From Limisphaerales bacterium (GTDB taxonomy: Bacteria; Verrucomicrobiota; Verrucomicrobiia; Limisphaerales; BOG-1460): a stretch of DNA of 52,935 nt. A program made the translations under genes and the position numbers. The stretch spans positions 1 to 52,935 of the forward strand of contig PLQC01000043.1 in NCBI GenBank assembly GCA_003159675.1, given 5' to 3'. Positions 1-52,935 of the stretch are shown here, piece after piece. Within the stretch, counting starts at the first letter, position 1, and every line of letters begins with the position of its first letter. The notes beneath the pieces are model-generated. The model saw only the letters and a program-made list of their open reading frames with translations, was not told the DNA's origin and did not search any database.

Positions 1-1
1 C

Positions 2-283
2 GTCCGCCCCAGCTGCGCCGCCTGCGCCAGCGGTCAAAAACATCTGGCTTATATGCTCTCCTTCACCCAGCGAGGCCGGCGTCGATGCATGTACGTGCCA
101 AACGCGCTGGCACCGCTCATCCGACGCGGATTGCGCAACGGACGCATCCTGGAACAAGTGCTTTGCCAGATGGGTCCGGCGCTCCTGCTCGATCATCGTC
201 AGAAAAGGGCGCTCACCGCCCGAAGACCCTTAAACGCTGTGAAGTCAGGATCTTCCTCCAAAAAAGCGCACGCCAAAAACTAG
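2..283 (+). CDS. Partial CDS, DUF6788-like Cys-containing protein (C-terminal part)
   Basis: The reading frame is open from the window edge, so the true start lies outside. The first residues read C-A-A-C-A-S-G-Q-K-H, followed by a segment with a YVP motif (RCMYVPNALAPLIRRGL). This order (C-x2-C, short G/H-containing stretch, basic strand, Y-V-P, helix) resembles the small DUF6788 family, often found beside recombination or transposition genes; the match is from memory and not searched. The tail (KSGSSSKKAHAKN) is low complexity and ends just before gatA on the opposite strand. Function is unknown. The frame could also be a chance opening in GC-rich DNA, but the Cys pair and YVP block argue for a real gene. 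Confidence 0.45.
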   Translation, partial: VRPSCAACASGQKHLAYMLSFTQRGRRRCMYVPNALAPLIRRGLRNGRILEQVLCQMGPALLLDHRQKRALTARRPLNAVKSGSSSKKAHAKN

Positions 284-368
284 TGGCATTGGGCGGGTCG
301 CCCGTTCCACCCATCTTGCACACAGTCTCTAAACGCCGCGCCCCTCCTCGCATGTCCGCGGGATCGGC

Positions 369-1838
369 CTAATTGCCGAGAGGCGGCGTTTGATCGTGCC
401 AACCCGTGCTCTGCTCGTAGGCGTGGGCGATTTTCAGAATGGCCTCCTCGCCGAATGGCTTCCCGAGCAGTTGCAGGCCGATCGGGAGCCGCGGCGAAGC
501 GTTGCCGGTGAAGCCGCACGGAATGCTGATGCCGCAAATACCCGCCAGGTTGCAGGAGATCGTGAAGATGTCCGAAAGATACATCTGCAATGGATCGTCG
601 GATTTCTCTCCGATCTTAAACGCCGCCGTCGGCGTCGTCGGAGTGACGATGGCGTCCACGGTCTCGAATGCCTTGAGAAAATCGTTTCGGATCAGCGTCC
701 GGACCTTTTGCGCGCGCAGATAGAAAGCGTCATGATAGCCGCTGCTGAGCACGTAGGTGCCAAGAATGATGCGGCGTTTGACTTCCGGCCCGAACCCCGC
801 CCCGCGCGTCCTGCCATACATCTCGATGGGGTCGCCGCCGTCCACGCGCCGGCCGTATCGAACACCGTCGAAGCGGGCGAGGTTGGCGCTCGCCTCCGCG
901 GTGGCGATGATGTAGTAGGTGGCGACCGCGTAGTCGGTGTGCGGGAGGGAAACATCGAGAATTTCAGCTCCGAGGGATTCCAATTGCCTGACGGCCGCAT
1001 CGACCGTCTGTTTCACTTCCGGATCCAGTCCGCCGATCATGTACTCCTTCGCCAGGCCGATCTTCAGTCCCTTGATGTCGCCGGTCAGGCCGGTGGAATA
1101 GTGTGGAACGGGCCGGGGCACGCTCGTCGAATCCCGGGAATCAACGCCGCCCAGGACTTCGAGCATCAACGCGGCGTCCCGGACACTCCGGGCGAACGGG
1201 CCGATTTGGTCGAGCGAGGAAGCGAACGCGACGAGGCCATAGCGCGAGACGCGGCCGTAGGTGGGCTTCAAACCCACCACTCCGCATAATGCGGCGGGTT
1301 GGCGGATCGAGCCGCCGGTATCGGAGCCGAGGCTGGCGATGCATTCACCCGCGGCCACCGACGCCGCCGAGCCGCCTGAAGATCCGCCGGGAATGCGGGT
1401 CGTGTCCCACGGATTGCGGGTGGCGCCGAAGGCGGAGTTTTCCGTCGAGCTGCCCATGGCGAACTCGTCCATGTTCAGCCGCCCGAAGACGATGGCGCCG
1501 GCGGACTTTAATTTTTCGATGACGGTGGCGTTGTAGGGCGAGATGAAATTGCCGAGGATCTTCGAGCCGCAGCTCAGGCGATGTCCTTTGACGGCGATGA
1601 CGTCCTTGATGGCGACGGGTACTCCGAGCAATTGCCGGGCGGCGCCGTCACCGGCGGCGAGCGCCCGATCCACGGCATCGGCCTGGGCCAGCGCATCCGC
1701 CGGGTCGCAACTGAGGAAGGCATGGATCTGCCCATCCACCCGCTGGATGCGATCCAGGCAGGCCTGGATGGCTTCGCGGGCGGAGACATCGCGCCTGACG
1801 ATTCGGGAGGTGAGTTCGGAAATGGTGAGTTGATGCAT
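369..1838 (-). CDS. gatA: Asp-tRNA(Asn)/Glu-tRNA(Gln) amidotransferase subunit A
   Basis: GatA is the glutaminase subunit of the GatCAB complex, which converts Glu-tRNA(Gln) or Asp-tRNA(Asn) to the amidated form in the cytoplasm. The 489-residue protein has the amidase-signature triad: Lys78 in AIKDVI, cis-Ser153 in GGSSGGSAA and nucleophile Ser177 in [12 protein letters not shown], at the spacing expected for GatA. I chose the ATG at 1838 because the upstream extension of the open frame (to 1901) is unlike the family and overlaps gatC. gatC lies 10 bp upstream on the same strand, so the two form an operon. gatB is not in the window. Length and motifs are normal. Confidence 0.97.
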
Positions 1839-1848
1839 TTGCCGACGT

Positions 1849-2136
1849 CTATTCGACAATTTTCGGCACGATGAAAAGACCGCCGGCCGTGGCCGGGGCA
1901 TTGCGCAGGGCTTCTTCGCCTGCCATGGACGGGCGGGTCTCGTCCGGCCGTGTCACATTGACGAGCGGGAATGCGTGGGCGGTCGGTTCGACCCCCGCGA
2001 CGTCGGCCTCTTTCAACTTCTCGATGTAGTCCAGGATATTGCCGAGTTGGGAGGAGAGCTTTTGCTCTTCTTCGGCGGATAGCGTCAGGCGCGCGAGATG
2101 CGCGACGTATTTGACATCTATTTCGGCGGCAGCCAT
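1849..2136 (-). CDS. gatC: Asp-tRNA(Asn)/Glu-tRNA(Gln) amidotransferase subunit C
   Basis: A 95-residue protein of normal GatC length. The N-terminus has the typical [17 protein letters not shown] helix and the middle the [10 protein letters not shown] helix, followed by [12 protein letters not shown] and a Thr-Arg-Pro-Asp-Glu segment. GatC is the small stabilising subunit of GatCAB that helps GatA fold onto GatB. It is the first gene of a gatC-gatA pair, with 10 bp between them. The upstream intergenic region holds a short phased repeat (2151-2178). Confidence 0.95.
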
Positions 2137-2150
2137 GCCGGAAGACTAAA

Positions 2151-2178
2151 GTTTGAACTCCAAAGTTCAAGGTTCAAA
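2151..2178. repeat. 7-bp phased degenerate repeat, array A
   Basis: Four consecutive heptamers read GTTTGAA, CTCCAAA, GTTCAAG and GTTCAAA between gatC and the HPr gene. This is the same repeat type as the arrays at 7076, 13681, 46443 and 47904. Confidence 0.55.
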
Positions 2179-2261
2179 GTAAAACGGCATCGCTCGGGGT
2201 GGCACATGCCGGCAAACTCAGCCATGCGGTTTGGACGCGGAGGGATGAGAAGACAAAAGAC

Positions 2262-2525
2262 TCACTCTTCGTCGAACTTGCGCTTGATCAATCCTTCGAG
2301 TTCGGCGATCGCTTTGGAGGCATCCGGTCCATTGGCGTGAACGAGCAATTTGCTGCCGGGGCCGGCCGCGAGCATCATCAGGCCCATGATGCTTTTGCCG
2401 TTGACCTTTTCGCCATCCTTTTCGACAAAAATATCGCAATTAAACCGGTTGGCGGTTTTGACAAAGAGCGCCGCCGGCCGGGCGTGGATCCCCAGCTTGT
2501 TCGAAACGAGGAACTCTTTTGTCAT
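2262..2525 (-). CDS. HPr phosphocarrier protein
   Basis: An 87-residue HPr. The His-phosphorylation loop reads LGIHARPA with His14; the regulatory serine region reads GKSIMGLMMLAA with Ser45, the position targeted by HPr kinase. The ATG at 2525 was chosen because it places His14 at the usual distance from the N-terminus; the frame extends to 2621 but without HPr-like sequence. HprK is encoded upstream on the same strand, 318 bp away. No EI or EII gene is in the window, so the pair may serve regulation more than sugar uptake (inference). Confidence 0.93.
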   Translation of the reverse strand: MTKEFLVSNKLGIHARPAALFVKTANRFNCDIFVEKDGEKVNGKSIMGLMMLAAGPGSKLLVHANGPDASKAIAELEGLIKRKFDEE

Positions 2526-2636
2526 GGAGTTGTCGTTTGGCAGCGTTTTGGCGCTCATCGGCTTCGACATTACAAATAGCTGAACCAGTTCGATTTGGCG
2601 AATGATTTCTGCCGGATCCAAACGCCACCCAGGGTC

Positions 2637-2739
2637 AATTCATGAGGGGTCGGGACCTCGTCCCCACTGAGATTGCAGAAACTCAAGGGATCCCGGGGAC
2701 GAGTCCGTCGCCGCCCCGATATCGCCACCTTCATGAATT
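2637..2739. repeat. Imperfect palindromic element between hprK and HPr
   Basis: Outer arms AATTCATGAGGGG (2637) and CCTTCATGAATT (ending 2739), with inner arms CGGGACCTCGTCCCC (2651-2665) and GGGGACGAGTCC (2695-2706), form a roughly 100-bp foldback with no reading frame. This is consistent with a REP/MITE-like insertion. The rest of the 318-bp hprK-HPr gap shows no gene. Confidence 0.5.
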
Positions 2740-2843
2740 AGCCCTGAACACCACCGAACCGGTTGCACCCCGCCCGCAACCGGGGGGCCTGGACGGAACC
2801 GCGGAGGAGGCTCCCCGACGCGATGGCGGTCCCTGCGATGGGG

Positions 2844-3791
2844 CTACAGTTTGTTCGATTCCGCCATGCGTGCGATCAGGCGATCGTTCAATTCCTTGGC
2901 GGGATTATAACCGGACAATTTAAGTTTGGTTTGGAACGCGGCCACTTCGATGAGCCGGGCCAGATCGCGCCCGGGCCGCACGGGGATGGTGATGTGGGGG
3001 ACGTCCACCCCGAGAATCTTCACGAATTCCTGTTCGATGCCGAGGCGGTCCACGTCCTGCACATCATTCCAGGCCTTCAACGTGATGACGAGGTCCACGC
3101 CCTTCTCGCTGCGGATGGCTTTGACGCCGAACATGGCCACCACGTTGATGATGCCGATGCCGCGGACTTCCATGTGGTTGCGGGTCAGTTCGGCGCTGGT
3201 GCCGATGACATCCCGGCCGTCCATGAGCGTCACCTTGGTGATGTCGTCCGCGACGAGGCTATAGCCGCGCTCGATCAGGGCCAGCACGCTCTCGCTTTTG
3301 CCGATGCCGCTTTCACCGCGGATGATCACGCCGACGCCGAGGATGTCCACCATGCTGCCCATTTCCGTGCTGCGCGGGGCGAACATTATTTCGAGCGCCA
3401 GCGTGGCCAGATTGATGAACTTCATGGTCACGAGCCCGCATTGAAAGATGGGAACATCGGCCTGCTCGGCGATCTTCAAAAACAATTTGTCCGGACGCAG
3501 GTTGCGGCTGAACACCACGCACGGGATTTTGTAGGAGAACAGCATTTCATAGCGTTTGGTCCGTTCCTCCTGCGTGAGCGATTTCAAAAAGTAGGCTTCG
3601 GCGTTGCCGACCACCTGGACGCGCTTGTTGGCGAAATAACGCGTGAAACCGGACAGGACGAGGCCGGGCCGGTTCACGGTCGGCTCGCGGATGATCCGCT
3701 TCAACCCCTTCGCGCCGGCCATCAGTTTCAAACCGAACGCCTCTGCCTGGTCCGTATAAAACCGTTCGACAGTGACTATATCGTGTTGCAT
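2844..3791 (-). CDS. hprK: HPr kinase/phosphorylase
   Basis: A 315-residue protein of usual HprK length. HprK phosphorylates HPr on its regulatory Ser and removes that phosphate by phosphorolysis. The Walker A motif GESGIGKS lies at about residues 159-166, followed by the HprK-specific segment VRGIGIINVVAMFG near 210-225. The N-terminal half (residues 1-130) matches the MurF-like regulatory domain. ATG start at 3791. It follows lptB after 91 bp holding an 8-bp phased repeat. In many proteobacteria lptB is followed by rpoN, hpf, ptsN and often hprK and an HPr paralogue; here the intermediate genes are absent but the lptB-hprK-HPr order remains. Confidence 0.96.
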   Translation of the reverse strand: MQHDIVTVERFYTDQAEAFGLKLMAGAKGLKRIIREPTVNRPGLVLSGFTRYFANKRVQVVGNAEAYFLKSLTQEERTKRYEMLFSYKIPCVVFSRNLRPDKLFLKIAEQADVPIFQCGLVTMKFINLATLALEIMFAPRSTEMGSMVDILGVGVIIRGESGIGKSESVLALIERGYSLVADDITKVTLMDGRDVIGTSAELTRNHMEVRGIGIINVVAMFGVKAIRSEKGVDLVITLKAWNDVQDVDRLGIEQEFVKILGVDVPHITIPVRPGRDLARLIEVAAFQTKLKLSGYNPAKELNDRLIARMAESNKL

Positions 3792-3801
3792 AACTTTGTT
3801 C

Positions 3802-3881
3802 GTTGAATCATTACAGCGTTGGATCGTTGCATCGGAAAAAGAACCCTTCGATGTGATGATTCAACGTTTCTCGACGCATCG
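3802..3881. repeat. 8-bp phased repeat array in the lptB-hprK gap
   Basis: Octamers GTTGAATC, ATTACAGC, GTTGGATC and GTTGCATC (3802-3833) are followed by inverted-sense units GATTCAAC, GTTTCTCG and ACGCATCG (3858-3881). GTTGAATC and GATTCAAC are exact reverse complements, so the array can fold back. It lies in the untranslated gap. Confidence 0.5.
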
Positions 3882-3882
3882 C

Positions 3883-4647
3883 TTACAGATTGAACTCCGG
3901 TCCGAGATAAATCTCCCGCGCCTTCGGATCGTTCACCAATTGTTCCGCCAACCCGTCATACACAACCTCCCCCTTGTGGATCAGGTAGGCTCGGTCCACC
4001 AGTTTCAGCGTTTCACGGACGTTGTGGTCGGTCACGAGGATCCCCAGGCCGCGCTCCTTCAGCCGCCGGATGATTTTCTGAACCTCGTAAACGGCGATGG
4101 GATCGATGCCGCTGAAGGGCTCATCCAACAGGAGCAGCCTGGGGCTGGTGACGAGCGCGCGCGTGATTTCCAGGCGCCGCTTCTCGCCGCCGCTGAGCGT
4201 GTACGCCTTGCTTTGAGCCAGCGGCGACAGGTCCAGTTCATCCAGCAGGTATTTCAATCGAACGGCCCGCTCGTCGGCGTCGAGTTTGCACGTCTCCAGA
4301 ATGGCAAGGATGTTCTCCTCGACCGTCAGTTTGCGGAACACCGACGGTTCCTGGGTGAGATACCCCACGCCCCGGCGCGCGCGCAAGTGCATCGGCAGGC
4401 GCGTGATGTCCTCGTCCTGAAAACGCACCGAGCCTTCGTCGGGTTTGACGATGCCGACGACGATGTTGAACGTGGTGGTCTTTCCAGCGCCGTTCGGGCC
4501 GAGCAAGCCGACGATTTCGCCCGCGGAAACGCCTATCGAAACCCCGTTGACGACCCGTCGCTGGCGATACTCCTTGACGAGCTTGTCCGTTCGCAATAGA
4601 GCGGCTCCGGCTTCGACGGCCATTGGACTGGAATTCGTCGCGCTCAT
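3883..4647 (-). CDS. lptB: LPS export ABC transporter ATP-binding protein
   Basis: A 254-residue cytoplasmic ATPase that powers LptFG extraction of LPS from the inner membrane. It has Walker A GPNGAGKTT (about 50-58), the Q-loop region YLTQEPSVF, signature LSGGEKRR, Walker B LLLLDEPFSGID and the H-loop TDHNVRET. The LptB-typical phrase GIDPIAVYEVQ is present. The start ATG at 4647 overlaps the stop of the upstream LptA-like gene by four bases, so translation is probably coupled. A preceding stretch of about 15 residues is longer than in E. coli LptB but harmless. Confidence 0.96.
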   Translation of the reverse strand: MSATNSSPMAVEAGAALLRTDKLVKEYRQRRVVNGVSIGVSAGEIVGLLGPNGAGKTTTFNIVVGIVKPDEGSVRFQDEDITRLPMHLRARRGVGYLTQEPSVFRKLTVEENILAILETCKLDADERAVRLKYLLDELDLSPLAQSKAYTLSGGEKRRLEITRALVTSPRLLLLDEPFSGIDPIAVYEVQKIIRRLKERGLGILVTDHNVRETLKLVDRAYLIHKGEVVYDGLAEQLVNDPKAREIYLGPEFNL

Positions 4648-6521
4648 TTGGAAGTCCCGCCGTTTGTCGTGCCGGTCGGCGTCACGGCCGTCCCGTCCCG
4701 ATCCCGGAACAGATCCGGCGTATTGGTGGTGTTCGACGCAATCTCGGATTTTTCATTGGCGGCATACACCGTGTTGCGGACCCGGTCCCAGACGATCGGA
4801 TCGCCGGTGTGGGTGCCCTGCGGATTGGTCACCACCGGGTCTCCCGATAACGTCACGAGTTCGTTGGTCACGGAATGAGTGGCAGTATAACCATAGACCG
4901 CCTTGTCGGACCAGGAGTAGTTGGTCTGTCCCTTGGCGTCCAGCCACACGATCTCGACCCGGTTCTGTCTTCGCTCGGCAACGGCGTTCCTGGACTCTTC
5001 CCCCGGCCCCTGCGATAGGGACGCGGTCAGCAGATCGCAAAAGAGCCTGCCTTGAGGGTTTCGGAGGTGCACGTTGCCCTGGAAAACCCCGGAGTTCTCC
5101 CGGAGGTCATAGGCATCGCTGGAAATATCTACAAGCCGCTTGCCGGCGTCAACGGATCCGGGGCGGTTTGCACCCGCCGAGGGGCTCATCTCCACGATCC
5201 GGATTTGATCGGCCGGCAGCCTCATCCGGGCGTTGCCCTGGGCCCTCAATTCCTTGCTGACGCGATCCAGTATCAGCACATCGCCGCTCCCTTCACGAGG
5301 GCCCGATTGCCAGGTCGGTTTCCCGGTAAATGTGGAGGCCGAGTTCGTGGCGGAGAAGACGGCCTTTTCGGCCGTGATGCAGCCGTCGTTTTGCTCGACG
5401 ACGACCTGGTCCTGGGCAACGACGTTCTGAACGCGGTTGGAACCGGAAAGCCAGACGGTCATCAGGCCGCAGCTCAGTTTGCCTTGCGGCTTGTTCTCGA
5501 CGAATTCGGAACCCCGCACCTCCCGGCGGAACACGGCGAGGTTGGTGCTCAGTTCATAATCGTCGGAGAAAATCTCAAAAAACCGGTTTGTGGATTCGCG
5601 CGCGCCGGCCGGATCGGGACTCGATGTCAGCCAGAGGCTGCTCGCAGCCGAATCACGCGGGAGCTTCAGATACGCATGCCCCGTCGCTCGAAAAACATTG
5701 GTTGTCCGGTCCAGCACCAGTTCATCGCCTCGGCCTTCCCGGCCTCCCATGCGCCAGGAAGGGTGGCCCGTGAGGGTCACGACGTCGTTGCTGGCCAGAT
5801 AGACGGCCTTGTCGCCGAGCGCGTGGAGATCCCCGCGATCGATCACGGCATGGCCTTCGGCCACGATGGTTTTGAACGAAGAGCCGGTAGCCGGCAATTC
5901 CAGCAACAGATTGTCGGCGGTCAGCAGCAGGTTGGTGCCGGTGACGCGAACATGGCCGTGATACGAGGCCAATCCGGAGTTCCGAGTGTAGAGGAACCAG
6001 TCGGAAATGACGTCGATATTGCCGGAGCTTTCGGCGGATGAAGCCTGCATGGGGAGCAAGCCCTTCCGGGTGACGGTGTGCACATGATTGGAAATCAGGA
6101 GGGTCGAGTTGGTCTGGTCCCAAAGAAACCCCAGGCCTTCCGTGAAGAAGCGCCCGTCGCCGGTGTGCAACTGCAAGGGGCCCGGTGAACTGACGGTTCG
6201 GCGGACGGAATCAAAGTCGCAGTGCGGCGACAGGGCCAGCAGTTCAAGCGTGCCGTTGGTGCTGAAGGCTTTCAATTGTGCATCCGTCATCAGGATCAGT
6301 CCACCGGGCTGGGGCTGGACTTTGGCGCTTTCGAGCAGTGTCCTGGGCTGCGCTTCGTAGGGTGGAGCATAATTCTCCAACTGCACTTTGAAATCCACCG
6401 CCTCCACCCCGGGCACCGGCTGCTCGCGGGCCGCGCCCGCCAGCAGGACGACCCCGAGCGCCCACCCGGCTCCGCGACGGAACGCCGGAATCTTCCATCG
6501 AAACTTCGGTTCAACCCGCAT
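4644..6521 (-). CDS. LptA/OstA-like LPS transport protein with three tandem modules
   Basis: A 625-residue exported protein. The N-terminus has a basic start and hydrophobic segment (about 17-31, WALGVVLLAGAA), likely a signal sequence or anchor. The body holds three repeats of one OstA-like module at about residues 170-288, 315-436 and 464-590. Each begins D-x-Y or D-W-F-L-Y, continues with a G-x-V strand, an A-E/D-K-A-V segment and a T-L/F-T/S-G-x-P line, and ends with G-D-x-x-V/L-D-R. The family forms the periplasmic beta-jellyroll bridge carrying LPS to LptD. At 625 residues it is more than three times E. coli LptA. It overlaps kdsC by 11 bp and lptB by 4 bp. It may combine the LptC and LptA roles (inference). 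Confidence 0.85.
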   Translation of the reverse strand: MRVEPKFRWKIPAFRRGAGWALGVVLLAGAAREQPVPGVEAVDFKVQLENYAPPYEAQPRTLLESAKVQPQPGGLILMTDAQLKAFSTNGTLELLALSPHCDFDSVRRTVSSPGPLQLHTGDGRFFTEGLGFLWDQTNSTLLISNHVHTVTRKGLLPMQASSAESSGNIDVISDWFLYTRNSGLASYHGHVRVTGTNLLLTADNLLLELPATGSSFKTIVAEGHAVIDRGDLHALGDKAVYLASNDVVTLTGHPSWRMGGREGRGDELVLDRTTNVFRATGHAYLKLPRDSAASSLWLTSSPDPAGARESTNRFFEIFSDDYELSTNLAVFRREVRGSEFVENKPQGKLSCGLMTVWLSGSNRVQNVVAQDQVVVEQNDGCITAEKAVFSATNSASTFTGKPTWQSGPREGSGDVLILDRVSKELRAQGNARMRLPADQIRIVEMSPSAGANRPGSVDAGKRLVDISSDAYDLRENSGVFQGNVHLRNPQGRLFCDLLTASLSQGPGEESRNAVAERRQNRVEIVWLDAKGQTNYSWSDKAVYGYTATHSVTNELVTLSGDPVVTNPQGTHTGDPIVWDRVRNTVYAANEKSEIASNTTNTPDLFRDRDGTAVTPTGTTNGGTSK

Positions 6522-7047
6522 ATTCGGAAACCACCTGGTTCCACTTTCCCTGCGCGGTTAAAATCACTTCGACCACCTCGCGAACCGCGCCGCGTCCGCC
6601 CGCGGCCATCGTGACATAGTCCGCGACCGCCCTGGCCTCGGCCACCCCATCCCCGACCGCCACCGCCACACCCGCGCGCCGAAGGACTCCCGTGTCCACG
6701 ATGTCATCTCCGACATAACAGAGTTCCGGCCAGGTGACGCCGGTTTGCTTCAGGATGGATTCCACAGCCGCCAGTTTGCCAGCGTCCTTCTGGATCAGGA
6801 AATCAATTTTCAAGTCCTGCGCCCGCGCCCGGGTGGCGCTCGATGGCCGGCGCGAGACCCAGCCGACCCGGATGCTGTTTTGCTGCAGTATTTTCAAACC
6901 GAGACCGTCCCGGATGTTGAATCGCTTCACTTCCACCCCACTGCCCATCCACACCGAGCCGTCCGTCAGCACCCCGTCCACGTCGCACAGAAACAGCCGA
7001 ACGCGCCGGAGGCGGGAGCGAAGTTTCGGAGAAAGGCGTTTGGGCAT
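6511..7047 (-). CDS. kdsC: 3-deoxy-D-manno-octulosonate 8-phosphate phosphatase
   Basis: A 178-residue HAD-family phosphatase producing Kdo from Kdo-8-phosphate. HAD motif I is FLCDVDGVLTDG with the two catalytic Asp; the KdsC-type core FNIRDGLGLKIL follows, then motif II VSRRPS (usually T/SGR), Lys in QKDAGK and motif IV GDDIVD. It lacks a cap domain, as KdsC tetramers do. I chose ATG 7047: the frame continues to 7119 but the extra residues come from a repeat array. The order kdsA, kdsC, lptA-like, lptB gives an LPS-core synthesis and export operon. The SRR in motif II is a mild oddity. Confidence 0.94.
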   Translation of the reverse strand: MPKRLSPKLRSRLRRVRLFLCDVDGVLTDGSVWMGSGVEVKRFNIRDGLGLKILQQNSIRVGWVSRRPSSATRARAQDLKIDFLIQKDAGKLAAVESILKQTGVTWPELCYVGDDIVDTGVLRRAGVAVAVGDGVAEARAVADYVTMAAGGRGAVREVVEVILTAQGKWNQVVSEYAG

Positions 7048-7075
7048 GGAACGGGATTTAAGAAATGGGGCGGAA

Positions 7076-7172
7076 AACATCCAACAACCAACATCGAACA
7101 ACCGACATCCAAGCAACACCGAAACCGCCAGTGGCTGGGCGTTGAAGGTTGGATGCTGGATGTTGGAGGTTC
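7076..7172. repeat. 7-bp phased degenerate repeat, array B (inverted pair)
   Basis: Left arm heptamers AACATCC, AACAACC, AACATCG, AACAACC and GACATCC (7076-7110); right arm GTTGAAG, GTTGGAT, GCTGGAT and GTTGGAG (7141-7168) in opposite sense. The pair fills the kdsA-kdsC gap and could form a foldback in the transcript. Confidence 0.6.
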
Positions 7173-7989
7173 ATTTCCGGGAGGCTTTGAACACCCGGAG
7201 CAGTTCCTTCAGCAACGCCGGCATCTCCGCCAGCGGAATCATGTTCGGTCCGTCGCTCAATGCACGGTCCGGCCGGGGATGCGTTTCGATGAAGAGGCCG
7301 TCGGCTCCGGCCGCCAGCGCGCAACGGGCGAGGACCGGGGCAAACTCGCGCTGACCGCCCGATTGATGGCCGCCGCCGCCGGGAAGCTGCACGGAATGCG
7401 TGGCGTCGAAAATCACGGGAAAGCCGAAGCGGCGCAGGATCGGGATCGACCGCATGTCCGCGACCAGATTGTTGTAGCCGAACGTCGTGCCGCGCTCGGT
7501 CACCAGAATCCGTTTCGCGCCCGCGCGCGTGGCTTTCTCAACCACCTGTCCCATCTCTGTCGGAGACAGAAATTGACCCTTCTTCAGGTTCACAATCTTG
7601 CCGGTGGCGGCCGCGGCCTCGATCAGGTCGGTCTGGCGGCACAGAAAGGCGGGAATCTGAAGGATATCCACCACCTCGCCTGCGATCGCCGCCTCGGATT
7701 CGGTGTGGACATCGGTCAGCACCGGGACGCCAACGTTCTCGCGGACTTTGGCCAGCACCTGGAGGCCGGCTTCCAGCCCGGGGCCTCGGAACGACCTGGC
7801 CGACGTGCGATTGGCTTTGTCGTAACTGGCTTTAAACACATAGAACACGCCCAGGTCGCCGCAGGTTTTCTTGAGCGCGGCGGCCACCCGAAGGCAAAGC
7901 TTCTCGCTCTCGATCACGCAGGGGCCGGCGATCAAACTCAACCGGCCGGGTGCGTTCAAGGATTTCCAGATGGCATCGTCGTCGAGCAC
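7171..7989 (-). CDS. kdsA: 3-deoxy-8-phosphooctulonate synthase
   Basis: A 272-residue TIM-barrel enzyme that condenses phosphoenolpyruvate with arabinose-5-phosphate to give Kdo-8-phosphate. Recognisable blocks are [10 protein letters not shown] near the N-terminus, [55 protein letters not shown] and a C-terminal [17 protein letters not shown]. The Cys in AGPC is the metal ligand of the metal-dependent KdsA class (Aquifex type), where E. coli has Asn, so metal dependence is predicted. It is the first gene of the kds-lpt run and divergent from the lipoprotein gene at 8114. Confidence 0.96.
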
Positions 7990-8113
7990 CCGCCATTTCT
8001 AACAATGAAGGGCGCGGTTGTAAATGAATCGTGTCTGCAAAATTCTTTTCGTGTGTTCCGACTTTGTCATCGCTATTCTCCGCATCCAAAATCCACACCC
8101 AGCAGGTCAATCC

Positions 8114-9250
8114 ATGAATCGGAATTCAAAACAGGGCATCGCGAGGGCGGGATGGCTGCTCTGGTCTCTGCCTGCGGTCGCGATTTGCTGTTCCGGTTGC
8201 CACACGCCGGGCTATTATGCGCAGGCCATCAAAGGACAATACCAAATTGTCGCGCATCGGCAGCCCATCGATAAGTTGATTGGCGACCCGCGAACGCCGT
8301 CCGGGCTGAGAGAGCAGTTGCAACTGGTGCAACGGCTTCGCGCCTTCGCAGGAGAGGATCTCAAACTGCCGATAAACGGGCACTACCTCAAATTCACCGA
8401 CCTGCATCGACCGTATGTCGTCTGGAACGTCCAGGCGGCTCCCCGATTTTCACTACAGCCAAAAACCTGGTGGTATCCCGTCGTCGGTAGCCTCGACTAC
8501 CGCGGGTTCTTTTCGGAGCGCGCGGCGCGGGACTGTGCCCGGCGGGTGGAGGCCCGGGGATTCGATGTATGCGTGGACGGCGTCGATGCGTATTCCACCC
8601 TGGGCTGGTTCAACGACCCGGTGTTGAGCACCTTCGTGAATCGTCCGGAACCCGAGCTTGCCGAGATCCTCTTCCATGAACTCGGGCATCAACGGTTGTT
8701 CGCGCCGGGAGACACGGACTTCAACGAGGCGTACGCCACCACGGTCGGCCAGGAGGGCGCGCGGCGCTGGCTCCGTTCCGAAGGCAACACGAACCGTTAC
8801 GCTGAATACGTGGCATCGCTCGGGCGCAACGATCAGTTCGTGCATTTGATCATGAACGCCCGCCAGCGCCTGGAAGCCATATATGGCGACACGCTGGACG
8901 AAAACGGCAACGTCAAGGCCGCCGGGAAACTCCCGGCGCCGCCCGACCAGTTGCTGCGCGAGAAGCAGGGGGTGTTCGATGAATTGCGCCGCGATTATGC
9001 CCGGCTGAAATCCGGGTGGGGCGGTTATTCGGGATTCGACGACTGGTTCGGCGAAGAGATCAACAACGCCCGGCTCAACACCATCGCCAACTACTACAAT
9101 TATGTGCCCGCCTTCGCACAATTGCTGCGGCTGAATGGCGGTGACATGGAAAAATTCTACGGCGCCGTGGAACGGCTCTCCGCGATGCCGGAAGAAAAGC
9201 GCCACCTGTGGCTGCGCGAACTCGCCAGGGGAAATTCCCGTCAGCCGTGA
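8114..9250 (+). CDS. Predicted aminopeptidase, lipoprotein (PF10023-like)
   Basis: A 378-residue putative zinc peptidase. The ATG at 8114 gives a short basic N-terminus, a hydrophobic stretch and a lipobox-like CSGC with Cys29, so the protein is probably lipid-anchored. The catalytic motif HELGH is at 188-192 with a downstream Glu in DFNEAYAT (about 205) as likely third ligand. The surrounding ILFHELGHQRLF and FNEAYATTVGQEG are typical of the predicted aminopeptidase family. The upstream in-frame extension to 8024 lacks a signal and is rejected. It is a single gene, divergent from kdsA and convergent with msrB. Substrate is unknown. Confidence 0.85.
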   Translation: MNRNSKQGIARAGWLLWSLPAVAICCSGCHTPGYYAQAIKGQYQIVAHRQPIDKLIGDPRTPSGLREQLQLVQRLRAFAGEDLKLPINGHYLKFTDLHRPYVVWNVQAAPRFSLQPKTWWYPVVGSLDYRGFFSERAARDCARRVEARGFDVCVDGVDAYSTLGWFNDPVLSTFVNRPEPELAEILFHELGHQRLFAPGDTDFNEAYATTVGQEGARRWLRSEGNTNRYAEYVASLGRNDQFVHLIMNARQRLEAIYGDTLDENGNVKAAGKLPAPPDQLLREKQGVFDELRRDYARLKSGWGGYSGFDDWFGEEINNARLNTIANYYNYVPAFAQLLRLNGGDMEKFYGAVERLSAMPEEKRHLWLRELARGNSRQP

Positions 9251-9370
9251 CCGGCGCTGTTCCGGCAGCGATTCCGATTCATCCGCGTATTTCCATTCCT
9301 GGCGCGCCGACATACCCCTCGTCCGGTCAGAATCCGCGCGCCCGGGGCGCCTCGGCAGGGCCCGGTGATT

Positions 9371-10018
9371 TCACTTCCCCGTGCCGCTCGGGGACGCAAC
9401 GGCTGGTTTGGGTTTGTAAAGGCCGGCCTTGATGAACGGTACGAGCGACGCGCCGTAACCTTCTTCCTCCATTTTTTCCAGGGGAATGAATCGCAAGGAT
9501 GCCGAGTTGATGCAATAGCGCAGATGCGTCGGCCCCGGGCCGTCATCGAACAAATGGCCCAGGTGCGAATCGGCCGTCTTCGAGCGCACTTCGGTCCGGT
9601 CCATGCCGAAGGAATGATCGGAATGTTCGTTCACTTTCGCGTCTGGGAGCGGCCGGCTGAAACTCGGCCAACCGCAGCCCGAATCGAACTTGTCCAGCGA
9701 ATTGAACAACGGTTCGCCCGAGACCACGTCCACATAAATTCCGGGTTTATGATTATTCCAATAAGCGTTTTCGAAGGCGGGTTCCGTGCCCGCCTCCTGG
9801 GTGACGTTAAACTGCATCGGGGTGAGCTTCTTCTTCAATTCGTCTTTGGAAGGCTTTTGATACGGTTGCATGGATTGGGAGGGGGTGTGAGGTTCGGCCG
9901 GGGCCGGGGCATTGGTGGGTTCCGATCCGGGCGGTTCGGCCCGTGAAGCTGGAGTGGCGCAGAGCAGCAACACGCACACTCCGGCGCAAGACGCGGCCCT
10001 GATGGGAAAGTGGTTCAT
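9371..10018 (-). CDS. msrB: Peptide-methionine (R)-S-oxide reductase, exported
   Basis: A 215-residue MsrB with an N-terminal hydrophobic signal (about 8-27, ending ASRA) and a Pro/Ala-rich linker, then the catalytic domain from about residue 55. Motifs: GCGWPSF (114-120), [10 protein letters not shown] (152-161) and RYCINSASL with catalytic Cys169. The two CxxC zinc pairs of E. coli MsrB are missing, so this is the zinc-free type. MsrB reduces methionine-R-sulfoxide; the signal suggests envelope protein repair. ATG 10018 was chosen because it starts directly at the signal peptide. A lone gene, downstream of the glycosidase on the same strand with a 48-bp gap. Confidence 0.92.
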
Positions 10019-10066
10019 GCCTGAAATTAGCACAATCCCCGCGAACTGTGAACACACGATTTGGCA

Positions 10067-12139
10067 CTACCGATTCCGGACCTCAGCCGTCGGCTTGAAC
10101 GTCCAGACGCATTCGTCCGACAACGCGTGGCCGCCGCGCTGCGCCTGCGTTGCGACGCGGTTTTCGCCGGGCTTCAGCTCGACGTTCTTCCAGACGAAGA
10201 CGCAGTTTATGGCGTTCGACCGTCCGCCTTGCGAAACGCCGTTCAGCAATAGTTCCACCTCATTGGCGTTCGAATAGACCTTCACATCGGTAACGGCGTT
10301 CGTGCGTTCGGTGAACCGGCGGCTTGTGATATAGAGCGTTGGATCCTCCGACCAGTTCGCTTTGTAGAAAAAGAAGGCGTCCTTTTTCGTCTTGCGATCG
10401 TAGGTGATGAGCCCTTTGTCATTCCGCCCGCGGACAGCGCCCTCGTGTCGCGAGTAACTGGTGAAATCAAACATATTCCAGACGAAGGTGCCCCACACGA
10501 ACGGGCGCGTCTTCATGGCTGCCCAGGCCGCTTCGTGAACGACGGCCTGCCATTCCTCGGGGTGCCACTGTCCGTCGGGCCTGGGCTGCTTTGGATTCTG
10601 CTCGTGTTGCGCCACGTTGGCGCCCGCGCCGTACTCGCTCACGCAGAATCCGCCGTGGCGGCTGATCGAACGGCCCCGGTCCAGCAGGGGACCGAACGCC
10701 TGCAGGGTTCCCCATCCCTCGTACCATCCGGGATAAATATTCCAGCCGAGCCAGTCCGGGATCTTGTTCATCTGCGGCAACTGTTCCGTGGCGGTGGCGG
10801 CGATGGTGGGGCGCGTCGGGTCTTCCCCGTTGGCCACGATCTTCAAATCCTGCAGTTCGCGGTGCGGGTCGGATCGTCCCGGCCAGAGCTCGTTGAACAG
10901 GCTCCAGGCGAAGATGGAAGGGTGGTTGATGTTCTGGCGGATCAGATCGAGCAGTTGGTTGCGCGACGTCTCGGCGAATTGCGGCGAGGGATCGATTTCG
11001 TTTACCTGGGGAATCTCCGCCCAAACGAGAATGCCCGCCTTGTCGCACAAGCTGTAAAAGTAGTCGCTGTGCTGGTAATGCGCGCATCGGACAACCGTGC
11101 AGCCCAGTTCTTTGATGAGATTCATGTCTTCATCCTGGTCCGCCTCCGAAATCGCCCAGCCTTCGTTCCACCGGTCCTGGTGACGATCGACACCATGCAG
11201 GTGGTACGGCTTGCCGTTCAGGAAAAAGCCTTTGTCAGGGTCAACAGAATACGAGCGCAGCCCGAGCGGTTGTTCGACCGAATCCAGCACGGCGCCGTCC
11301 TTCGATCGCAACTCCAGGACGGCCTTGTAGAGATAGGGATCCGGGCGGCCGTTCCACAGGTGCGGCTGCGGCACCTCGATGTGCAACGCGAACGGAGCCG
11401 TGACGCGCGGGACAACGGGAATCGGCTGTTCGACGGTCGCGACGGCATGGCCCGAAGCGTCGAGGACCCGGGCGGCCAGGATCAATTCCTCCTTCCGCCC
11501 GGTGGCATTCGAGATCTGCGCGGTGACATCCAGTACGGCGCGGTCCGCGGTCACGCGCGTCTGCAGCCACGCGACCCCCGACGAGCCATGGTCGGTCAGA
11601 CAGAAGTTGATGTCGCCGGTTTCAATCAGGTGCACCGGGCGGTACAATCCGCCAAACACGCAAAAATCGCCGCTGAGCGGGGCCACGTCGCGTTCGGGCG
11701 CGTTGCTGGCGCGCACCGCCAGGAGGTTGGTTCCCGTGGAAGACAACTGCCGGGAGATTTCAAAACAAAAGGCCCCGAACGCGCCGCGATGCTGGCCGAG
11801 CGGCTGGCCGTTCAGATAGACGTCGGCGACCGATCCCGCCGCTTCGAAGCGGAGGAAGTAACGTTTGCCGGGTCGGGGGGACACCTCCAGGGCGCGGCGA
11901 TACCAGCCGGGGCCCCGGTAATAGTTCTCTCCTTGTTGCGCCTGCTCCCAGCCCCAGTTGTGCGGAAGCGTCACCGTCTGCCAGCCGTTATCGTCGAACT
12001 CCAACTGCCCGGCGCCGGCAACATCGCCTGTTCTATATTGCCAGTTCGAAACCAGGCGCGCATCTTCCCGCGCAACCAGACTCGGAACGAAAGCCAGCAG
12101 ACCGGCTCCCACCGAAACCCGCATCAACAGTCTCTTCAT
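10067..12139 (-). CDS. GH2-family glycoside hydrolase (beta-galactosidase-like), exported
   Basis: A 690-residue protein with a hydrophobic N-terminal signal (RLLMRVSVGAGLLAF). Domain order: GH2 sugar-binding jellyroll (about 30-175, LPHNWGWEQ, YRGPGWYRR, VYLNGQPLG), Ig-like GH2 domain (about 190-300), then TIM barrel with KPYHLHGVDRHQD. The acid/base Glu417 sits in SLFNELWPG and the nucleophile Glu502 in CVSEYGAGA. A C-terminal Ig-like domain (VTDVKVYSNANEVELLLNG) follows. The real substrate (beta-galactoside, glucuronide or mannoside) cannot be decided. The start is ATG 12139; an in-frame TTG at 12154 with a GGGAA-like upstream site is an alternative. It points to polysaccharide degradation outside the cytoplasm. 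Confidence 0.9.
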   Translation of the reverse strand: MKRLLMRVSVGAGLLAFVPSLVAREDARLVSNWQYRTGDVAGAGQLEFDDNGWQTVTLPHNWGWEQAQQGENYYRGPGWYRRALEVSPRPGKRYFLRFEAAGSVADVYLNGQPLGQHRGAFGAFCFEISRQLSSTGTNLLAVRASNAPERDVAPLSGDFCVFGGLYRPVHLIETGDINFCLTDHGSSGVAWLQTRVTADRAVLDVTAQISNATGRKEELILAARVLDASGHAVATVEQPIPVVPRVTAPFALHIEVPQPHLWNGRPDPYLYKAVLELRSKDGAVLDSVEQPLGLRSYSVDPDKGFFLNGKPYHLHGVDRHQDRWNEGWAISEADQDEDMNLIKELGCTVVRCAHYQHSDYFYSLCDKAGILVWAEIPQVNEIDPSPQFAETSRNQLLDLIRQNINHPSIFAWSLFNELWPGRSDPHRELQDLKIVANGEDPTRPTIAATATEQLPQMNKIPDWLGWNIYPGWYEGWGTLQAFGPLLDRGRSISRHGGFCVSEYGAGANVAQHEQNPKQPRPDGQWHPEEWQAVVHEAAWAAMKTRPFVWGTFVWNMFDFTSYSRHEGAVRGRNDKGLITYDRKTKKDAFFFYKANWSEDPTLYITSRRFTERTNAVTDVKVYSNANEVELLLNGVSQGGRSNAINCVFVWKNVELKPGENRVATQAQRGGHALSDECVWTFKPTAEVRNR

Positions 12140-12196
12140 AAGTTGGAGATTCAAAGGTTCCCGTAACGGGTCAGGAAAACAGCTCGCGAACCGGAC

Positions 12197-12778
12197 TTAT
12201 TGCTGGGGCGCCGGGATGAAAACCTTCTGCCCCACCCGGAGCCGCTTTGGGTTCAGGCCCGGATTGGCCGCCACGATCTGGTCCACCGTCACCTTGATGT
12301 TTTTCTCCGCATAGGCTTTGACAACGACGGAGAGGGTGTCGCCGGACTGGATCACATACTCATACCCCTTGTCGGAAGGAGTCGAGGTGGCGGCGTCGGC
12401 GGGCGGCGTGGCGGGTCTCGGCGCGACGGCCGGCCGGGCTGAACTGCCCAGTGCCTTTCCGAGCCCCTCAATTCTCTTGAGGATCAGGTCGTTGTCCTCC
12501 TGCCGTTTCCGGTCGATCTCCTGGAGCTTGTCGGCGAGTTGTTTCAAATCCTCCTGGGACGCATAGCTCGTGTTCGGCTTTCCCTGCTGGTCCTGGAGGG
12601 CCCTCAATTCTTTTGCCAGTTCCTCGATGCGCTTGTTCTGCGCGTCTTTGGCGTCCACCAGATCCTGAATCTGGGCGGTCAATTTGTTCAAATGTTCTTC
12701 GACCGCGGCGTCCTGCGCGCGCAATAATTCGGGCGCGGCGAGCAACGTGACGGCCAGGAAAAATGAAATCCGTTTCAT
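12197..12778 (-). CDS. Secreted coiled-coil protein with C-terminal LysM domain
   Basis: A 193-residue protein with a signal peptide (MKRISFFLAVTLLAAPELLRAQ), a long coiled coil (about 25-105, rich in LxxL, KRIEEL and DKLQEIDRKR heptads), a Pro/Ala linker and a LysM domain at the end (YVIQSGDTLSVVVKAYA ... VDQIVAANPGLN ... LRVGQKVFIP). LysM binds peptidoglycan N-acetylglucosamine. ATG 12778 places the signal at the N-terminus. A role as envelope spacer or scaffold is inferred only. The next gene upstream is divergent. Confidence 0.88.
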   Translation of the reverse strand: MKRISFFLAVTLLAAPELLRAQDAAVEEHLNKLTAQIQDLVDAKDAQNKRIEELAKELRALQDQQGKPNTSYASQEDLKQLADKLQEIDRKRQEDNDLILKRIEGLGKALGSSARPAVAPRPATPPADAATSTPSDKGYEYVIQSGDTLSVVVKAYAEKNIKVTVDQIVAANPGLNPKRLRVGQKVFIPAPQQ

Positions 12779-12878
12779 GCGCCGAACATAGGAATTCCGC
12801 ACCCGCAGTTCAAGAGTCAATGTGCCGGGGAAATGGGACGGCCCGCATTTTGCGCTTTGAAGTTCACGCCGGGGATGA

Positions 12879-13628
12879 TTGAGTCAGGGCGTGATCGGGA
12901 CGATTGTGAACGCGGCCTGCATTGTCCTTGGCGGGGTCGCCGGGCTGGCGAAGAAGACGCCGTTCTCGGCTGCGAACCAGAATTTGTTCAAGGTCGCCCT
13001 GGGAGTCTTCACGGTTTTCTACGGTCTGCGCCTGACCTGGCTGAGTCTGAACGGCCCGTCGCTGCAAATCGTCAAACAACTCGTCATCGTCGTCGTGGCG
13101 CTGGCACTGGGGAAGGTGGCCGGACGGCTCTTGCATCTGCAAAAGGCATCCAACGGTCTCGGCCAGTTCGCGCGCCGGACAATCAACGCGGCCAAGCCGG
13201 ATGACCCGGCCCGTTTCACCCACGGCTTCCTGACCTGCTCGGCCCTCTTCTGCGCCGCGCCGCTGGGCGTTCTCGGCGCGGTCTGCGGCGGCTTGCCCAT
13301 CCATGGCGAGCCGGGCGAATTCCTTTACCCACTCGTGGTGAAGGCGGTGATGGATGGCCTGGCGGCGATGGGGTTCGCTTCGGTGTTCGGGTGTGGGGTG
13401 ATGCTCTCGGCCGTGCCGGTGCTGGTGTTTCAAGGCACAATGACCTTGCTGTGCGCGCGATTCCTGCAGCCGGTTCTGGGTGTTGCCGCAATGGGTTCGA
13501 TCAACGCCACCGCCGGGTTGCTGATTTTTTGCGTTGCCTTGATCATTTTTGAAATCCGGAGGATCGAAGTGACAGAGTATCTGCCGAGCCTGGTGTTTGC
13601 CCCGCTGCTCACCTGGTGCTTTCGATGA
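12879..13628 (+). CDS. DUF554 family membrane protein
   Basis: A 249-residue inner-membrane protein of about seven hydrophobic segments. The N-terminus GTIVNAACIVLGGVAGLA, the central FLTCSALFCAAPLGVLGAVCGG and the VKAVMDGLAAMGFAS block match the DUF554 (YdfK-like) family, of unknown transport function. There is no ATG at the N-terminus: the frame opens with TTG at 12879 just after a GGGGA purine run, with GTG 12891 as alternative giving the more usual M-I-G-T-I-V start. It stands alone. Confidence 0.85.
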   Translation: MSQGVIGTIVNAACIVLGGVAGLAKKTPFSAANQNLFKVALGVFTVFYGLRLTWLSLNGPSLQIVKQLVIVVVALALGKVAGRLLHLQKASNGLGQFARRTINAAKPDDPARFTHGFLTCSALFCAAPLGVLGAVCGGLPIHGEPGEFLYPLVVKAVMDGLAAMGFASVFGCGVMLSAVPVLVFQGTMTLLCARFLQPVLGVAAMGSINATAGLLIFCVALIIFEIRRIEVTEYLPSLVFAPLLTWCFR

Positions 13629-13680
13629 AGCTCTGAGTCCCTGCCATACACCTGCCCAGAACCCCGCCGGGCGTGCGCCT

Positions 13681-13708
13681 GGAACTTGGAACCTCGAACC
13701 TGGACCAG
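13681..13708. repeat. 7-bp phased degenerate repeat, array C
   Basis: Heptamers GGAACTT, GGAACCT, CGAACCT and GGACCAG lie in the 225-bp non-coding gap between the DUF554 gene and the membrane-protein gene that ends at 13854. The rest of the gap shows no gene. Confidence 0.5.
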
Positions 13709-13853
13709 CGACAGCCAACATGTTAATGGGTGAGGGTGTGGTTGATGCCAACGATAGAGCTCGGGCACACCGCATCTGTGGCACAAACCAGGCCAAAGTA
13801 TCAAGGACCAAACTGAGGCGTTCGCGGGGGCTGCCTGGAGCGACGTTAGCGCC

Positions 13854-14249
13854 TCATTCGTTCCGGAGTGTTTCTTTCCCGAGCACTGTCCACGCCCAAG
13901 CGAAGAGGATCAGAAAGAGGAGATCGGCAATGCAAAATGGCTTCCACATGCCCGGGAGTCCGGCGGTAAACCAGTGGAACAAGACCACCCCACAGTAGGA
14001 CAGCTTTAAGAGGATGCCGTAAGGTATGAGGTTTCGATTCTTGACAGGATTCACGGCGATGGCCACGAACATAACCGCAAAGACCATCAGCAAGGCGGCC
14101 GGAAACTGCACGTAGCCCGGGTGGTTCGGTGGAATTACGCCCAACCACTGGAACAGCGCACCGCTTCCAAACAGAAAAGCGGCCCCAAGTAACCCGTCGT
14201 ATATGGCCGAAACAATGAATAGCGCTGTAATCGCTCGCTTTGTTCTCAT
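13854..14249 (-). CDS. Four-helix membrane protein, last gene of the radical SAM operon
   Basis: A 131-residue protein with four predicted membrane spans (about 8-30, 46-66, 74-95 and 103-122) and short loops. It is not a family I can name with certainty. Its ATG overlaps the stop codon of the radical SAM gene in an ATGA junction, so it is translationally coupled to that enzyme. The small size, hydrophobicity and tight coupling suggest it forms or serves a membrane complex with the enzyme's product (inference). Confidence 0.75.
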   Translation of the reverse strand: MRTKRAITALFIVSAIYDGLLGAAFLFGSGALFQWLGVIPPNHPGYVQFPAALLMVFAVMFVAIAVNPVKNRNLIPYGILLKLSYCGVVLFHWFTAGLPGMWKPFCIADLLFLILFAWAWTVLGKETLRNE

Positions 14250-15574
14250 GTCTGTGGTCCTTTCGTGTGACGCTGATCCCTGATGGCGCGTTTGAAGCGG
14301 CTTCTGCGCCAGTTTGTGAACTCCTCGCTGTACAACCCGACGGCCAGCTTCTTGAACCCGTCGTGCAGTTCCTGCACCGACATGTTAGTGGGCTTGAAGT
14401 TGATATCGAACAATGTGCATTTCTTCCAGTTCCGCGGTTCGAGCAATCTGTTCTCCCGTTCCAAGCGCGCGTAGAGCGGGGTGCCCGGGAAAGGCGTCAT
14501 GAGCGTGACTTGAACCTCGTACAGTTCAGCCTCCCTCACAAAAGCAAAGACCTGATCGAAGATGTCGGCTGTATGCCCGTCGAGACCGATCATAAAACAC
14601 CCGTTCACTGTAATGCCATGGGATTGTATCGTGCGAATCGCTTCTTTGTAGTGTGGGAACTTCTTGAACTTCCAGTCGTTGCGCAGTTCAAGTCCATGCA
14701 GACCTGATTCGGTCGGACTCTCCAACCCGATCAACACCTGCGCGCATCCGGTCTCCCGCATGAGGTCGAGCTGTTCTTCATCGTCGGCAATGGAGATGTC
14801 GGTTTCTGCAAACCATTTGAGACCTTTCCCCTTGAGCGGCTTCAAAAGCTCCTTGCAGTACGAGTGATTGACGAAACTGTTGTCGTCGGCAAACTCGATG
14901 AATGGACGGTGCCAGATCGCGAGAATTCGACCGATTTCTTCCAGCACTTTGGCCACAGGCTTTTGCTTGTACTTGTGCGTGAGCATGACCGAACTGGCAC
15001 AGAACTCACAATGATGAGGACAACCTCGGCTGGTTTGAACAGTCAGTCGGTTGTATTTCGAGATGTCGAGCAATTCAAATGCGGGCATGGGTGCAGTAGC
15101 CAAATCGTACCCGTTGGCGTCCGCGCGGTAGTATTGTTGCAAGTGGCCACGTTCGGCATCTTCCAGCACCTGCAGCCACAGTGATTCTCCTTCACCGATG
15201 GCAACAGCATCGCAGTGTTGGGCCGCTTCGTCAGGGAGGGCGGTAACGTGCGGTCCTCCCATGACGGTCGGAACCCCAATCGCCCTAAACCGCCGGGCCA
15301 GCGCGTATGCCTCGTCAATCTGTGCGCTGTAGGAGGAGATGGCCGCCAAGTCAAGACCGCTCGGCAGAGAAGCGAGGAGGTTCACGTCCGGCACCTCGAC
15401 ATAGTGCACGCTATGTCGGGCAGGGGTCATCCCCGCCAGGGTCAGCAGACCGAGACTTGGCAAGGACGCGATGGTCTTGCTTCTCTCCACAAACCCCGGC
15501 AGCGTAAGACCTAGCCGAAGCAGTTCTGCGTCACAGACTCGTATACCGCTCATTGGAAACAGACCGATGTTCAT
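14246..15574 (-). CDS. B12-binding-domain radical SAM enzyme
   Basis: A 442-residue enzyme. The N-terminal half (about 1-150) is a Rossmann-like B12-binding type domain (VEVPDVNLLASLP, VPTVMGGPHVTALPDEA, AVAIGEGE). The radical SAM barrel follows with the 4Fe-4S motif TSRGCPHHCEFC (Cys185, 189, 192) and GLESPTESG. The C-terminus has FPGTPLYARLERENRLL, common in cobalamin-dependent radical SAM proteins such as BchE-like cyclases, lipid methylases and hopanoid enzymes. No His of the DxHxxG cobalamin motif is visible, so B12 binding is uncertain. ATG 15574 was chosen; it overlaps the stop of the upstream membrane gene (ATGA). Flanking membrane proteins suggest a lipid substrate (inference). Confidence 0.88.
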   Translation of the reverse strand: MNIGLFPMSGIRVCDAELLRLGLTLPGFVERSKTIASLPSLGLLTLAGMTPARHSVHYVEVPDVNLLASLPSGLDLAAISSYSAQIDEAYALARRFRAIGVPTVMGGPHVTALPDEAAQHCDAVAIGEGESLWLQVLEDAERGHLQQYYRADANGYDLATAPMPAFELLDISKYNRLTVQTSRGCPHHCEFCASSVMLTHKYKQKPVAKVLEEIGRILAIWHRPFIEFADDNSFVNHSYCKELLKPLKGKGLKWFAETDISIADDEEQLDLMRETGCAQVLIGLESPTESGLHGLELRNDWKFKKFPHYKEAIRTIQSHGITVNGCFMIGLDGHTADIFDQVFAFVREAELYEVQVTLMTPFPGTPLYARLERENRLLEPRNWKKCTLFDINFKPTNMSVQELHDGFKKLAVGLYSEEFTNWRRSRFKRAIRDQRHTKGPQT

Positions 15575-15948
15575 AGATTGATGATCCTCCAGACAAACAG
15601 GGCGATGCCGACGGTGACCGACATGGCCGGAATGAAAAACAGGTTGCGGAAGGCTGGCTTCCACGCGGACAAGTAGCAGACCGCAGGCATGGTGACCGCC
15701 CCCACGATCAACAGGATGGCAGTCCTCTGAAATCCGGCGTCAAGGCCCAGCGTTCTTGAGGTCAGGGCGAATGAGAGATTGATGAAGCCAATGCCGAAGA
15801 AAGCGATGTGCGCCAGCCGAATCATCCGCCGTTGCCACGAGGCGTAACCACCGAGCCAGTCGCTGTTATGGAAAAACAGGCCGGGAATCGCACCCGCAAG
15901 GCAACCCAGCAGGATCCCGACCCATGCCACCTGTATGTTTATCATCAT
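15571..15948 (-). CDS. Small membrane protein, first gene of the radical SAM operon
   Basis: About 125 residues with four hydrophobic spans (VAWVGILLGCLAGAIPGLFF, IAFFGIGFINLSFALT, TAILLIVGAVTMPAVCYL, FFIPAMSVTVGIALFVW). ATG 15948 is used; a TTG at 15963 would add five residues. Its end overlaps the radical SAM start by an ATGA. I do not recognise the family. A strong imperfect hairpin lies just upstream (15975-16043), probably in the promoter or leader. Confidence 0.7.
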   Translation of the reverse strand: MMINIQVAWVGILLGCLAGAIPGLFFHNSDWLGGYASWQRRMIRLAHIAFFGIGFINLSFALTSRTLGLDAGFQRTAILLIVGAVTMPAVCYLSAWKPAFRNLFFIPAMSVTVGIALFVWRIINL

Positions 15949-15974
15949 TGCGCTAATGTCCAATATGGGTCATC

Positions 15975-16043
15975 CGAAGTTATTCAGGATCGGCAAGGCC
16001 AGCGTTGCGGAATTCTGGCCGCAGCCGACTGTGAATAACTTCG
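15975..16043. promoter_or_regulatory. Long nested inverted repeat upstream of the radical SAM operon
   Basis: The arms CGAAGTTATTCA (15975-15986) and TGAATAACTTCG (16032-16043) are perfect 12-bp complements. Inside are CGGC/GCCG (15991/16024) and GGCCAG/CTGGCC (15997/16015). Outside, CATCCGAA (15971) pairs with TTCGGATG (16061). It begins 27 bp before the first operon start. The remainder of the 526-bp non-coding stretch (15949-16474) has another hairpin, AAAGTCG/CGACTTT at 16140-16159, but no convincing gene. Confidence 0.55.
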
Positions 16044-16474
16044 TCACCGTGGGCGATAGATTCGGATGGCTGATTGGGTTCATCTTCCGGCATCCGTTTC
16101 TCCGGTTTTCCCGCCCCGGCGGGTCAGGTTTGCTAACGTAAAGTCGCCTCAACGACTTTGAGCTTATTGACCGGTCCGCCGGGCGGGCTTGGCCCTCTAA
16201 CGACTACTCAAGACAAAAGGGCGTTGCTGTAACTCAATGATGACTCTTCTATATTGGCGTCGCCGGGTCAAGCCTGCGAAAACGAAGATCGGTCGGTTCT
16301 TGATATTGGCTGCTCATGCCCCTTCGGCCTGCCGCCGCCGATACAGGAGATGATTCACGTAACCCGTCCGTGTAACGCATCAAAGTGGGAGAATGGGCGG
16401 TATAGGGGTTTCCCGCGTTCTCGTTTGGGCCATCGAGAAACATGAGCATGCATCCGGTTTGTTCGGCAATCCGG

Positions 16475-17743
16475 TCATTTGGATTCGGTGTTTGCTGGCT
16501 GCGGCAGCGCAGCCGGCAGGATGTAGCGTTGCAACATTTCCAGCGGCTGGTTCATCAAAATGTTGTCGTTCAAGCCGGTGAATACCGCAACGATCTGCTG
16601 GTCTGGAAAGACAAGGATGAACTGGCCTCCCCGGCCTCGTGCGCCATAGAACGTCACGTCTCGAATCCCCACGTTCAAGGCGCCGAGCCACCATTGATAC
16701 CCGTAGCCGTTGGCGGCTTGCAGCCACGCAGGAAATTGCACCGAGCCGGCGTGATTCCTGGTTGATGCCTTGATCCACTCGTCACTGATGATCTGCCTGC
16801 CTTTCCAGCGACCGCCGTTCAAGAAGAGATAGCCGACCTTGGCCATATCTCGTGGCCGCAGGAAGAGACCCCCTCCAGTCTCGACGATGTCATCCGGGAG
16901 TTTCGCCCAGTAGTAATCCGAAATGCCGAGTGGCTCGAAAAGATAGCGCTCGGCAAACTTGTCGGCTCGCAGCCCGGAGACCTTGTAAATGATTTGCCCC
17001 AGTGCGACAGAGATACCAGTGTTGTAGGTAAAATGAACACCGGGCGCTGCAACCAACGGCCTTTCCAGAAGGTAGCGGATGGGATCCGGACTGAGGAGTG
17101 CCTTGAAAGCATCGTTGCGGGCGTCGGCATAGGGATACTCCCACTCGTCCCAGGACAGGCCCGCCGACATGGTGAGGAAGTCCTTCAGGCAAAGCCTGTC
17201 CTTTCCGTCGTGTGCAAAGATGTCTGCGTATTCCGGGAAAAAGGTGGAAATCTTCTCATCAACGCCACGAATCAGATGCTTTTCGATCGCGAGCCCGATC
17301 AGAATGGACGTCACACTTTTTGTCGCGGAATAGAGCTGTTGTGGCGAAACCCGTTTCAGCACACGTCCTCGCCGCTCTCCCAACACCTCCTGGCGCGGAA
17401 AATACTCTTCGACGACGAGCTTGCCGTTTTTGACGACAAGGACACTGGTGATGTTCTTGTAAGTACCGTCGCTGATCCGTTCAAACAAATCCTTGATCAA
17501 ATCGGCGTTGAGGTTCTCGCTGGCTAGAGAAGCGGTCTCCCAACCGTCATTCACTTTGTCCGGGACAACATACTGATACGTCCTGGGAGTATCAGCAGCG
17601 GCTAGGCTTTCCTCGAAGGCAACCCGCAGAGCGGGGACGGCGAGCAAGAGGCCGCAGAGCGCCGAGCTTTGCCTGATGAATCGTGCGTTCACAGGATATA
17701 GAGCACAGTCTTCGTGCGTGATTCGAGCAATGAGTCCATACAT
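16475..17743 (-). CDS. Secreted serine hydrolase, beta-lactamase/PBP-like
   Basis: A 422-residue member of the class C beta-lactamase/DD-peptidase superfamily. The Ser-x-x-Lys motif is YSATKS (Ser139, Lys142); the second motif is YNTG in VHFTYNTGIS; a Gly-rich GARGRGG near the C-terminus occupies the KTG-like position. A hydrophobic stretch before FEESLAAADT (about residues 27-45) is a likely signal; the precise start (ATG 17743, or GTG 17692, which gives a tidier signal) is uncertain. Such proteins include esterases and peptidases; true beta-lactamase activity is not implied. It lies in the apparently lower-GC stretch and seems monocistronic. Confidence 0.87.
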   Translation of the reverse strand: MYGLIARITHEDCALYPVNARFIRQSSALCGLLLAVPALRVAFEESLAAADTPRTYQYVVPDKVNDGWETASLASENLNADLIKDLFERISDGTYKNITSVLVVKNGKLVVEEYFPRQEVLGERRGRVLKRVSPQQLYSATKSVTSILIGLAIEKHLIRGVDEKISTFFPEYADIFAHDGKDRLCLKDFLTMSAGLSWDEWEYPYADARNDAFKALLSPDPIRYLLERPLVAAPGVHFTYNTGISVALGQIIYKVSGLRADKFAERYLFEPLGISDYYWAKLPDDIVETGGGLFLRPRDMAKVGYLFLNGGRWKGRQIISDEWIKASTRNHAGSVQFPAWLQAANGYGYQWWLGALNVGIRDVTFYGARGRGGQFILVFPDQQIVAVFTGLNDNILMNQPLEMLQRYILPAALPQPANTESK

Positions 17744-17839
17744 CGACACATTGGGGTCGCATCTATAGGGCGCCCCCAATTCATTTCTCCAGCGGGAGAA
17801 GGCGAATCCATTTCACCGACGGCATAATTGGAAATGCGC

Positions 17840-18862
17840 TTAAAGCCGGCCGGACCGCAGAGCCGCCTCAAGCTGACGAAGGTCTTTTGGCAATTCGGCT
17901 CTCCAGCTCATTTGCCTTCCGGTCCGGTCCGGATGTTCCAGTGTCAGGACTTCCGCGTGCAATGCTTGTCGTGGAAAATCGGCGGGTGAACCGGCGCGGC
18001 CCTCGGCGCGATATTTCGGATGATACGTACGGTCGCCAAGCAACGGCAGTCCGGCGTTGGCTGCCTGGACGCGAATTTGATGTTTCCGACCGGTTTCGAG
18101 GCGGAGCCGCAATTTGGTGACGCAGCCCCGGCTGTCGGCGAGTGGGTATTCAGCGAGGACTTCATAGTGCGTAATGGCCTCCCTGGCTTCGGACGGGCCG
18201 GCTTTTGCCTTTGGTTCGGAAACAATGTATTGACGCATTTCGTCCTCGCTCAACCGCAGCCATTGCCGCCAGGTGCCCGCGCGTGTGTTCGGACGGCCTT
18301 CCACAAAGGCCACGTATTCCCGCTTCATGGTGTGCGCCTTGAGCTGCTCGATGAGATGCCCGCGCGCGGCCGGGTTCATGGCCATGCAAAAGACGCCGCT
18401 GGTATATTGGTCGAGCCGATGAACGGGCAATGGTTCGAGCCGGCGATAGGCGGGTGGCAATGATTTTCCGGCGACGCCGCGGTCCCGGGCTTTCAGTCGT
18501 CCGGCCAGGAAGTCCGCGAGAATGCTGAGGGCGGACAATTCGCAATTCGGTGCGGGCACCGAGATCAGGCCGGGCCCCTTATTGACGATAGCGAGAGCGG
18601 AATCCAGGTAAAGCACGGCGACGCGGGGATGAATTTGCCACCCGAAGCCGCACGCCAGAGTGGTGGCATTTCGGTCGAGCAATTCCAGCGTGTCCCCCGG
18701 GTCCGGGATTGGCTGATGGGGTTTGCGAAGGACCACGCCGTTCACGCTCACGCGTCCTGCCAGAATCCATTGTTTGGCCCGCGTCTTCGGCGATTCAGGA
18801 TACTTCTGCAGCAACCAATCCAGCAGCGGGCCAACTGTAATTTTGGTGGCGTCTCCCGTCAT
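17840..18862 (-). CDS. RluA-family 23S rRNA/tRNA pseudouridine synthase
   Basis: A 340-residue protein. The N-terminus (to about 65) is an S4-like domain (LQKYPESPKTRAKQWILAG, VSVNGVVLRKPHQPI). The catalytic domain follows with LYLDSALAIVNKGPGLISVP, the HRLDQYTSGV motif carrying the catalytic Asp, and KREYVAFVEG and LETGRKHQIRVQ blocks diagnostic of RluA. It isomerises uridine in rRNA or tRNA. The family member (RluC, RluD or TruC) cannot be assigned. ATG 18862 lies 4 bp after a possible 53-residue ORF. Confidence 0.92.
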   Translation of the reverse strand: MTGDATKITVGPLLDWLLQKYPESPKTRAKQWILAGRVSVNGVVLRKPHQPIPDPGDTLELLDRNATTLACGFGWQIHPRVAVLYLDSALAIVNKGPGLISVPAPNCELSALSILADFLAGRLKARDRGVAGKSLPPAYRRLEPLPVHRLDQYTSGVFCMAMNPAARGHLIEQLKAHTMKREYVAFVEGRPNTRAGTWRQWLRLSEDEMRQYIVSEPKAKAGPSEAREAITHYEVLAEYPLADSRGCVTKLRLRLETGRKHQIRVQAANAGLPLLGDRTYHPKYRAEGRAGSPADFPRQALHAEVLTLEHPDRTGRQMSWRAELPKDLRQLEAALRSGRL

Positions 18863-18866
18863 GATT

Positions 18867-19028
18867 CTACTTCAAATCTGATTTCCGGTTGCGCAGACGG
18901 GACAAGGTCGAGCGGGTGTTCATGTCCCGCCGGCGGAGATCCGAGAATTGATCCGCGTGGAACTGGACGCTTTCCAATGCTCCCGGCTTGGGGTTGGCCT
19001 TTTTGGACTTCCTGGGGCGATACGGCAT
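18867..19028 (-). CDS. Possible small basic protein upstream of the pseudouridine synthase
   Basis: A 53-residue open frame starting MPYRPRKSKKANPKPG and ending in LRNRKSDLK, very rich in Lys/Arg and lacking hydrophobic segments. It ends 4 bp before the RluA-family start. The basic composition suits a nucleic-acid or ribosome-associated peptide. No clear ribosome-binding site precedes it and I do not recognise a family, so it could be spurious. Confidence 0.35.
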   Translation of the reverse strand: MPYRPRKSKKANPKPGALESVQFHADQFSDLRRRDMNTRSTLSRLRNRKSDLK

Positions 19029-19092
19029 GACCGGACTGTGCCACAAACGCAACCCGCCAGCGAGAATTTCCGTGTGACACGAACGGATACAC

Positions 19093-19124
19093 AAAAACGG
19101 CGTGGAACCGTGGGGCTCCACGCC
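19093..19124 (-). terminator. Rho-independent terminator of the first RRM gene
   Basis: Read on the minus strand, an 8-bp stem GGCGTGGA/TCCACGCC is followed by GTTTTTG. It starts about 19 nt after the RRM stop codon, the expected place. Confidence 0.8.
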
Positions 19125-19142
19125 TGGTTTGAGAGTGTTCGT

Positions 19143-19442
19143 TTAGTAGCGCCGGCTGTACTCGCGGCGTCCGGCACCGCCGGATGGGCGTTCGGTCTTC
19201 GGCCGGGCTTCATTGACCGTGAGGTTCCGACCATCGAGCGTGGAACCGTTGAGCGCGTCAACGGCCTTCTGCGCCTCTTCGGCCGAACTCATGGTTACGA
19301 AGCCGAAGCCGCGCGGACGGCCGGTTTCACGGTCCGTCATCAGGTTGGCTTCGACCACCGTGCCATGGGCAGTGAAGGCGTCTTGCAGATCATTTTCGGT
19401 GGTGTTGAACGAAAGGTTCCCTACGAATAATTTAGTGTTCAT
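19143..19442 (-). CDS. RRM-domain RNA-binding protein (Rbp-like), copy 1
   Basis: A 99-residue single-RRM protein. RNP2 is KLFVGNLSF at the N-terminus and RNP1 is RGFGFVTM near residues 44-51; a glycine/arginine-rich tail (GGAGRREYSRRY) follows. Bacterial Rbp proteins of this type, known in cyanobacteria and other phyla, bind RNA and are often cold-induced. It has a conserved 81-bp leader (19484-19564), a promoter-like pair of boxes behind that, and its own terminator. The second copy is at 21080. The genes nearby (IF3, bS21, RluA) are all RNA or translation related. Confidence 0.94.
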   Translation of the reverse strand: MNTKLFVGNLSFNTTENDLQDAFTAHGTVVEANLMTDRETGRPRGFGFVTMSSAEEAQKAVDALNGSTLDGRNLTVNEARPKTERPSGGAGRREYSRRY

Positions 19443-19483
19443 GTGATGTTAAAGTGTCCTTAGTTTTACCCTGTTCTCTCCAA

Positions 19484-19564
19484 ACTGTTCCCGACTGTCG
19501 GGTTTCAAATCATCACTGAACGAAGTTCAACTGAAGATTCACCATATGCTGGAAGCGACAAGCT
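19484..19564 (-). promoter_or_regulatory. Conserved 81-bp 5' leader element, copy 1
   Basis: In sense orientation it contains AATCTTCA, a small hairpin TGAAC-TTC-GTTCA, the spacer GTGATGATTTGAAA, a second hairpin CCCGA-CAG-TCGGG and GAACAGT. Copy 2 (21419-21499) has the same length with five differences, three of them in the second hairpin loop/stem. It ends 41 nt before the RRM start codon. Probably an RNA element in the 5' UTR. Confidence 0.75.
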
Positions 19565-19580
19565 ATCTATTAGACGGGCC

Positions 19581-19609
19581 TAAAGTGGACCATTGCCGCG
19601 GGATTGCAA
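19581..19609 (-). promoter_or_regulatory. Putative sigma-70-type promoter of RRM copy 1
   Basis: On the minus strand TTGCAA (19604-19609) and ACTTTA (19581-19586) are separated by exactly 17 bp. The -10 box lies 16 nt upstream of the conserved leader, as in copy 2. Confidence 0.5.
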
Positions 19610-19778
19610 GCATTATCCGAGAAATCCCCCCGCCGCGGAAAACCTGGAAAAAGACCCACATTATGCTTGCCTGCGGGCATTGGAGTGTGACACTGGGGGC
19701 GTATTGGTCACAAATCACATAGTTCGCTGCGCCCTGGATTTCTTCCTGCATGAATAATTTCCAACCCGTGGGGGCTGA

Positions 19779-20435
19779 TTGAGCCGCCCTTTCCCTTCGC
19801 GTTCATTTCGGTCCCGGGAACCCTTGCATCGTCGCAACGGGAAGATTCGTGCCCGGGAAGTCCGCGTGATTGATGAGACGAAGCAGCAATTGGGTGTCAT
19901 GTCGCTCAATGAAGCGCTGCGACTGGCCCAGAACAAAGGCCTGGACCTGATCGAGATTGCGGCCAACGCCACACCGCCCGTGTGCCGCATCGTGAATTAC
20001 GGCAAGTACCTTTACGAGGAAGCCAAGCGGAGCAAAGAATCCGCCGGCCGCCAGTCCGCGAGCCGGATGAAAGAGCTTCAAATCTCTCCCGCCATTGACC
20101 CTCATGATCTGGGGGTAAAGCTGAACCATGCCATCCAGTTCCTTTGCGACGACATGAAAGTCCGGGTCAAGCTGCGCTTTCGCGGGCGCCAGAAGGCGCA
20201 CAAGGAGATCGGGTTTGATGTGGTGAACAAATTCGTCAAGGACCTCGCCCTTTACGGCCAGGCGGATTCGCCGCCCAAAATGTTGGGCGACCGCGACCTC
20301 AACGTCGTTCTCAGTCCGCTGCCCCGCAACAAGCGCGGCAAGAACCCGCGCGAAGCGCAGTCTTTGCAGTCTCCGCAGTCTCCGCAGTCTTTGCAGTCTC
20401 CGGAAACTCCGGCGGCTCCGATGGCGCCCTCCTGA
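19779..20435 (+). CDS. infC: Translation initiation factor IF-3
   Basis: A 218-residue IF-3, which binds the 30S subunit and proofreads initiator tRNA/start codon pairing. The N-domain has REVRVIDETKQQLGVMSLNEALRLA and the linker PPVCRIVNYGKYLYEEAKR; the C-domain has MKELQISPAIDPHDLGVKLNHA, RVKLRFRGRQKAHKEIGFD and DRDLNVVLSP. There is no ATG: the frame opens with TTG at 19779 after a G-rich GTGGGGGCTGA, fitting the rare-start tendency of infC. The C-terminus carries about 30 extra residues of Gln-Ser-Pro/Leu repeats. rpmI and rplT do not follow, so the usual operon is broken. Divergent from RRM copy 1. Confidence 0.95.
   Translation: MSRPFPSRSFRSREPLHRRNGKIRAREVRVIDETKQQLGVMSLNEALRLAQNKGLDLIEIAANATPPVCRIVNYGKYLYEEAKRSKESAGRQSASRMKELQISPAIDPHDLGVKLNHAIQFLCDDMKVRVKLRFRGRQKAHKEIGFDVVNKFVKDLALYGQADSPPKMLGDRDLNVVLSPLPRNKRGKNPREAQSLQSPQSPQSLQSPETPAAPMAPS
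20357..20401. repeat. 9-bp tandem repeat in the infC 3' end
   Basis: Five units of GCAGTCTTT or GCAGTCTCC in tandem encode the (Q-S-L/P) tail of IF-3. Units keep the frame, so copy-number change would only lengthen or shorten the tail. Confidence 0.85.
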
Positions 20436-20437
20436 GC

Positions 20438-20458
20438 GGTCTCTATGCAGTAGAGACC
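20438..20458 (+). terminator. Hairpin just after infC
   Basis: GGTCTCT and AGAGACC pair perfectly around a 7-nt loop, 2 nt after the infC stop codon. No T-run follows, so intrinsic termination is uncertain; it may be a 3' stability hairpin. Confidence 0.45.
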
Positions 20459-20589
20459 ACGAAATGCACGAATGGGGACAAAGGCAACGTGGTATTCTGA
20501 CCAAGGCTGAAGGCAGAATGAACCTGGAGGCACTCTCCTGCACGGGCGGAATGCCGCCTCTTTCGTGAAGACCGGCTCGCGGGTTTTTG

Positions 20590-21009
20590 TCAGGAGGGCT
20601 GTTGATTTTCGGCGCTCAATTGGATCCTGAGCGTGACGAGCATTTTGTCGAAGAACCCGGCGGATTCGGGGGTGGTGGTTACGGTGGAGTTAAAGTGGAT
20701 GAGCGTGGGCAGCGAACGTTGAGTCGGAATGTCGTGATAAGGAAGAACGGCCTTGATCCCACCGGCGGGTCCCAGCCGCGAAAAGGAATCCTGCACGTGA
20801 ATCTGCTTCGTCAGGGTCATTCGATAACCGAGTTTGGCCAGGAGATCCTCATATGAATTCGAGCGGCTCACGGCTTCGAACAGCGCCTCCCGGCTGGCAG
20901 ACAGGCTGTCGAGGATGGATTTGAGTCCGTTGAATGGTTCCCGGGAGCAAACGCGTTCGAAATTCTGCTGCATCGGTTCCTTGCGCGCGTCGATTGATTG
21001 GTTTGGCAT
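20590..21009 (-). CDS. Hypothetical protein downstream of RRM copy 2
   Basis: A 139-residue protein (MPNQSIDARKEPM...). No signal, membrane span or motif I recognise. It is predicted helical at the start (NGLKSILDSLSASREALFEAVSRSNSYEDLLAKLGYRM) and beta-rich afterwards (ALPYHDIPTQRSLPTLIHFNS). It lies 70 bp downstream of RRM copy 2 on the same strand, so both could be on one transcript. ATG 21009 is the first start that does not overlap the RRM gene. Confidence 0.55.
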   Translation of the reverse strand: MPNQSIDARKEPMQQNFERVCSREPFNGLKSILDSLSASREALFEAVSRSNSYEDLLAKLGYRMTLTKQIHVQDSFSRLGPAGGIKAVLPYHDIPTQRSLPTLIHFNSTVTTTPESAGFFDKMLVTLRIQLSAENQQPS

Positions 21010-21079
21010 AGGAATGAGAACAAGCGGGCCTCGGTTTGCCGGAGTCCCGTCGCTCTGTTCAATCCATCGGGGCTGATTC

Positions 21080-21382
21080 CTACCGATTGGAGCGGCCTTC
21101 GCCGCCATAACCGCGGCCGCCGTCCGAACGTTCCTCGCGCGGGCGGGCTTCGTTGACCGTCAGCGCGCGGCCTTTCCAGTCCTTGCCATTCAAGGCGAGG
21201 ATGGCGGCCTTGGCCCCTTCCTCGGTGTTCATGGTGGCGAAAGCGAACCCGCGAGCACGCCCGGTGACTTTATCCATGATGACATTGATCTCGTTCACGG
21301 GACCGTGCTTTGAAAGCATGTCACGGAGGTCGGTTTCGGTGACGTCGAAGGAAAGATTCCCGACGTATAGTTTTGTGCTCAT
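21080..21382 (-). CDS. RRM-domain RNA-binding protein (Rbp-like), copy 2
   Basis: A 100-residue single-RRM protein with RNP2 KLYVGNLSF, RNP1 RGFAFATM and a Gly/Arg tail (GGRGYGGEGRSNR). It is similar along its length to copy 1. The leader at 21419-21499 matches that of copy 1. The next gene upstream is rpsU; an rbp gene next to rpsU is a known cyanobacterial arrangement associated with cold induction. Expected to act as an RNA chaperone in the cytoplasm. Confidence 0.94.
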   Translation of the reverse strand: MSTKLYVGNLSFDVTETDLRDMLSKHGPVNEINVIMDKVTGRARGFAFATMNTEEGAKAAILALNGKDWKGRALTVNEARPREERSDGGRGYGGEGRSNR

Positions 21383-21418
21383 GATTATTTTTAATCCAGA
21401 CCTGCTGCTCTTTGCCAG

Positions 21419-21499
21419 ACTGTTCCCGACGACCGGGTTTCAAATCATCACTGAACGATGTTCAACTGAAGATTCACCATGTGCTGGAAGCGACAAGCT
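21419..21499 (-). promoter_or_regulatory. Conserved 81-bp 5' leader element, copy 2
   Basis: Same length and order as copy 1: AATCTTCA, hairpin TGAAC-ATC-GTTCA, spacer GTGATGATTTGAAA, hairpin CCCGG-TCG-TCGGG, GAACAGT. It ends 36 nt before the RRM start codon. The loop of the second hairpin differs from copy 1 while the CCCG/CGGG stem is kept. Confidence 0.75.
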
Positions 21500-21515
21500 C
21501 TTGCTGAGACTGATG

Positions 21516-21544
21516 TAAAATCAACTATCCCCGCCAAATAGCAA
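21516..21544 (-). promoter_or_regulatory. Putative sigma-70-type promoter of RRM copy 2
   Basis: Minus strand TTGCTA (21539-21544) and ATTTTA (21516-21521) with a 17-bp spacer; the distance from -10 box to leader (16 nt) is identical to copy 1. Confidence 0.5.
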
Positions 21545-21600
21545 GCGCCATTTGGACGAGCCCGCTCGCGGCCGAAGCGGCCGGCCGCGCGGTCCTGGGG

Positions 21601-21798
21601 TCACGCGTCGGAATATCTTTCCCTCAGCATGACCAGGAACCGGGCCGCCTTCTGTTTCCGGCGTTTCCGGGCGCTGGGCTTTTCGAAGCGCCGATGCAGG
21701 CGGACCTGCACCAACGTTTGTTCGCGGTCCAGTTTCTTTTTGAGCCGGCGGATGGCTTTCTCCACCGGTTCCCCTTTTCTCAGTTTAACTTCAGACAT
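21601..21798 (-). CDS. rpsU: Small ribosomal subunit protein bS21
   Basis: A 65-residue protein with the bS21 pattern: acidic-basic start (MSEVKLRKGEPVEKAIRRLKKKLDREQ) and RRFEKPSARKRRKQKAARF tail. It helps mRNA binding at the 30S platform and is a late assembly protein. The ATG 21798 lies inside the last codons of the upstream gene (ending 21791), giving an 8-bp overlap and likely translational coupling. The RRM copy 2 promoter and leader lie between rpsU and that gene. Confidence 0.94.
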   Translation of the reverse strand: MSEVKLRKGEPVEKAIRRLKKKLDREQTLVQVRLHRRFEKPSARKRRKQKAARFLVMLRERYSDA

Positions 21799-22189
21799 AT
21801 CCAAGACTCAACTTGTAGCGCAGCAGATTGCGGCACGGCTCTTTGGTTTCTTTGGGCAAGGCACGCCAGCCCTTGCACCGGATCTCGCCCTGGGCAATTT
21901 TGTGCCGATCGGTCACCGCCTGGGCGACTGCGCCGCTCAAATCAAAATCGCCGCCCACACATTCGTGGCTCGGGCATGCAAAGGAAAACACCGACTTGGC
22001 GTAATGAACGTTCACCCTGTATTTCAACTCGCCGCTCTTGGTGAGGCCGTCCGTGTCGAAGTACGCGAGATCCACCATCAGTGATTTCAGCTTCGGAAAC
22101 TTTTCCGCGAGGCTGACCGAATTGTTCACCCGCTGGGTTTCGCTGAGGCGGTACTCCGCCCGGGGGGTTGTTTTTCGCCGATGCATCAT
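21791..22189 (-). CDS. Conserved hypothetical protein with Cys/His cluster
   Basis: A 132-residue protein. After a basic start (MHRRKTTPRAEYRLSETQRVNN) it has FACPSHECVGGDFDLS, then RCKGWR and EPCRNLLRYKLSLGYV. Cys-x4-Cys plus two more Cys could bind zinc. I recall homologues of similar wording in proteobacteria but know no function. Coupled to rpsU by overlap, so a ribosome- or RNA-related role is possible (inference). Divergent from the desaturase gene. Confidence 0.7.
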   Translation of the reverse strand: MMHRRKTTPRAEYRLSETQRVNNSVSLAEKFPKLKSLMVDLAYFDTDGLTKSGELKYRVNVHYAKSVFSFACPSHECVGGDFDLSGAVAQAVTDRHKIAQGEIRCKGWRALPKETKEPCRNLLRYKLSLGYV

Positions 22190-22332
22190 GATTCAAATTG
22201 GAATTCAGCCGCACGAGAGAGGACACTCTGGAAGCTGCCCCAAAAGGCTTGGTCAAAATTCAGGGATAACATACCCCGGTCTGCGGAACCTTTACAAGCC
22301 CAGAATGTGCGATTGAAGGCGCTCGATAAAGA

Positions 22333-22361
22333 TTGCCTTGGCGCGCATTTGTGCGACTGTA
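22333..22361 (+). promoter_or_regulatory. Putative sigma-70-type promoter of the desaturase gene
   Basis: TTGCCT (22333-22338) and ACTGTA (22356-22361) with a 17-bp spacer. Same type and similar distance to the leader core as the two RRM promoters. Confidence 0.4.
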
Positions 22362-22398
22362 CGGAGTCTCAAGACCTCGTTGAGATTCAAGACAGGCA

Positions 22399-22453
22399 AA
22401 TCTTCATTGAAATCCGTTCACTGACGATTTGAAACCCGATGTCCGGGAACAGT
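22399..22453 (+). promoter_or_regulatory. Conserved leader core, copy 3, before the desaturase
   Basis: AATCTTCA, TGAAA-TCC-GTTCA, TGACGATTTGAAA, CCCGATGTCCGGG and GAACAGT occur in the same order as in the RRM leaders and in the same orientation relative to the gene. The upstream 26 bases of the 81-bp element are not conserved here. It ends 49 nt before the start codon. Confidence 0.7.
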
Positions 22454-22502
22454 TCTGAAAGAGCGAACGGGTGTGATCCGTCGAAAGCTGAAAGCGCAGG
22501 TT

Positions 22503-23573
22503 ATGAGTCAACAACCGATTTCCTCCCCACAACAACCGCTGCCGGACACTTCCAGTTGGAAGCGCGTGGTGGCCCGATTCCAGCGGCCGGCGCTGGACCG
22601 GGCTCTCTGGCAGGTGGTGAACACCCTGGTTCCTTACGCCGTCCTCTGGTACCTGATGTCCCTCAGCCTGACGGTATCCTACTGGCTCACTGTGCCCCTG
22701 GCGATCCTGGCCGGCGGCTTTCTCGTCCGCGTGTTCATCATTTTTCATGACTGCGGGCACGGCTCCTTTTTCAAATCCCGAAGGGCCAACGACATCGTCG
22801 GTTTCATCACCGGCGTGTTGACCTTTACACCGTACCATCATTGGCGGTGGGAACACGCGCTTCATCATTCAACCAGCGGCGATCTGGATCGGCGCGGGAC
22901 CGGCGACGTGTGGACGCTGACGGTGCAGGAATACCTGGAAGCGTCGCGTTGGAAACGGTTCGCTTACCGGCTGGCCCGCAATCCGATCGTGCTCTTTGTT
23001 GTGGCGCCCCTGTTCCTGTTCGTGATCAGACAACGTTTCCCTTCGTCCAGGGCGGCCATGCGGGAACGCCATTCGGTGTATTTGACCAATCTGGCAATCC
23101 TTGGAATGGCGGTGGGCCTGGCATCGGTTTTCGGCATCAAAGCTTATCTGATCATCCAGTTGACCGTGTTGATGGTGGCCGGTTCCGCAGGAGTGTGGCT
23201 GTTTTACGTGCAGCATCAATTCGAGGGTGTTTACTGGAAACGCGGCGAGGAGTGGGATTACACGTCAGCGGCGCTGGAAGGGAGTTCGTTTTACAAACTG
23301 CCCGGAATCCTCCAATGGTTTTCCGGCAACATCGGGTTTCACCACATTCATCACCTGAGCCCCCGAATTCCCAATTATCACCTGGAACAATGTCACAAAG
23401 CGGATCCGCTGTTTCAGGGGGTGAAACCCGTGACCCTGTTCTCCAGCCTGAAATCCTTCACATTTCGCCTCTGGGACGAACAGCGCGGCAAGCTGGTGGG
23501 CTATCACCGGCTCAGGACGATTCGAAGGCGGCACGTCAAGCGGTTCTGCAGTGACGCGCCGACGAGCCAATGA
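22503..23573 (+). CDS. Membrane fatty acid desaturase (acyl-lipid type)
   Basis: A 356-residue integral membrane enzyme with the three histidine boxes that bind the di-iron centre: HDCGH (in FHDCGHGSFF), HALHH (in WEHALHHS) and HHIHH (in GFHHIHHLSP). Hydrophobic pairs surround them (YAVLWYLMSLSLTVSYWLTVPLA among others). It inserts double bonds in membrane acyl chains and so preserves fluidity at low temperature. The Delta position cannot be read. ATG 22503 was chosen over the upstream start at 22473. It carries the leader core found before the RRM genes. Confidence 0.93.
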   Translation: MSQQPISSPQQPLPDTSSWKRVVARFQRPALDRALWQVVNTLVPYAVLWYLMSLSLTVSYWLTVPLAILAGGFLVRVFIIFHDCGHGSFFKSRRANDIVGFITGVLTFTPYHHWRWEHALHHSTSGDLDRRGTGDVWTLTVQEYLEASRWKRFAYRLARNPIVLFVVAPLFLFVIRQRFPSSRAAMRERHSVYLTNLAILGMAVGLASVFGIKAYLIIQLTVLMVAGSAGVWLFYVQHQFEGVYWKRGEEWDYTSAALEGSSFYKLPGILQWFSGNIGFHHIHHLSPRIPNYHLEQCHKADPLFQGVKPVTLFSSLKSFTFRLWDEQRGKLVGYHRLRTIRRRHVKRFCSDAPTSQ

Positions 23574-23636
23574 CAATCGTGCGCCGCCGCCAGCTCGCAG
23601 TTTCCTCACCGTTCAATTCGGAGCCCCGGTAATGAT

Positions 23637-25124
23637 ATGCCGTTGCAGGGGATCGAACACATCGTCGTGGTGATGATGGAAAATCGTTCGTTCGACAACC
23701 TCCTCGGTTGGCTGTACGACGCGCCGAATCCTCCTCTCTTCAACATCCCGCAGCAATCGCCGACAACCTTCAACGGGTTATTGCCCGGTGTTTGCTCCAA
23801 TCGGCCCGACGCCTCCAGTCCACCGGTGTTCGCGAGCCGTCCGCCGACAGCGTGGCCGTCCTGCCCGATGCCGAACCAGGTTCCCACTCCGGATCCTCAC
23901 GAGGAATTTGACCACATCACCGCCCAGATTTATGGAACGGCTACGCCTGCTTCCGGAGTGGCGGCCGACATGAGCGGATTCTTGAAGGACTATGCCAGCA
24001 CGGCCGCCGGAGCGACGTCCGCCGGGCAAATCATGCAGTCCTACGGGTCGCAGGACGCCAACGTCATCAACCAGCTTGCGCGGAGTTTCGCGGTCTGCGA
24101 CCGATGGTTTGCGTCGGCTCCGTCGCAAACCTGGCCGAACCGCGGGTTCGTGCACACCGGTTCCTCCGACGGCCACATCAACAACGACGACTACGAGCCC
24201 TATGACATCCCGACGATTTTCAACGTTCTGCAGGCCCGGGGCAAATCGTGGGGCGTGTTTCACAACACCACGCTGATTCCGTCCCTGACGTGCGTTCAGT
24301 TTTCCCCGCGGCTCCTTCCCCTGACGTCCAATTTCCGCGCATACGAAACCTTCAAGGAGCTGTGCGGCGCCGCAGTCACGGCGGATCCATCCCTGAAGTT
24401 GCCGGCGTATTCCTTCGTCGAGCCGAGATTCACGCCGGAACCCGCATTCCTGAAGATGGATTACCCGAATGATTATCACCCGCCGCACAATGTTTGCCGC
24501 GGCGAACAGTTTCTGGCCGACGTGTACCAGGCGGTGCGCAACTGTCCGTATCGGGACAGCATTCTCCTGGTGATCACGTTCGACGAGCATGGCGGTTGCT
24601 ACGACCATGTGCCGCCGCCGACCGGCGCGGTGGCGCCGCAGCTGGGGGCGGTTTCGCGCGACGGGAGCTTTGATTTCAGCCGTTACGGAGTGCGGGTACC
24701 GGCCATTGTGGTCTCCTCGTATGTGCAGCCCGGCACGGTTTTCCGGGCCAATGAACCCGGGGAGCCGCCGTTCGACCACACCTCCATCCTGGCCACACTC
24801 CGGGACTGGTTTGACCTGGGAGCGGATCCACAGAATTCATTTTTGCCAAGCCCTCGAATCCAGAAGGCGCCGACGCTCGACCGGGTGCTGACTCTGTCCG
24901 ATCAGAACAAGAACATCAACTGGCCGGACATCAGTGCGGCCTGCGTCGTGGACGGGACGGACGAATCGCCGCAAACTCCGCTCAACGACGTCCAGAGAAG
25001 TCTGCTGGCGGGGGTGGTGCGCCAGAACACCGGCAGCACGGACTTCACCGCCGCGGCGCAGCAGGCCAGATCGATGATCACTTACGAACACGCGGGCAGT
25101 TTTCTGTCTGCCCGCGCGCTATAG
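23637..25124 (+). CDS. Phosphoesterase (phospholipase C/acid phosphatase family, PF04185)
   Basis: A 495-residue protein. The N-terminus HIVVVMMENRSFDNLLGWL holds the ENRSFDxxLG motif, the middle HTGSSDGH, and the C-terminal half TFDEHGGCYDHVPPP, VRVPAIVVSSYV and FDHTSILATL. These are the metal and phosphate ligands of the family, which includes bacterial phospholipase C and AcpA. No signal peptide precedes ATG 23637, which is unusual because relatives are mostly exported; it may start further upstream or be cytoplasmic. Convergent with the histidine kinase. Confidence 0.88.
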   Translation: MPLQGIEHIVVVMMENRSFDNLLGWLYDAPNPPLFNIPQQSPTTFNGLLPGVCSNRPDASSPPVFASRPPTAWPSCPMPNQVPTPDPHEEFDHITAQIYGTATPASGVAADMSGFLKDYASTAAGATSAGQIMQSYGSQDANVINQLARSFAVCDRWFASAPSQTWPNRGFVHTGSSDGHINNDDYEPYDIPTIFNVLQARGKSWGVFHNTTLIPSLTCVQFSPRLLPLTSNFRAYETFKELCGAAVTADPSLKLPAYSFVEPRFTPEPAFLKMDYPNDYHPPHNVCRGEQFLADVYQAVRNCPYRDSILLVITFDEHGGCYDHVPPPTGAVAPQLGAVSRDGSFDFSRYGVRVPAIVVSSYVQPGTVFRANEPGEPPFDHTSILATLRDWFDLGADPQNSFLPSPRIQKAPTLDRVLTLSDQNKNINWPDISAACVVDGTDESPQTPLNDVQRSLLAGVVRQNTGSTDFTAAAQQARSMITYEHAGSFLSARAL

Positions 25125-25199
25125 CCGCATTTGAGGGCGTCAAGGCCTGGTGTCCGATGAACTGTCCGGTTCGATTCCGGGGCGCCTGGAACGGCTGCG

Positions 25200-26375
25200 C
25201 TACTCCGCGCGGGACAGGGTGAAGAAGAACGCGGCGCCTTTGCCGGGTTCGCTTTTGGCCCAGACTCTGCCGCCATGGCTCTGGACGATGTGTTTGACGA
25301 TGGAAAGGCCCAGCCCGGTGCCGCCTTGTTCCCGCGACCGGGCTTTGTCCACACGATAGAACCGCTCGAACACACGCTCCAACGCTTCGGCCGGAATTCC
25401 CGGTCCGTCGTCCTGGACGCACACCTCGAAGGTGTCGTCGTTGAGGGTGTTGCCGCTGACCGTGACGGAGCCCTCGAGCCGGCCATATTTGATCGCGTTG
25501 TCCACCAGGTTGCCAAAGACCTGTTGGAGGCGGTCCGCGTCGGCCCGCACGGTCACTTCCGGCAGATGATTGGTCAGAGTCACCCGCTTTGTCCGGGCGC
25601 GGGCACTGAGGTCGCCGAGGGCCTTTTCCACCATTGGCCGCAGGGCGAGGTTCTGCAAATTCATCCGGATCCGGCCGGATTCCAGTTCGGAAATGGTAAG
25701 CAGATCCTCGATGAGGAACTGGAGCCGCTCGGAGTTGCGCTGGATGGTCTGCAGGAATTTCGTTTCGACTTCGGGGTTATCCTTGGCGCCGTCGAGCAGC
25801 GTTTCGACGTAGCCTTTGATGAGTGACAGGGGGGTGCGAAGTTCGTGGCTGACGTTGGCCACGAATTCCTGGCGCGCCCTTTCCAATTGCTTGAGACGGG
25901 TAAGGTCGTGAACGACGAGGACGGTGCCGCGCTGCTTCCCGTTGGCGTCGGATATAGCGGCGGCATTGATCTGGAGCCAGCGTTCGGACAGGCCGGCCAG
26001 CCTCAGCTCGTGGCCGAGCAGTTGCTCTTGCGGCGTGACGCTTTCGACCAGTGCCGCCAGTTCGGTCAGGCGCAGCGCTTCAACGATCGTTTTGCCGCGG
26101 ACAGGGGTGGTGAGGCCGAACAGGTCGGAGAACGCGCGGTTGGCGAGTTGGATGCGGCCGTGTTCGTCGAGCAACAGCAACCCTTCGATCATGCTGTTGA
26201 ACAGGGCTTCCTGCTGGGTCTGGACCTGGCGCGCAGCGTGTTCCTGGGATTCCTTGAGTTGTTCGATCGCATCGCGCGAGGTTTCCTGCGCGCGAAGAAA
26301 TGCGCGCCGCCACCGCAGGTGCACGACCCCGGCCGCCAGGGCCATGAACGCCAGAACTGTTAGAATCGACCACAC
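25200..26375 (-). CDS. PhoR-like sensor histidine kinase
   Basis: A 391-residue kinase. One N-terminal membrane segment (about 3-20), a coiled coil, a PAS domain (about 55-170, LFNSMIEGLLLLDEHGRIQLANRA), then HisKA with phospho-acceptor His in FVANVSHELRTPLS, and HATPase with DNAIKYG, DDGPGIP and GTGLGLSIVKH. It starts with GTG 26375; an in-frame stop lies shortly upstream. The response-regulator gene is 147 bp upstream in the same direction. PhoR/PhoB architecture suggests phosphate sensing, but no pst or pho target is visible here. Confidence 0.92.
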   Translation of the reverse strand: MWSILTVLAFMALAAGVVHLRWRRAFLRAQETSRDAIEQLKESQEHAARQVQTQQEALFNSMIEGLLLLDEHGRIQLANRAFSDLFGLTTPVRGKTIVEALRLTELAALVESVTPQEQLLGHELRLAGLSERWLQINAAAISDANGKQRGTVLVVHDLTRLKQLERARQEFVANVSHELRTPLSLIKGYVETLLDGAKDNPEVETKFLQTIQRNSERLQFLIEDLLTISELESGRIRMNLQNLALRPMVEKALGDLSARARTKRVTLTNHLPEVTVRADADRLQQVFGNLVDNAIKYGRLEGSVTVSGNTLNDDTFEVCVQDDGPGIPAEALERVFERFYRVDKARSREQGGTGLGLSIVKHIVQSHGGRVWAKSEPGKGAAFFFTLSRAE

Positions 26376-26522
26376 AAGGCAAAGGGACCCATCCGCGTCC
26401 GTTCAGCAGGAACCCCGAATCGCACAGCGCGGCGAAGCCGCAACCAAAGGAGCGCGTGCCTGTGACCCGCAGCACGTTGGACCCCAAGGCAGCCCGGGAC
26501 GCTGGCATAGGCTTTGAACGTC

Positions 26523-27224
26523 TCAGGCCTCGACGAAACGATAGCCGACGCCGCGCACGGTATCGAGAAATTTCGACGCGGGCCCGAGCTTCTCGCGCAG
26601 CCGCCGCATGTGCGTGTCCACCGTGCGGGTGTCAACCATGTTGTTGTACTCCCAGACATCGCGGAGAAGTTGCTCGCGGGACTGGACGCGTCCGCGCCGT
26701 TGGGCCAGGACGGTCAGCAGCTTGAATTCGGTGGCGGTGAGGCCGATGGATTTGCCCCGCCAGCTGACGATGTGGCGCGGCACGTCCAGGTGCAAATCCC
26801 CGAAGTTGAGCTTGTCCTGTTCTTCCTGTGAAGTCCGGTCGCGCTGGAGAAGTTTTTTGATGCGCAACACGAGTTCGCGCGGGCTGAAGGGCTTTGTCAC
26901 ATAATCGTCGGCGCCGAGCTCCAGGCCCAGGACACGGTCGATCTCCGCCGCCTTGGCCGTCAGCATCACGATGGGAATGGCGGCTGTGGCCGGATCGCGC
27001 CGCAACATTTTGCAGACTTCCAGCCCGTCCACTTCCGGCAGCATCAGGTCGAGAACAATCAAATTGGGTTGCGTCGTCCGCGCCTTGTTCAGCGCGTCGG
27101 CGCCATCGGCCGCCGTCACGACGGAGTAACCCGCCTGCCTTAAATTGAATTCAACCAGTTCGACGGCTTCCGGTTCATCGTCAACCACCAGAACTTTCGA
27201 TCTCACAGCGGACTTCGATACCAT
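26523..27224 (-). CDS. PhoB-like response regulator
   Basis: A 233-residue OmpR/PhoB-family regulator. Receiver domain: VLVVDDEPEAVELV, phospho-acceptor Asp in IVLDLMLPEVDG, MLTAKAAE and YVTKPFSPREL. The winged-helix DNA-binding domain follows, with GLTATEFKLLTVLAQRRGRV and TVDTHMRRLREKLG. ATG 27224 begins directly before the receiver; the longer frame to 27395 only translates a receiver relic in a wrong frame. Partner of the downstream kinase. Confidence 0.95.
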   Translation of the reverse strand: MVSKSAVRSKVLVVDDEPEAVELVEFNLRQAGYSVVTAADGADALNKARTTQPNLIVLDLMLPEVDGLEVCKMLRRDPATAAIPIVMLTAKAAEIDRVLGLELGADDYVTKPFSPRELVLRIKKLLQRDRTSQEEQDKLNFGDLHLDVPRHIVSWRGKSIGLTATEFKLLTVLAQRRGRVQSREQLLRDVWEYNNMVDTRTVDTHMRRLREKLGPASKFLDTVRGVGYRFVEA

Positions 27225-27265
27225 GCCTATAGTTATGCGACAATGCCATGCGTGTGACAAGCGTG

Positions 27266-27432
27266 TTACGATTCCGGGGCGGGAATGTGACTGTGGCCCG
27301 GTCGCGGCGCCGGCGCGCGGCCTAACAGGCTCTCCACCCGCGAGATCAGATGCTTCGGACTGAACGGCTGGGCCACATAGTCGTCCGCGCCGCAATCCAG
27401 CCCCGCCAGCCGTTCAGTTCGCCGGACAGGGC
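27266..27432 (-). pseudogene. Relic of a response-regulator receiver domain
   Basis: In a minus-strand frame the sequence reads VRRTERLAGLDCGADDYVA, then QPFSPKHLISRVESLLG, ending at a TAA (27266-27268). This is the C-terminal third of a receiver domain, with the GADDYV-x-x-PFSP block, but it lacks the start, the phospho-Asp and the Lys of the KPF motif (Gln instead). It sits just upstream of the complete phoB-like gene. The remaining 440 bp up to the NrtA remnant (27433-27879) show no gene. Confidence 0.7.
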
Positions 27433-27879
27433 GGTGAGGAGTTATTGAGATGCACCCCCGCGTTGTTTGTGAACAAATTTTGCTTGAGATTTTGGAAAGA
27501 GTGACGATAGTAGAGTCATTAGCGGCGCGCAGGGGTAATTGAGATAGTGGCGCCGGTTCTTTGGAAAAAGGAATTTGATTGCCGAAGCCGGTCGGACCGG
27601 GTTCGAAGGTTTTCGGAATGAATTTCCCTGCCTACGCACGTGATTAGAAACTATGTCCTTGAACCGTAGTCAACAAATCAAGGAGCCTTAGTTGTGGTTG
27701 TGGCCGACAGGCCTTTATTGGACGTCGAAAGCAACCCGGCGGGTTCCAACTGTTTCTAGTAAGTTCAAAGGAACTGTTACTCACGGCACTGGTGGGGTTT
27801 TTTTTGCCCGCGTGTCCTGCGGAAGGACTGCTCGTCGGATGGATGCGGCCAGGAAGGGAAATCGAGCCCGACGCGGGTG

Positions 27880-28353
27880 TCACGCCGGCTCTTTCAGCTT
27901 TGCTTCGTACCGATCGGCTTCCCGCTTCAGGGCCTCCATCTGGTTGAGCGCGGCGGTTTTGGTGCGTTGAAAGATGTCCGGCAGAAACACGTTTTTCAGC
28001 GCAGGCACACGCATGGCCGGTGGAAGCTTGAGGACGTTCTGCGCCATGAGCTCGTGGAGCTGCCCCATTACCCACGCGGCTTTTTGCTCCGTCGGTTCAT
28101 TGGCGTTGTGCCGGAAAAAAATGCTTGGATTCCGTCCGGCACCGGAAGTCAGTTCCTCATCGGGTGCCTTGTCGCGAATGGTGGCCCAGCGCGTTTCACG
28201 CTTCAATTCCACGTCCAGTTCATACCTCTGAAACAACCCCGACTCGTGCGCGTAAACCAGGGGCGCGCAGTCACTGTCGGGAATAAACCCGACCTGCAGG
28301 GGTTGGCATCGCTCCAAGATTTGAGGCAGCCCGGCTGTGAATCTGTTCGTCAT
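27880..28353 (-). pseudogene. NrtA/CmpA-like substrate-binding protein with internal deletion
   Basis: A 157-residue frame. The start (LQVGFIPDSDCAPLVYAHESGLFQRYELDVEL then WATIRDK) is the N-terminal lobe of the NrtA/CmpA nitrate/bicarbonate-binding family. It then jumps to a C-terminal-like segment (SIFFRHNANEP...VFLPDIFQR). Family members are about 400-450 residues, so roughly two thirds is missing while the frame is preserved. No signal peptide is visible. Likely a deletion remnant; a shortened functional protein is possible but unlikely. I saw no ABC permease or ATPase beside it. The 375 bp to rarA hold nothing clear. Confidence 0.6.
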
Positions 28354-28728
28354 GCTCCATCGAAATACAACGGCATGAGCGCTGAAATGCACCCCACCGG
28401 ATCCTTCTCTCGAGCCCGAGCCGCGCGAAAGCGAATCGCGGGCCCGGACCCGGTGTGAACAGTGCACGTTATTAATTTCAGGCTCATGCCGCTTCGCCTC
28501 CCAGCAAGAGGGATGCTGAACGCCGGGAATTCGGACAGAGATTGCATGAAATATTTTCACGAGGTTGATGAAGCGCGGCGATTTGCATCGGAACGGCGGA
28601 GTTCACGGGGTGGGGGGGGTGGCGGAACGCGTTGCGAAAGGGCAACCCGCCAGGGAGGGCCCGGGTTCCCGGCTGATGCCTTCTGTTCAGGCTGGCAAAG
28701 AATGGAGCGCCATTGCTATGTTGGCTGC

Positions 28729-30099
28729 ATGGCGCGTGATGATTTGTTTGCGGCGGCGCCCGCTTCCAACATGGATACCCCGGGGAATCCGCAGACGCCG
28801 CGGCACGAGCCCCTGGCGGCGCGCATGCGCCCGCGCGATCTGGGCGAATTCACCGGCCAATCTCATATCCTCGGCCCCGGTCAACTGCTGCGCCGCGCCA
28901 TCGAGGCCGACCGCATCCAGTCTCTCATTTTCTACGGCCCTCCCGGCACGGGCAAAACCTCGCTGGCCCAGATCATCGCGCTGCAAACGAAAAGCAAGTT
29001 CGAGCGGCTCAGCGGCGTCGAGTCCAACGTCGCCGACATGCGCCGCGTCCTGTCCGCCGCCGCAAACCGCCTCGAGAACACCGGGCAGCCCACCATCCTC
29101 TTCATCGACGAGATCCACCGGTTCAACAAAGCCCAGCAGGACGTGCTGCTGCCGGATGTCGAGAGCGGCGTGATCCGTCTCATTGGCGCGACGACGCACA
29201 ACCCGTTTTTCTTCGTCAATTCGCCGCTCGTTTCACGCTCCCAGATTTTTGAATTGCGGCCGCTGGCCGAAGATGAGCTCTTCTCATTGCTCGAGCGCGC
29301 CCTGGCCGATGCCGAACGCGGCCTCGGCTGGATGAAGATTCAGGCGGAGGAACCCGCCTTACGCCACCTCGCCAGGCTTTCGGACGGCGACGCGCGCAAA
29401 GCGCTCAACTCGCTGGAAATCGCCGCGCTCACCACGGCGCCGGACTCGAATGGGGTCGTCCGCATCGACCTGGCCGTCGCCGAGCAGAGCATCCAGAAGA
29501 AGGCAGTGGTGTACGACGATGAAGACGCGCATTACGACACCATCTCGGCGTTCATCAAGTCGATGCGCGGGAGTGACCCGGACGCGACGCTCTACTGGCT
29601 GGCCAAGATGATTCATGCGGGCGAGGATCCGCGATTCATCGCGCGGCGGATCATGATCCACGCGGCGGAAGACGTCGGTCTGGCCGATCCGATGGCGCTG
29701 GTGCTGGCCAACGCGGCGTTCCAGGCGGCGGAATTCATCGGCTGGCCGGAGGCGCGAATCCCGCTCGCCGAGGCGGCCATTTACATCGCCACGGCCAACA
29801 AAAGCAACTCAGTCGTCATGGCCATCGATGGCGCCATGAAGGATGTCGAGTCGGGCCGTACCCTGGCGGTGCCGGAGCATTTGCGTGATGCGAGTTACAA
29901 GGGCGCGAAGCGGCTGGACCATGGCCAGGGCTACGAGTACGCGCACGATCATCCGGGACATTTCGTGGCGCAGGATTACCTCGGCGCGGACAAGCGCTAT
30001 TACGAACCGACCGAGCAGGGCGTGGAGAAAAAGATCAAGGAGCGGGTGGAAAAATGGCGGCAACAGTTTGCCGAACTGAGAAATCCAAAGCGGCCATAG
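28729..30099 (+). CDS. rarA: Replication-associated recombination AAA ATPase RarA (MgsA)
   Basis: A 456-residue clamp-loader-like ATPase acting at stalled forks. It starts with PLAARMRPRDLGEFTGQSHIL, Walker A GPPGTGKTS, Walker B FIDEIHRFN, sensor ATTHNPFFFVNSPLVSR and the C-terminal MgsA/RarA region (VVYDDEDAHYDTISAFIKSMRGSDPDA ... LAKMIHAGEDPRFIARR, KLAEAAIYIA-like). ATG 28729 was taken because the frame upstream (from 28462) has no family features. Confidence 0.95.
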   Translation: MARDDLFAAAPASNMDTPGNPQTPRHEPLAARMRPRDLGEFTGQSHILGPGQLLRRAIEADRIQSLIFYGPPGTGKTSLAQIIALQTKSKFERLSGVESNVADMRRVLSAAANRLENTGQPTILFIDEIHRFNKAQQDVLLPDVESGVIRLIGATTHNPFFFVNSPLVSRSQIFELRPLAEDELFSLLERALADAERGLGWMKIQAEEPALRHLARLSDGDARKALNSLEIAALTTAPDSNGVVRIDLAVAEQSIQKKAVVYDDEDAHYDTISAFIKSMRGSDPDATLYWLAKMIHAGEDPRFIARRIMIHAAEDVGLADPMALVLANAAFQAAEFIGWPEARIPLAEAAIYIATANKSNSVVMAIDGAMKDVESGRTLAVPEHLRDASYKGAKRLDHGQGYEYAHDHPGHFVAQDYLGADKRYYEPTEQGVEKKIKERVEKWRQQFAELRNPKRP

Positions 30100-30105
30100 A
30101 TGCCA

Positions 30106-30887
30106 TCAGGGAACGGGGCGCTTTACGCGGACGGCGCGGACGAGGAGGTCGTCGCCGCCGTTATAGAATCGAAAGTCGGTGTGGCAGTTTTCGGAGCCTT
30201 GGAAGCGGGCCTCGGTGAGGTGGAATCGCGCTTTTCGCCATTGCCCCGAGTTGGTGCGGTGGACCACAAGAGGATTGGATTTATAGGCGCCTTTGACCGG
30301 CGCCGCGGTGTCCGTGGAATCGTGTTCCAGCATGACCTCCCCCGCTCCGGCGTCCAAAAATTCCATCTGGATTTCGAGGGTATCTCCGGTCTGCCGCCGG
30401 AATGCATCATCCGCGCTGAAGTAGAGGTAGCTCCATTTGTTTCCGTCCCTTCGCGGCACCTGCCAGCAACGGATGCCGTCGTGTTCGACAATGGTGAACG
30501 GGCCGTCGCCGGTTTTGCACTCCTCGCAGACCAGGAGGCCGGCGGAGCGGTCCGGTGTGGCGAAGACGTCGCCGGGGTTGAGCCGGTTGTCCTCGCACTC
30601 CTGGAGGGCGACCTTGAGCCACCAACTGCGGTTGGGGTCTGTTTCGGTTTTCAATGCCTTTTCGACCAGGGGCAGGGCGGCATTGGCCTGATCGGCCAGG
30701 GCTGAACCGCGGCATTCCGTTTTGAGTAGTCGCTGTCGTGGAGCCGGGCGATCCAGGTTCTGAGCTGCGCGTCGGACCCGGCCTTCTCCTGCACGGGTGC
30801 ATCGGGTAGGGGTTGCGCGCCGGCGCAATTGGCCAACGCGAGCAACGCCAGGAGAGCCGCCGCGAAGAAAGGATGCATTGTTTTCAT
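30106..30887 (-). pseudogene. Secreted HEAT-like/carbohydrate-binding-like protein, frameshifted
   Basis: The first part (signal peptide MKTMHPFFAAALLALLALANCAGA, then a helical RTWIARLHDSDYSKRNAAVQ) and the rest (ALADQANAALPLVEKALKTE, GIRCWQVPRRDGNKWSYLYF, DFRFYNGGDDLLVRAVRVKR) are in different frames. The switch is near 30706-30712. Restoring one G in TTCAGCCC to give TTCAGGCCC joins them smoothly as AAVQALADQANAAL. The C-terminal 150 residues look like a beta-sandwich binding module; no family name is secure. The break may be an assembly error. Confidence 0.65.
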
Positions 30888-30912
30888 TGCCAGGTCGGTT
30901 TTTTTTGCGGGT

Positions 30913-32430
30913 TTACCAAGAGTAGTGGACGCTGTAGGAGACTGTTTTCTCCTCGTCCGGCTTCACTTGCACGAGGAACTCGACGGTTTGCGCGTCGGTT
31001 TTCAGATACGTGTCGGACTTTCGGGTGATCTCCCAATTATTCCAGCGATACAGGTGCTCGACGACACAGATTTCGACCGGTTCGGCCTTGTGGTTCCGCA
31101 ATTTGATTTCAAACGACTCGTCCATCCACCGTTGTGTCTGGTTTTCCTGGAAATCGGTGCGCCGGCGTTCGCCCACGAGATCAAACGCGTTGCCGGTGAA
31201 GACCCGGACCGTTTCATCGCGAGGCGAATGATCGATCGTGTCTTCGCCGGTGAACTCCAGCCGGCCATCGGCGTCGCGGCGATAAAAGCGCATGCGGCCT
31301 TTGGGCAGCGGCAGGCCGAGATGGTTGGCTTCCGAATTCGCGAACTCGCGCATCACCCATACCTTGGGATTGGATTCCGTGCCGTAGTCGCGATTCTGTC
31401 GGATGTTTTCGTAACTCCAGCCATTGTAGCGATTGCGGTCGATCTTTACGCCATCATAGATGTAAAGCGGCGCGGACTTGACGCCGGAGGCGCGGACGAA
31501 CTCGACCTGCTTGGTTTCGCGATCGAGCAGCGTCGTGGGCCGATCGAGTGTATAGAGGTGATATTCATCAAACGCTTTCTCGCTGACCGGAGGACGCATG
31601 GCCCCGCCCAGCGAACCGGCCGAGTATTCGAGCTGATCGTAGTTGCGGACCTCTTGAATTTTATTGACGTCCCCGGCCATGAGTTTGATTTTCGCGTTCT
31701 CGAATGACTTGCCACTTTGATTGTCCATGCTCACCCAGCCGACGAGATCCAGTGTCGCCCTTTTCCGGCGCCACGAGGTTGTAATCCGCGTGCCAGCTCA
31801 TCCCGCCGGTGATGTAGCCCAACTCCGCGTCGAACTTGCCCGGTTTGTCCGCCTGGATCAGCCACGTCAGGATCGGCTGGAGGACAGTGTCGTCTCCGAG
31901 GGCGGGAAACAGCGGCTGGCCCGGCAGGCTGAAACGCAATTGACCGTCCACTTCAATGATCGGTTGGCCGGCGCCGTCCGAACCGGCATAGGCCATCTGG
32001 TTCATGGCGTATTGCGATCCGTAACGGCCCATCGCGGCATAGTGCGGCACGTAGCCGCTCCGGATGATTTTGCCTTTAATGATTTCGCGCCGGCCCTGGC
32101 CATTGACGTTCTGGTAGGATTCGAAGTCGATCATCTTGCCTTCGAACAGGGAGAGCAGCAATTCCTGGGAAACGGGATCGGCCCGGTAGTTCTGCTCGAG
32201 GATCTGGAGGTTGCGCTGGCCGGACGGATCGCGCAAAACGACGGAATCGGGCTCCAAATGCATCGTCGTTCCGGTGAAGCGCACCTGGTTGACGCCGGCT
32301 TCAGATCGAGCGGCACGGTGTCGCGCACGACGGCAAAGTTCTGGTTATAGATGGTTAAGGCTGGCTGGGACGCAAAGGCGCCGGTTGCGAGCAGGCAGGT
32401 GAATCCCAGGTATCGAGCGGTTCGTTTCAT
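30913..32430 (-). pseudogene. DUF4139-like secreted protein, two frameshifts
   Basis: Three frames must be joined. N-terminal signal and QPALTIYNQNFAVVRDTVPLDLKP (from 32430) switch near 32300 to GVNQVRFTGTTMHLEPDSVVLRD; adding one C in AAGCCGG restores LDLKPGVNQVRF. A second switch near 31750 joins VAPEKGDT with LDLVGWVSMDNQSGKSFENAKI. The remainder reads to 30913 (VEHLYRWNNWEITRKSDTYLK). The order (short strand, VPLDLKxGxNxVRF, a central LV-x-E... and a GWVSMDNQSG block) matches DUF4139-type mucoidy-inhibitor-like proteins. Full length would be about 500 residues. It is next to the other frameshifted gene. Confidence 0.7.
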
Positions 32431-32484
32431 AAACGGTTACTCCAGTCAGACGGCATTTCCGGCAGAATGCTCCCGTGACTGAAA

Positions 32485-32733
32485 ATGGCAAGCAGGTTTC
32501 GATTCTGTGCCGCGGGCGTGGTTACGATGGTGGGAGACGCGAGTGCGTTTGCGGGGGTGACGGCAGAACTCACAATTCAATGCGCTGGCAATCCTGGAGC
32601 CATCGGCACCCTGAGCGAGAATGTCTTCGATTTGGACGCTATCAGTTTTTCGCCAAGTCCTGTGCCAGAACCGACAAGTTGTGAAGCAATGCTCTTATTC
32701 GTTGGCTTTTGCCTGTTGCATGGAAGGAGATAA
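32485..32733 (+). pseudogene. PEP-CTERM sorting-signal fragment
   Basis: An 82-residue frame ending VPEPTSCEAMLLFVGFCLLHGRR, that is a PEP motif, a hydrophobic segment and a terminal Arg pair, the tripartite PEP-CTERM signal recognised by exosortase. The preceding VFDLDAISFSPSP is typical of the end of such proteins. The N-terminal half is short, with no proper signal peptide, so this is likely a remnant of a larger exported protein. Confidence 0.5.
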
Positions 32734-32833
32734 CGCGCTTAAAAGCCCATCGGGAAGGGGCACAAATTCAGGACCCGGCGCATTGCCCGCTCATTGCCCG
32801 CTGTTGCAAATCAGCTTTTGCTGTGGTTATTTC

Positions 32834-33424
32834 GTGGAGTTGAAACGAAGAGATTCCAAGTCCAACCTCCGCCAGCAAGTTCGCGTCTGCTTGGATGGGA
32901 TGACACCGTCCAAACGCGCTGCGGCTTCGGCACAGGCTTGTGCGTTACTCGAAAAACAGGCCGTGTGGCGGGAGGCTCGGTCAATTTTCTTCTACGCGCC
33001 CCTGCCGGAGGAGTTGGACATTTTGGCGGTGTTGAAAGATTCTCTGGCTGCCGGCAAAACGGTCGCGCTGCCCCGGTTCGATCTCGCGTCCAATCGTTAC
33101 GTCGCCTGCCGTGTCCGGGACCTTGACGGCGACGTTCTCAATGGGCGGTTCGGGATTCGCGAGCCAGCCGAACGTTGTCCTTCCCTGGAATTGACCCGGC
33201 TGGATTTGACCCTCGTGCCTGGGTTGGCCTTTGATGCGCAAGGCCGCCGGTTGGGCAGGGGAAAGGGGTTTTATGATGAACTGCTGGCGTCCATTGGGGG
33301 CATCACGTGCGGAGTGGCTTTCGATGAACAAATCCTCGATGAAATTCCCATCGAGCCGCATGACGTGCGCGTCCACTGCATCCTGACGCCGACGCGCTGG
33401 ATGGAGTCGTCACCGCAGTCCTGA
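32834..33424 (+). CDS. 5-formyltetrahydrofolate cyclo-ligase
   Basis: A 196-residue ATP-dependent enzyme converting 5-formyl-THF to 5,10-methenyl-THF. It has LRQQVRVCLDGM..SKRAA near the start, FFYAPLPEELD, VALPRF, NGRFGIREP, and the diagnostic LVPGLAFDAQGRRLGRGKGFYD ATP loop, then VAFDEQILDEIPIEPHDVRV. No ATG is near the expected N-terminus; GTG 32834 (or TTG 32840) gives a normal length. It overlaps nothing and follows the PEP-CTERM remnant. Confidence 0.88.
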   Translation: MELKRRDSKSNLRQQVRVCLDGMTPSKRAAASAQACALLEKQAVWREARSIFFYAPLPEELDILAVLKDSLAAGKTVALPRFDLASNRYVACRVRDLDGDVLNGRFGIREPAERCPSLELTRLDLTLVPGLAFDAQGRRLGRGKGFYDELLASIGGITCGVAFDEQILDEIPIEPHDVRVHCILTPTRWMESSPQS

Positions 33425-33436
33425 GAAGAGCGATGG

Positions 33437-33613
33437 CTAGTGGCCCTCGTTCATCGAGCTGGGGAGCGATCCGGTTTCCCAGTCCTGGGGTGAATTCCAC
33501 GGCCGGGACGACAGGTTCTCCGATTCGGTCGAGCTGCAGCCGATTGCTGTCAGCGTGAGTGCCGCCAGCAATACCAGCAATGCCCACCGGGATCTGGAGA
33601 AAAGTTGCGTCAC
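33437..33613 (-). CDS. Small lipoprotein
   Basis: A 58-residue protein starting at GTG 33613, which overlaps the stop codon of the coiled-coil gene (GTGA). A hydrophobic stretch WALLVLLAALTLTAIGC ends in the lipobox TAIGC; the mature part is SSTESENLSSRPWN followed by Asp/Trp-rich residues and MNEGH. Such tiny lipoproteins with an RPWN motif seem common in Verrucomicrobia (recollection, not searched). Function unknown; co-transcribed with the upstream gene. Confidence 0.65.
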   Translation of the reverse strand: MTQLFSRSRWALLVLLAALTLTAIGCSSTESENLSSRPWNSPQDWETGSLPSSMNEGH

Positions 33614-34380
33614 GAAGAAGCGGGATGTGCGGGGATGACCTGGTCGCCTTCCAGGACTTCGCCCAATTTCCATCCGGGCATTACATTGGCGATGGCCCGG
33701 TCCTTTTGGATGCTACGGACGATCACTTTGGCCACAAGTTTTCCACCGCGGTTCACCAGCAATTCCCCGTCGGTCTTGACCCCTTGTTCCTCGCCGATGT
33801 TCAACACCACGAAGTCCCATTTCGGATCCGAGACCAGGATTTTGCCGCTGAGGGTTGCGGGCAGGTAAACCACGATATTGCTCCCCTCATACTTCGCCAG
33901 TTCGTAGGAGAGCCGGTCGATTTTTCTCGCCAGTATTTTATTCTCCGACTGCATGGCCGCCAATCCGTCCTGGGTTTGTTTGAGCGTCTTGCCGAGGTTC
34001 GCGACTTGTTCCGCGGTGAACCCGGAGATCTTGTAAGCCGCAAGGTCAGCCTGGGCGTCGTCCCGGTCCTTCTTGGTTTTGGCGAGCTCATCTGAAAGTT
34101 GCTCGGCCCGCTTGGTCTGAAGGGCGTCATCGGCGACGGCTTTGTCCCTCTCCGCGGAGGTGGCCTCCAGCGTCTTTTTGGTTTCGGCCAGATCCGTTTT
34201 GGTCTTGGTCAAATCGCTTTTGGTTTTCGCCAATTCGCTTTGGGTGGTGGCCAGGGTCGTCTTGGTGTTGGCCAGATCTGTTTGAAGCGTGGTGATTTTA
34301 TCCCGGACGACAATGAAATTGAGGGCTCCGATGGCCAGCCCGGCGACAATAGCGACAATTAAACTGATTCGAATCAACAT
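33610..34380 (-). CDS. Membrane-anchored coiled-coil protein
   Basis: A 256-residue protein: one N-terminal membrane span (MLIRISLIVAIVAGLAIG), then a long coiled coil of T-K-T/L-A repeats (about 30-150) and a C-terminal beta-rich domain (YLPATLSGKILVSDPKWDFVVLNIGEEQGVKTDGELLVNRGGKLVAKVIVRSIQ). The last domain resembles MreC-like beta barrels in wording; no firm family. ATG 34380 was preferred over 34500 because the membrane span then sits at the N-terminus. Coupled to the small lipoprotein; likely envelope. Confidence 0.75.
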   Translation of the reverse strand: MLIRISLIVAIVAGLAIGALNFIVVRDKITTLQTDLANTKTTLATTQSELAKTKSDLTKTKTDLAETKKTLEATSAERDKAVADDALQTKRAEQLSDELAKTKKDRDDAQADLAAYKISGFTAEQVANLGKTLKQTQDGLAAMQSENKILARKIDRLSYELAKYEGSNIVVYLPATLSGKILVSDPKWDFVVLNIGEEQGVKTDGELLVNRGGKLVAKVIVRSIQKDRAIANVMPGWKLGEVLEGDQVIPAHPASS

Positions 34381-34514
34381 GGTATGGTTTTCTATCGATT
34401 CAACCGACCGGAACAGCCTAGTCGCTGGGCTTAAACGTGTCAACGCCCGTTTGAATTTCTCAAGGATTCCTTCCGCCGTTGCCACCCGGCGGATTTGCAC
34501 TATCTTTCGCTCCG

Positions 34515-35696
34515 ATGAAATATCGTCGCTTCGGTCGCACTGAACTGTCCATGCCGGTTTTTTCCTGTGGCGGCATGCGCTATCAATTCAAGTGGCAGGA
34601 TGTTGATCCTGGGGAAATACCGCCGGAGAACCAGCGTAACATCGAGGAAACCATTCATCGCGCGCTGGAGCTCGGCATCCACCACATCGAAACCGCGCGC
34701 GGTTACGGCTCGTCGGAGATGCAATTGGGCCGGATCCTCCCCGCGTTGCCGCGGGAAAAGATCATCGTGCAAACCAAGGTCGGGCCCAAGGCCGACGCCC
34801 GGGAATTCATCGAGACGTTCGGCACCTCGATGAAATACCTGGGGCTGGATCACGTGGACCTGCTGGCCTTGCATGGGATCAACAACCGGGAACTGCTGGA
34901 CTGGTCTTTGAAGAAAAACGGCTGCCTGGCGGCGGCGCGGCAGTTGCAGAGGGAGGGCCGCGCCCGGTTCATCGGCTTTTCCACGCACGCGACCTCCGAC
35001 ATCATTCTGGACGCGGTCAACACCGGCGAGTTCGATTATGTGAACCTGCATTGGTATTTCGTCAACGACCTGAACTGGCCCGCGATCGAGGCCGCCCGCG
35101 TCTTGGACATGGGCGTGTTCATCATCAGCCCGAACGACAAGGGCGGGAAGCTTTACGAGCCCACACAGAAGTTGAGGGAACTTTGTGCTTCGCTGACGCC
35201 GATGCAGTTCAACGACCTTTACTGCCTGGCGCGGCCCCAGGTACACACCCTGAGCTGCGGCGCGAGCCGCCCGGGCGATTTCGACGAACACATCGGCGCG
35301 CTCGAATACTATGATCGGATCCCGGAAACGATTGCGCCGATCGAGCGGCGGTTGCGCGAGGAGATGGACAGGGCGCTGGGTACGGACTGGTGCCGCCGCT
35401 GGTTCGAGGGCGTGCCCGACTACGTGAACGTCCTCGGACAGGTCAACATCCTGGAGATCCTGCGGCTATGGACGTATGCGAAGCCGCTGGATCTGGCGTC
35501 GTGGGCGAAGATGCGGTACAACCTGCTCGGGCAGGGCGACCACTGGTTTCCGGGTGAAAACGCGGCGAAAATGGGGGAATTGGCATTGGCCGGCTGTCTT
35601 GGACGCAGCCCGTTTGGGGGGCGGATCCCGGCGATTTTGGAGGAGGCTCACCGGCTCTATTTCGAAAAGCCGGCCCAGCGGTTGAGTGCGACCTGA
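34515..35696 (+). CDS. Aldo/keto reductase
   Basis: A 393-residue NAD(P)H-dependent oxidoreductase. Visible parts: [22 protein letters not shown], a [19 protein letters not shown] strand with the Asp-Tyr-like catalytic region altered (ETARGYG; Tyr retained), [13 protein letters not shown]-like segment, [13 protein letters not shown] and FIGFSTHA. The C-terminal 100 residues extend beyond the barrel. Substrate unknown. ATG 34515; divergent from the coiled-coil gene. Confidence 0.87.
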
Positions 35697-35714
35697 CCGC
35701 CTGAAAATGCCGGG

Positions 35715-36362
35715 CTACTGCTTGCTCTTCGACCCGCTTGTTTTCTCATCCGTCTTGGGCGTGTCGATTGGCGCGCCGGTGTTCAGTTGCGAAATCACGG
35801 CATCGGTCAGGTCATTCTTGTCGTCCGAATAGAGGACGCCGGGCGTATAATAGGGGCCTGACGGATCGGGCGCATAGGTCTGCGCGGCCGAGTCGATGAC
35901 CAGCGAATAGCCTCCGGATTTGGCTTTACTGATGATGGCCTGCTTGATTTCCTCGAGGATATTCTTCCGCATGCGGGCTTTTTGTTCGTTCAGCGAGACA
36001 TTGCTCTGACGGTCGAACTGGGCGATGCTGTCTTCGGTGCTCTTCATCTCCTTCAACTTGTCTTCCGCCGCTTGCTTGCGCCTGTCGCGTTCCTCGGCGG
36101 AGACGGCCTGGTTGTTGGCGTCCTCGAGCAGCTTTTGATATTCATCCTTGGACTTCTTCCAGCCGTCGATCATTTCGTTGCGCGACTTCTCCATCTCGCC
36201 CGCCCGGTCCTTGAGCGCGGCGGTGGCCTGTTCGGTTTTCCAGTATTTCTCGAACACTTTGGGCAGGTTCACGGTGGCGATCCGGGTTTGGGCAAACGCC
36301 GTGCCGCCCAGCATCGCGAAGAGCAGGGCGACCGGCACCAGTTTTTTCAAACAGGTCATCAT
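35715..36362 (-). CDS. OmpH/Skp-family periplasmic chaperone
   Basis: A 215-residue protein with a signal peptide (CLKKLVPVALLFAMLGGTAFAQ) and the Skp/OmpH pattern: TRIATVNLPKVFEKYWKTE, then long charged helices (EMEKSRNEMIDGWKKSKDEYQKLL), and a C-terminal GGYSLVIDSAAQ strand. Skp holds unfolded outer-membrane proteins for BAM. It is the last gene of the dnaB-bamA-SBBP-skp run, 59 bp after the SBBP gene. The acidic/Lys C-terminal tail is slightly longer than usual. Confidence 0.9.
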   Translation of the reverse strand: MMTCLKKLVPVALLFAMLGGTAFAQTRIATVNLPKVFEKYWKTEQATAALKDRAGEMEKSRNEMIDGWKKSKDEYQKLLEDANNQAVSAEERDRRKQAAEDKLKEMKSTEDSIAQFDRQSNVSLNEQKARMRKNILEEIKQAIISKAKSGGYSLVIDSAAQTYAPDPSGPYYTPGVLYSDDKNDLTDAVISQLNTGAPIDTPKTDEKTSGSKSKQ

Positions 36363-36421
36363 AAAATTAGAAAACCAAGACTTGGAATAAAGACAATCCT
36401 TCCCTGCAAACGTTCATACGA

Positions 36422-38917
36422 TCACGGCCCCACCGCTGAATTCGTGAAGTCGATTCTCGCCAGGAATGCATCGGGATAGACTCTGCTGCCATGAAATTTG
36501 GAGGTGCCGGTCATCGGGAAATTCGGCGAGGTCGTGGTGCCCACGATGTAGGCGACGACATTGGTTGATAGGGTGTTGTCGCCATTGGTCGTAATGACGG
36601 CGCCCAGCGCAACGCCGCTGGCCAGATCGCCTCCGGAGCCGCCGAAGTAAGCCCTGAAGACACCATTATTCGTCGTGCCTTCCGGATCCAACTGCATGAT
36701 GAAAGCGTCCCTTGTTCCAAATGCGAGTACGCTGTTGTTGGTCGAGGAGAACCCGGGCGGCACCGAGATCGTGTTGGTGAGGTCCGCAAACCTCGTCCGC
36801 GACCTGGTGAAGCCCACGATGTAGGCATATTGGTTGGCATCGACAGCGATCCCAAGGGCTTCATCATTGGCAGGACCCCCGAAGACGACAGAGTACCCGA
36901 AATTGTTTGTGCCGATATTGTTTGTGCCGCCATCCGAATTAAAGCGAGTGACGAAAACGTCGGAGTTGAGATTGGTCGGGTTCGTCCATCGTGTGAAGTT
37001 GGTGACCGTAACAGGGAATCCCTGGGAATGGGTAAAGCCGGTGACATACGCGTTCAACAAGGGGTCCACCGCAACGGCCGTGGCAACGTCCCTGCCATTT
37101 CCCCCCAAGTAGGTGGAATAGACCAGATTGCTGCCATCCGGGGACAATTTGCTGATGAAAGCATCGGAGGCGATCACGCTGTTGGTCGAATGGAGGTTTT
37201 TAGCAATGGCATTGGTGACCGGGAAACTGCTGGACGATGTCACCCCGACGACGTAGGCGCAGAAGTTGGTATCCACGGCAATACCCTGTCCGATGTCCCA
37301 ACCCCCGCCGCCCAGATAGGTGGAGTACTCGAGAGCAGTTCCGCCGGCGTTGATCCGGGTGACGAACGCATCGTCGAGCCCATGGAAGACGCTGCCGTTA
37401 TAGTTTTCCAACACGTTAGTGAACGCATAAGTGATTTGACCGTTCACTTCGATCGGGTAGCGGACCAAAACGTTCTTGTAGCGGCCTCGCAAGGCGTTCA
37501 TCGTGGGGAAATTCGAAGATTCAGTCTCCCCGGTCACATACGCCCGGCTCTGGTTGTCCACGGCAATCCCCAAACCCACGTCGCGGCCGTCGCCCCCGAG
37601 GTAAGTCGAATAGGCGATCTTGCCGTCCGCATTGAGCTTGGTCACAAAGGCATCGATGGGATAAACGCCCTGGGGATTGAGGTTGATCCCCCGGATGTGG
37701 CGCTGATAGGCGTTGGTGGAGACGGGGAAATTCTCCGAGTCGGTATATCCGGTCACAAAAGCGGCGCCGTTGGTATCGACGGCAATGGCGAAAGCCGCAT
37801 CTTCTCCGCTCCCGCCGAGATAGGTGAGGTATTTCAAATTCGTGGTGCCATTCTCGAATTCTGCCACAAAACCGTTGCCGAAAAGACCATTGCCTCCCTG
37901 GTATTTGGGTCTTGCCGCTCCACTCGTTGTCCGCAGGTTGGGGGACAGGCTCTCGCCGGCGATCCAAACGTTGCCGTTGACGTCCACCGCAATGCCCCAA
38001 CCCTTGTCGGTCGAGGAACCGCCGATAAAGTCGGAAAAGGTGAGTGTCGGGTCGATCACCAGCGGCAAGGTGTGATCATATTCTCCCACCCAAAACCCGG
38101 CGAGCGCGTTGCCCTTCAGGCGATAGCCTCCTTTGATCTGCTTTCGAGTCCCATTCACAACCTGGTAAATGGCCGGTGCGTGCTCTTGAATTTCCTGGCC
38201 GCCGGCCCGCAGCACCAGGTTTCCGGCCGCGTCCATGTCCACGCTGTCCGCACCTTCGATGCGGATCGATATCCGGTCCGGCCTGGCGTTGGGATCGAGG
38301 ACGAAGTCATATTCGAGGCGCGCCGATTCATCCGCGTAATACACCAGGTGAATGCCGGGGTAGATCCCGTCGATGCGGACTTTGGAAAACAAGGGAACGC
38401 CGGTGCGCCATTGGGCAGGGTCGTTGCCGATGAAATAATTGGCCTTGGCGGCCAATTCATCGAGCCCCGAGGCAGTGGCTTGCCGGTTTGCATTCTCGAG
38501 CCGAAGCCGCACGGAAAGGGTCTCATGAATTCCGCCCGCGCGGGGCAAAAGCTGTTCCAACGGCGGGGCCGCGGAGGAGGTGTCCCGTTTGCCGAGAATC
38601 AGAACCGCTTCCGTCGGCGCGATCAGGACATCACACTGGCGCCCGCGGGCGACAAACCGGACGTCGCCCTCCACCTGGCCGCGGTTGGCTTCGAAGTAAA
38701 GCGGCGAATTGGCGGGCATGCGCGCGGGCGTCGCCTGGATCGTGTTTCGTTCCCCGGCATAGGCCGGTGCGGCGGCGTCCAGGCCGCCGAGGGCGGATAG
38801 CGCCACGAGCAGCGCCAGGTGAAACACCGGGGACGCGGCGGTCCCCGCCGCTTTTGGTTTATGCCACCAACTTGTGCTTCCAAAGGAACCGCACGCGCTA
38901 ACGTCTGACATTCTCAT
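36422..38917 (-). CDS. SBBP-repeat beta-propeller secreted protein
   Basis: An 831-residue protein starting at ATG 38917 (the frame extends to 38947 but overlaps bamA). Hydrophobic segment (HLALLVALSALGGLDAAAPAYAG) acts as signal. Residues about 60-270 match a DUF7948-like N-terminal domain (LYFEANRGQVEGDVRFVARG ... YPGIHLVYYADES). The rest is at least six SBBP repeats with the phrase YSTYLGG..D...AIAVD..AYVTG.T.S.NFP. No C-terminal sorting tail. It sits between bamA (2 bp upstream) and skp. Function unknown; likely surface-exposed. Confidence 0.88.
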   Translation of the reverse strand: MRMSDVSACGSFGSTSWWHKPKAAGTAASPVFHLALLVALSALGGLDAAAPAYAGERNTIQATPARMPANSPLYFEANRGQVEGDVRFVARGRQCDVLIAPTEAVLILGKRDTSSAAPPLEQLLPRAGGIHETLSVRLRLENANRQATASGLDELAAKANYFIGNDPAQWRTGVPLFSKVRIDGIYPGIHLVYYADESARLEYDFVLDPNARPDRISIRIEGADSVDMDAAGNLVLRAGGQEIQEHAPAIYQVVNGTRKQIKGGYRLKGNALAGFWVGEYDHTLPLVIDPTLTFSDFIGGSSTDKGWGIAVDVNGNVWIAGESLSPNLRTTSGAARPKYQGGNGLFGNGFVAEFENGTTNLKYLTYLGGSGEDAAFAIAVDTNGAAFVTGYTDSENFPVSTNAYQRHIRGINLNPQGVYPIDAFVTKLNADGKIAYSTYLGGDGRDVGLGIAVDNQSRAYVTGETESSNFPTMNALRGRYKNVLVRYPIEVNGQITYAFTNVLENYNGSVFHGLDDAFVTRINAGGTALEYSTYLGGGGWDIGQGIAVDTNFCAYVVGVTSSSSFPVTNAIAKNLHSTNSVIASDAFISKLSPDGSNLVYSTYLGGNGRDVATAVAVDPLLNAYVTGFTHSQGFPVTVTNFTRWTNPTNLNSDVFVTRFNSDGGTNNIGTNNFGYSVVFGGPANDEALGIAVDANQYAYIVGFTRSRTRFADLTNTISVPPGFSSTNNSVLAFGTRDAFIMQLDPEGTTNNGVFRAYFGGSGGDLASGVALGAVITTNGDNTLSTNVVAYIVGTTTSPNFPMTGTSKFHGSRVYPDAFLARIDFTNSAVGP

Positions 38918-38918
38918 A

Positions 38919-41381
38919 TTAAAACGGTCGTGAATAGCCCACACCAAATTGGAACTGGCCCGAACCGCTGTTGTATTGATCGTGATGGATGGGAATGCCG
39001 TAGTCCAGCCGCAGCGGTCCGATTGGCAGATTCAGGCGCAGGCCGAGGCCCCAGTTGTCATCGAAGCCGGACCCGTGGAACGAGTACGGCTGGAGCAGCA
39101 CGGCGCCGATGTCATAAAACACCGCGAAGCGCAGCCGGTCGATGATCGGAACGCTGTATTCGGCCGACCCGAACCAGTAGGTGTCGCCGCCGATGGGTTC
39201 GTCGGAGGGGTTGACGGCCCCCGGGTCCACCTCGCGCGGGCTGATGCTGTGGTAATGGAATCCGCGGAGCGAATAGAGGCCGCCCAGATAATAGCGATCG
39301 TAGAACGGCACGGAAGCGGTCGAGCCATAGGAGTCCGCCACGCCGGTGCCTCCCAGCAATTCGAGCACGTGTCCGGGGTGGAATCCTTTGAAATACCAGT
39401 GGGTTTTCAGCTCCAACTTGTAATAGTCCTTGTCGCCGCCGAACGGTCCGGCCACCTCCGCCGACAGCTCGGTGCGCTGGCCCTTGTCCGGAAGGAGAAC
39501 GCCGTTGCGCGTGTCGTAGGCGAGCGACCCGTAAATCTTGGAGATGATGTTATAACCGCTCTGATCGAGCAGCGCTTGGGGCACGGTGGTCGGAACCAGG
39601 CCGGGGATCAACACCCCGGGCTTCCCGGCGCCGGTCGGAACCGCCACTTCCTGGTTGAAGAGGATGCCGATGTCCTCGAGGCTGTAACCCACGGTGCCGA
39701 TCAGGAAGTCGCTTCCCAATGCGCGAGTCAGGCCGACGCGCAGGCCGGCGTCCACTTCGTAGTAAAGGTTGTTGAGACTCAAATAATCCAGGTTCCGGTA
39801 GAATAGATTGACGTCGAGCGCCAGCTTGCGCTGCAGAAACCATGGCTCGACAAATTCCAGTTCGTAGTCCTGCCGCTCCGTTCCCAACTGCGCGCGCAGG
39901 CGGATTTTCTGTCCGCCCCCGGTGAAGGTCGGCGGATGAAACAGATCGAAATTCCCCTGGGTGACCTCGGCAAAGCCCACCAGCGAATCCACCGAGCTGA
40001 ACCCGGCGCCCACGGTCAGATTGCCCGTGTTTTTTTCTTCCACACCCACGATCAGGTCCTTCCGGTTCGGAACATCGGTCGGTTCGGGTCGCGTGTCCAC
40101 TTTTTCGAAGTACTGCAGTCCTTCGAGGCGCTGTTTGCTCACGTTGACGTGGACCATGTCGAACACTTCGCCCGGTGACACCGCCAGCTCGCGCCGGATG
40201 ACCCGGTCTTTGGTCTTGGTGTTGCCGCGGATCTCGATCTTTTCGATGTACGACTTCTGCCCCTCTTCAATCCTGAACTCGAGGTCCATCGTGCCCGTCT
40301 CGGTGTTGGGAATGCGCTCGACGATCAGGTTGCGCGCGGAGGCCGCGTCGATGTAACCGCGCGACCCGTAAAAATCCTCGACCTGCTTTTCGTCGTCGCT
40401 CATCCCCTTGGGCGTGAAGATGTCGCCCGCGTCCATCTTCAGGCCGTTCGGGCCGAGCTTGATTTTCTTGGTGATGACACCGGACGGCTGCATGCCCCGC
40501 AGCGCAGTGGCGATGTCCGCGGCGCTGAATATTTTGTTCCCGGTGAATTTGACCGACCCCACCTTGTATTGGCGCCCCTCGTAAATGATGAACACGATCA
40601 CCATCGTCTTGGCCGTGGGATGTTCGAGCTGGACCTCCTTGATTTCGAAATCGATGTAGCCCTTCTCGCGATAGAAATCAGCCAGCTTCTCCTTGTCGTC
40701 GTCGAACTGGTCGTCCTTGAAGACGCCGCTGCCCGTGATCCAGGAGAACATCCAGCGCCGGCGGGTCTTGATCACTCCGCGCAGTTTCTTCTCCGAAAAG
40801 GCGTTCGCCCCGACAAATTCCACGTCCGTGATCCGGATTTTCTTGCTTTCGGTGATTTCGAACGTGGCGGTGCCTCGGCCCGCGCTTTCATCGATGCTCA
40901 GGACATACTTCACCTGGGTGCCCGGGTAGCCCGCCTTCTGGTACATTTGCTGGATAGCCTGGCTGTCCGTGAACAGTTTTCGTTCGTCCAGCGGTTCACC
41001 GACGGCCGACGTCAGCTTTTTCCGGAGCTTGGAGTCCTTGTAGATCGAATTTCCCTGGAATTTTATTTCCGCCAGCCGCGGCTTGCCCTGCAGGACGTAC
41101 GTCAGCACCACCCCGTCGGGCGTGGTCTGTTCCGTCACCTGGATGTTGTAAAAAAGGCCGGTCCCGTAAAGGTTGCGCACGTCGTCATCCACCGCCGCGG
41201 CCCGGTAGGGATCCCCGGGCTTCACCCGGATGTTGGCGCGGATCAACTCGTCGTTCGCCGTCGCCGGGCCGACGTGTTTCAACTCGATTTTCGCCACCTT
41301 GGGCGGCGACAGTTGGCCCGAGGCAACGGGGAGCCACGCCAAAAGGAGCAATCCCCCGCACAGGCGAAACATTAATTTCAT
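38919..41381 (-). CDS. bamA: Outer membrane protein assembly factor BamA
   Basis: An 820-residue Omp85 protein with signal peptide (LCGGLLLLAWLPVASGQ). Five POTRA domains lie in residues about 30-430 (e.g. KVAKIELKHVG, LAEIKFQGNSIY, IRITDVEFVGANAFS, YKVGSVKFTGNKIFS, YIEKIEIRGNTKTKDRVIRREL). The barrel follows; the loop motif LYSLRGFHYHS corresponds to the VRGF/Y lock, and the last residue is Phe, as expected for BAM recognition. It inserts beta-barrel proteins into the outer membrane. dnaB lies 5 bp upstream. Confidence 0.97.
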   Translation of the reverse strand: MKLMFRLCGGLLLLAWLPVASGQLSPPKVAKIELKHVGPATANDELIRANIRVKPGDPYRAAAVDDDVRNLYGTGLFYNIQVTEQTTPDGVVLTYVLQGKPRLAEIKFQGNSIYKDSKLRKKLTSAVGEPLDERKLFTDSQAIQQMYQKAGYPGTQVKYVLSIDESAGRGTATFEITESKKIRITDVEFVGANAFSEKKLRGVIKTRRRWMFSWITGSGVFKDDQFDDDKEKLADFYREKGYIDFEIKEVQLEHPTAKTMVIVFIIYEGRQYKVGSVKFTGNKIFSAADIATALRGMQPSGVITKKIKLGPNGLKMDAGDIFTPKGMSDDEKQVEDFYGSRGYIDAASARNLIVERIPNTETGTMDLEFRIEEGQKSYIEKIEIRGNTKTKDRVIRRELAVSPGEVFDMVHVNVSKQRLEGLQYFEKVDTRPEPTDVPNRKDLIVGVEEKNTGNLTVGAGFSSVDSLVGFAEVTQGNFDLFHPPTFTGGGQKIRLRAQLGTERQDYELEFVEPWFLQRKLALDVNLFYRNLDYLSLNNLYYEVDAGLRVGLTRALGSDFLIGTVGYSLEDIGILFNQEVAVPTGAGKPGVLIPGLVPTTVPQALLDQSGYNIISKIYGSLAYDTRNGVLLPDKGQRTELSAEVAGPFGGDKDYYKLELKTHWYFKGFHPGHVLELLGGTGVADSYGSTASVPFYDRYYLGGLYSLRGFHYHSISPREVDPGAVNPSDEPIGGDTYWFGSAEYSVPIIDRLRFAVFYDIGAVLLQPYSFHGSGFDDNWGLGLRLNLPIGPLRLDYGIPIHHDQYNSGSGQFQFGVGYSRPF

Positions 41382-41386
41382 CTTGG

Positions 41387-42850
41387 TCAGTTCGGCACGT
41401 CGTCGTCGCTCACTTTGGCTGCGCCTTCAAACCGTGTGTAGGATTTCAAAAACGTCAGCGCCACATCGCCGGTCGGGCCGTTGCGTTGCTTGGCAATCAG
41501 CAGATTCACCGGCACCGCTTCCTGCTCGTTCCCCCCGCCATCCGCGCCTTCGTCCTCGTCGCTGCTGGGCTTGTAGAGCAGACCGACGACGTCCGCATCC
41601 TGTTCAATCGCGCCGGACTCGCGCAGGTCCGACAACCGCGGTTTGCGGTTTTTCTCGCGCTCCAGCTCCCGGTTCAACTGGCTGAGGACGATGACCGGAA
41701 GGTTCAATTCCTTCGCCAACGCCTTGATGCCGTTGGAAATATCGGCGATTTCCTGCTGCCGGTTTTCGGCACGCCGCGCAGTAGAATGGAGCAGTTGGAG
41801 GTAGTCAACCACAAAGAGCTTGATGCCGTACTGCTGCGCCATGCGGCGCGCCTTGGCGCGCAATTGAAGGATCGAGAGCGCCGCCGTGTCGTCGATGAAC
41901 AGCGGCGCGCCCGCCAGCTTGCCCGCCGCGCCGGTGAGCTTCGGAAAATCCCGCTCCGCCAGGAACCCGTCGCGCACGCTGCGCAGGTTCACCCGCGAGC
42001 GCGAGCACAACATGCGCAACACCAGCGACTCCGCCGTCATCTCCAGGCTGAACACCCCCACCGGCAGCCGCTCGTCGATGGCGACGTGCTCGGCGATGTT
42101 CATGGCCAGCGAGGTTTTTCCCATGCTGGGCCGCGCCGCGATGACGATCATTTCGCCCGCGTGGAGACCGCTCGTCATTTTGTCCAGGTCCATGAAGCCG
42201 GTGCCCACCCCTGTGAGCATGCCCTGCCGCTGATGGAAATCCTCGATGGTGTTGATCGCCTTCTTGACGAGGTCCTTGATCAGGGTCGAGTGGCTCTGCA
42301 CGCGCTCTTCACTGATCCGTAGAATATCGCGCTCCACTTCGTCCATCAGCGCGTCCACCTCCCCCTCGTAGTCGTACACGCGGCCCACCGCGTCCGTGCA
42401 GGTGCGGATCATTTTCCGGAGCAGATACTTCTCCCGCACGATCTCCATGTAATAGCTCAGGTTCGCCGCCGACGGCACGGCGTCCGGCAGCGTGGCCAGG
42501 TAGGCGATGCCCCCCACTTCCTCGAGGATCTGCTTGTCCTTGAGCCGCTGTTGGAGCGTGACCAGGTCGATCGCTGCGCGCTGGTCGTACATTTCCGCCA
42601 GCGCGGTGTAAATCGTCTGGTGCCGCAAATCGTAGAACTCTTCCGCGCCCCGCTTGAATGTCTCGATGCACTCGCCCATGCAGTCGTTGGGGGAGAGCAG
42701 CACACAGCCGAGCACCCCTTGCTCCGCTTCCGGCGAATGCGGGGGCAGGCGGTCGAGTTTCGTCGCTTCGGCGATGGTCGGGTTCCGGCGGCGGCCGCGC
42801 TTCAGGTCGGCGCCCGCGGCGGCGCTTTCATCGGTGACAGAATCTATCAT
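41387..42850 (-). CDS. dnaB: Replicative DNA helicase DnaB
   Basis: A 487-residue hexameric helicase. The N-terminal domain begins PPHSPEAEQGVLGCVLL; the RecA-like domain has Walker A ARPSMGKTS (about 239-247), FSLEM, Walker B LFVVDYLQLL, and LSQLNRELEREKNRKPRLSDLRESGAIEQDADVV. ATG 42850 was chosen; the frame extends to 43027 without homology. An unusual acidic insert DEDEGADGGGNEQEA lies before the end. It leads into bamA with 5 bp between, so replication and envelope genes share a transcript. Confidence 0.96.
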   Translation of the reverse strand: MIDSVTDESAAAGADLKRGRRRNPTIAEATKLDRLPPHSPEAEQGVLGCVLLSPNDCMGECIETFKRGAEEFYDLRHQTIYTALAEMYDQRAAIDLVTLQQRLKDKQILEEVGGIAYLATLPDAVPSAANLSYYMEIVREKYLLRKMIRTCTDAVGRVYDYEGEVDALMDEVERDILRISEERVQSHSTLIKDLVKKAINTIEDFHQRQGMLTGVGTGFMDLDKMTSGLHAGEMIVIAARPSMGKTSLAMNIAEHVAIDERLPVGVFSLEMTAESLVLRMLCSRSRVNLRSVRDGFLAERDFPKLTGAAGKLAGAPLFIDDTAALSILQLRAKARRMAQQYGIKLFVVDYLQLLHSTARRAENRQQEIADISNGIKALAKELNLPVIVLSQLNRELEREKNRKPRLSDLRESGAIEQDADVVGLLYKPSSDEDEGADGGGNEQEAVPVNLLIAKQRNGPTGDVALTFLKSYTRFEGAAKVSDDDVPN

Positions 42851-43101
42851 GCGGTAACCAGATAGAAAAACCTTCGGCGACTCAAATACGAACTGTTTTT
42901 TATTGATAACAGGATGTTCACAAAAGCACAATGGAAACGCGACGAGGACAAGATAGGGGCAGCGTCGGACAGAATTTGAAAAGCCGGCCGGCCCGGATTC
43001 AGGCTTGGCTATCGATGGCTCCGTCATTACATTTTGGTCCGCGATGCGGATGGGCGGAGAAGAACCGCCGAATGAGATGAGCCGAACGACCCAATCCTCC
43101 T

Positions 43102-45192
43102 ATGAAAGAGTACCAACCTGGTGAGATTCGAAACTTCGCAGTCGTGGGACACGCCTCCTCGGGAAAAACCATGCTCGGCGAAGCCATGCTTGCCTGCGCC
43201 GGCGTCATCAACCGGATGGGCACCATCGCCGCCGGCAGCACCGTTTCCGATTATCACGACAGCGAAAAGCACCGTCAGATTTCCGTGTCCGCCTCGCTCC
43301 TCCACCTCGAATGGCTCAACAAGAAATTCAACGTGATCGACTGCCCCGGTTACGCGGATTTCATCAGCGAAGGCCTCGGCGCGCTGCGCGTCGGTGACTT
43401 CGCCCTGGTGGTCATCCACGCCAACCACGGCGTCGGCGTCGGGACCGACGCGGTCTGGAAATACGCGACGCAATACGGCATCCCGAAAATGATCGTCGTC
43501 AATGCCTTCGACAAGGACGAAAGCGATTTCGAGAAGGTTCTGGGGCAGATCCGCGAGCATTTCGGCGACCGCGTTTTTCCCCTGACCATCCCGGTGAACC
43601 CTGGGCCCGGGTTCAACCAGGTGCTCGACGTGCTCCGGAGTGAAATCATCACCTTCGCGGGCGACAAGAGCGGCAAGTTCACCGAGGCGCCCGCCACCGG
43701 CGAATGGGCCGCGCGGGTCGAGCAGTTGCACAAGCAGCTCATCGAGTTCATCGCCGAGTCCGATGACACCCTGCTGGAGAAGTTCTTCGCGCAAGGCAGC
43801 CTGTCGGAGGAGGAAATGCGCGGCGGCATCCATGCCGCCGTCCAGAACCAGTCCTTCGTCCCGCTGTTCGCCGTGTCGGCCGAAAACAACATCGGTGTCG
43901 CCCGGCTCATCGATTTCATCGCGAAATACGGCTCCTCGCCCGTGGACCGCGCCAAGGTCAGGGCGGTCAACGGCGAAGGCAAGGAGGTCGAGTTGTCCCT
44001 CACGGATCCCGATCCGGTGTGTTACGTGTTCAAAACGATGAGCGAGGCGCAGTTCGGCGAACTTTCCTTTTTCCGGATTTATTCCGGCTCGATCAAGTTC
44101 GGTTCCGAGCTCTACAACACCGACCGCCGCAGCACGGAAAAAATCGGGCAGATTTACATCTTGAACGGAAAGACGCGCACCAGCGTGCCGACGCTCGGCG
44201 CCGGCGACATCGGCGTGGTGGTCAAGCTCAAGGACACGCACACGGGCAACACGCTCTGCGCGTCCAAAAAGCCGGTGTCCCTGCCGAAAGTCCAGTATCC
44301 CAAACCGAACATCAACGCCTCGCTCAAAAGCAGCGGCAAGGGAGAGGAAGACAAGATCGCCTCGGGCCTGGCCGCGTTGCATCATGAGGATCCGACGTTC
44401 CTCTACGCCGTGGATTCCGAACTGCGCCAGACCATCCTCTCGGCCCAGGGCGAGTTGCACCTGGAAGTCATCGCGGACCGGCTCCGGCGACGATACAACG
44501 TGCATGTGGAGTTGATCGAACCGCGCGTGCGCTACCGCGAGACGATCAAGAGCAGGGGCGAATCCAAGCACCGGCACAAAAAGCAGACCGGCGGCGCCGG
44601 CCAGTTCGCCGAGGTCTGGATGCGAATCGAACCGAAACCGCGCGACACCGGCGTCGAGTTCATCCAATCCCTGGTCGGCCAGAACGTGGACCGCGTCTTT
44701 GTGCCGTCGGTAGAGAAGGGCGTGATGAAGGCGTGCGAGGAGGGCATCCTGGCCGGCTACCGTGTCGTGGATGTGAAAATCGATTTTTACGACGGTAAGA
44801 TGCACCCGGTGGATTCCAAGGACATCGCCTTCCAGATCGCCGGTTACTTTGCGTTCAAGGAATCGTTCATGGCGGCCAAAGCCTGCCTGCTCGAGCCGAT
44901 CCATACGGTGGAAATCCGGATCCCCGAGGATTGCATGGGCAAGGTGATGGGCGACCTGTCGAGCCGGCGCGGAAAAATTCAGGGCATGGACACCGACGGC
45001 AGTTTTCAGGTGATCAAGGCGCATGTTCCGGCGAAGGAACTTTACCGCTACTCGAGCACGTTGCGGTCGCTCACCGGCGGCCGCGGGGTGCATTTGGAGG
45101 AGTTCAGCCACTACGAGGAAATGCCGCGCGAGATGGAACACAAGGTCACCGAGGAGAGCAAAAAGGCCCGGCAGCAGCAGCAGGCGGAATGA
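43102..45192 (+). CDS. EF-G-like translational GTPase (EF-G paralogue)
   Basis: A 696-residue EF-G family protein with all five domains. G1 GHASSGKT (16-23), switch I DSEKHRQISVS, G3 DCPG (80-83), G4 NAFD (134-137) where canonical proteins have NKxD. Domain IV (about 480-610, GGAGQFAEVWMRIEP) and domain V (VEIRIPEDCMGKVMGDLSSRRGKIQG) are present. The EKxRxIS wording of switch I matches the EF-G2 type rather than the essential EF-G, which usually sits with rpsL-rpsG. Role may be in ribosome recycling, or it may be unrelated to elongation. Confidence 0.93.
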   Translation: MKEYQPGEIRNFAVVGHASSGKTMLGEAMLACAGVINRMGTIAAGSTVSDYHDSEKHRQISVSASLLHLEWLNKKFNVIDCPGYADFISEGLGALRVGDFALVVIHANHGVGVGTDAVWKYATQYGIPKMIVVNAFDKDESDFEKVLGQIREHFGDRVFPLTIPVNPGPGFNQVLDVLRSEIITFAGDKSGKFTEAPATGEWAARVEQLHKQLIEFIAESDDTLLEKFFAQGSLSEEEMRGGIHAAVQNQSFVPLFAVSAENNIGVARLIDFIAKYGSSPVDRAKVRAVNGEGKEVELSLTDPDPVCYVFKTMSEAQFGELSFFRIYSGSIKFGSELYNTDRRSTEKIGQIYILNGKTRTSVPTLGAGDIGVVVKLKDTHTGNTLCASKKPVSLPKVQYPKPNINASLKSSGKGEEDKIASGLAALHHEDPTFLYAVDSELRQTILSAQGELHLEVIADRLRRRYNVHVELIEPRVRYRETIKSRGESKHRHKKQTGGAGQFAEVWMRIEPKPRDTGVEFIQSLVGQNVDRVFVPSVEKGVMKACEEGILAGYRVVDVKIDFYDGKMHPVDSKDIAFQIAGYFAFKESFMAAKACLLEPIHTVEIRIPEDCMGKVMGDLSSRRGKIQGMDTDGSFQVIKAHVPAKELYRYSSTLRSLTGGRGVHLEEFSHYEEMPREMEHKVTEESKKARQQQQAE

Positions 45193-45210
45193 CTCGTCCG
45201 GACGTCCGGC

Positions 45211-46431
45211 TCAGGCCGGCTGATCGAGCATCCGCACAATCGCACGGGCGGCCCGCTGGACGGCGCCGGGGCCCCCCAGGGAAGCAACAATCCTGGCCAG
45301 ATCCATTCTCACCCGCCGACGGTGGTCTTGATCGCGAAGCAGACCCAGCGCGGCGCAGGAAAGGCTTTCCGGCGTGGCGGCGTTCTGGATGAACTCGGGA
45401 AAAACCTCCGCGTTGGCAAGCAGGTTCGGCATCGTCAACGATTTCACCTTCACGATCTGCCGGGCGATCTGGTACTCGACCCACCAGGCTTTGTACAGCG
45501 TGACCGCGGGCACGCCGAACCAGGCGCATTCCATGGTGACCGTGCCGGTTGAAGCCAGGGCGATGTCGGCCTGTTCCAGCGCCTCCGACAGCCCGCCGAC
45601 CTGGATTTCCAGATCGGGCGGCATTTTCGACGACTTCGCCCGCTGCGCCAGCGACGGATTGGGCAGGACCATTCGCGCGCGCAGTTGGGGCGAGGAAGCG
45701 CGCATCAGTTCGAGCGCGCCGAGCATGACTGGCAGATGGTGCTTCAATTCACTCGGCCGGCTCCCCGGCAGGAGCAGCACCAAAGGCGCGGCCGGCAACT
45801 CTTCCGACCTCCGCCTCCCGCCTCCCGCCCTCTGGTACCGGTCCACGGTCGGATGGCCGACAAACTCCACCTTCAGCTTCGGCACCCGCTTCGCATACCA
45901 GTCCTTTTCAAACGGGAAGATGCTCAGGAGCAGGTCGTAGTCGCGGGCAATCTGATACGCGCGGCTCTCGCGCGAAGCCCAGACCTGCGGCGAAACATAC
46001 TGCACGGTCCGAGGCTGCCAGTCATGGAACCAGTCGTGCCGGCGGCGGGCGTACTGCTTGATCGCGTGGGCGAACCGGCGGTTGAATCCCGAGAAATCCA
46101 CGCAGACGATGACGTCGGGTTCGCGCTCCAGCGCCAGGCGGCAAAGCCGGTTGAAGAATCCGCGAAACTTGAAATAATGCTTCACCACGCCGGACAGGCC
46201 GATGACCGAATGCTCGGTCAGGTCGAAGGCCAGTTCCACCCCGGCGTCTTTCATGCAGGGTCCGCCGGCGCCGAAAAACCGGGGCTCGAGCCCGGTCCGG
46301 AGCGGCTGCAAATCGGACGAATACGCCGATTCGACGGCAGCCAGCTCCCGTCGCAAAGCGCCGACGAGTTCGGCGGCCAGCACGTCGCCGCTGGCTTCGC
46401 CGGCAATGATCATGATCTGTTTGGGCTTCAC
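45211..46431 (-). CDS. lpxB: Lipid-A-disaccharide synthase
   Basis: A 406-residue GT19 enzyme joining UDP-diacylglucosamine and lipid X. Key parts: IMIIAGEASGDVLAAELV, FFGAGGPCM, VIGLSGVVKHYF, VDFSGFNRRFA, YVSPQVWASRESRA, FPFEKDWYA, FVGHPTVDR, LLPGSRPSELKHHLPVM, LASTGTVTMECAWFGVPAV. GTG 46431 was chosen over upstream residues from the repeat array. The Gfo/Idh oxidoreductase lies upstream in the same direction, separated by 369 bp of repeat-rich DNA. Confidence 0.93.
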   Translation of the reverse strand: MKPKQIMIIAGEASGDVLAAELVGALRRELAAVESAYSSDLQPLRTGLEPRFFGAGGPCMKDAGVELAFDLTEHSVIGLSGVVKHYFKFRGFFNRLCRLALEREPDVIVCVDFSGFNRRFAHAIKQYARRRHDWFHDWQPRTVQYVSPQVWASRESRAYQIARDYDLLLSIFPFEKDWYAKRVPKLKVEFVGHPTVDRYQRAGGGRRRSEELPAAPLVLLLPGSRPSELKHHLPVMLGALELMRASSPQLRARMVLPNPSLAQRAKSSKMPPDLEIQVGGLSEALEQADIALASTGTVTMECAWFGVPAVTLYKAWWVEYQIARQIVKVKSLTMPNLLANAEVFPEFIQNAATPESLSCAALGLLRDQDHRRRVRMDLARIVASLGGPGAVQRAARAIVRMLDQPA

Positions 46432-46442
46432 CTCTTTTCTCG

Positions 46443-46655
46443 GTTGCAGGTTGAAAATTGAAAGTTGAAAGTTGAAGGAGCGAACATCCAACGCCCAACA
46501 TTGAACATCCAATGATTAAGGCTGGGCGCGCCAGCGTCCTGGAGTGCGGCAGTCCTCTGCCGCTGTGGAGGTCGGGAGCGAACATCCAGCATCCAGCGAA
46601 AAGCAGCTCCATTCCTGCCATTGGATGTTGGGAGTTCGATGTTGGTTGTTGGATG
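46443..46655. repeat. 7-bp phased repeat, array D, with inverted arms and central hairpin
   Basis: GTTGCAG, GTTGAAA, ATTGAAA, GTTGAAA, GTTGAAG (46443-46477); GAACATC, CAACGCC, CAACATT, GAACATC (46482-46509); inverted TTGGATG, TTGGGAG, TTCGATG, TTGGTTG, TTGGATG (46621-46655). Between the arms is the palindrome GCGGCAG-TCCT-CTGCCGC (46546-46563). No gene is present in the 369-bp gap. Confidence 0.65.
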
Positions 46656-46800
46656 TTCTGGGTGCGCCTTCAGCCGTGCTAAGTCCATCCGTGATTTTCC
46701 GGTTTTCAACTGCTGCCGCGGCAATCCACGCCGGCCGGCCGAACGCCTCCTGTCGGGCTTGTCGATCGCGGAAGGGAACCAGAAGCGGGGTGGCATGGCG

Positions 46801-47823
46801 CTAACTTCCGCTGCCTTGAGTTCGCTTTGTGATTTCAAACGCCAGGTCCAGAGCCCGCCGGGCGGACTCGCCGCTGACCAACGGCGTCTGCTTCTGGCGG
46901 ACGCAGTTGACGAAATGCTGCAACTCCAGTTTGAGCGGCTCTTCCTTCGCGATCGGCACCGGTTCGCGGACGATGCGTTTGCCGCCGAATTCGCTCACGA
47001 TGGTCGAATCCCTGGAGGCCAGAAGCTTCTTCAGGAGCGAACTCTCCTCCTCGCCGTCGCGGGCGATCCGGTAAATGAACCCCTCCTGCGCCCGGTAATC
47101 GAGCGAGACATAGCTCGGCATTGCCCCGCCGCTGAAAACGCGAATCTTCCGCATCCGTTCCGGGCTGACGCGGCTCACGGTCAGGTTGGCGACGCAGCCG
47201 TTGGCGAAGCGGAGGCGGGCGTTGGCGATGTCCTCGGACCGGCTCAGGACGGGAATGCCCACGGCATCGAAACTGGTCACGGGTGATTTGACAAACGCGA
47301 GCACGACGTCCAGGTCGTGGATCATCAAATCGAGCACCACGCCGATGTCGGTGCTGCGGGCCGGGTAGGGGGAGAGCCGGTGTGTTTCGATGAAGCGCGG
47401 ATCGGTGACAACGGTTTGGAGGTACTTGAAAACGGGGTTGAATCGCTCGACGTGGCCGGCCTGCAGCACGCAGTTCTTTTGCTGGGCGATACGGACGATC
47501 TCGACCGCCTGTGCGGCGTTCTCGGTCATCGGTTTTTCCACCAGCACATGTTTGCCCTGTTCCAGCAGGACTTTGGCGATGTCGAAGTGGGTGGTGGTGG
47601 GCGTGACGATGCTGAGCGCGTCGCTGGCGGCGGCGGCCTGCTCGAGGGAGCCGAAAGCGCGCACCTGAAACTTCTGCGCCCACTTGCGCGCAACCTCGGC
47701 GACCACGTCATAGACGCCGGCAAACTCGACCTGGCCCGCGGCGGCGAGTTCGGAATAAATCCGGGCATGCTCCTTGCCAAGCGAACCCACGCCCAGGACT
47801 GCAATTCGAACTTTCCCTTTCAT
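46801..47823 (-). CDS. Gfo/Idh/MocA-family oxidoreductase next to lpxB
   Basis: A 340-residue NAD(P)-dependent oxidoreductase: Rossmann VRIAVLGVGSLGKEHARIYSEL, then VTPTTTHFDIAKVLLEQGKHVLVEKPM (with the EKP Lys), GHVERFNPVFKYL and IGVVLDLMIHDLDVVLAF with the catalytic His region. Its position before lpxB parallels gnnA, a UDP-GlcNAc 3-dehydrogenase located beside lpxA/lpxB in Acidithiobacillus and Leptospira, where it makes amide-linked lipid A. No gnnB aminotransferase is in the window. Its function in lipid A is inferred only. Confidence 0.85.
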   Translation of the reverse strand: MKGKVRIAVLGVGSLGKEHARIYSELAAAGQVEFAGVYDVVAEVARKWAQKFQVRAFGSLEQAAAASDALSIVTPTTTHFDIAKVLLEQGKHVLVEKPMTENAAQAVEIVRIAQQKNCVLQAGHVERFNPVFKYLQTVVTDPRFIETHRLSPYPARSTDIGVVLDLMIHDLDVVLAFVKSPVTSFDAVGIPVLSRSEDIANARLRFANGCVANLTVSRVSPERMRKIRVFSGGAMPSYVSLDYRAQEGFIYRIARDGEEESSLLKKLLASRDSTIVSEFGGKRIVREPVPIAKEEPLKLELQHFVNCVRQKQTPLVSGESARRALDLAFEITKRTQGSGS

Positions 47824-47903
47824 CGACACGCCCCCAGTGTGCCAGCAGAATCACGTCACCGAAAGTCGAAATAACGTCACACGAGGGCTCCGGCACGCTC
47901 TCA

Positions 47904-47924
47904 CTTTGGACTTTGAACTTTGGA
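47904..47924. repeat. 7-bp phased repeat, array E
   Basis: CTTTGGA, CTTTGAA, CTTTGGA in tandem in the divergent gap between the oxidoreductase and plsY. Confidence 0.55.
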
Positions 47925-47947
47925 CCCTGCGCTCATAAAGTACAGCC

Positions 47948-48598
47948 GTGCCGATTCTTGGTTACTTTGCAACCGCCGTCGCCGCCTATCTGCTGGGCTC
48001 CATTCCAACCGGATTTTTGGTGGGAAAAGCCCGCGGCATCGACATCCGCACGGTCGGCAGCGGCAACATCGGTGCGACGAACGTGGTTCGCTCACTGGGG
48101 AAGGGCCCCGGCACGCTCGTGTTGCTTGCGGACGCCTTGAAGGGCTGGGTCGCCGTGCAGGTTGCGGCGCCTCTCATTGCCCGGCTGGTTTCGGGCGCTC
48201 CGGCGCCGGATCTCGAGGATTATTTGCGGATCGTGGCGGGCATCACGGTGATCCTGGGACACAACTACACCTGCTGGCTCGGGTTCAAGGGCGGAAAGGG
48301 AATCGCCACGTCGGCGGGCGTGCTCCTCGCGCTCGTGCCCTGGGCGCTGCTGATCATTGTCGGCGTCTGGATCCTTGCCTTCTCGATCACCCGCTATGTG
48401 TCCGTCGGCTCGATTGCCGCTTCCTTCACACTGCCGTTCGCAACCTGGTTTACCACCAGCCCTCATGACGCCGGATTGACCGCCGTCACCGCCGCCTTGG
48501 GCGTGCTGGCGATTTGCAAACACCGCCGGAACGTCCAACGGCTCCTCGATGGCACCGAACACCGCGTCCAATTCAAGAAAAGGGAGGCCGCGCCATGA
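47948..48598 (+). CDS. plsY: Glycerol-3-phosphate acyltransferase PlsY
   Basis: A 216-residue membrane enzyme that acylates glycerol-3-phosphate with acyl-phosphate. Signatures: YLLGSIPTGFLVGK, the SGNIGATNVVR motif, LGHNYTCWLGFKGGKGIATSAG. About five membrane spans. GTG start at 47948. It ends inside the gpsA start (ATGA), so the two steps making lysophosphatidate are coupled: GpsA supplies glycerol-3-phosphate. Confidence 0.95.
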   Translation: MPILGYFATAVAAYLLGSIPTGFLVGKARGIDIRTVGSGNIGATNVVRSLGKGPGTLVLLADALKGWVAVQVAAPLIARLVSGAPAPDLEDYLRIVAGITVILGHNYTCWLGFKGGKGIATSAGVLLALVPWALLIIVGVWILAFSITRYVSVGSIAASFTLPFATWFTTSPHDAGLTAVTAALGVLAICKHRRNVQRLLDGTEHRVQFKKREAAP

Positions 48599-49572
48599 AT
48601 GTCGCCGTCCTCGGCGCGGGAGCGTGGGGAACCGCGCTGGCCAAGGTCCTCCACGAAAACGGCAACGCGGTGACGCTGTGGGACATCAACGCCGCGACGC
48701 TCGAGGAACTCCGGGGCGGGAGCAGCGAACGCTATCTGCCGGGCGTCCGATTGCCCACCGACTGGCGGGTGGAAGCGGACTTCGGGAAGGCGATCGGCGG
48801 GCGGGAGTGCCTGGTCATGGCCATCCCGTCGCAGGCGTTCCGGCAGGTGGCCGCGAAGTTGAAGGGGCATCCGGCCATCCTCCTGAGCGTCACCAAGGGC
48901 ATCGAGTTTGAAACGGGCGAGACCATGAGCAGCATCCTGCGCGAGCAGGTTCCCGCAAATCGTGTGGCCGCGCTCTCGGGACCCAGCTTTGCCCGCGAGG
49001 TGGCGCTCGCCATCCCGACGACGGTGGTTTGCGCCAGCGAAAACGACGGCACCGCCCGCACCGTCCAGGGACTTTTTCATCGCCCCGAATTCCGGATTTA
49101 CCGCAGCACGGACATCCTCGGCGTGGAATATGGCGGCGCGCTCAAGAATGTCATCGCCATTGCGGCGGGCGTGGGCGACGGGCTGGGTTACGGCGACAAC
49201 ACCAAGGCGGGCCTGGTGACGCGGGCGCTGGCCGAGATGCGCCGCCTGGGGGTGGCGTGCGGCGCGCAGCCGGACACCTTTGCGGGTCTGAGCGGCCTGG
49301 GCGACCTGATGCTGACCTGCTTTTCGAGGCAGAGCCGTAACAGGGACCTCGGCGAACGGCTGGGCCGGGGCGAAACCTTGCAGGCGATTCAAGCCTCCCA
49401 ACCCAAGCTGGCGGAGGGATATCCCACGGCCCGCTCCGCCTACCGTCTTGCGCGCGAGAAGAAGGTGCCGACGCCCATCATGGACGAGGTTTACGCGCTG
49501 CTCTACGAAGGCAAGGAGCCGAAACGGACGGTGCGGGATCTGATCTCCCGCACGTTCAAAGCCGAGGATTGA
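48595..49572 (+). CDS. gpsA: Glycerol-3-phosphate dehydrogenase [NAD(P)+]
   Basis: A 325-residue cytosolic enzyme that reduces dihydroxyacetone phosphate. N-terminal NAD motif MNVAVLGAGAWGTALA, SVTKGIE, GPSFAREVA, catalytic Lys in ALKNVIAIAAG, GDGLGYGDNTKAGLVTRALAEM and GLSGLGDLMLTCFS. ATG 48595 follows a GGGAGG ribosome-binding site lying in the plsY end, with a 4-bp overlap. Confidence 0.97.
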   Translation: MNVAVLGAGAWGTALAKVLHENGNAVTLWDINAATLEELRGGSSERYLPGVRLPTDWRVEADFGKAIGGRECLVMAIPSQAFRQVAAKLKGHPAILLSVTKGIEFETGETMSSILREQVPANRVAALSGPSFAREVALAIPTTVVCASENDGTARTVQGLFHRPEFRIYRSTDILGVEYGGALKNVIAIAAGVGDGLGYGDNTKAGLVTRALAEMRRLGVACGAQPDTFAGLSGLGDLMLTCFSRQSRNRDLGERLGRGETLQAIQASQPKLAEGYPTARSAYRLAREKKVPTPIMDEVYALLYEGKEPKRTVRDLISRTFKAED

Positions 49573-49702
49573 AGGCCGTTTCTCCAACTTCGTAAGGCAG
49601 TGGAGCGTGGCTGTGGCGAAGCCCAGCCGCAGCAGGCCAAGCTGTTTCACATCGGCAACAGGCTCTCGGGGGCCATCAGCCCAGCCAACCCGCAGCGACC
49701 GG

Positions 49703-49727
49703 TGCTTTGCACACCGTCGCGGTCCGT
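49703..49727. repeat. Dispersed 25-nt repeat, copy 1
   Basis: TGCTTTGCACACCGTCGCGG then TCCGT. Near-identical copies are at 50485-50509 and 50620-50642. The 213-bp gap has no gene. Confidence 0.6.
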
Positions 49728-49785
49728 TGTATGGATCGACCCCCTCTTGGGATTTGACTCGTCCCGCTCTTGTCGAGCGGCAGCT

Positions 49786-50391
49786 TCACGCCATCGCCTG
49801 CTGGATGAGCTTCAGTAAATCGGCGTAGGCCACGACGGCTTTGAACTGCGGGAATTCCCGCCGGACATTGTCCGGCGCGCGAAACAGGATTCCCACATTC
49901 GCTTCCAGCAGCATCGCGGTGTCGTTGAAGGAATCGCCGGCGGAGATCACGTGATAATTCATTCGCTTGAACGCGGCCACCGCTTCACGCTTCTGCTCCC
50001 GGATCCGCAACTGGTAATCCACGATCCGGTCGTTCTCCACGACCAGCCGGTGGCAGAGCAGGGTGGGCCAGCCAAGCTGGCGCAGGAGCGGCGAGGCGAA
50101 TTGCTCGAACGTGTCGGACAGAATGATCACCTGCGTCTTCGATCGGAGCTCGTCCAGAAATTCCTTCCCGCCCTCGATCGGATGGAGCGCGCCGATGACC
50201 TGCTGGATGTCGGACAGCTTCAGACCGTGCCGGTCCAGGATCGCCAGGCGTCCGCGCATCAGCTTGTCGTAATCCGGTTCGTCACGCGTGGTGCGGCGCA
50301 GTTCAGGAATGCCGGTCTTTTCGGCGACGGCGATCCAGATCTCGGGAGTCAATACTCCCTCCATGTCCAGCGTGACGATCGATTGTTTCAC
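49786..50391 (-). CDS. thrH: Phosphoserine phosphatase/homoserine phosphotransferase ThrH-like
   Basis: A 201-residue HAD-family protein very similar in wording to ThrH: TLDMEGVLTPEIWIAVAEKTGI, PDYDKLMRGRLAILDRHGLKL, DIQQVIGALHPIEGG, IILSDTFEQFASPLLRQLGWPTLLCH and ISAGDSFNDTAMLLEANVGILFRAP. Motif I is D-x-E (Asp9, Glu11) as in ThrH, not D-x-D. It can dephosphorylate phosphoserine and transfer phosphate to homoserine. GTG 50391 gives family length; the longer upstream frame runs through repeats. Confidence 0.92.
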   Translation of the reverse strand: MKQSIVTLDMEGVLTPEIWIAVAEKTGIPELRRTTRDEPDYDKLMRGRLAILDRHGLKLSDIQQVIGALHPIEGGKEFLDELRSKTQVIILSDTFEQFASPLLRQLGWPTLLCHRLVVENDRIVDYQLRIREQKREAVAAFKRMNYHVISAGDSFNDTAMLLEANVGILFRAPDNVRREFPQFKAVVAYADLLKLIQQAMA

Positions 50392-50484
50392 AGGGCGGAA
50401 ATCGAAGCAGGAAACCCGAACCCTGTCGAGCCCGCCGTAACGGGAATCGTCTCTGCAAAATGGGATGTCGGGTCGAGTCACGGA

Positions 50485-50509
50485 TGCTTTGCACACAGTC
50501 GCGGTCCGT
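50485..50509. repeat. Dispersed 25-nt repeat, copy 2
   Basis: TGCTTTGCACACAGTCGCGG then TCCGT; one base different from copy 1. Lies in the 533-bp non-coding stretch 50392-50924. Confidence 0.6.
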
Positions 50510-50619
50510 GAGGCTGAGGAGCGCGGCTGGGTCCGCCGAGGACTAGCCGCAGCACGATCGTAGACGAGGGCTGGAGACGGTTCCAACGGGCCGTGACGAG
50601 GATCGCGCGAAATGACTGG

Positions 50620-50642
50620 TGCTTCGCACACAGTCGCGGTCC
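50620..50642. repeat. Dispersed 25-nt repeat, copy 3
   Basis: TGCTTCGCACACAGTCGCGG then TCC. 135 bp after copy 2. Confidence 0.55.
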
Positions 50643-50700
50643 ACCTTCCGCTCAGAAGTCTTTGAAACTGTCTTCCAGCGGGATGGATTGGTAATGGAGA

Positions 50701-50826
50701 ATGAAGGATCCCGGCGCGGCGCGGCGCACCCTCGAGCCGCTGTTGTTGCCCAATGCCGGGGCGGATCTTCGCGCGCACGCCCGGGAAATCACCCAGGAAA
50801 TCAACCGCGATGATCCGCGGAAATGA
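50701..50826 (+). CDS. Possible 41-residue small protein or C-terminal remnant
   Basis: A frame MKDPGAARRTLEPLLLPNAG with a tail of AREITQEINRDDPRK, ending at TGA 50824-50826. Codon choice (GCC, GGG, GAT, ATC, CGC) looks coding-like and the upstream bases read GGAGA. No recognisable family; it may be the surviving end of a lost gene. Confidence 0.3.
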   Translation: MKDPGAARRTLEPLLLPNAGADLRAHAREITQEINRDDPRK

Positions 50827-50924
50827 GCCTCAAGGATGGGGATCTCCCGCCCCTCGCACGCAGGGTGTGACAAGGGTGTGACTCGCAGTTGACCTTTGCC
50901 GGTCATTCACGAAGAATCCCCTCC

Positions 50925-52901
50925 ATGAAATCGCTCCGACCGATTTTATGCCTCTGCACCCTTTTCAGTTTCAGCCAGGCTCAAGCCGGCGTCCATGTTT
51001 GGGAAAAGGTGGAACTGACTTTTCACGCCAGGAATCAATACCCGAATCCCTACACGAACGTGGAGATGTGGGTGAACCTGAAGGGCCCCGGCTTCGACAA
51101 ACGTTGCTACGGGTTTTGGGATGGAAGCAATGTGTTCCGCGTGCGGATTCTCGCCACCCGGCCCGGCAAATGGACCTGGCGCAGCGAGTCCAATCAAAAA
51201 GACGCCGGGCTGAACAATCAGAAGGGAGGCTTTATTGCTGTCGATTGGTCTGAAGCCGAGAAGGAATCGGTGCCCATCCGTCGCGGCTTGATCAAACCGT
51301 CCGCCAACGGCCATGCTTTCGAATACGCGGACGGCACGCCGTATTTCCTCCTCGGCGATACCTGGTATGCCGCCTCGACCTTTCGCTTCGGCTGGCACGA
51401 CGATGACGTCGAACGTCCCATCGGCCCGGAGGCCGGATTCAAGGATTATCTGCGCCTGCGCAAGCGCCAGGGCTTCAACAGTGTGGCGATCATCGCCGCC
51501 TTCCCGAACTGGGCCGACGACGAGCAGCCGTGGGACGTTTGGATCGACAAGGGCGCCGGCCTCGGGGTCCGGTCGGCGTGGGTGGAACAATTCGAAATCG
51601 CCAGTCATAAACCGCGCGACCAATGGCGAGCCAAGGACATGCACAATGAGGGCGGCCGCGCCTTTCTATTCCCGGGCAAAGTTCCAGGCTACGAGCAGAT
51701 CTACCCCGACGTGGATCGCATCAACCCGGAATATTTCAAGTTCATGGACCGAAAGATCGATTACTTGAACGCGCAAGGCTTCATCCCGGTCATCGAGGTG
51801 GCCCGACGCGACATGACTTCCTGCTGGGCGAAGTATTATGCGTGGCCGGAATCGTACAGCCGCTACATCGAATATGTCTGGAACCGCTATCAGGCGAACA
51901 ACTGTCTCTACAGCCCCGTCCATTACGACTACCCGGAAATGACCGCCGGCATCGCCCGGCTCAATCAGGCCGCCAATCGGGTCATCGAGAAACAGGGACC
52001 TCCTCCTTTTGGAACCCTCGCCTCGTGCAACGCTTCGGTCTCCAGCCTGATGAATTTCGGCGGGCCGGATGAGAACAAGTGGCTGACATTCCATCAGATC
52101 GGCAATTTGCGGGAGCACGACGCCTATTGGTACCTGACCGAGATCTTTCACGCGAATCCACCGCGGCCGGCCCTCAATGGCGAACCTTACTATTCCGGCA
52201 TGGCGGACAAGCGGTATCCCCCTTACAAATACGGCGCGCCAGGCGGGACGCAAGACGACGACCGCGACGTGCGATCGGGCATGTACGGCAGTTTCCTTTC
52301 CGGCGGCTTCGCCGGCCACATCTACGGATCGGAAGGTCTGTGGGGTGCCGACATCGAACCGGGGTCAAGTCCGTTCATGTGGGACGCGTTTCAGTGGAAT
52401 TCCGCCAATCAGATGATGCACTTGAAGACGTTCGCGCTGTCGGAGGGTTACCGCTACCAGGAGTTGGTTCCGGATTCGAATCTGATTTCACCGAGCGAGA
52501 CCCATACGACGAAGGGGTTTCTGGGCTGGGCTTATTGTGCCCGTACGCCGGCCCGTGATTTCTTCCTCGCTTATTTTGAAAAGGATTATCCCGTCGGGGG
52601 CATGTTCCGTGGCGCATCACCGTCCGCAACGTACAAGGCGGAATGGTTTGATCCCCGGACCGGCCAATGGTCCAAAGCCGGCAACGGCCTGCTCCGGGCC
52701 AATGTGTGGGGTTGGATCATCGTGCCCGACTTTCCCTCCGACAACGACTGGGCTCTGAAACTTACGCTCGAAAAACAGGGCGCCGGGAAGAGGATGCCCG
52801 TTAAGGTTGACGAAACCTGCGCGGCGTCCGCATCGTCTTTCTCGTTGGGAAGGGGTCGGTCCCGGAAGGGGTCGGTCCCGGCAAACGTGGAAATGAGTTG
52901 A
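50925..52901 (+). CDS. Secreted DUF5060/DUF4038 glycoside-hydrolase-like protein
   Basis: A 658-residue protein: signal peptide (RPILCLCTLFSFSQAQAG), DUF5060 beta-sandwich (about 22-115, WEKVELTFHARNQYPNPYTNVEM), then a DUF4038 TIM-barrel starting PYFLLGDTWYAAS, with IEVARRDMTSCWAKYYAWPES and CLYSPVHYDYPEMTAGIAR. Family members cleave plant-type side chains (apiosidase-like), but specificity is not readable. The C-terminus (VKVDETCAASASSFSLGRGRS...) is translated from a tandem repeat, which supplies the stop codon. ATG 50925. Confidence 0.88.
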   Translation: MKSLRPILCLCTLFSFSQAQAGVHVWEKVELTFHARNQYPNPYTNVEMWVNLKGPGFDKRCYGFWDGSNVFRVRILATRPGKWTWRSESNQKDAGLNNQKGGFIAVDWSEAEKESVPIRRGLIKPSANGHAFEYADGTPYFLLGDTWYAASTFRFGWHDDDVERPIGPEAGFKDYLRLRKRQGFNSVAIIAAFPNWADDEQPWDVWIDKGAGLGVRSAWVEQFEIASHKPRDQWRAKDMHNEGGRAFLFPGKVPGYEQIYPDVDRINPEYFKFMDRKIDYLNAQGFIPVIEVARRDMTSCWAKYYAWPESYSRYIEYVWNRYQANNCLYSPVHYDYPEMTAGIARLNQAANRVIEKQGPPPFGTLASCNASVSSLMNFGGPDENKWLTFHQIGNLREHDAYWYLTEIFHANPPRPALNGEPYYSGMADKRYPPYKYGAPGGTQDDDRDVRSGMYGSFLSGGFAGHIYGSEGLWGADIEPGSSPFMWDAFQWNSANQMMHLKTFALSEGYRYQELVPDSNLISPSETHTTKGFLGWAYCARTPARDFFLAYFEKDYPVGGMFRGASPSATYKAEWFDPRTGQWSKAGNGLLRANVWGWIIVPDFPSDNDWALKLTLEKQGAGKRMPVKVDETCAASASSFSLGRGRSRKGSVPANVEMS

Positions 52902-52935
52902 CGGGAAGGGGTCGGTCCCGGCAAACGTGGAAATG
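52848..52935. repeat. REP-like tandem repeat at the window end
   Basis: GGAAGGGGTCGGTCCC occurs at 52848, 52864 and 52904, the last two with a 40-bp period including GGCAAACGTGGAAATG. Each unit can fold on GGG/CCC. The array continues beyond the window. Confidence 0.75.

Follow-up and report, generated by a model that had tools for sequence, protein, structure and literature searches.

The window, that is, the whole stretch of 52,935 nucleotides analysed here, carries on its minus strand three genes in the order M1, a radical SAM enzyme and M2 (Table 1). Two ATGA overlaps join them: M1 ends in ...ATCAATCTATGA, whose ATG (15574) is the start of the enzyme, and the enzyme ends in ...CAGACATGAG, whose ATG (14249) is the start of M2. 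M1 itself may start at ATG 15948 or ATG 15945, and TTG 15963 is also possible.

Table 1 Features of the three-gene cassette, with positions in the window
Feature	Position	Strand	Basis
M1, predicted four-helix membrane protein	15571..15948	(-)	conserved beside the enzyme in relatives
B12-binding radical SAM enzyme, 442 aa	14246..15574	(-)	Pfam and NCBIfam scans, alignment
B12-binding (Rossmann-type) domain, enzyme residues 38-131	15182..15463	(-)	PF02310, 3.9e-10
Radical SAM core, enzyme residues 180-345	14540..15037	(-)	PF04055, 3.2e-15
CPHHCEFC, C-x3-C-x2-C iron-sulfur motif, enzyme residues 185-192	14999..15022	(-)	
Truncated DUF4070, enzyme residues 365-437	14264..14482	(-)	PF13282, first 71/144 positions
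M2, predicted four-helix membrane protein, 131 aa	13854..14249	(-)	
ATGA overlap, M1 stop/enzyme start	15571..15574	(-)	
ATGA overlap, enzyme stop/M2 start	14246..14249	(-)	

Four-base overlaps recur among relatives from other phyla, which argues against chance. They were found between M1 and the enzyme in 46 of 65 loci (43 ATGA and 3 GTGA) and between the enzyme and M2 in 21 of 37 (15 ATGA, 5 GTGA and 1 TTGA), with start codons chosen by a script that gives preference to ATG, to the aligned start and to a motif resembling a ribosome site, and with gap counts that are approximate. Before this count, the extension script had dropped 5 of 80 enzyme frames (L056, L062, L097, L101 and L123) and 3 of 47 M2 frames (L062, L079 and L124) as cut or broken. 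An in-frame enzyme-M2 fusion in L093 is apparent only, spanning a run of N, and was not counted as a fusion; this locus is included among the 37 with a downstream M2, its junction being masked by the N run. The original prediction of three genes joined by two ATGA overlaps is thus borne out, whereas its claim of a fixed stoichiometry exceeds the data: the coupling suggests co-synthesis of the three proteins, not a measured ratio.

Domains and family placement of the enzyme

Judged by its sequence, the enzyme is a member of the known B12-binding radical SAM superfamily. In Pfam scans its N-terminal domain, for which cobalamin binding is predicted, matched PF02310 with 40.1 bits (cut-off 32.1) and PF04055 scored 57.1 bits (cut-off 29.5), while the three cysteines of CPHHCEFC are invariant across 10 aligned enzyme sequences, in agreement with the C-x3-C-x2-C motif and Rossmann N-domain claimed originally. 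The DUF4070 match (3.1e-8) covers the first half of the model and is likewise truncated in the five scanned family members that have one (59-71 positions), whereas it is nearly full in two paralogs from the same genome (135-139 of 144 positions). The last part of DUF4070 in these paralogs appears hydrophobic as judged by eye.

An NCBIfam scan placed the enzyme near the cut-off of none of the models that it matched. The best scores were those of HpnJ (90.3 bits, cut-off 577.6), PhpK (85, cut-off 600) and BchE (84.6, cut-off 481.35), followed by the lipid radical SAM model TIGR04072 (64.4, cut-off 360) and HpnR (56.5, cut-off 650). HpnJ, PhpK and BchE are radical SAM enzymes as well, and match over the radical SAM core; with scores so far under the cut-offs, the cassette enzyme is not a member of these families. 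In a tree of 90 family rows and 12 B12-radical SAM paralogs, built by a quick method and with long branches flagged (L051, L160 and several paralogs among them), the cassette enzymes formed one clade with a support of 100, M1-less basal rows within it, separate from the paralogs. Grouping of the enzyme with a characterized family, which could have overturned the original prediction, was not seen in the NCBIfam scan or in this tree of family members and paralogs. HpnP and HpnP-like proteins have B12-binding, radical SAM and DUF4070 as their named domains, according to the available part of the text (PMC10697835), so that by this description the cassette enzyme has the same three. It differs in that DUF4070 is only half present and that genes for membrane partners recur at the cassette; its separation from HpnP-like proteins as a clade of its own was seen against the two own-genome paralogs with nearly full DUF4070, HpnP being compared by domain description only.

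Conservation and spread of the cassette

In AlphaFold2 models, M1 and M2 each consist of four helices (pLDDT 94.8 and 96.3), and neither matched any model in Pfam and NCBIfam scans, as expected from the earlier description of two four-helix partners that could be placed in no family; at E values up to 10, Pfam returned a single chance-level row, for M2 (E 2.1). Among 64 aligned M1 sequences, W8, G22, W30, G33, R39, R40, R43, L44, H46, N56, M86, P87, C90 and F103 are invariant (numbered from ATG 15945), and the consensus of M2 includes PPNHxGYVQFPAALL...NRNLIPYGILLKxSYC. Homology between M1 and M2 was also tried and found no support. Searches of the PDB by sequence gave chance-level hits only for the M1 profile and none for M2 or for a protein of M1 repeats from L102, and Foldseek found no significant match to either model, a result that excludes no family.

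Among the best 80 of 482 enzyme relatives found in GTDB genomes, the enzyme adjoins M1 in 72 (three of these having an M1-repeat protein in its place), and a protein of the M1 and/or M2 family in 76; eight of these loci had no M1. A survey of the phylum covering 387 genomes found 13 M1 genes, every one of them next to one of 18 enzyme genes, and M1 was undetected in 5 of the 18 enzyme-bearing genomes. Loss of the partners from the enzyme's side, which had been named as grounds for rejecting the original prediction, was thus not what we observed. M2 is the less constant partner, being absent from about half of the loci, and so cannot be essential for the core reaction. A first search, which covered 58 genomes from the order of the window's genome and found no M2 other than that of the window, had suggested that M2 is not conserved, and was overturned by the wider scan.

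Other membrane proteins occur at related loci. An M1-repeat protein of 409-410 aa replaces M1 in three Pirellulaceae genomes, and a third membrane protein family of about 400 aa, c15, lies by the enzyme in seven loci and is fused to a radical SAM core in one further locus (L053, a single MAG contig). The c15 profile was made from six members including this fusion, and its independent hits are L051, L058 and L090 only.

The cassette was found across many bacterial phyla, including cultured isolates of Pontiella, Stieleria and Rhodopirellula. In the tree, the window's enzyme copy groups with copies from other phyla, and the cassette has therefore probably moved horizontally. Plasmid-borne copies were sought and rejected: there was no M1 match on plasmid records, and the enzyme hits on 100 such records were all below 60% identity.

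Lipid neighbours and competing roles

Genes of acyl-lipid metabolism recur near the cassette. Proteins of an MFS-PlsC-AMP-ligase type were found in seven Kiritimatiellota loci and separately in L089, L103 (about 2 kb off) and L134, a PlsC-AMP-ligase in L049, CdsA followed by PlsC in L119, PAP2_3 in L047 and FA_hydroxylase in L045; the domains of the ligase-type proteins were checked with Pfam in L120, L106, L089, L103, L134 and L049, and elsewhere assigned by BLAST clustering only. Among 118 same-strand neighbours, AMP-binding (6), alpha/beta-hydrolase (6) and Acyltransferase (5) were among the commonest families, Aminotran_1_2 and DUF2157 being equally common (6 each). The argument from these neighbours is post hoc and descriptive, and is weighted by one clade, the Kiritimatiellota, the remaining cassettes standing mostly alone amid unrelated genes. 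A GNAT-PLP fusion beside six cassettes resembled a serine-palmitoyltransferase/ceramide synthase, but its PLP half was HisC/CobD-like in the two examined (L094 and L121), and the idea of sphingolipids was dropped. In the available parts of their descriptions, which list acids above 5% only, no unusual major fatty acid is given for two cultured carriers, Pontiella sulfatireligans F21 (L086; PMC7356697) and strain JC639 (L102; PMC12254169). Of the membrane-lipid or quinone pathway proposed in the original prediction, the lipid part has circumstantial support from the acyl-lipid neighbours, and the quinone part is disfavoured on the grounds given below.

M1, and perhaps M2, could instead be electron-transfer subunits in the membrane, such as a four-helix bundle that binds haem or quinone and reduces the cluster or the cobalamin of the enzyme; a lipid substrate would then not be required. 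We consider this unlikely, although H46, M86 and C90 are among the invariant residues of M1. The M1 model shares its four-helix topology with a stretch of haem-copper oxidase subunit I (6wti; Z 11.1, rmsd 2.7 over 117 residues) and with the haem-b styrene oxide isomerase (8pnu; Z 11.0), but both values are below about 13, the tool's level for unrelated helical bundles, and MAPEG-type enzymes come next at Z 9. The conserved His of M1 lies in helix 2, which we take to be comparable in helix number with the helix of H58 in the isomerase. In the available part of its description, H58 is the haem ligand (PMC11374702); haem in M1 would be putative. Homology to haem-copper oxidase found no profile support: comparison of M1 with COX1 families by hhalign gave no match, while the positive control, the M1-repeat protein, matched; Foldseek likewise offers this role nothing significant. 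The repetition of M1-like units within a single protein in the three Pirellulaceae would suit electron transfer, yet the middle unit lacks the conserved His. Fusions of remote M2-like domains with an AhpC-TSA_2 redox domain (above the Pfam cut-off in L156, slightly below it in L157 and L164) also favour a redox role. Against the M2 model itself, several chains of VKOR, a four-helix quinone reductase type, scored Z 6.7-8.8, lower than a designed bundle and tetraspanins (Z 11.6-12.3).

The remaining alternatives concern the substrate. Action on a respiratory quinone or other isoprenoid, which we regard as distinctly improbable, would accord with a menaquinone marker in 25 of 31 carriers, a squalene/phytoene synthase gene near L047 and an orphan M2 (L155; 75.6% identity to that of the window) near a UbiA prenyltransferase. 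However, in the other six carriers neither futalosine (PF02621) nor MenB reaches its cut-off, although gaps in MAGs could conceal such genes. Two of the six are betaproteobacterial MAGs, and in G081, one of these two, a MenB-like match falls short of the cut-off (287.6 of 342.7 bits); the remaining four, also MAGs, include G064 (L091), which carries the closest relative of the window's cassette. The 25 commonest families of the neighbour scan include none for quinones either, and a general quinone role is disfavoured. A peptide or membrane protein as substrate, in a RiPP-like or post-translational modification, seems very unlikely. It would accord with a weak score against the RiPP radical SAM model ApyD (62.2 bits) and with a Rhomboid-family protein in 3 of 118 neighbours, one rhombosortase being above cut-off (L111). 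The ApyD score is, however, far under its cut-off of 750 bits, and clustering found no recurring small-gene family besides M1 and M2 among gene calls of at least 45-50 aa, a limit at which shorter precursors may be missed. Least probable of all is a hopanoid methylase of the HpnP or HpnR type, despite the domains shared with HpnP and two strong squalene-hopene-cyclase-type matches in the window's genome (5.3e-139 and 1.2e-66). Matches to PF13243 exceed Pfam's low cut-off in 19 of 26 carriers, but are better than 1e-60, our own threshold for a strong match, in only 5 of the 26, the window's genome included; the best of the remaining carriers, cultured Pontiella and Stieleria/Rhodopirellula strains among them, is 1.2e-23, with many partial, and seven carriers have none. 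Given also the truncated DUF4070 and the low HpnR score, a general role as hopanoid methylase is disfavoured.

A candidate membrane-lipid methylase

The reading that we prefer, and to which we give about half of our confidence, is that the enzyme is related to HpnP-like methylases, is tethered to the membrane and modifies a membrane lipid, probably by C-methylation, M1 and M2 being its subunits in the membrane. It is supported by the recurrence of acyl-lipid neighbours and the conservation of the membrane partners. HpnP, the nearest described relative, methylates hopanoids at C-2 by radical SAM chemistry and methylcobalamin. Methylation is what this kinship of domains would suggest, the substrate and reaction being proposed by analogy. 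The three gene products would assemble into a membrane-bound enzyme complex in which M1 and M2 may serve as a membrane platform where the soluble enzyme docks and is offered a hydrophobic substrate at its active site. SAM would be split by the enzyme to give a 5'-deoxyadenosyl radical, and hydrogen would be abstracted from an unactivated carbon in a membrane lipid, most probably one within an acyl (alkyl) chain. Methylcobalamin would supply the methyl group that is then put on this carbon, analogous to the action of HpnP on hopanoids. The second half of DUF4070, the last part of which looks hydrophobic in the paralogs, is lost in the cassette enzymes, a loss that would fit a takeover of its role by separate membrane proteins. 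Action at the membrane is favoured by the position of c15 next to the enzyme and its fusion in L053, and by the M1-repeat proteins of Pirellulaceae. The modified chain may be part of a remodelled membrane lipid, as suggested by the recurrent lysophospholipid acyltransferase/acyl ligase, hydrolases, CdsA-PlsC, PAP2_3 and fatty-acid hydroxylase.

Mss, Tes and their relatives are radical SAM enzymes of membrane-spanning lipids, according to the available part of the text (PMC11868695); compared by description only, they resemble the proposed methylase in radical SAM chemistry, lipid-chain action (theirs) and some shared phyla, and differ in coupling chains. A bolder version of our preferred reading, which we think rather doubtful, is that the cassette is a mobile one that methyl-branches membrane lipids, its B12-radical SAM enzyme acting with dedicated integral-membrane subunits directly on chains in the bilayer, and a candidate for the extra-methylation of tetraether lipids, both branched and overly branched; alternatively, M1 may be a module that binds haem, which would make the complex a radical enzyme coupled to membrane redox chemistry.

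As far as our searches of open PMC papers show, and in agreement with the original prediction, the overlapping-gene pairing of a B12-radical SAM enzyme with familyless membrane proteins is undescribed. Because the carriers include cultured isolates (Pontiella, Stieleria and Rhodopirellula), its function is open to test by gene removal and lipidomics. If the cassette does methylate lipid chains, it would provide a genetic marker for branched membrane lipids whose pathway is incompletely known, and, should the mobile methyl-branching version be true, a candidate for the extra-methylation of the tetraether lipids that serve as environmental proxies.

The cassette and its membrane proteins

As had been proposed, the window's three minus-strand cassette genes are joined by ATGA at both the M1/enzyme and enzyme/M2 junctions (M1 and M2 being the small membrane proteins), and the central gene encodes a radical SAM enzyme of the B12 type, matching PF02310 and PF04055 in a Pfam scan. 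Its C-terminal part matches only the first half of PF13282 (DUF4070). The top NCBIfam scores were to HpnJ (90.3 bits; cut-off 577.6), PhpK (85; 600) and BchE (84.6; 481.35), and the enzyme lies outside these families because the scores fall below their cut-offs. A beta-lactamase-family (PF00144) gene lies 5' of the cassette (529 bp gap) and a convergent DUF554 gene 3' (225 bp gap). The window also encodes a small RNA-recognition-motif protein at 19143-19442 (RRM_1, 3e-24) and a second nearby at 21080-21382, assigned by sequence likeness only.

Neither M1 nor M2, for which the original prediction could name no family, has a Pfam or NCBIfam match, and a relaxed search at E values up to 10 returned a single chance-level Pfam row, for M2. 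AlphaFold2 predicts the expected four helices in both M1 (pLDDT 94.8, pTM 0.84) and M2 (pLDDT 96.3, pTM 0.87), and Foldseek found no significant PDB match for either model. A second structural alignment paired M1 with a four-helix stretch of haem-copper oxidase subunit I and with styrene oxide isomerase at Z ~11, a range in which unrelated helical bundles can score up to ~13, and profile comparison found no relationship between M1 and COX1 families. Fourteen residues, including H46, M86 and C90, are invariant among 64 M1 sequences.

Several variants were observed. In three Pirellulaceae genomes an M1-repeat protein of 409-410 aa, composed of two clear M1-like units (i-E 2e-12 and 8e-11 in L102) and one weak one, is encoded downstream of the enzyme. 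A third membrane protein family, c15 (about 400 aa), occurs beside the enzyme at loci L049, L050, L051, L058, L090, L161 and L163; at L053:5970-8129, on a single MAG contig, c15 replaces the B12 domain in a fusion with the radical SAM core, which could be an assembly effect. M2 is part of a looser superfamily, with weak M2-like matches in three 301-aa proteins that end in AhpC-TSA_2 (L156 above the Pfam cut-off, L157 and L164 just below). We know of no name for this pairing of domains. An intact orphan M2, 75.6% identical to the window's, is found at L155:8273-8665 (G183:C58) near cupin, UbiA prenyltransferase and SPASM radical SAM genes, in a genome where neither M1 (E <= 1e-5) nor the enzyme (E <= 1e-90) was found.

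Coordinates of cassette genes in the window and of variant proteins in related loci
Feature	Location	Strand	Remarks
M1	15571-15948	minus	membrane protein gene
B12-binding radical SAM enzyme	14246-15574	minus	PF02310, PF04055, first half of PF13282
M2	13854-14249	minus	membrane protein gene
M1-repeat proteins	L084:9430-10659; L092:4820-6049; L102:9505-10737		size range of a 12-helix protein
M2-like and AhpC-TSA_2 redox domain fusions	L156:5206-6111; L157:1286-2191; L164:4795-5700

Conservation and gene overlap across phyla

The cassette is conserved and its genes overlap. A search of GTDB species genomes using an alignment of the enzyme retrieved 482 relatives, the best 80 of which were retained. 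These derive mostly from MAGs, in which individual binning errors are possible, and include the isolates Pontiella sulfatireligans, Stieleria sedimenti and Rhodopirellula. By record title they include Planctomycetota, Kiritimatiellota, Lentisphaerota, Verrucomicrobiota, Acidobacteriota, Nitrospirota, Bacteroidota, Calditrichota, Omnitrophota, Zixibacteria, Krumholzibacteriota, Eisenbacteria, Gemmatimonadota, Hydrogenedentota, Rhodothermota, Thermodesulfobacteriota and Pseudomonadota. In keeping with the proposed three-gene unit, a profile search found M1 next to the enzyme, in the same orientation, in 72 of these best 80, three times as the M1-repeat protein (L084, L092, L102). Four other loci (L096, L101, L113, L133) carry an upstream M2-family protein in its stead, so M1 and/or M2 accompanies the enzyme in 76/80. 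The other four are L100, which lies at a contig edge with 129 bp of upstream sequence, and L082, L126 and L134, where no recognised partner was found beside the enzyme.

Intact enzyme frames are present at 75 of the 80 loci. M1 precedes the enzyme in 65 of these, overlapping it by four bases in 46 (43 ATGA, 3 GTGA). M2 follows the enzyme in 37, with a four-base overlap in 21 (15 ATGA, 5 GTGA, 1 TTGA) and the junction hidden by a run of N at L093; M2 lies upstream in five. Broken copies of the enzyme (L054:2196-3576, G020:C100; two frames) and of M2 (G209:C223:2037-2396; two in-frame stops) were also seen.

In 387 genomes of the phylum, M1 was present in 13, all within the 18 bearing the enzyme (E <= 1e-90) and ~250 bp or less from its match in 13/13, while M2 (E <= 1e-5) matched in 12 and adjoined the enzyme in four; these counts do not represent independent events because the genomes are mutually related. 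Of 58 same-order genomes (the window's own included), nine contain M1, again counting the window's own and always together with a close copy of the enzyme on one contig, and M2 was found in none outside the window's own.

Phylogeny and gene neighbourhood

Cassette enzymes form a separate clade: the M1-linked sequences group in one 90-row clade (support 100) apart from 12 paralogs, two of them own-genome proteins with nearly full DUF4070. A few basal rows of the clade (L049-L051) lack M1. The window's enzyme is closest to that of a Lentisphaerae MAG (L091, 85% identity), followed by Pirellulales, Acidobacteria, Kiritimatiellae and Nitrospirae sequences, with same-order copies (L042-L048) distant; this grouping with other phyla, away from its own order, suggests that the cassette has moved horizontally.

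Beyond Kiritimatiellota, cassettes are mostly isolated; where they have further company, it repeatedly includes lipid enzymes. Proteins of the MFS-PlsC-AMP-ligase type, whole or in part, occur at seven Kiritimatiellota loci (L086, L098, L104, L106, L111, L117, L120) and separately at L089, L134 and L103 (~2 kb downstream). Other neighbours are a PlsC-AMP-ligase protein (L049), CdsA and PlsC (L119), PAP2_3 (L047), an FA_hydroxylase whose top NCBIfam model, OlsE, is below cut-off (L045), and type III polyketide-synthase-like, acyl-CoA dehydrogenase and CMAS-like genes (L105). The commonest Pfam families among 118 same-strand neighbours, several mainly of Kiritimatiellota origin, are AMP-binding, Aminotran_1_2, DUF2157, Hydrolase_4 and Abhydrolase_6 (six each), then Acyltransferase, GDYXXLXY and Palm_thioest (five each). 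A divergent sigma-54 activator family lies 5' of the cassette at 11 loci (L129:3755-5239 and 10 relatives; domains checked on L129 only, top NCBIfam model RtcR, far under cut-off). A GNAT acetyltransferase-PLP fusion adjoins the cassette at L094:5879-7639, L121:1807-3651 and four relatives, its PLP part being HisC/CobD-like in L094 and L121.

Candidate substrates and proposed role

Of the membrane-lipid or quinone pathway originally suggested, the lipid part gained circumstantial support from the recurrent lipid-enzyme neighbours and the quinone part lost ground. PF02621, a menaquinone marker, is present in 19 of 31 carriers (genomes bearing the cassette enzyme) and MenB above cut-off in six more, leaving six with neither, among them G064, whose cassette (L091) is closest to the window's, and G081, which has a MenB-like match under cut-off. 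That the enzyme is a hopanoid methylase is very improbable: SQHop_cyclase_C exceeds the Pfam cut-off in 19 of 26 carriers, but is better than 1e-60 in only five, and we judge the weaker, often partial matches not to be hopene cyclases. In published profiles, the major fatty acids of the carrier Pontiella sulfatireligans (PMC7356697) and of strain JC639 (PMC12254169), taken as the JC639 of L102, are all ordinary.

Searches of the open-access PMC literature found no recognised account of the enzyme family or cassette, in agreement with its proposed novelty. The closest described proteins are the hopanoid C-2 methylase HpnP and uncharacterised HpnP-like clades, for which one study reports B12-binding, radical SAM and DUF4070 domains, with activity confirmed for several HpnP-clade proteins only (PMC10697835). 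Our best reading, held at about even confidence, is that the cassette enzyme is a membrane-tethered HpnP-like relative modifying, probably C-methylating, a membrane lipid, with M1 and M2 as membrane subunits. Action at the membrane is strongly suggested; the class of lipid acted on is inferred, and methyl transfer is the activity its domains would predict. The family would be a membrane-tethered version of the HpnP/HpnP-like proteins, in which M1, M2 or c15 may take the role held elsewhere by the second half of DUF4070, and the enzyme would methylate the chain of a membrane lipid. The pathway of tetraether extra methylation is described as still incompletely constrained (PMC11868695), and we speculate that the cassette may be tied to this added methylation in branched or overly branched tetraethers.
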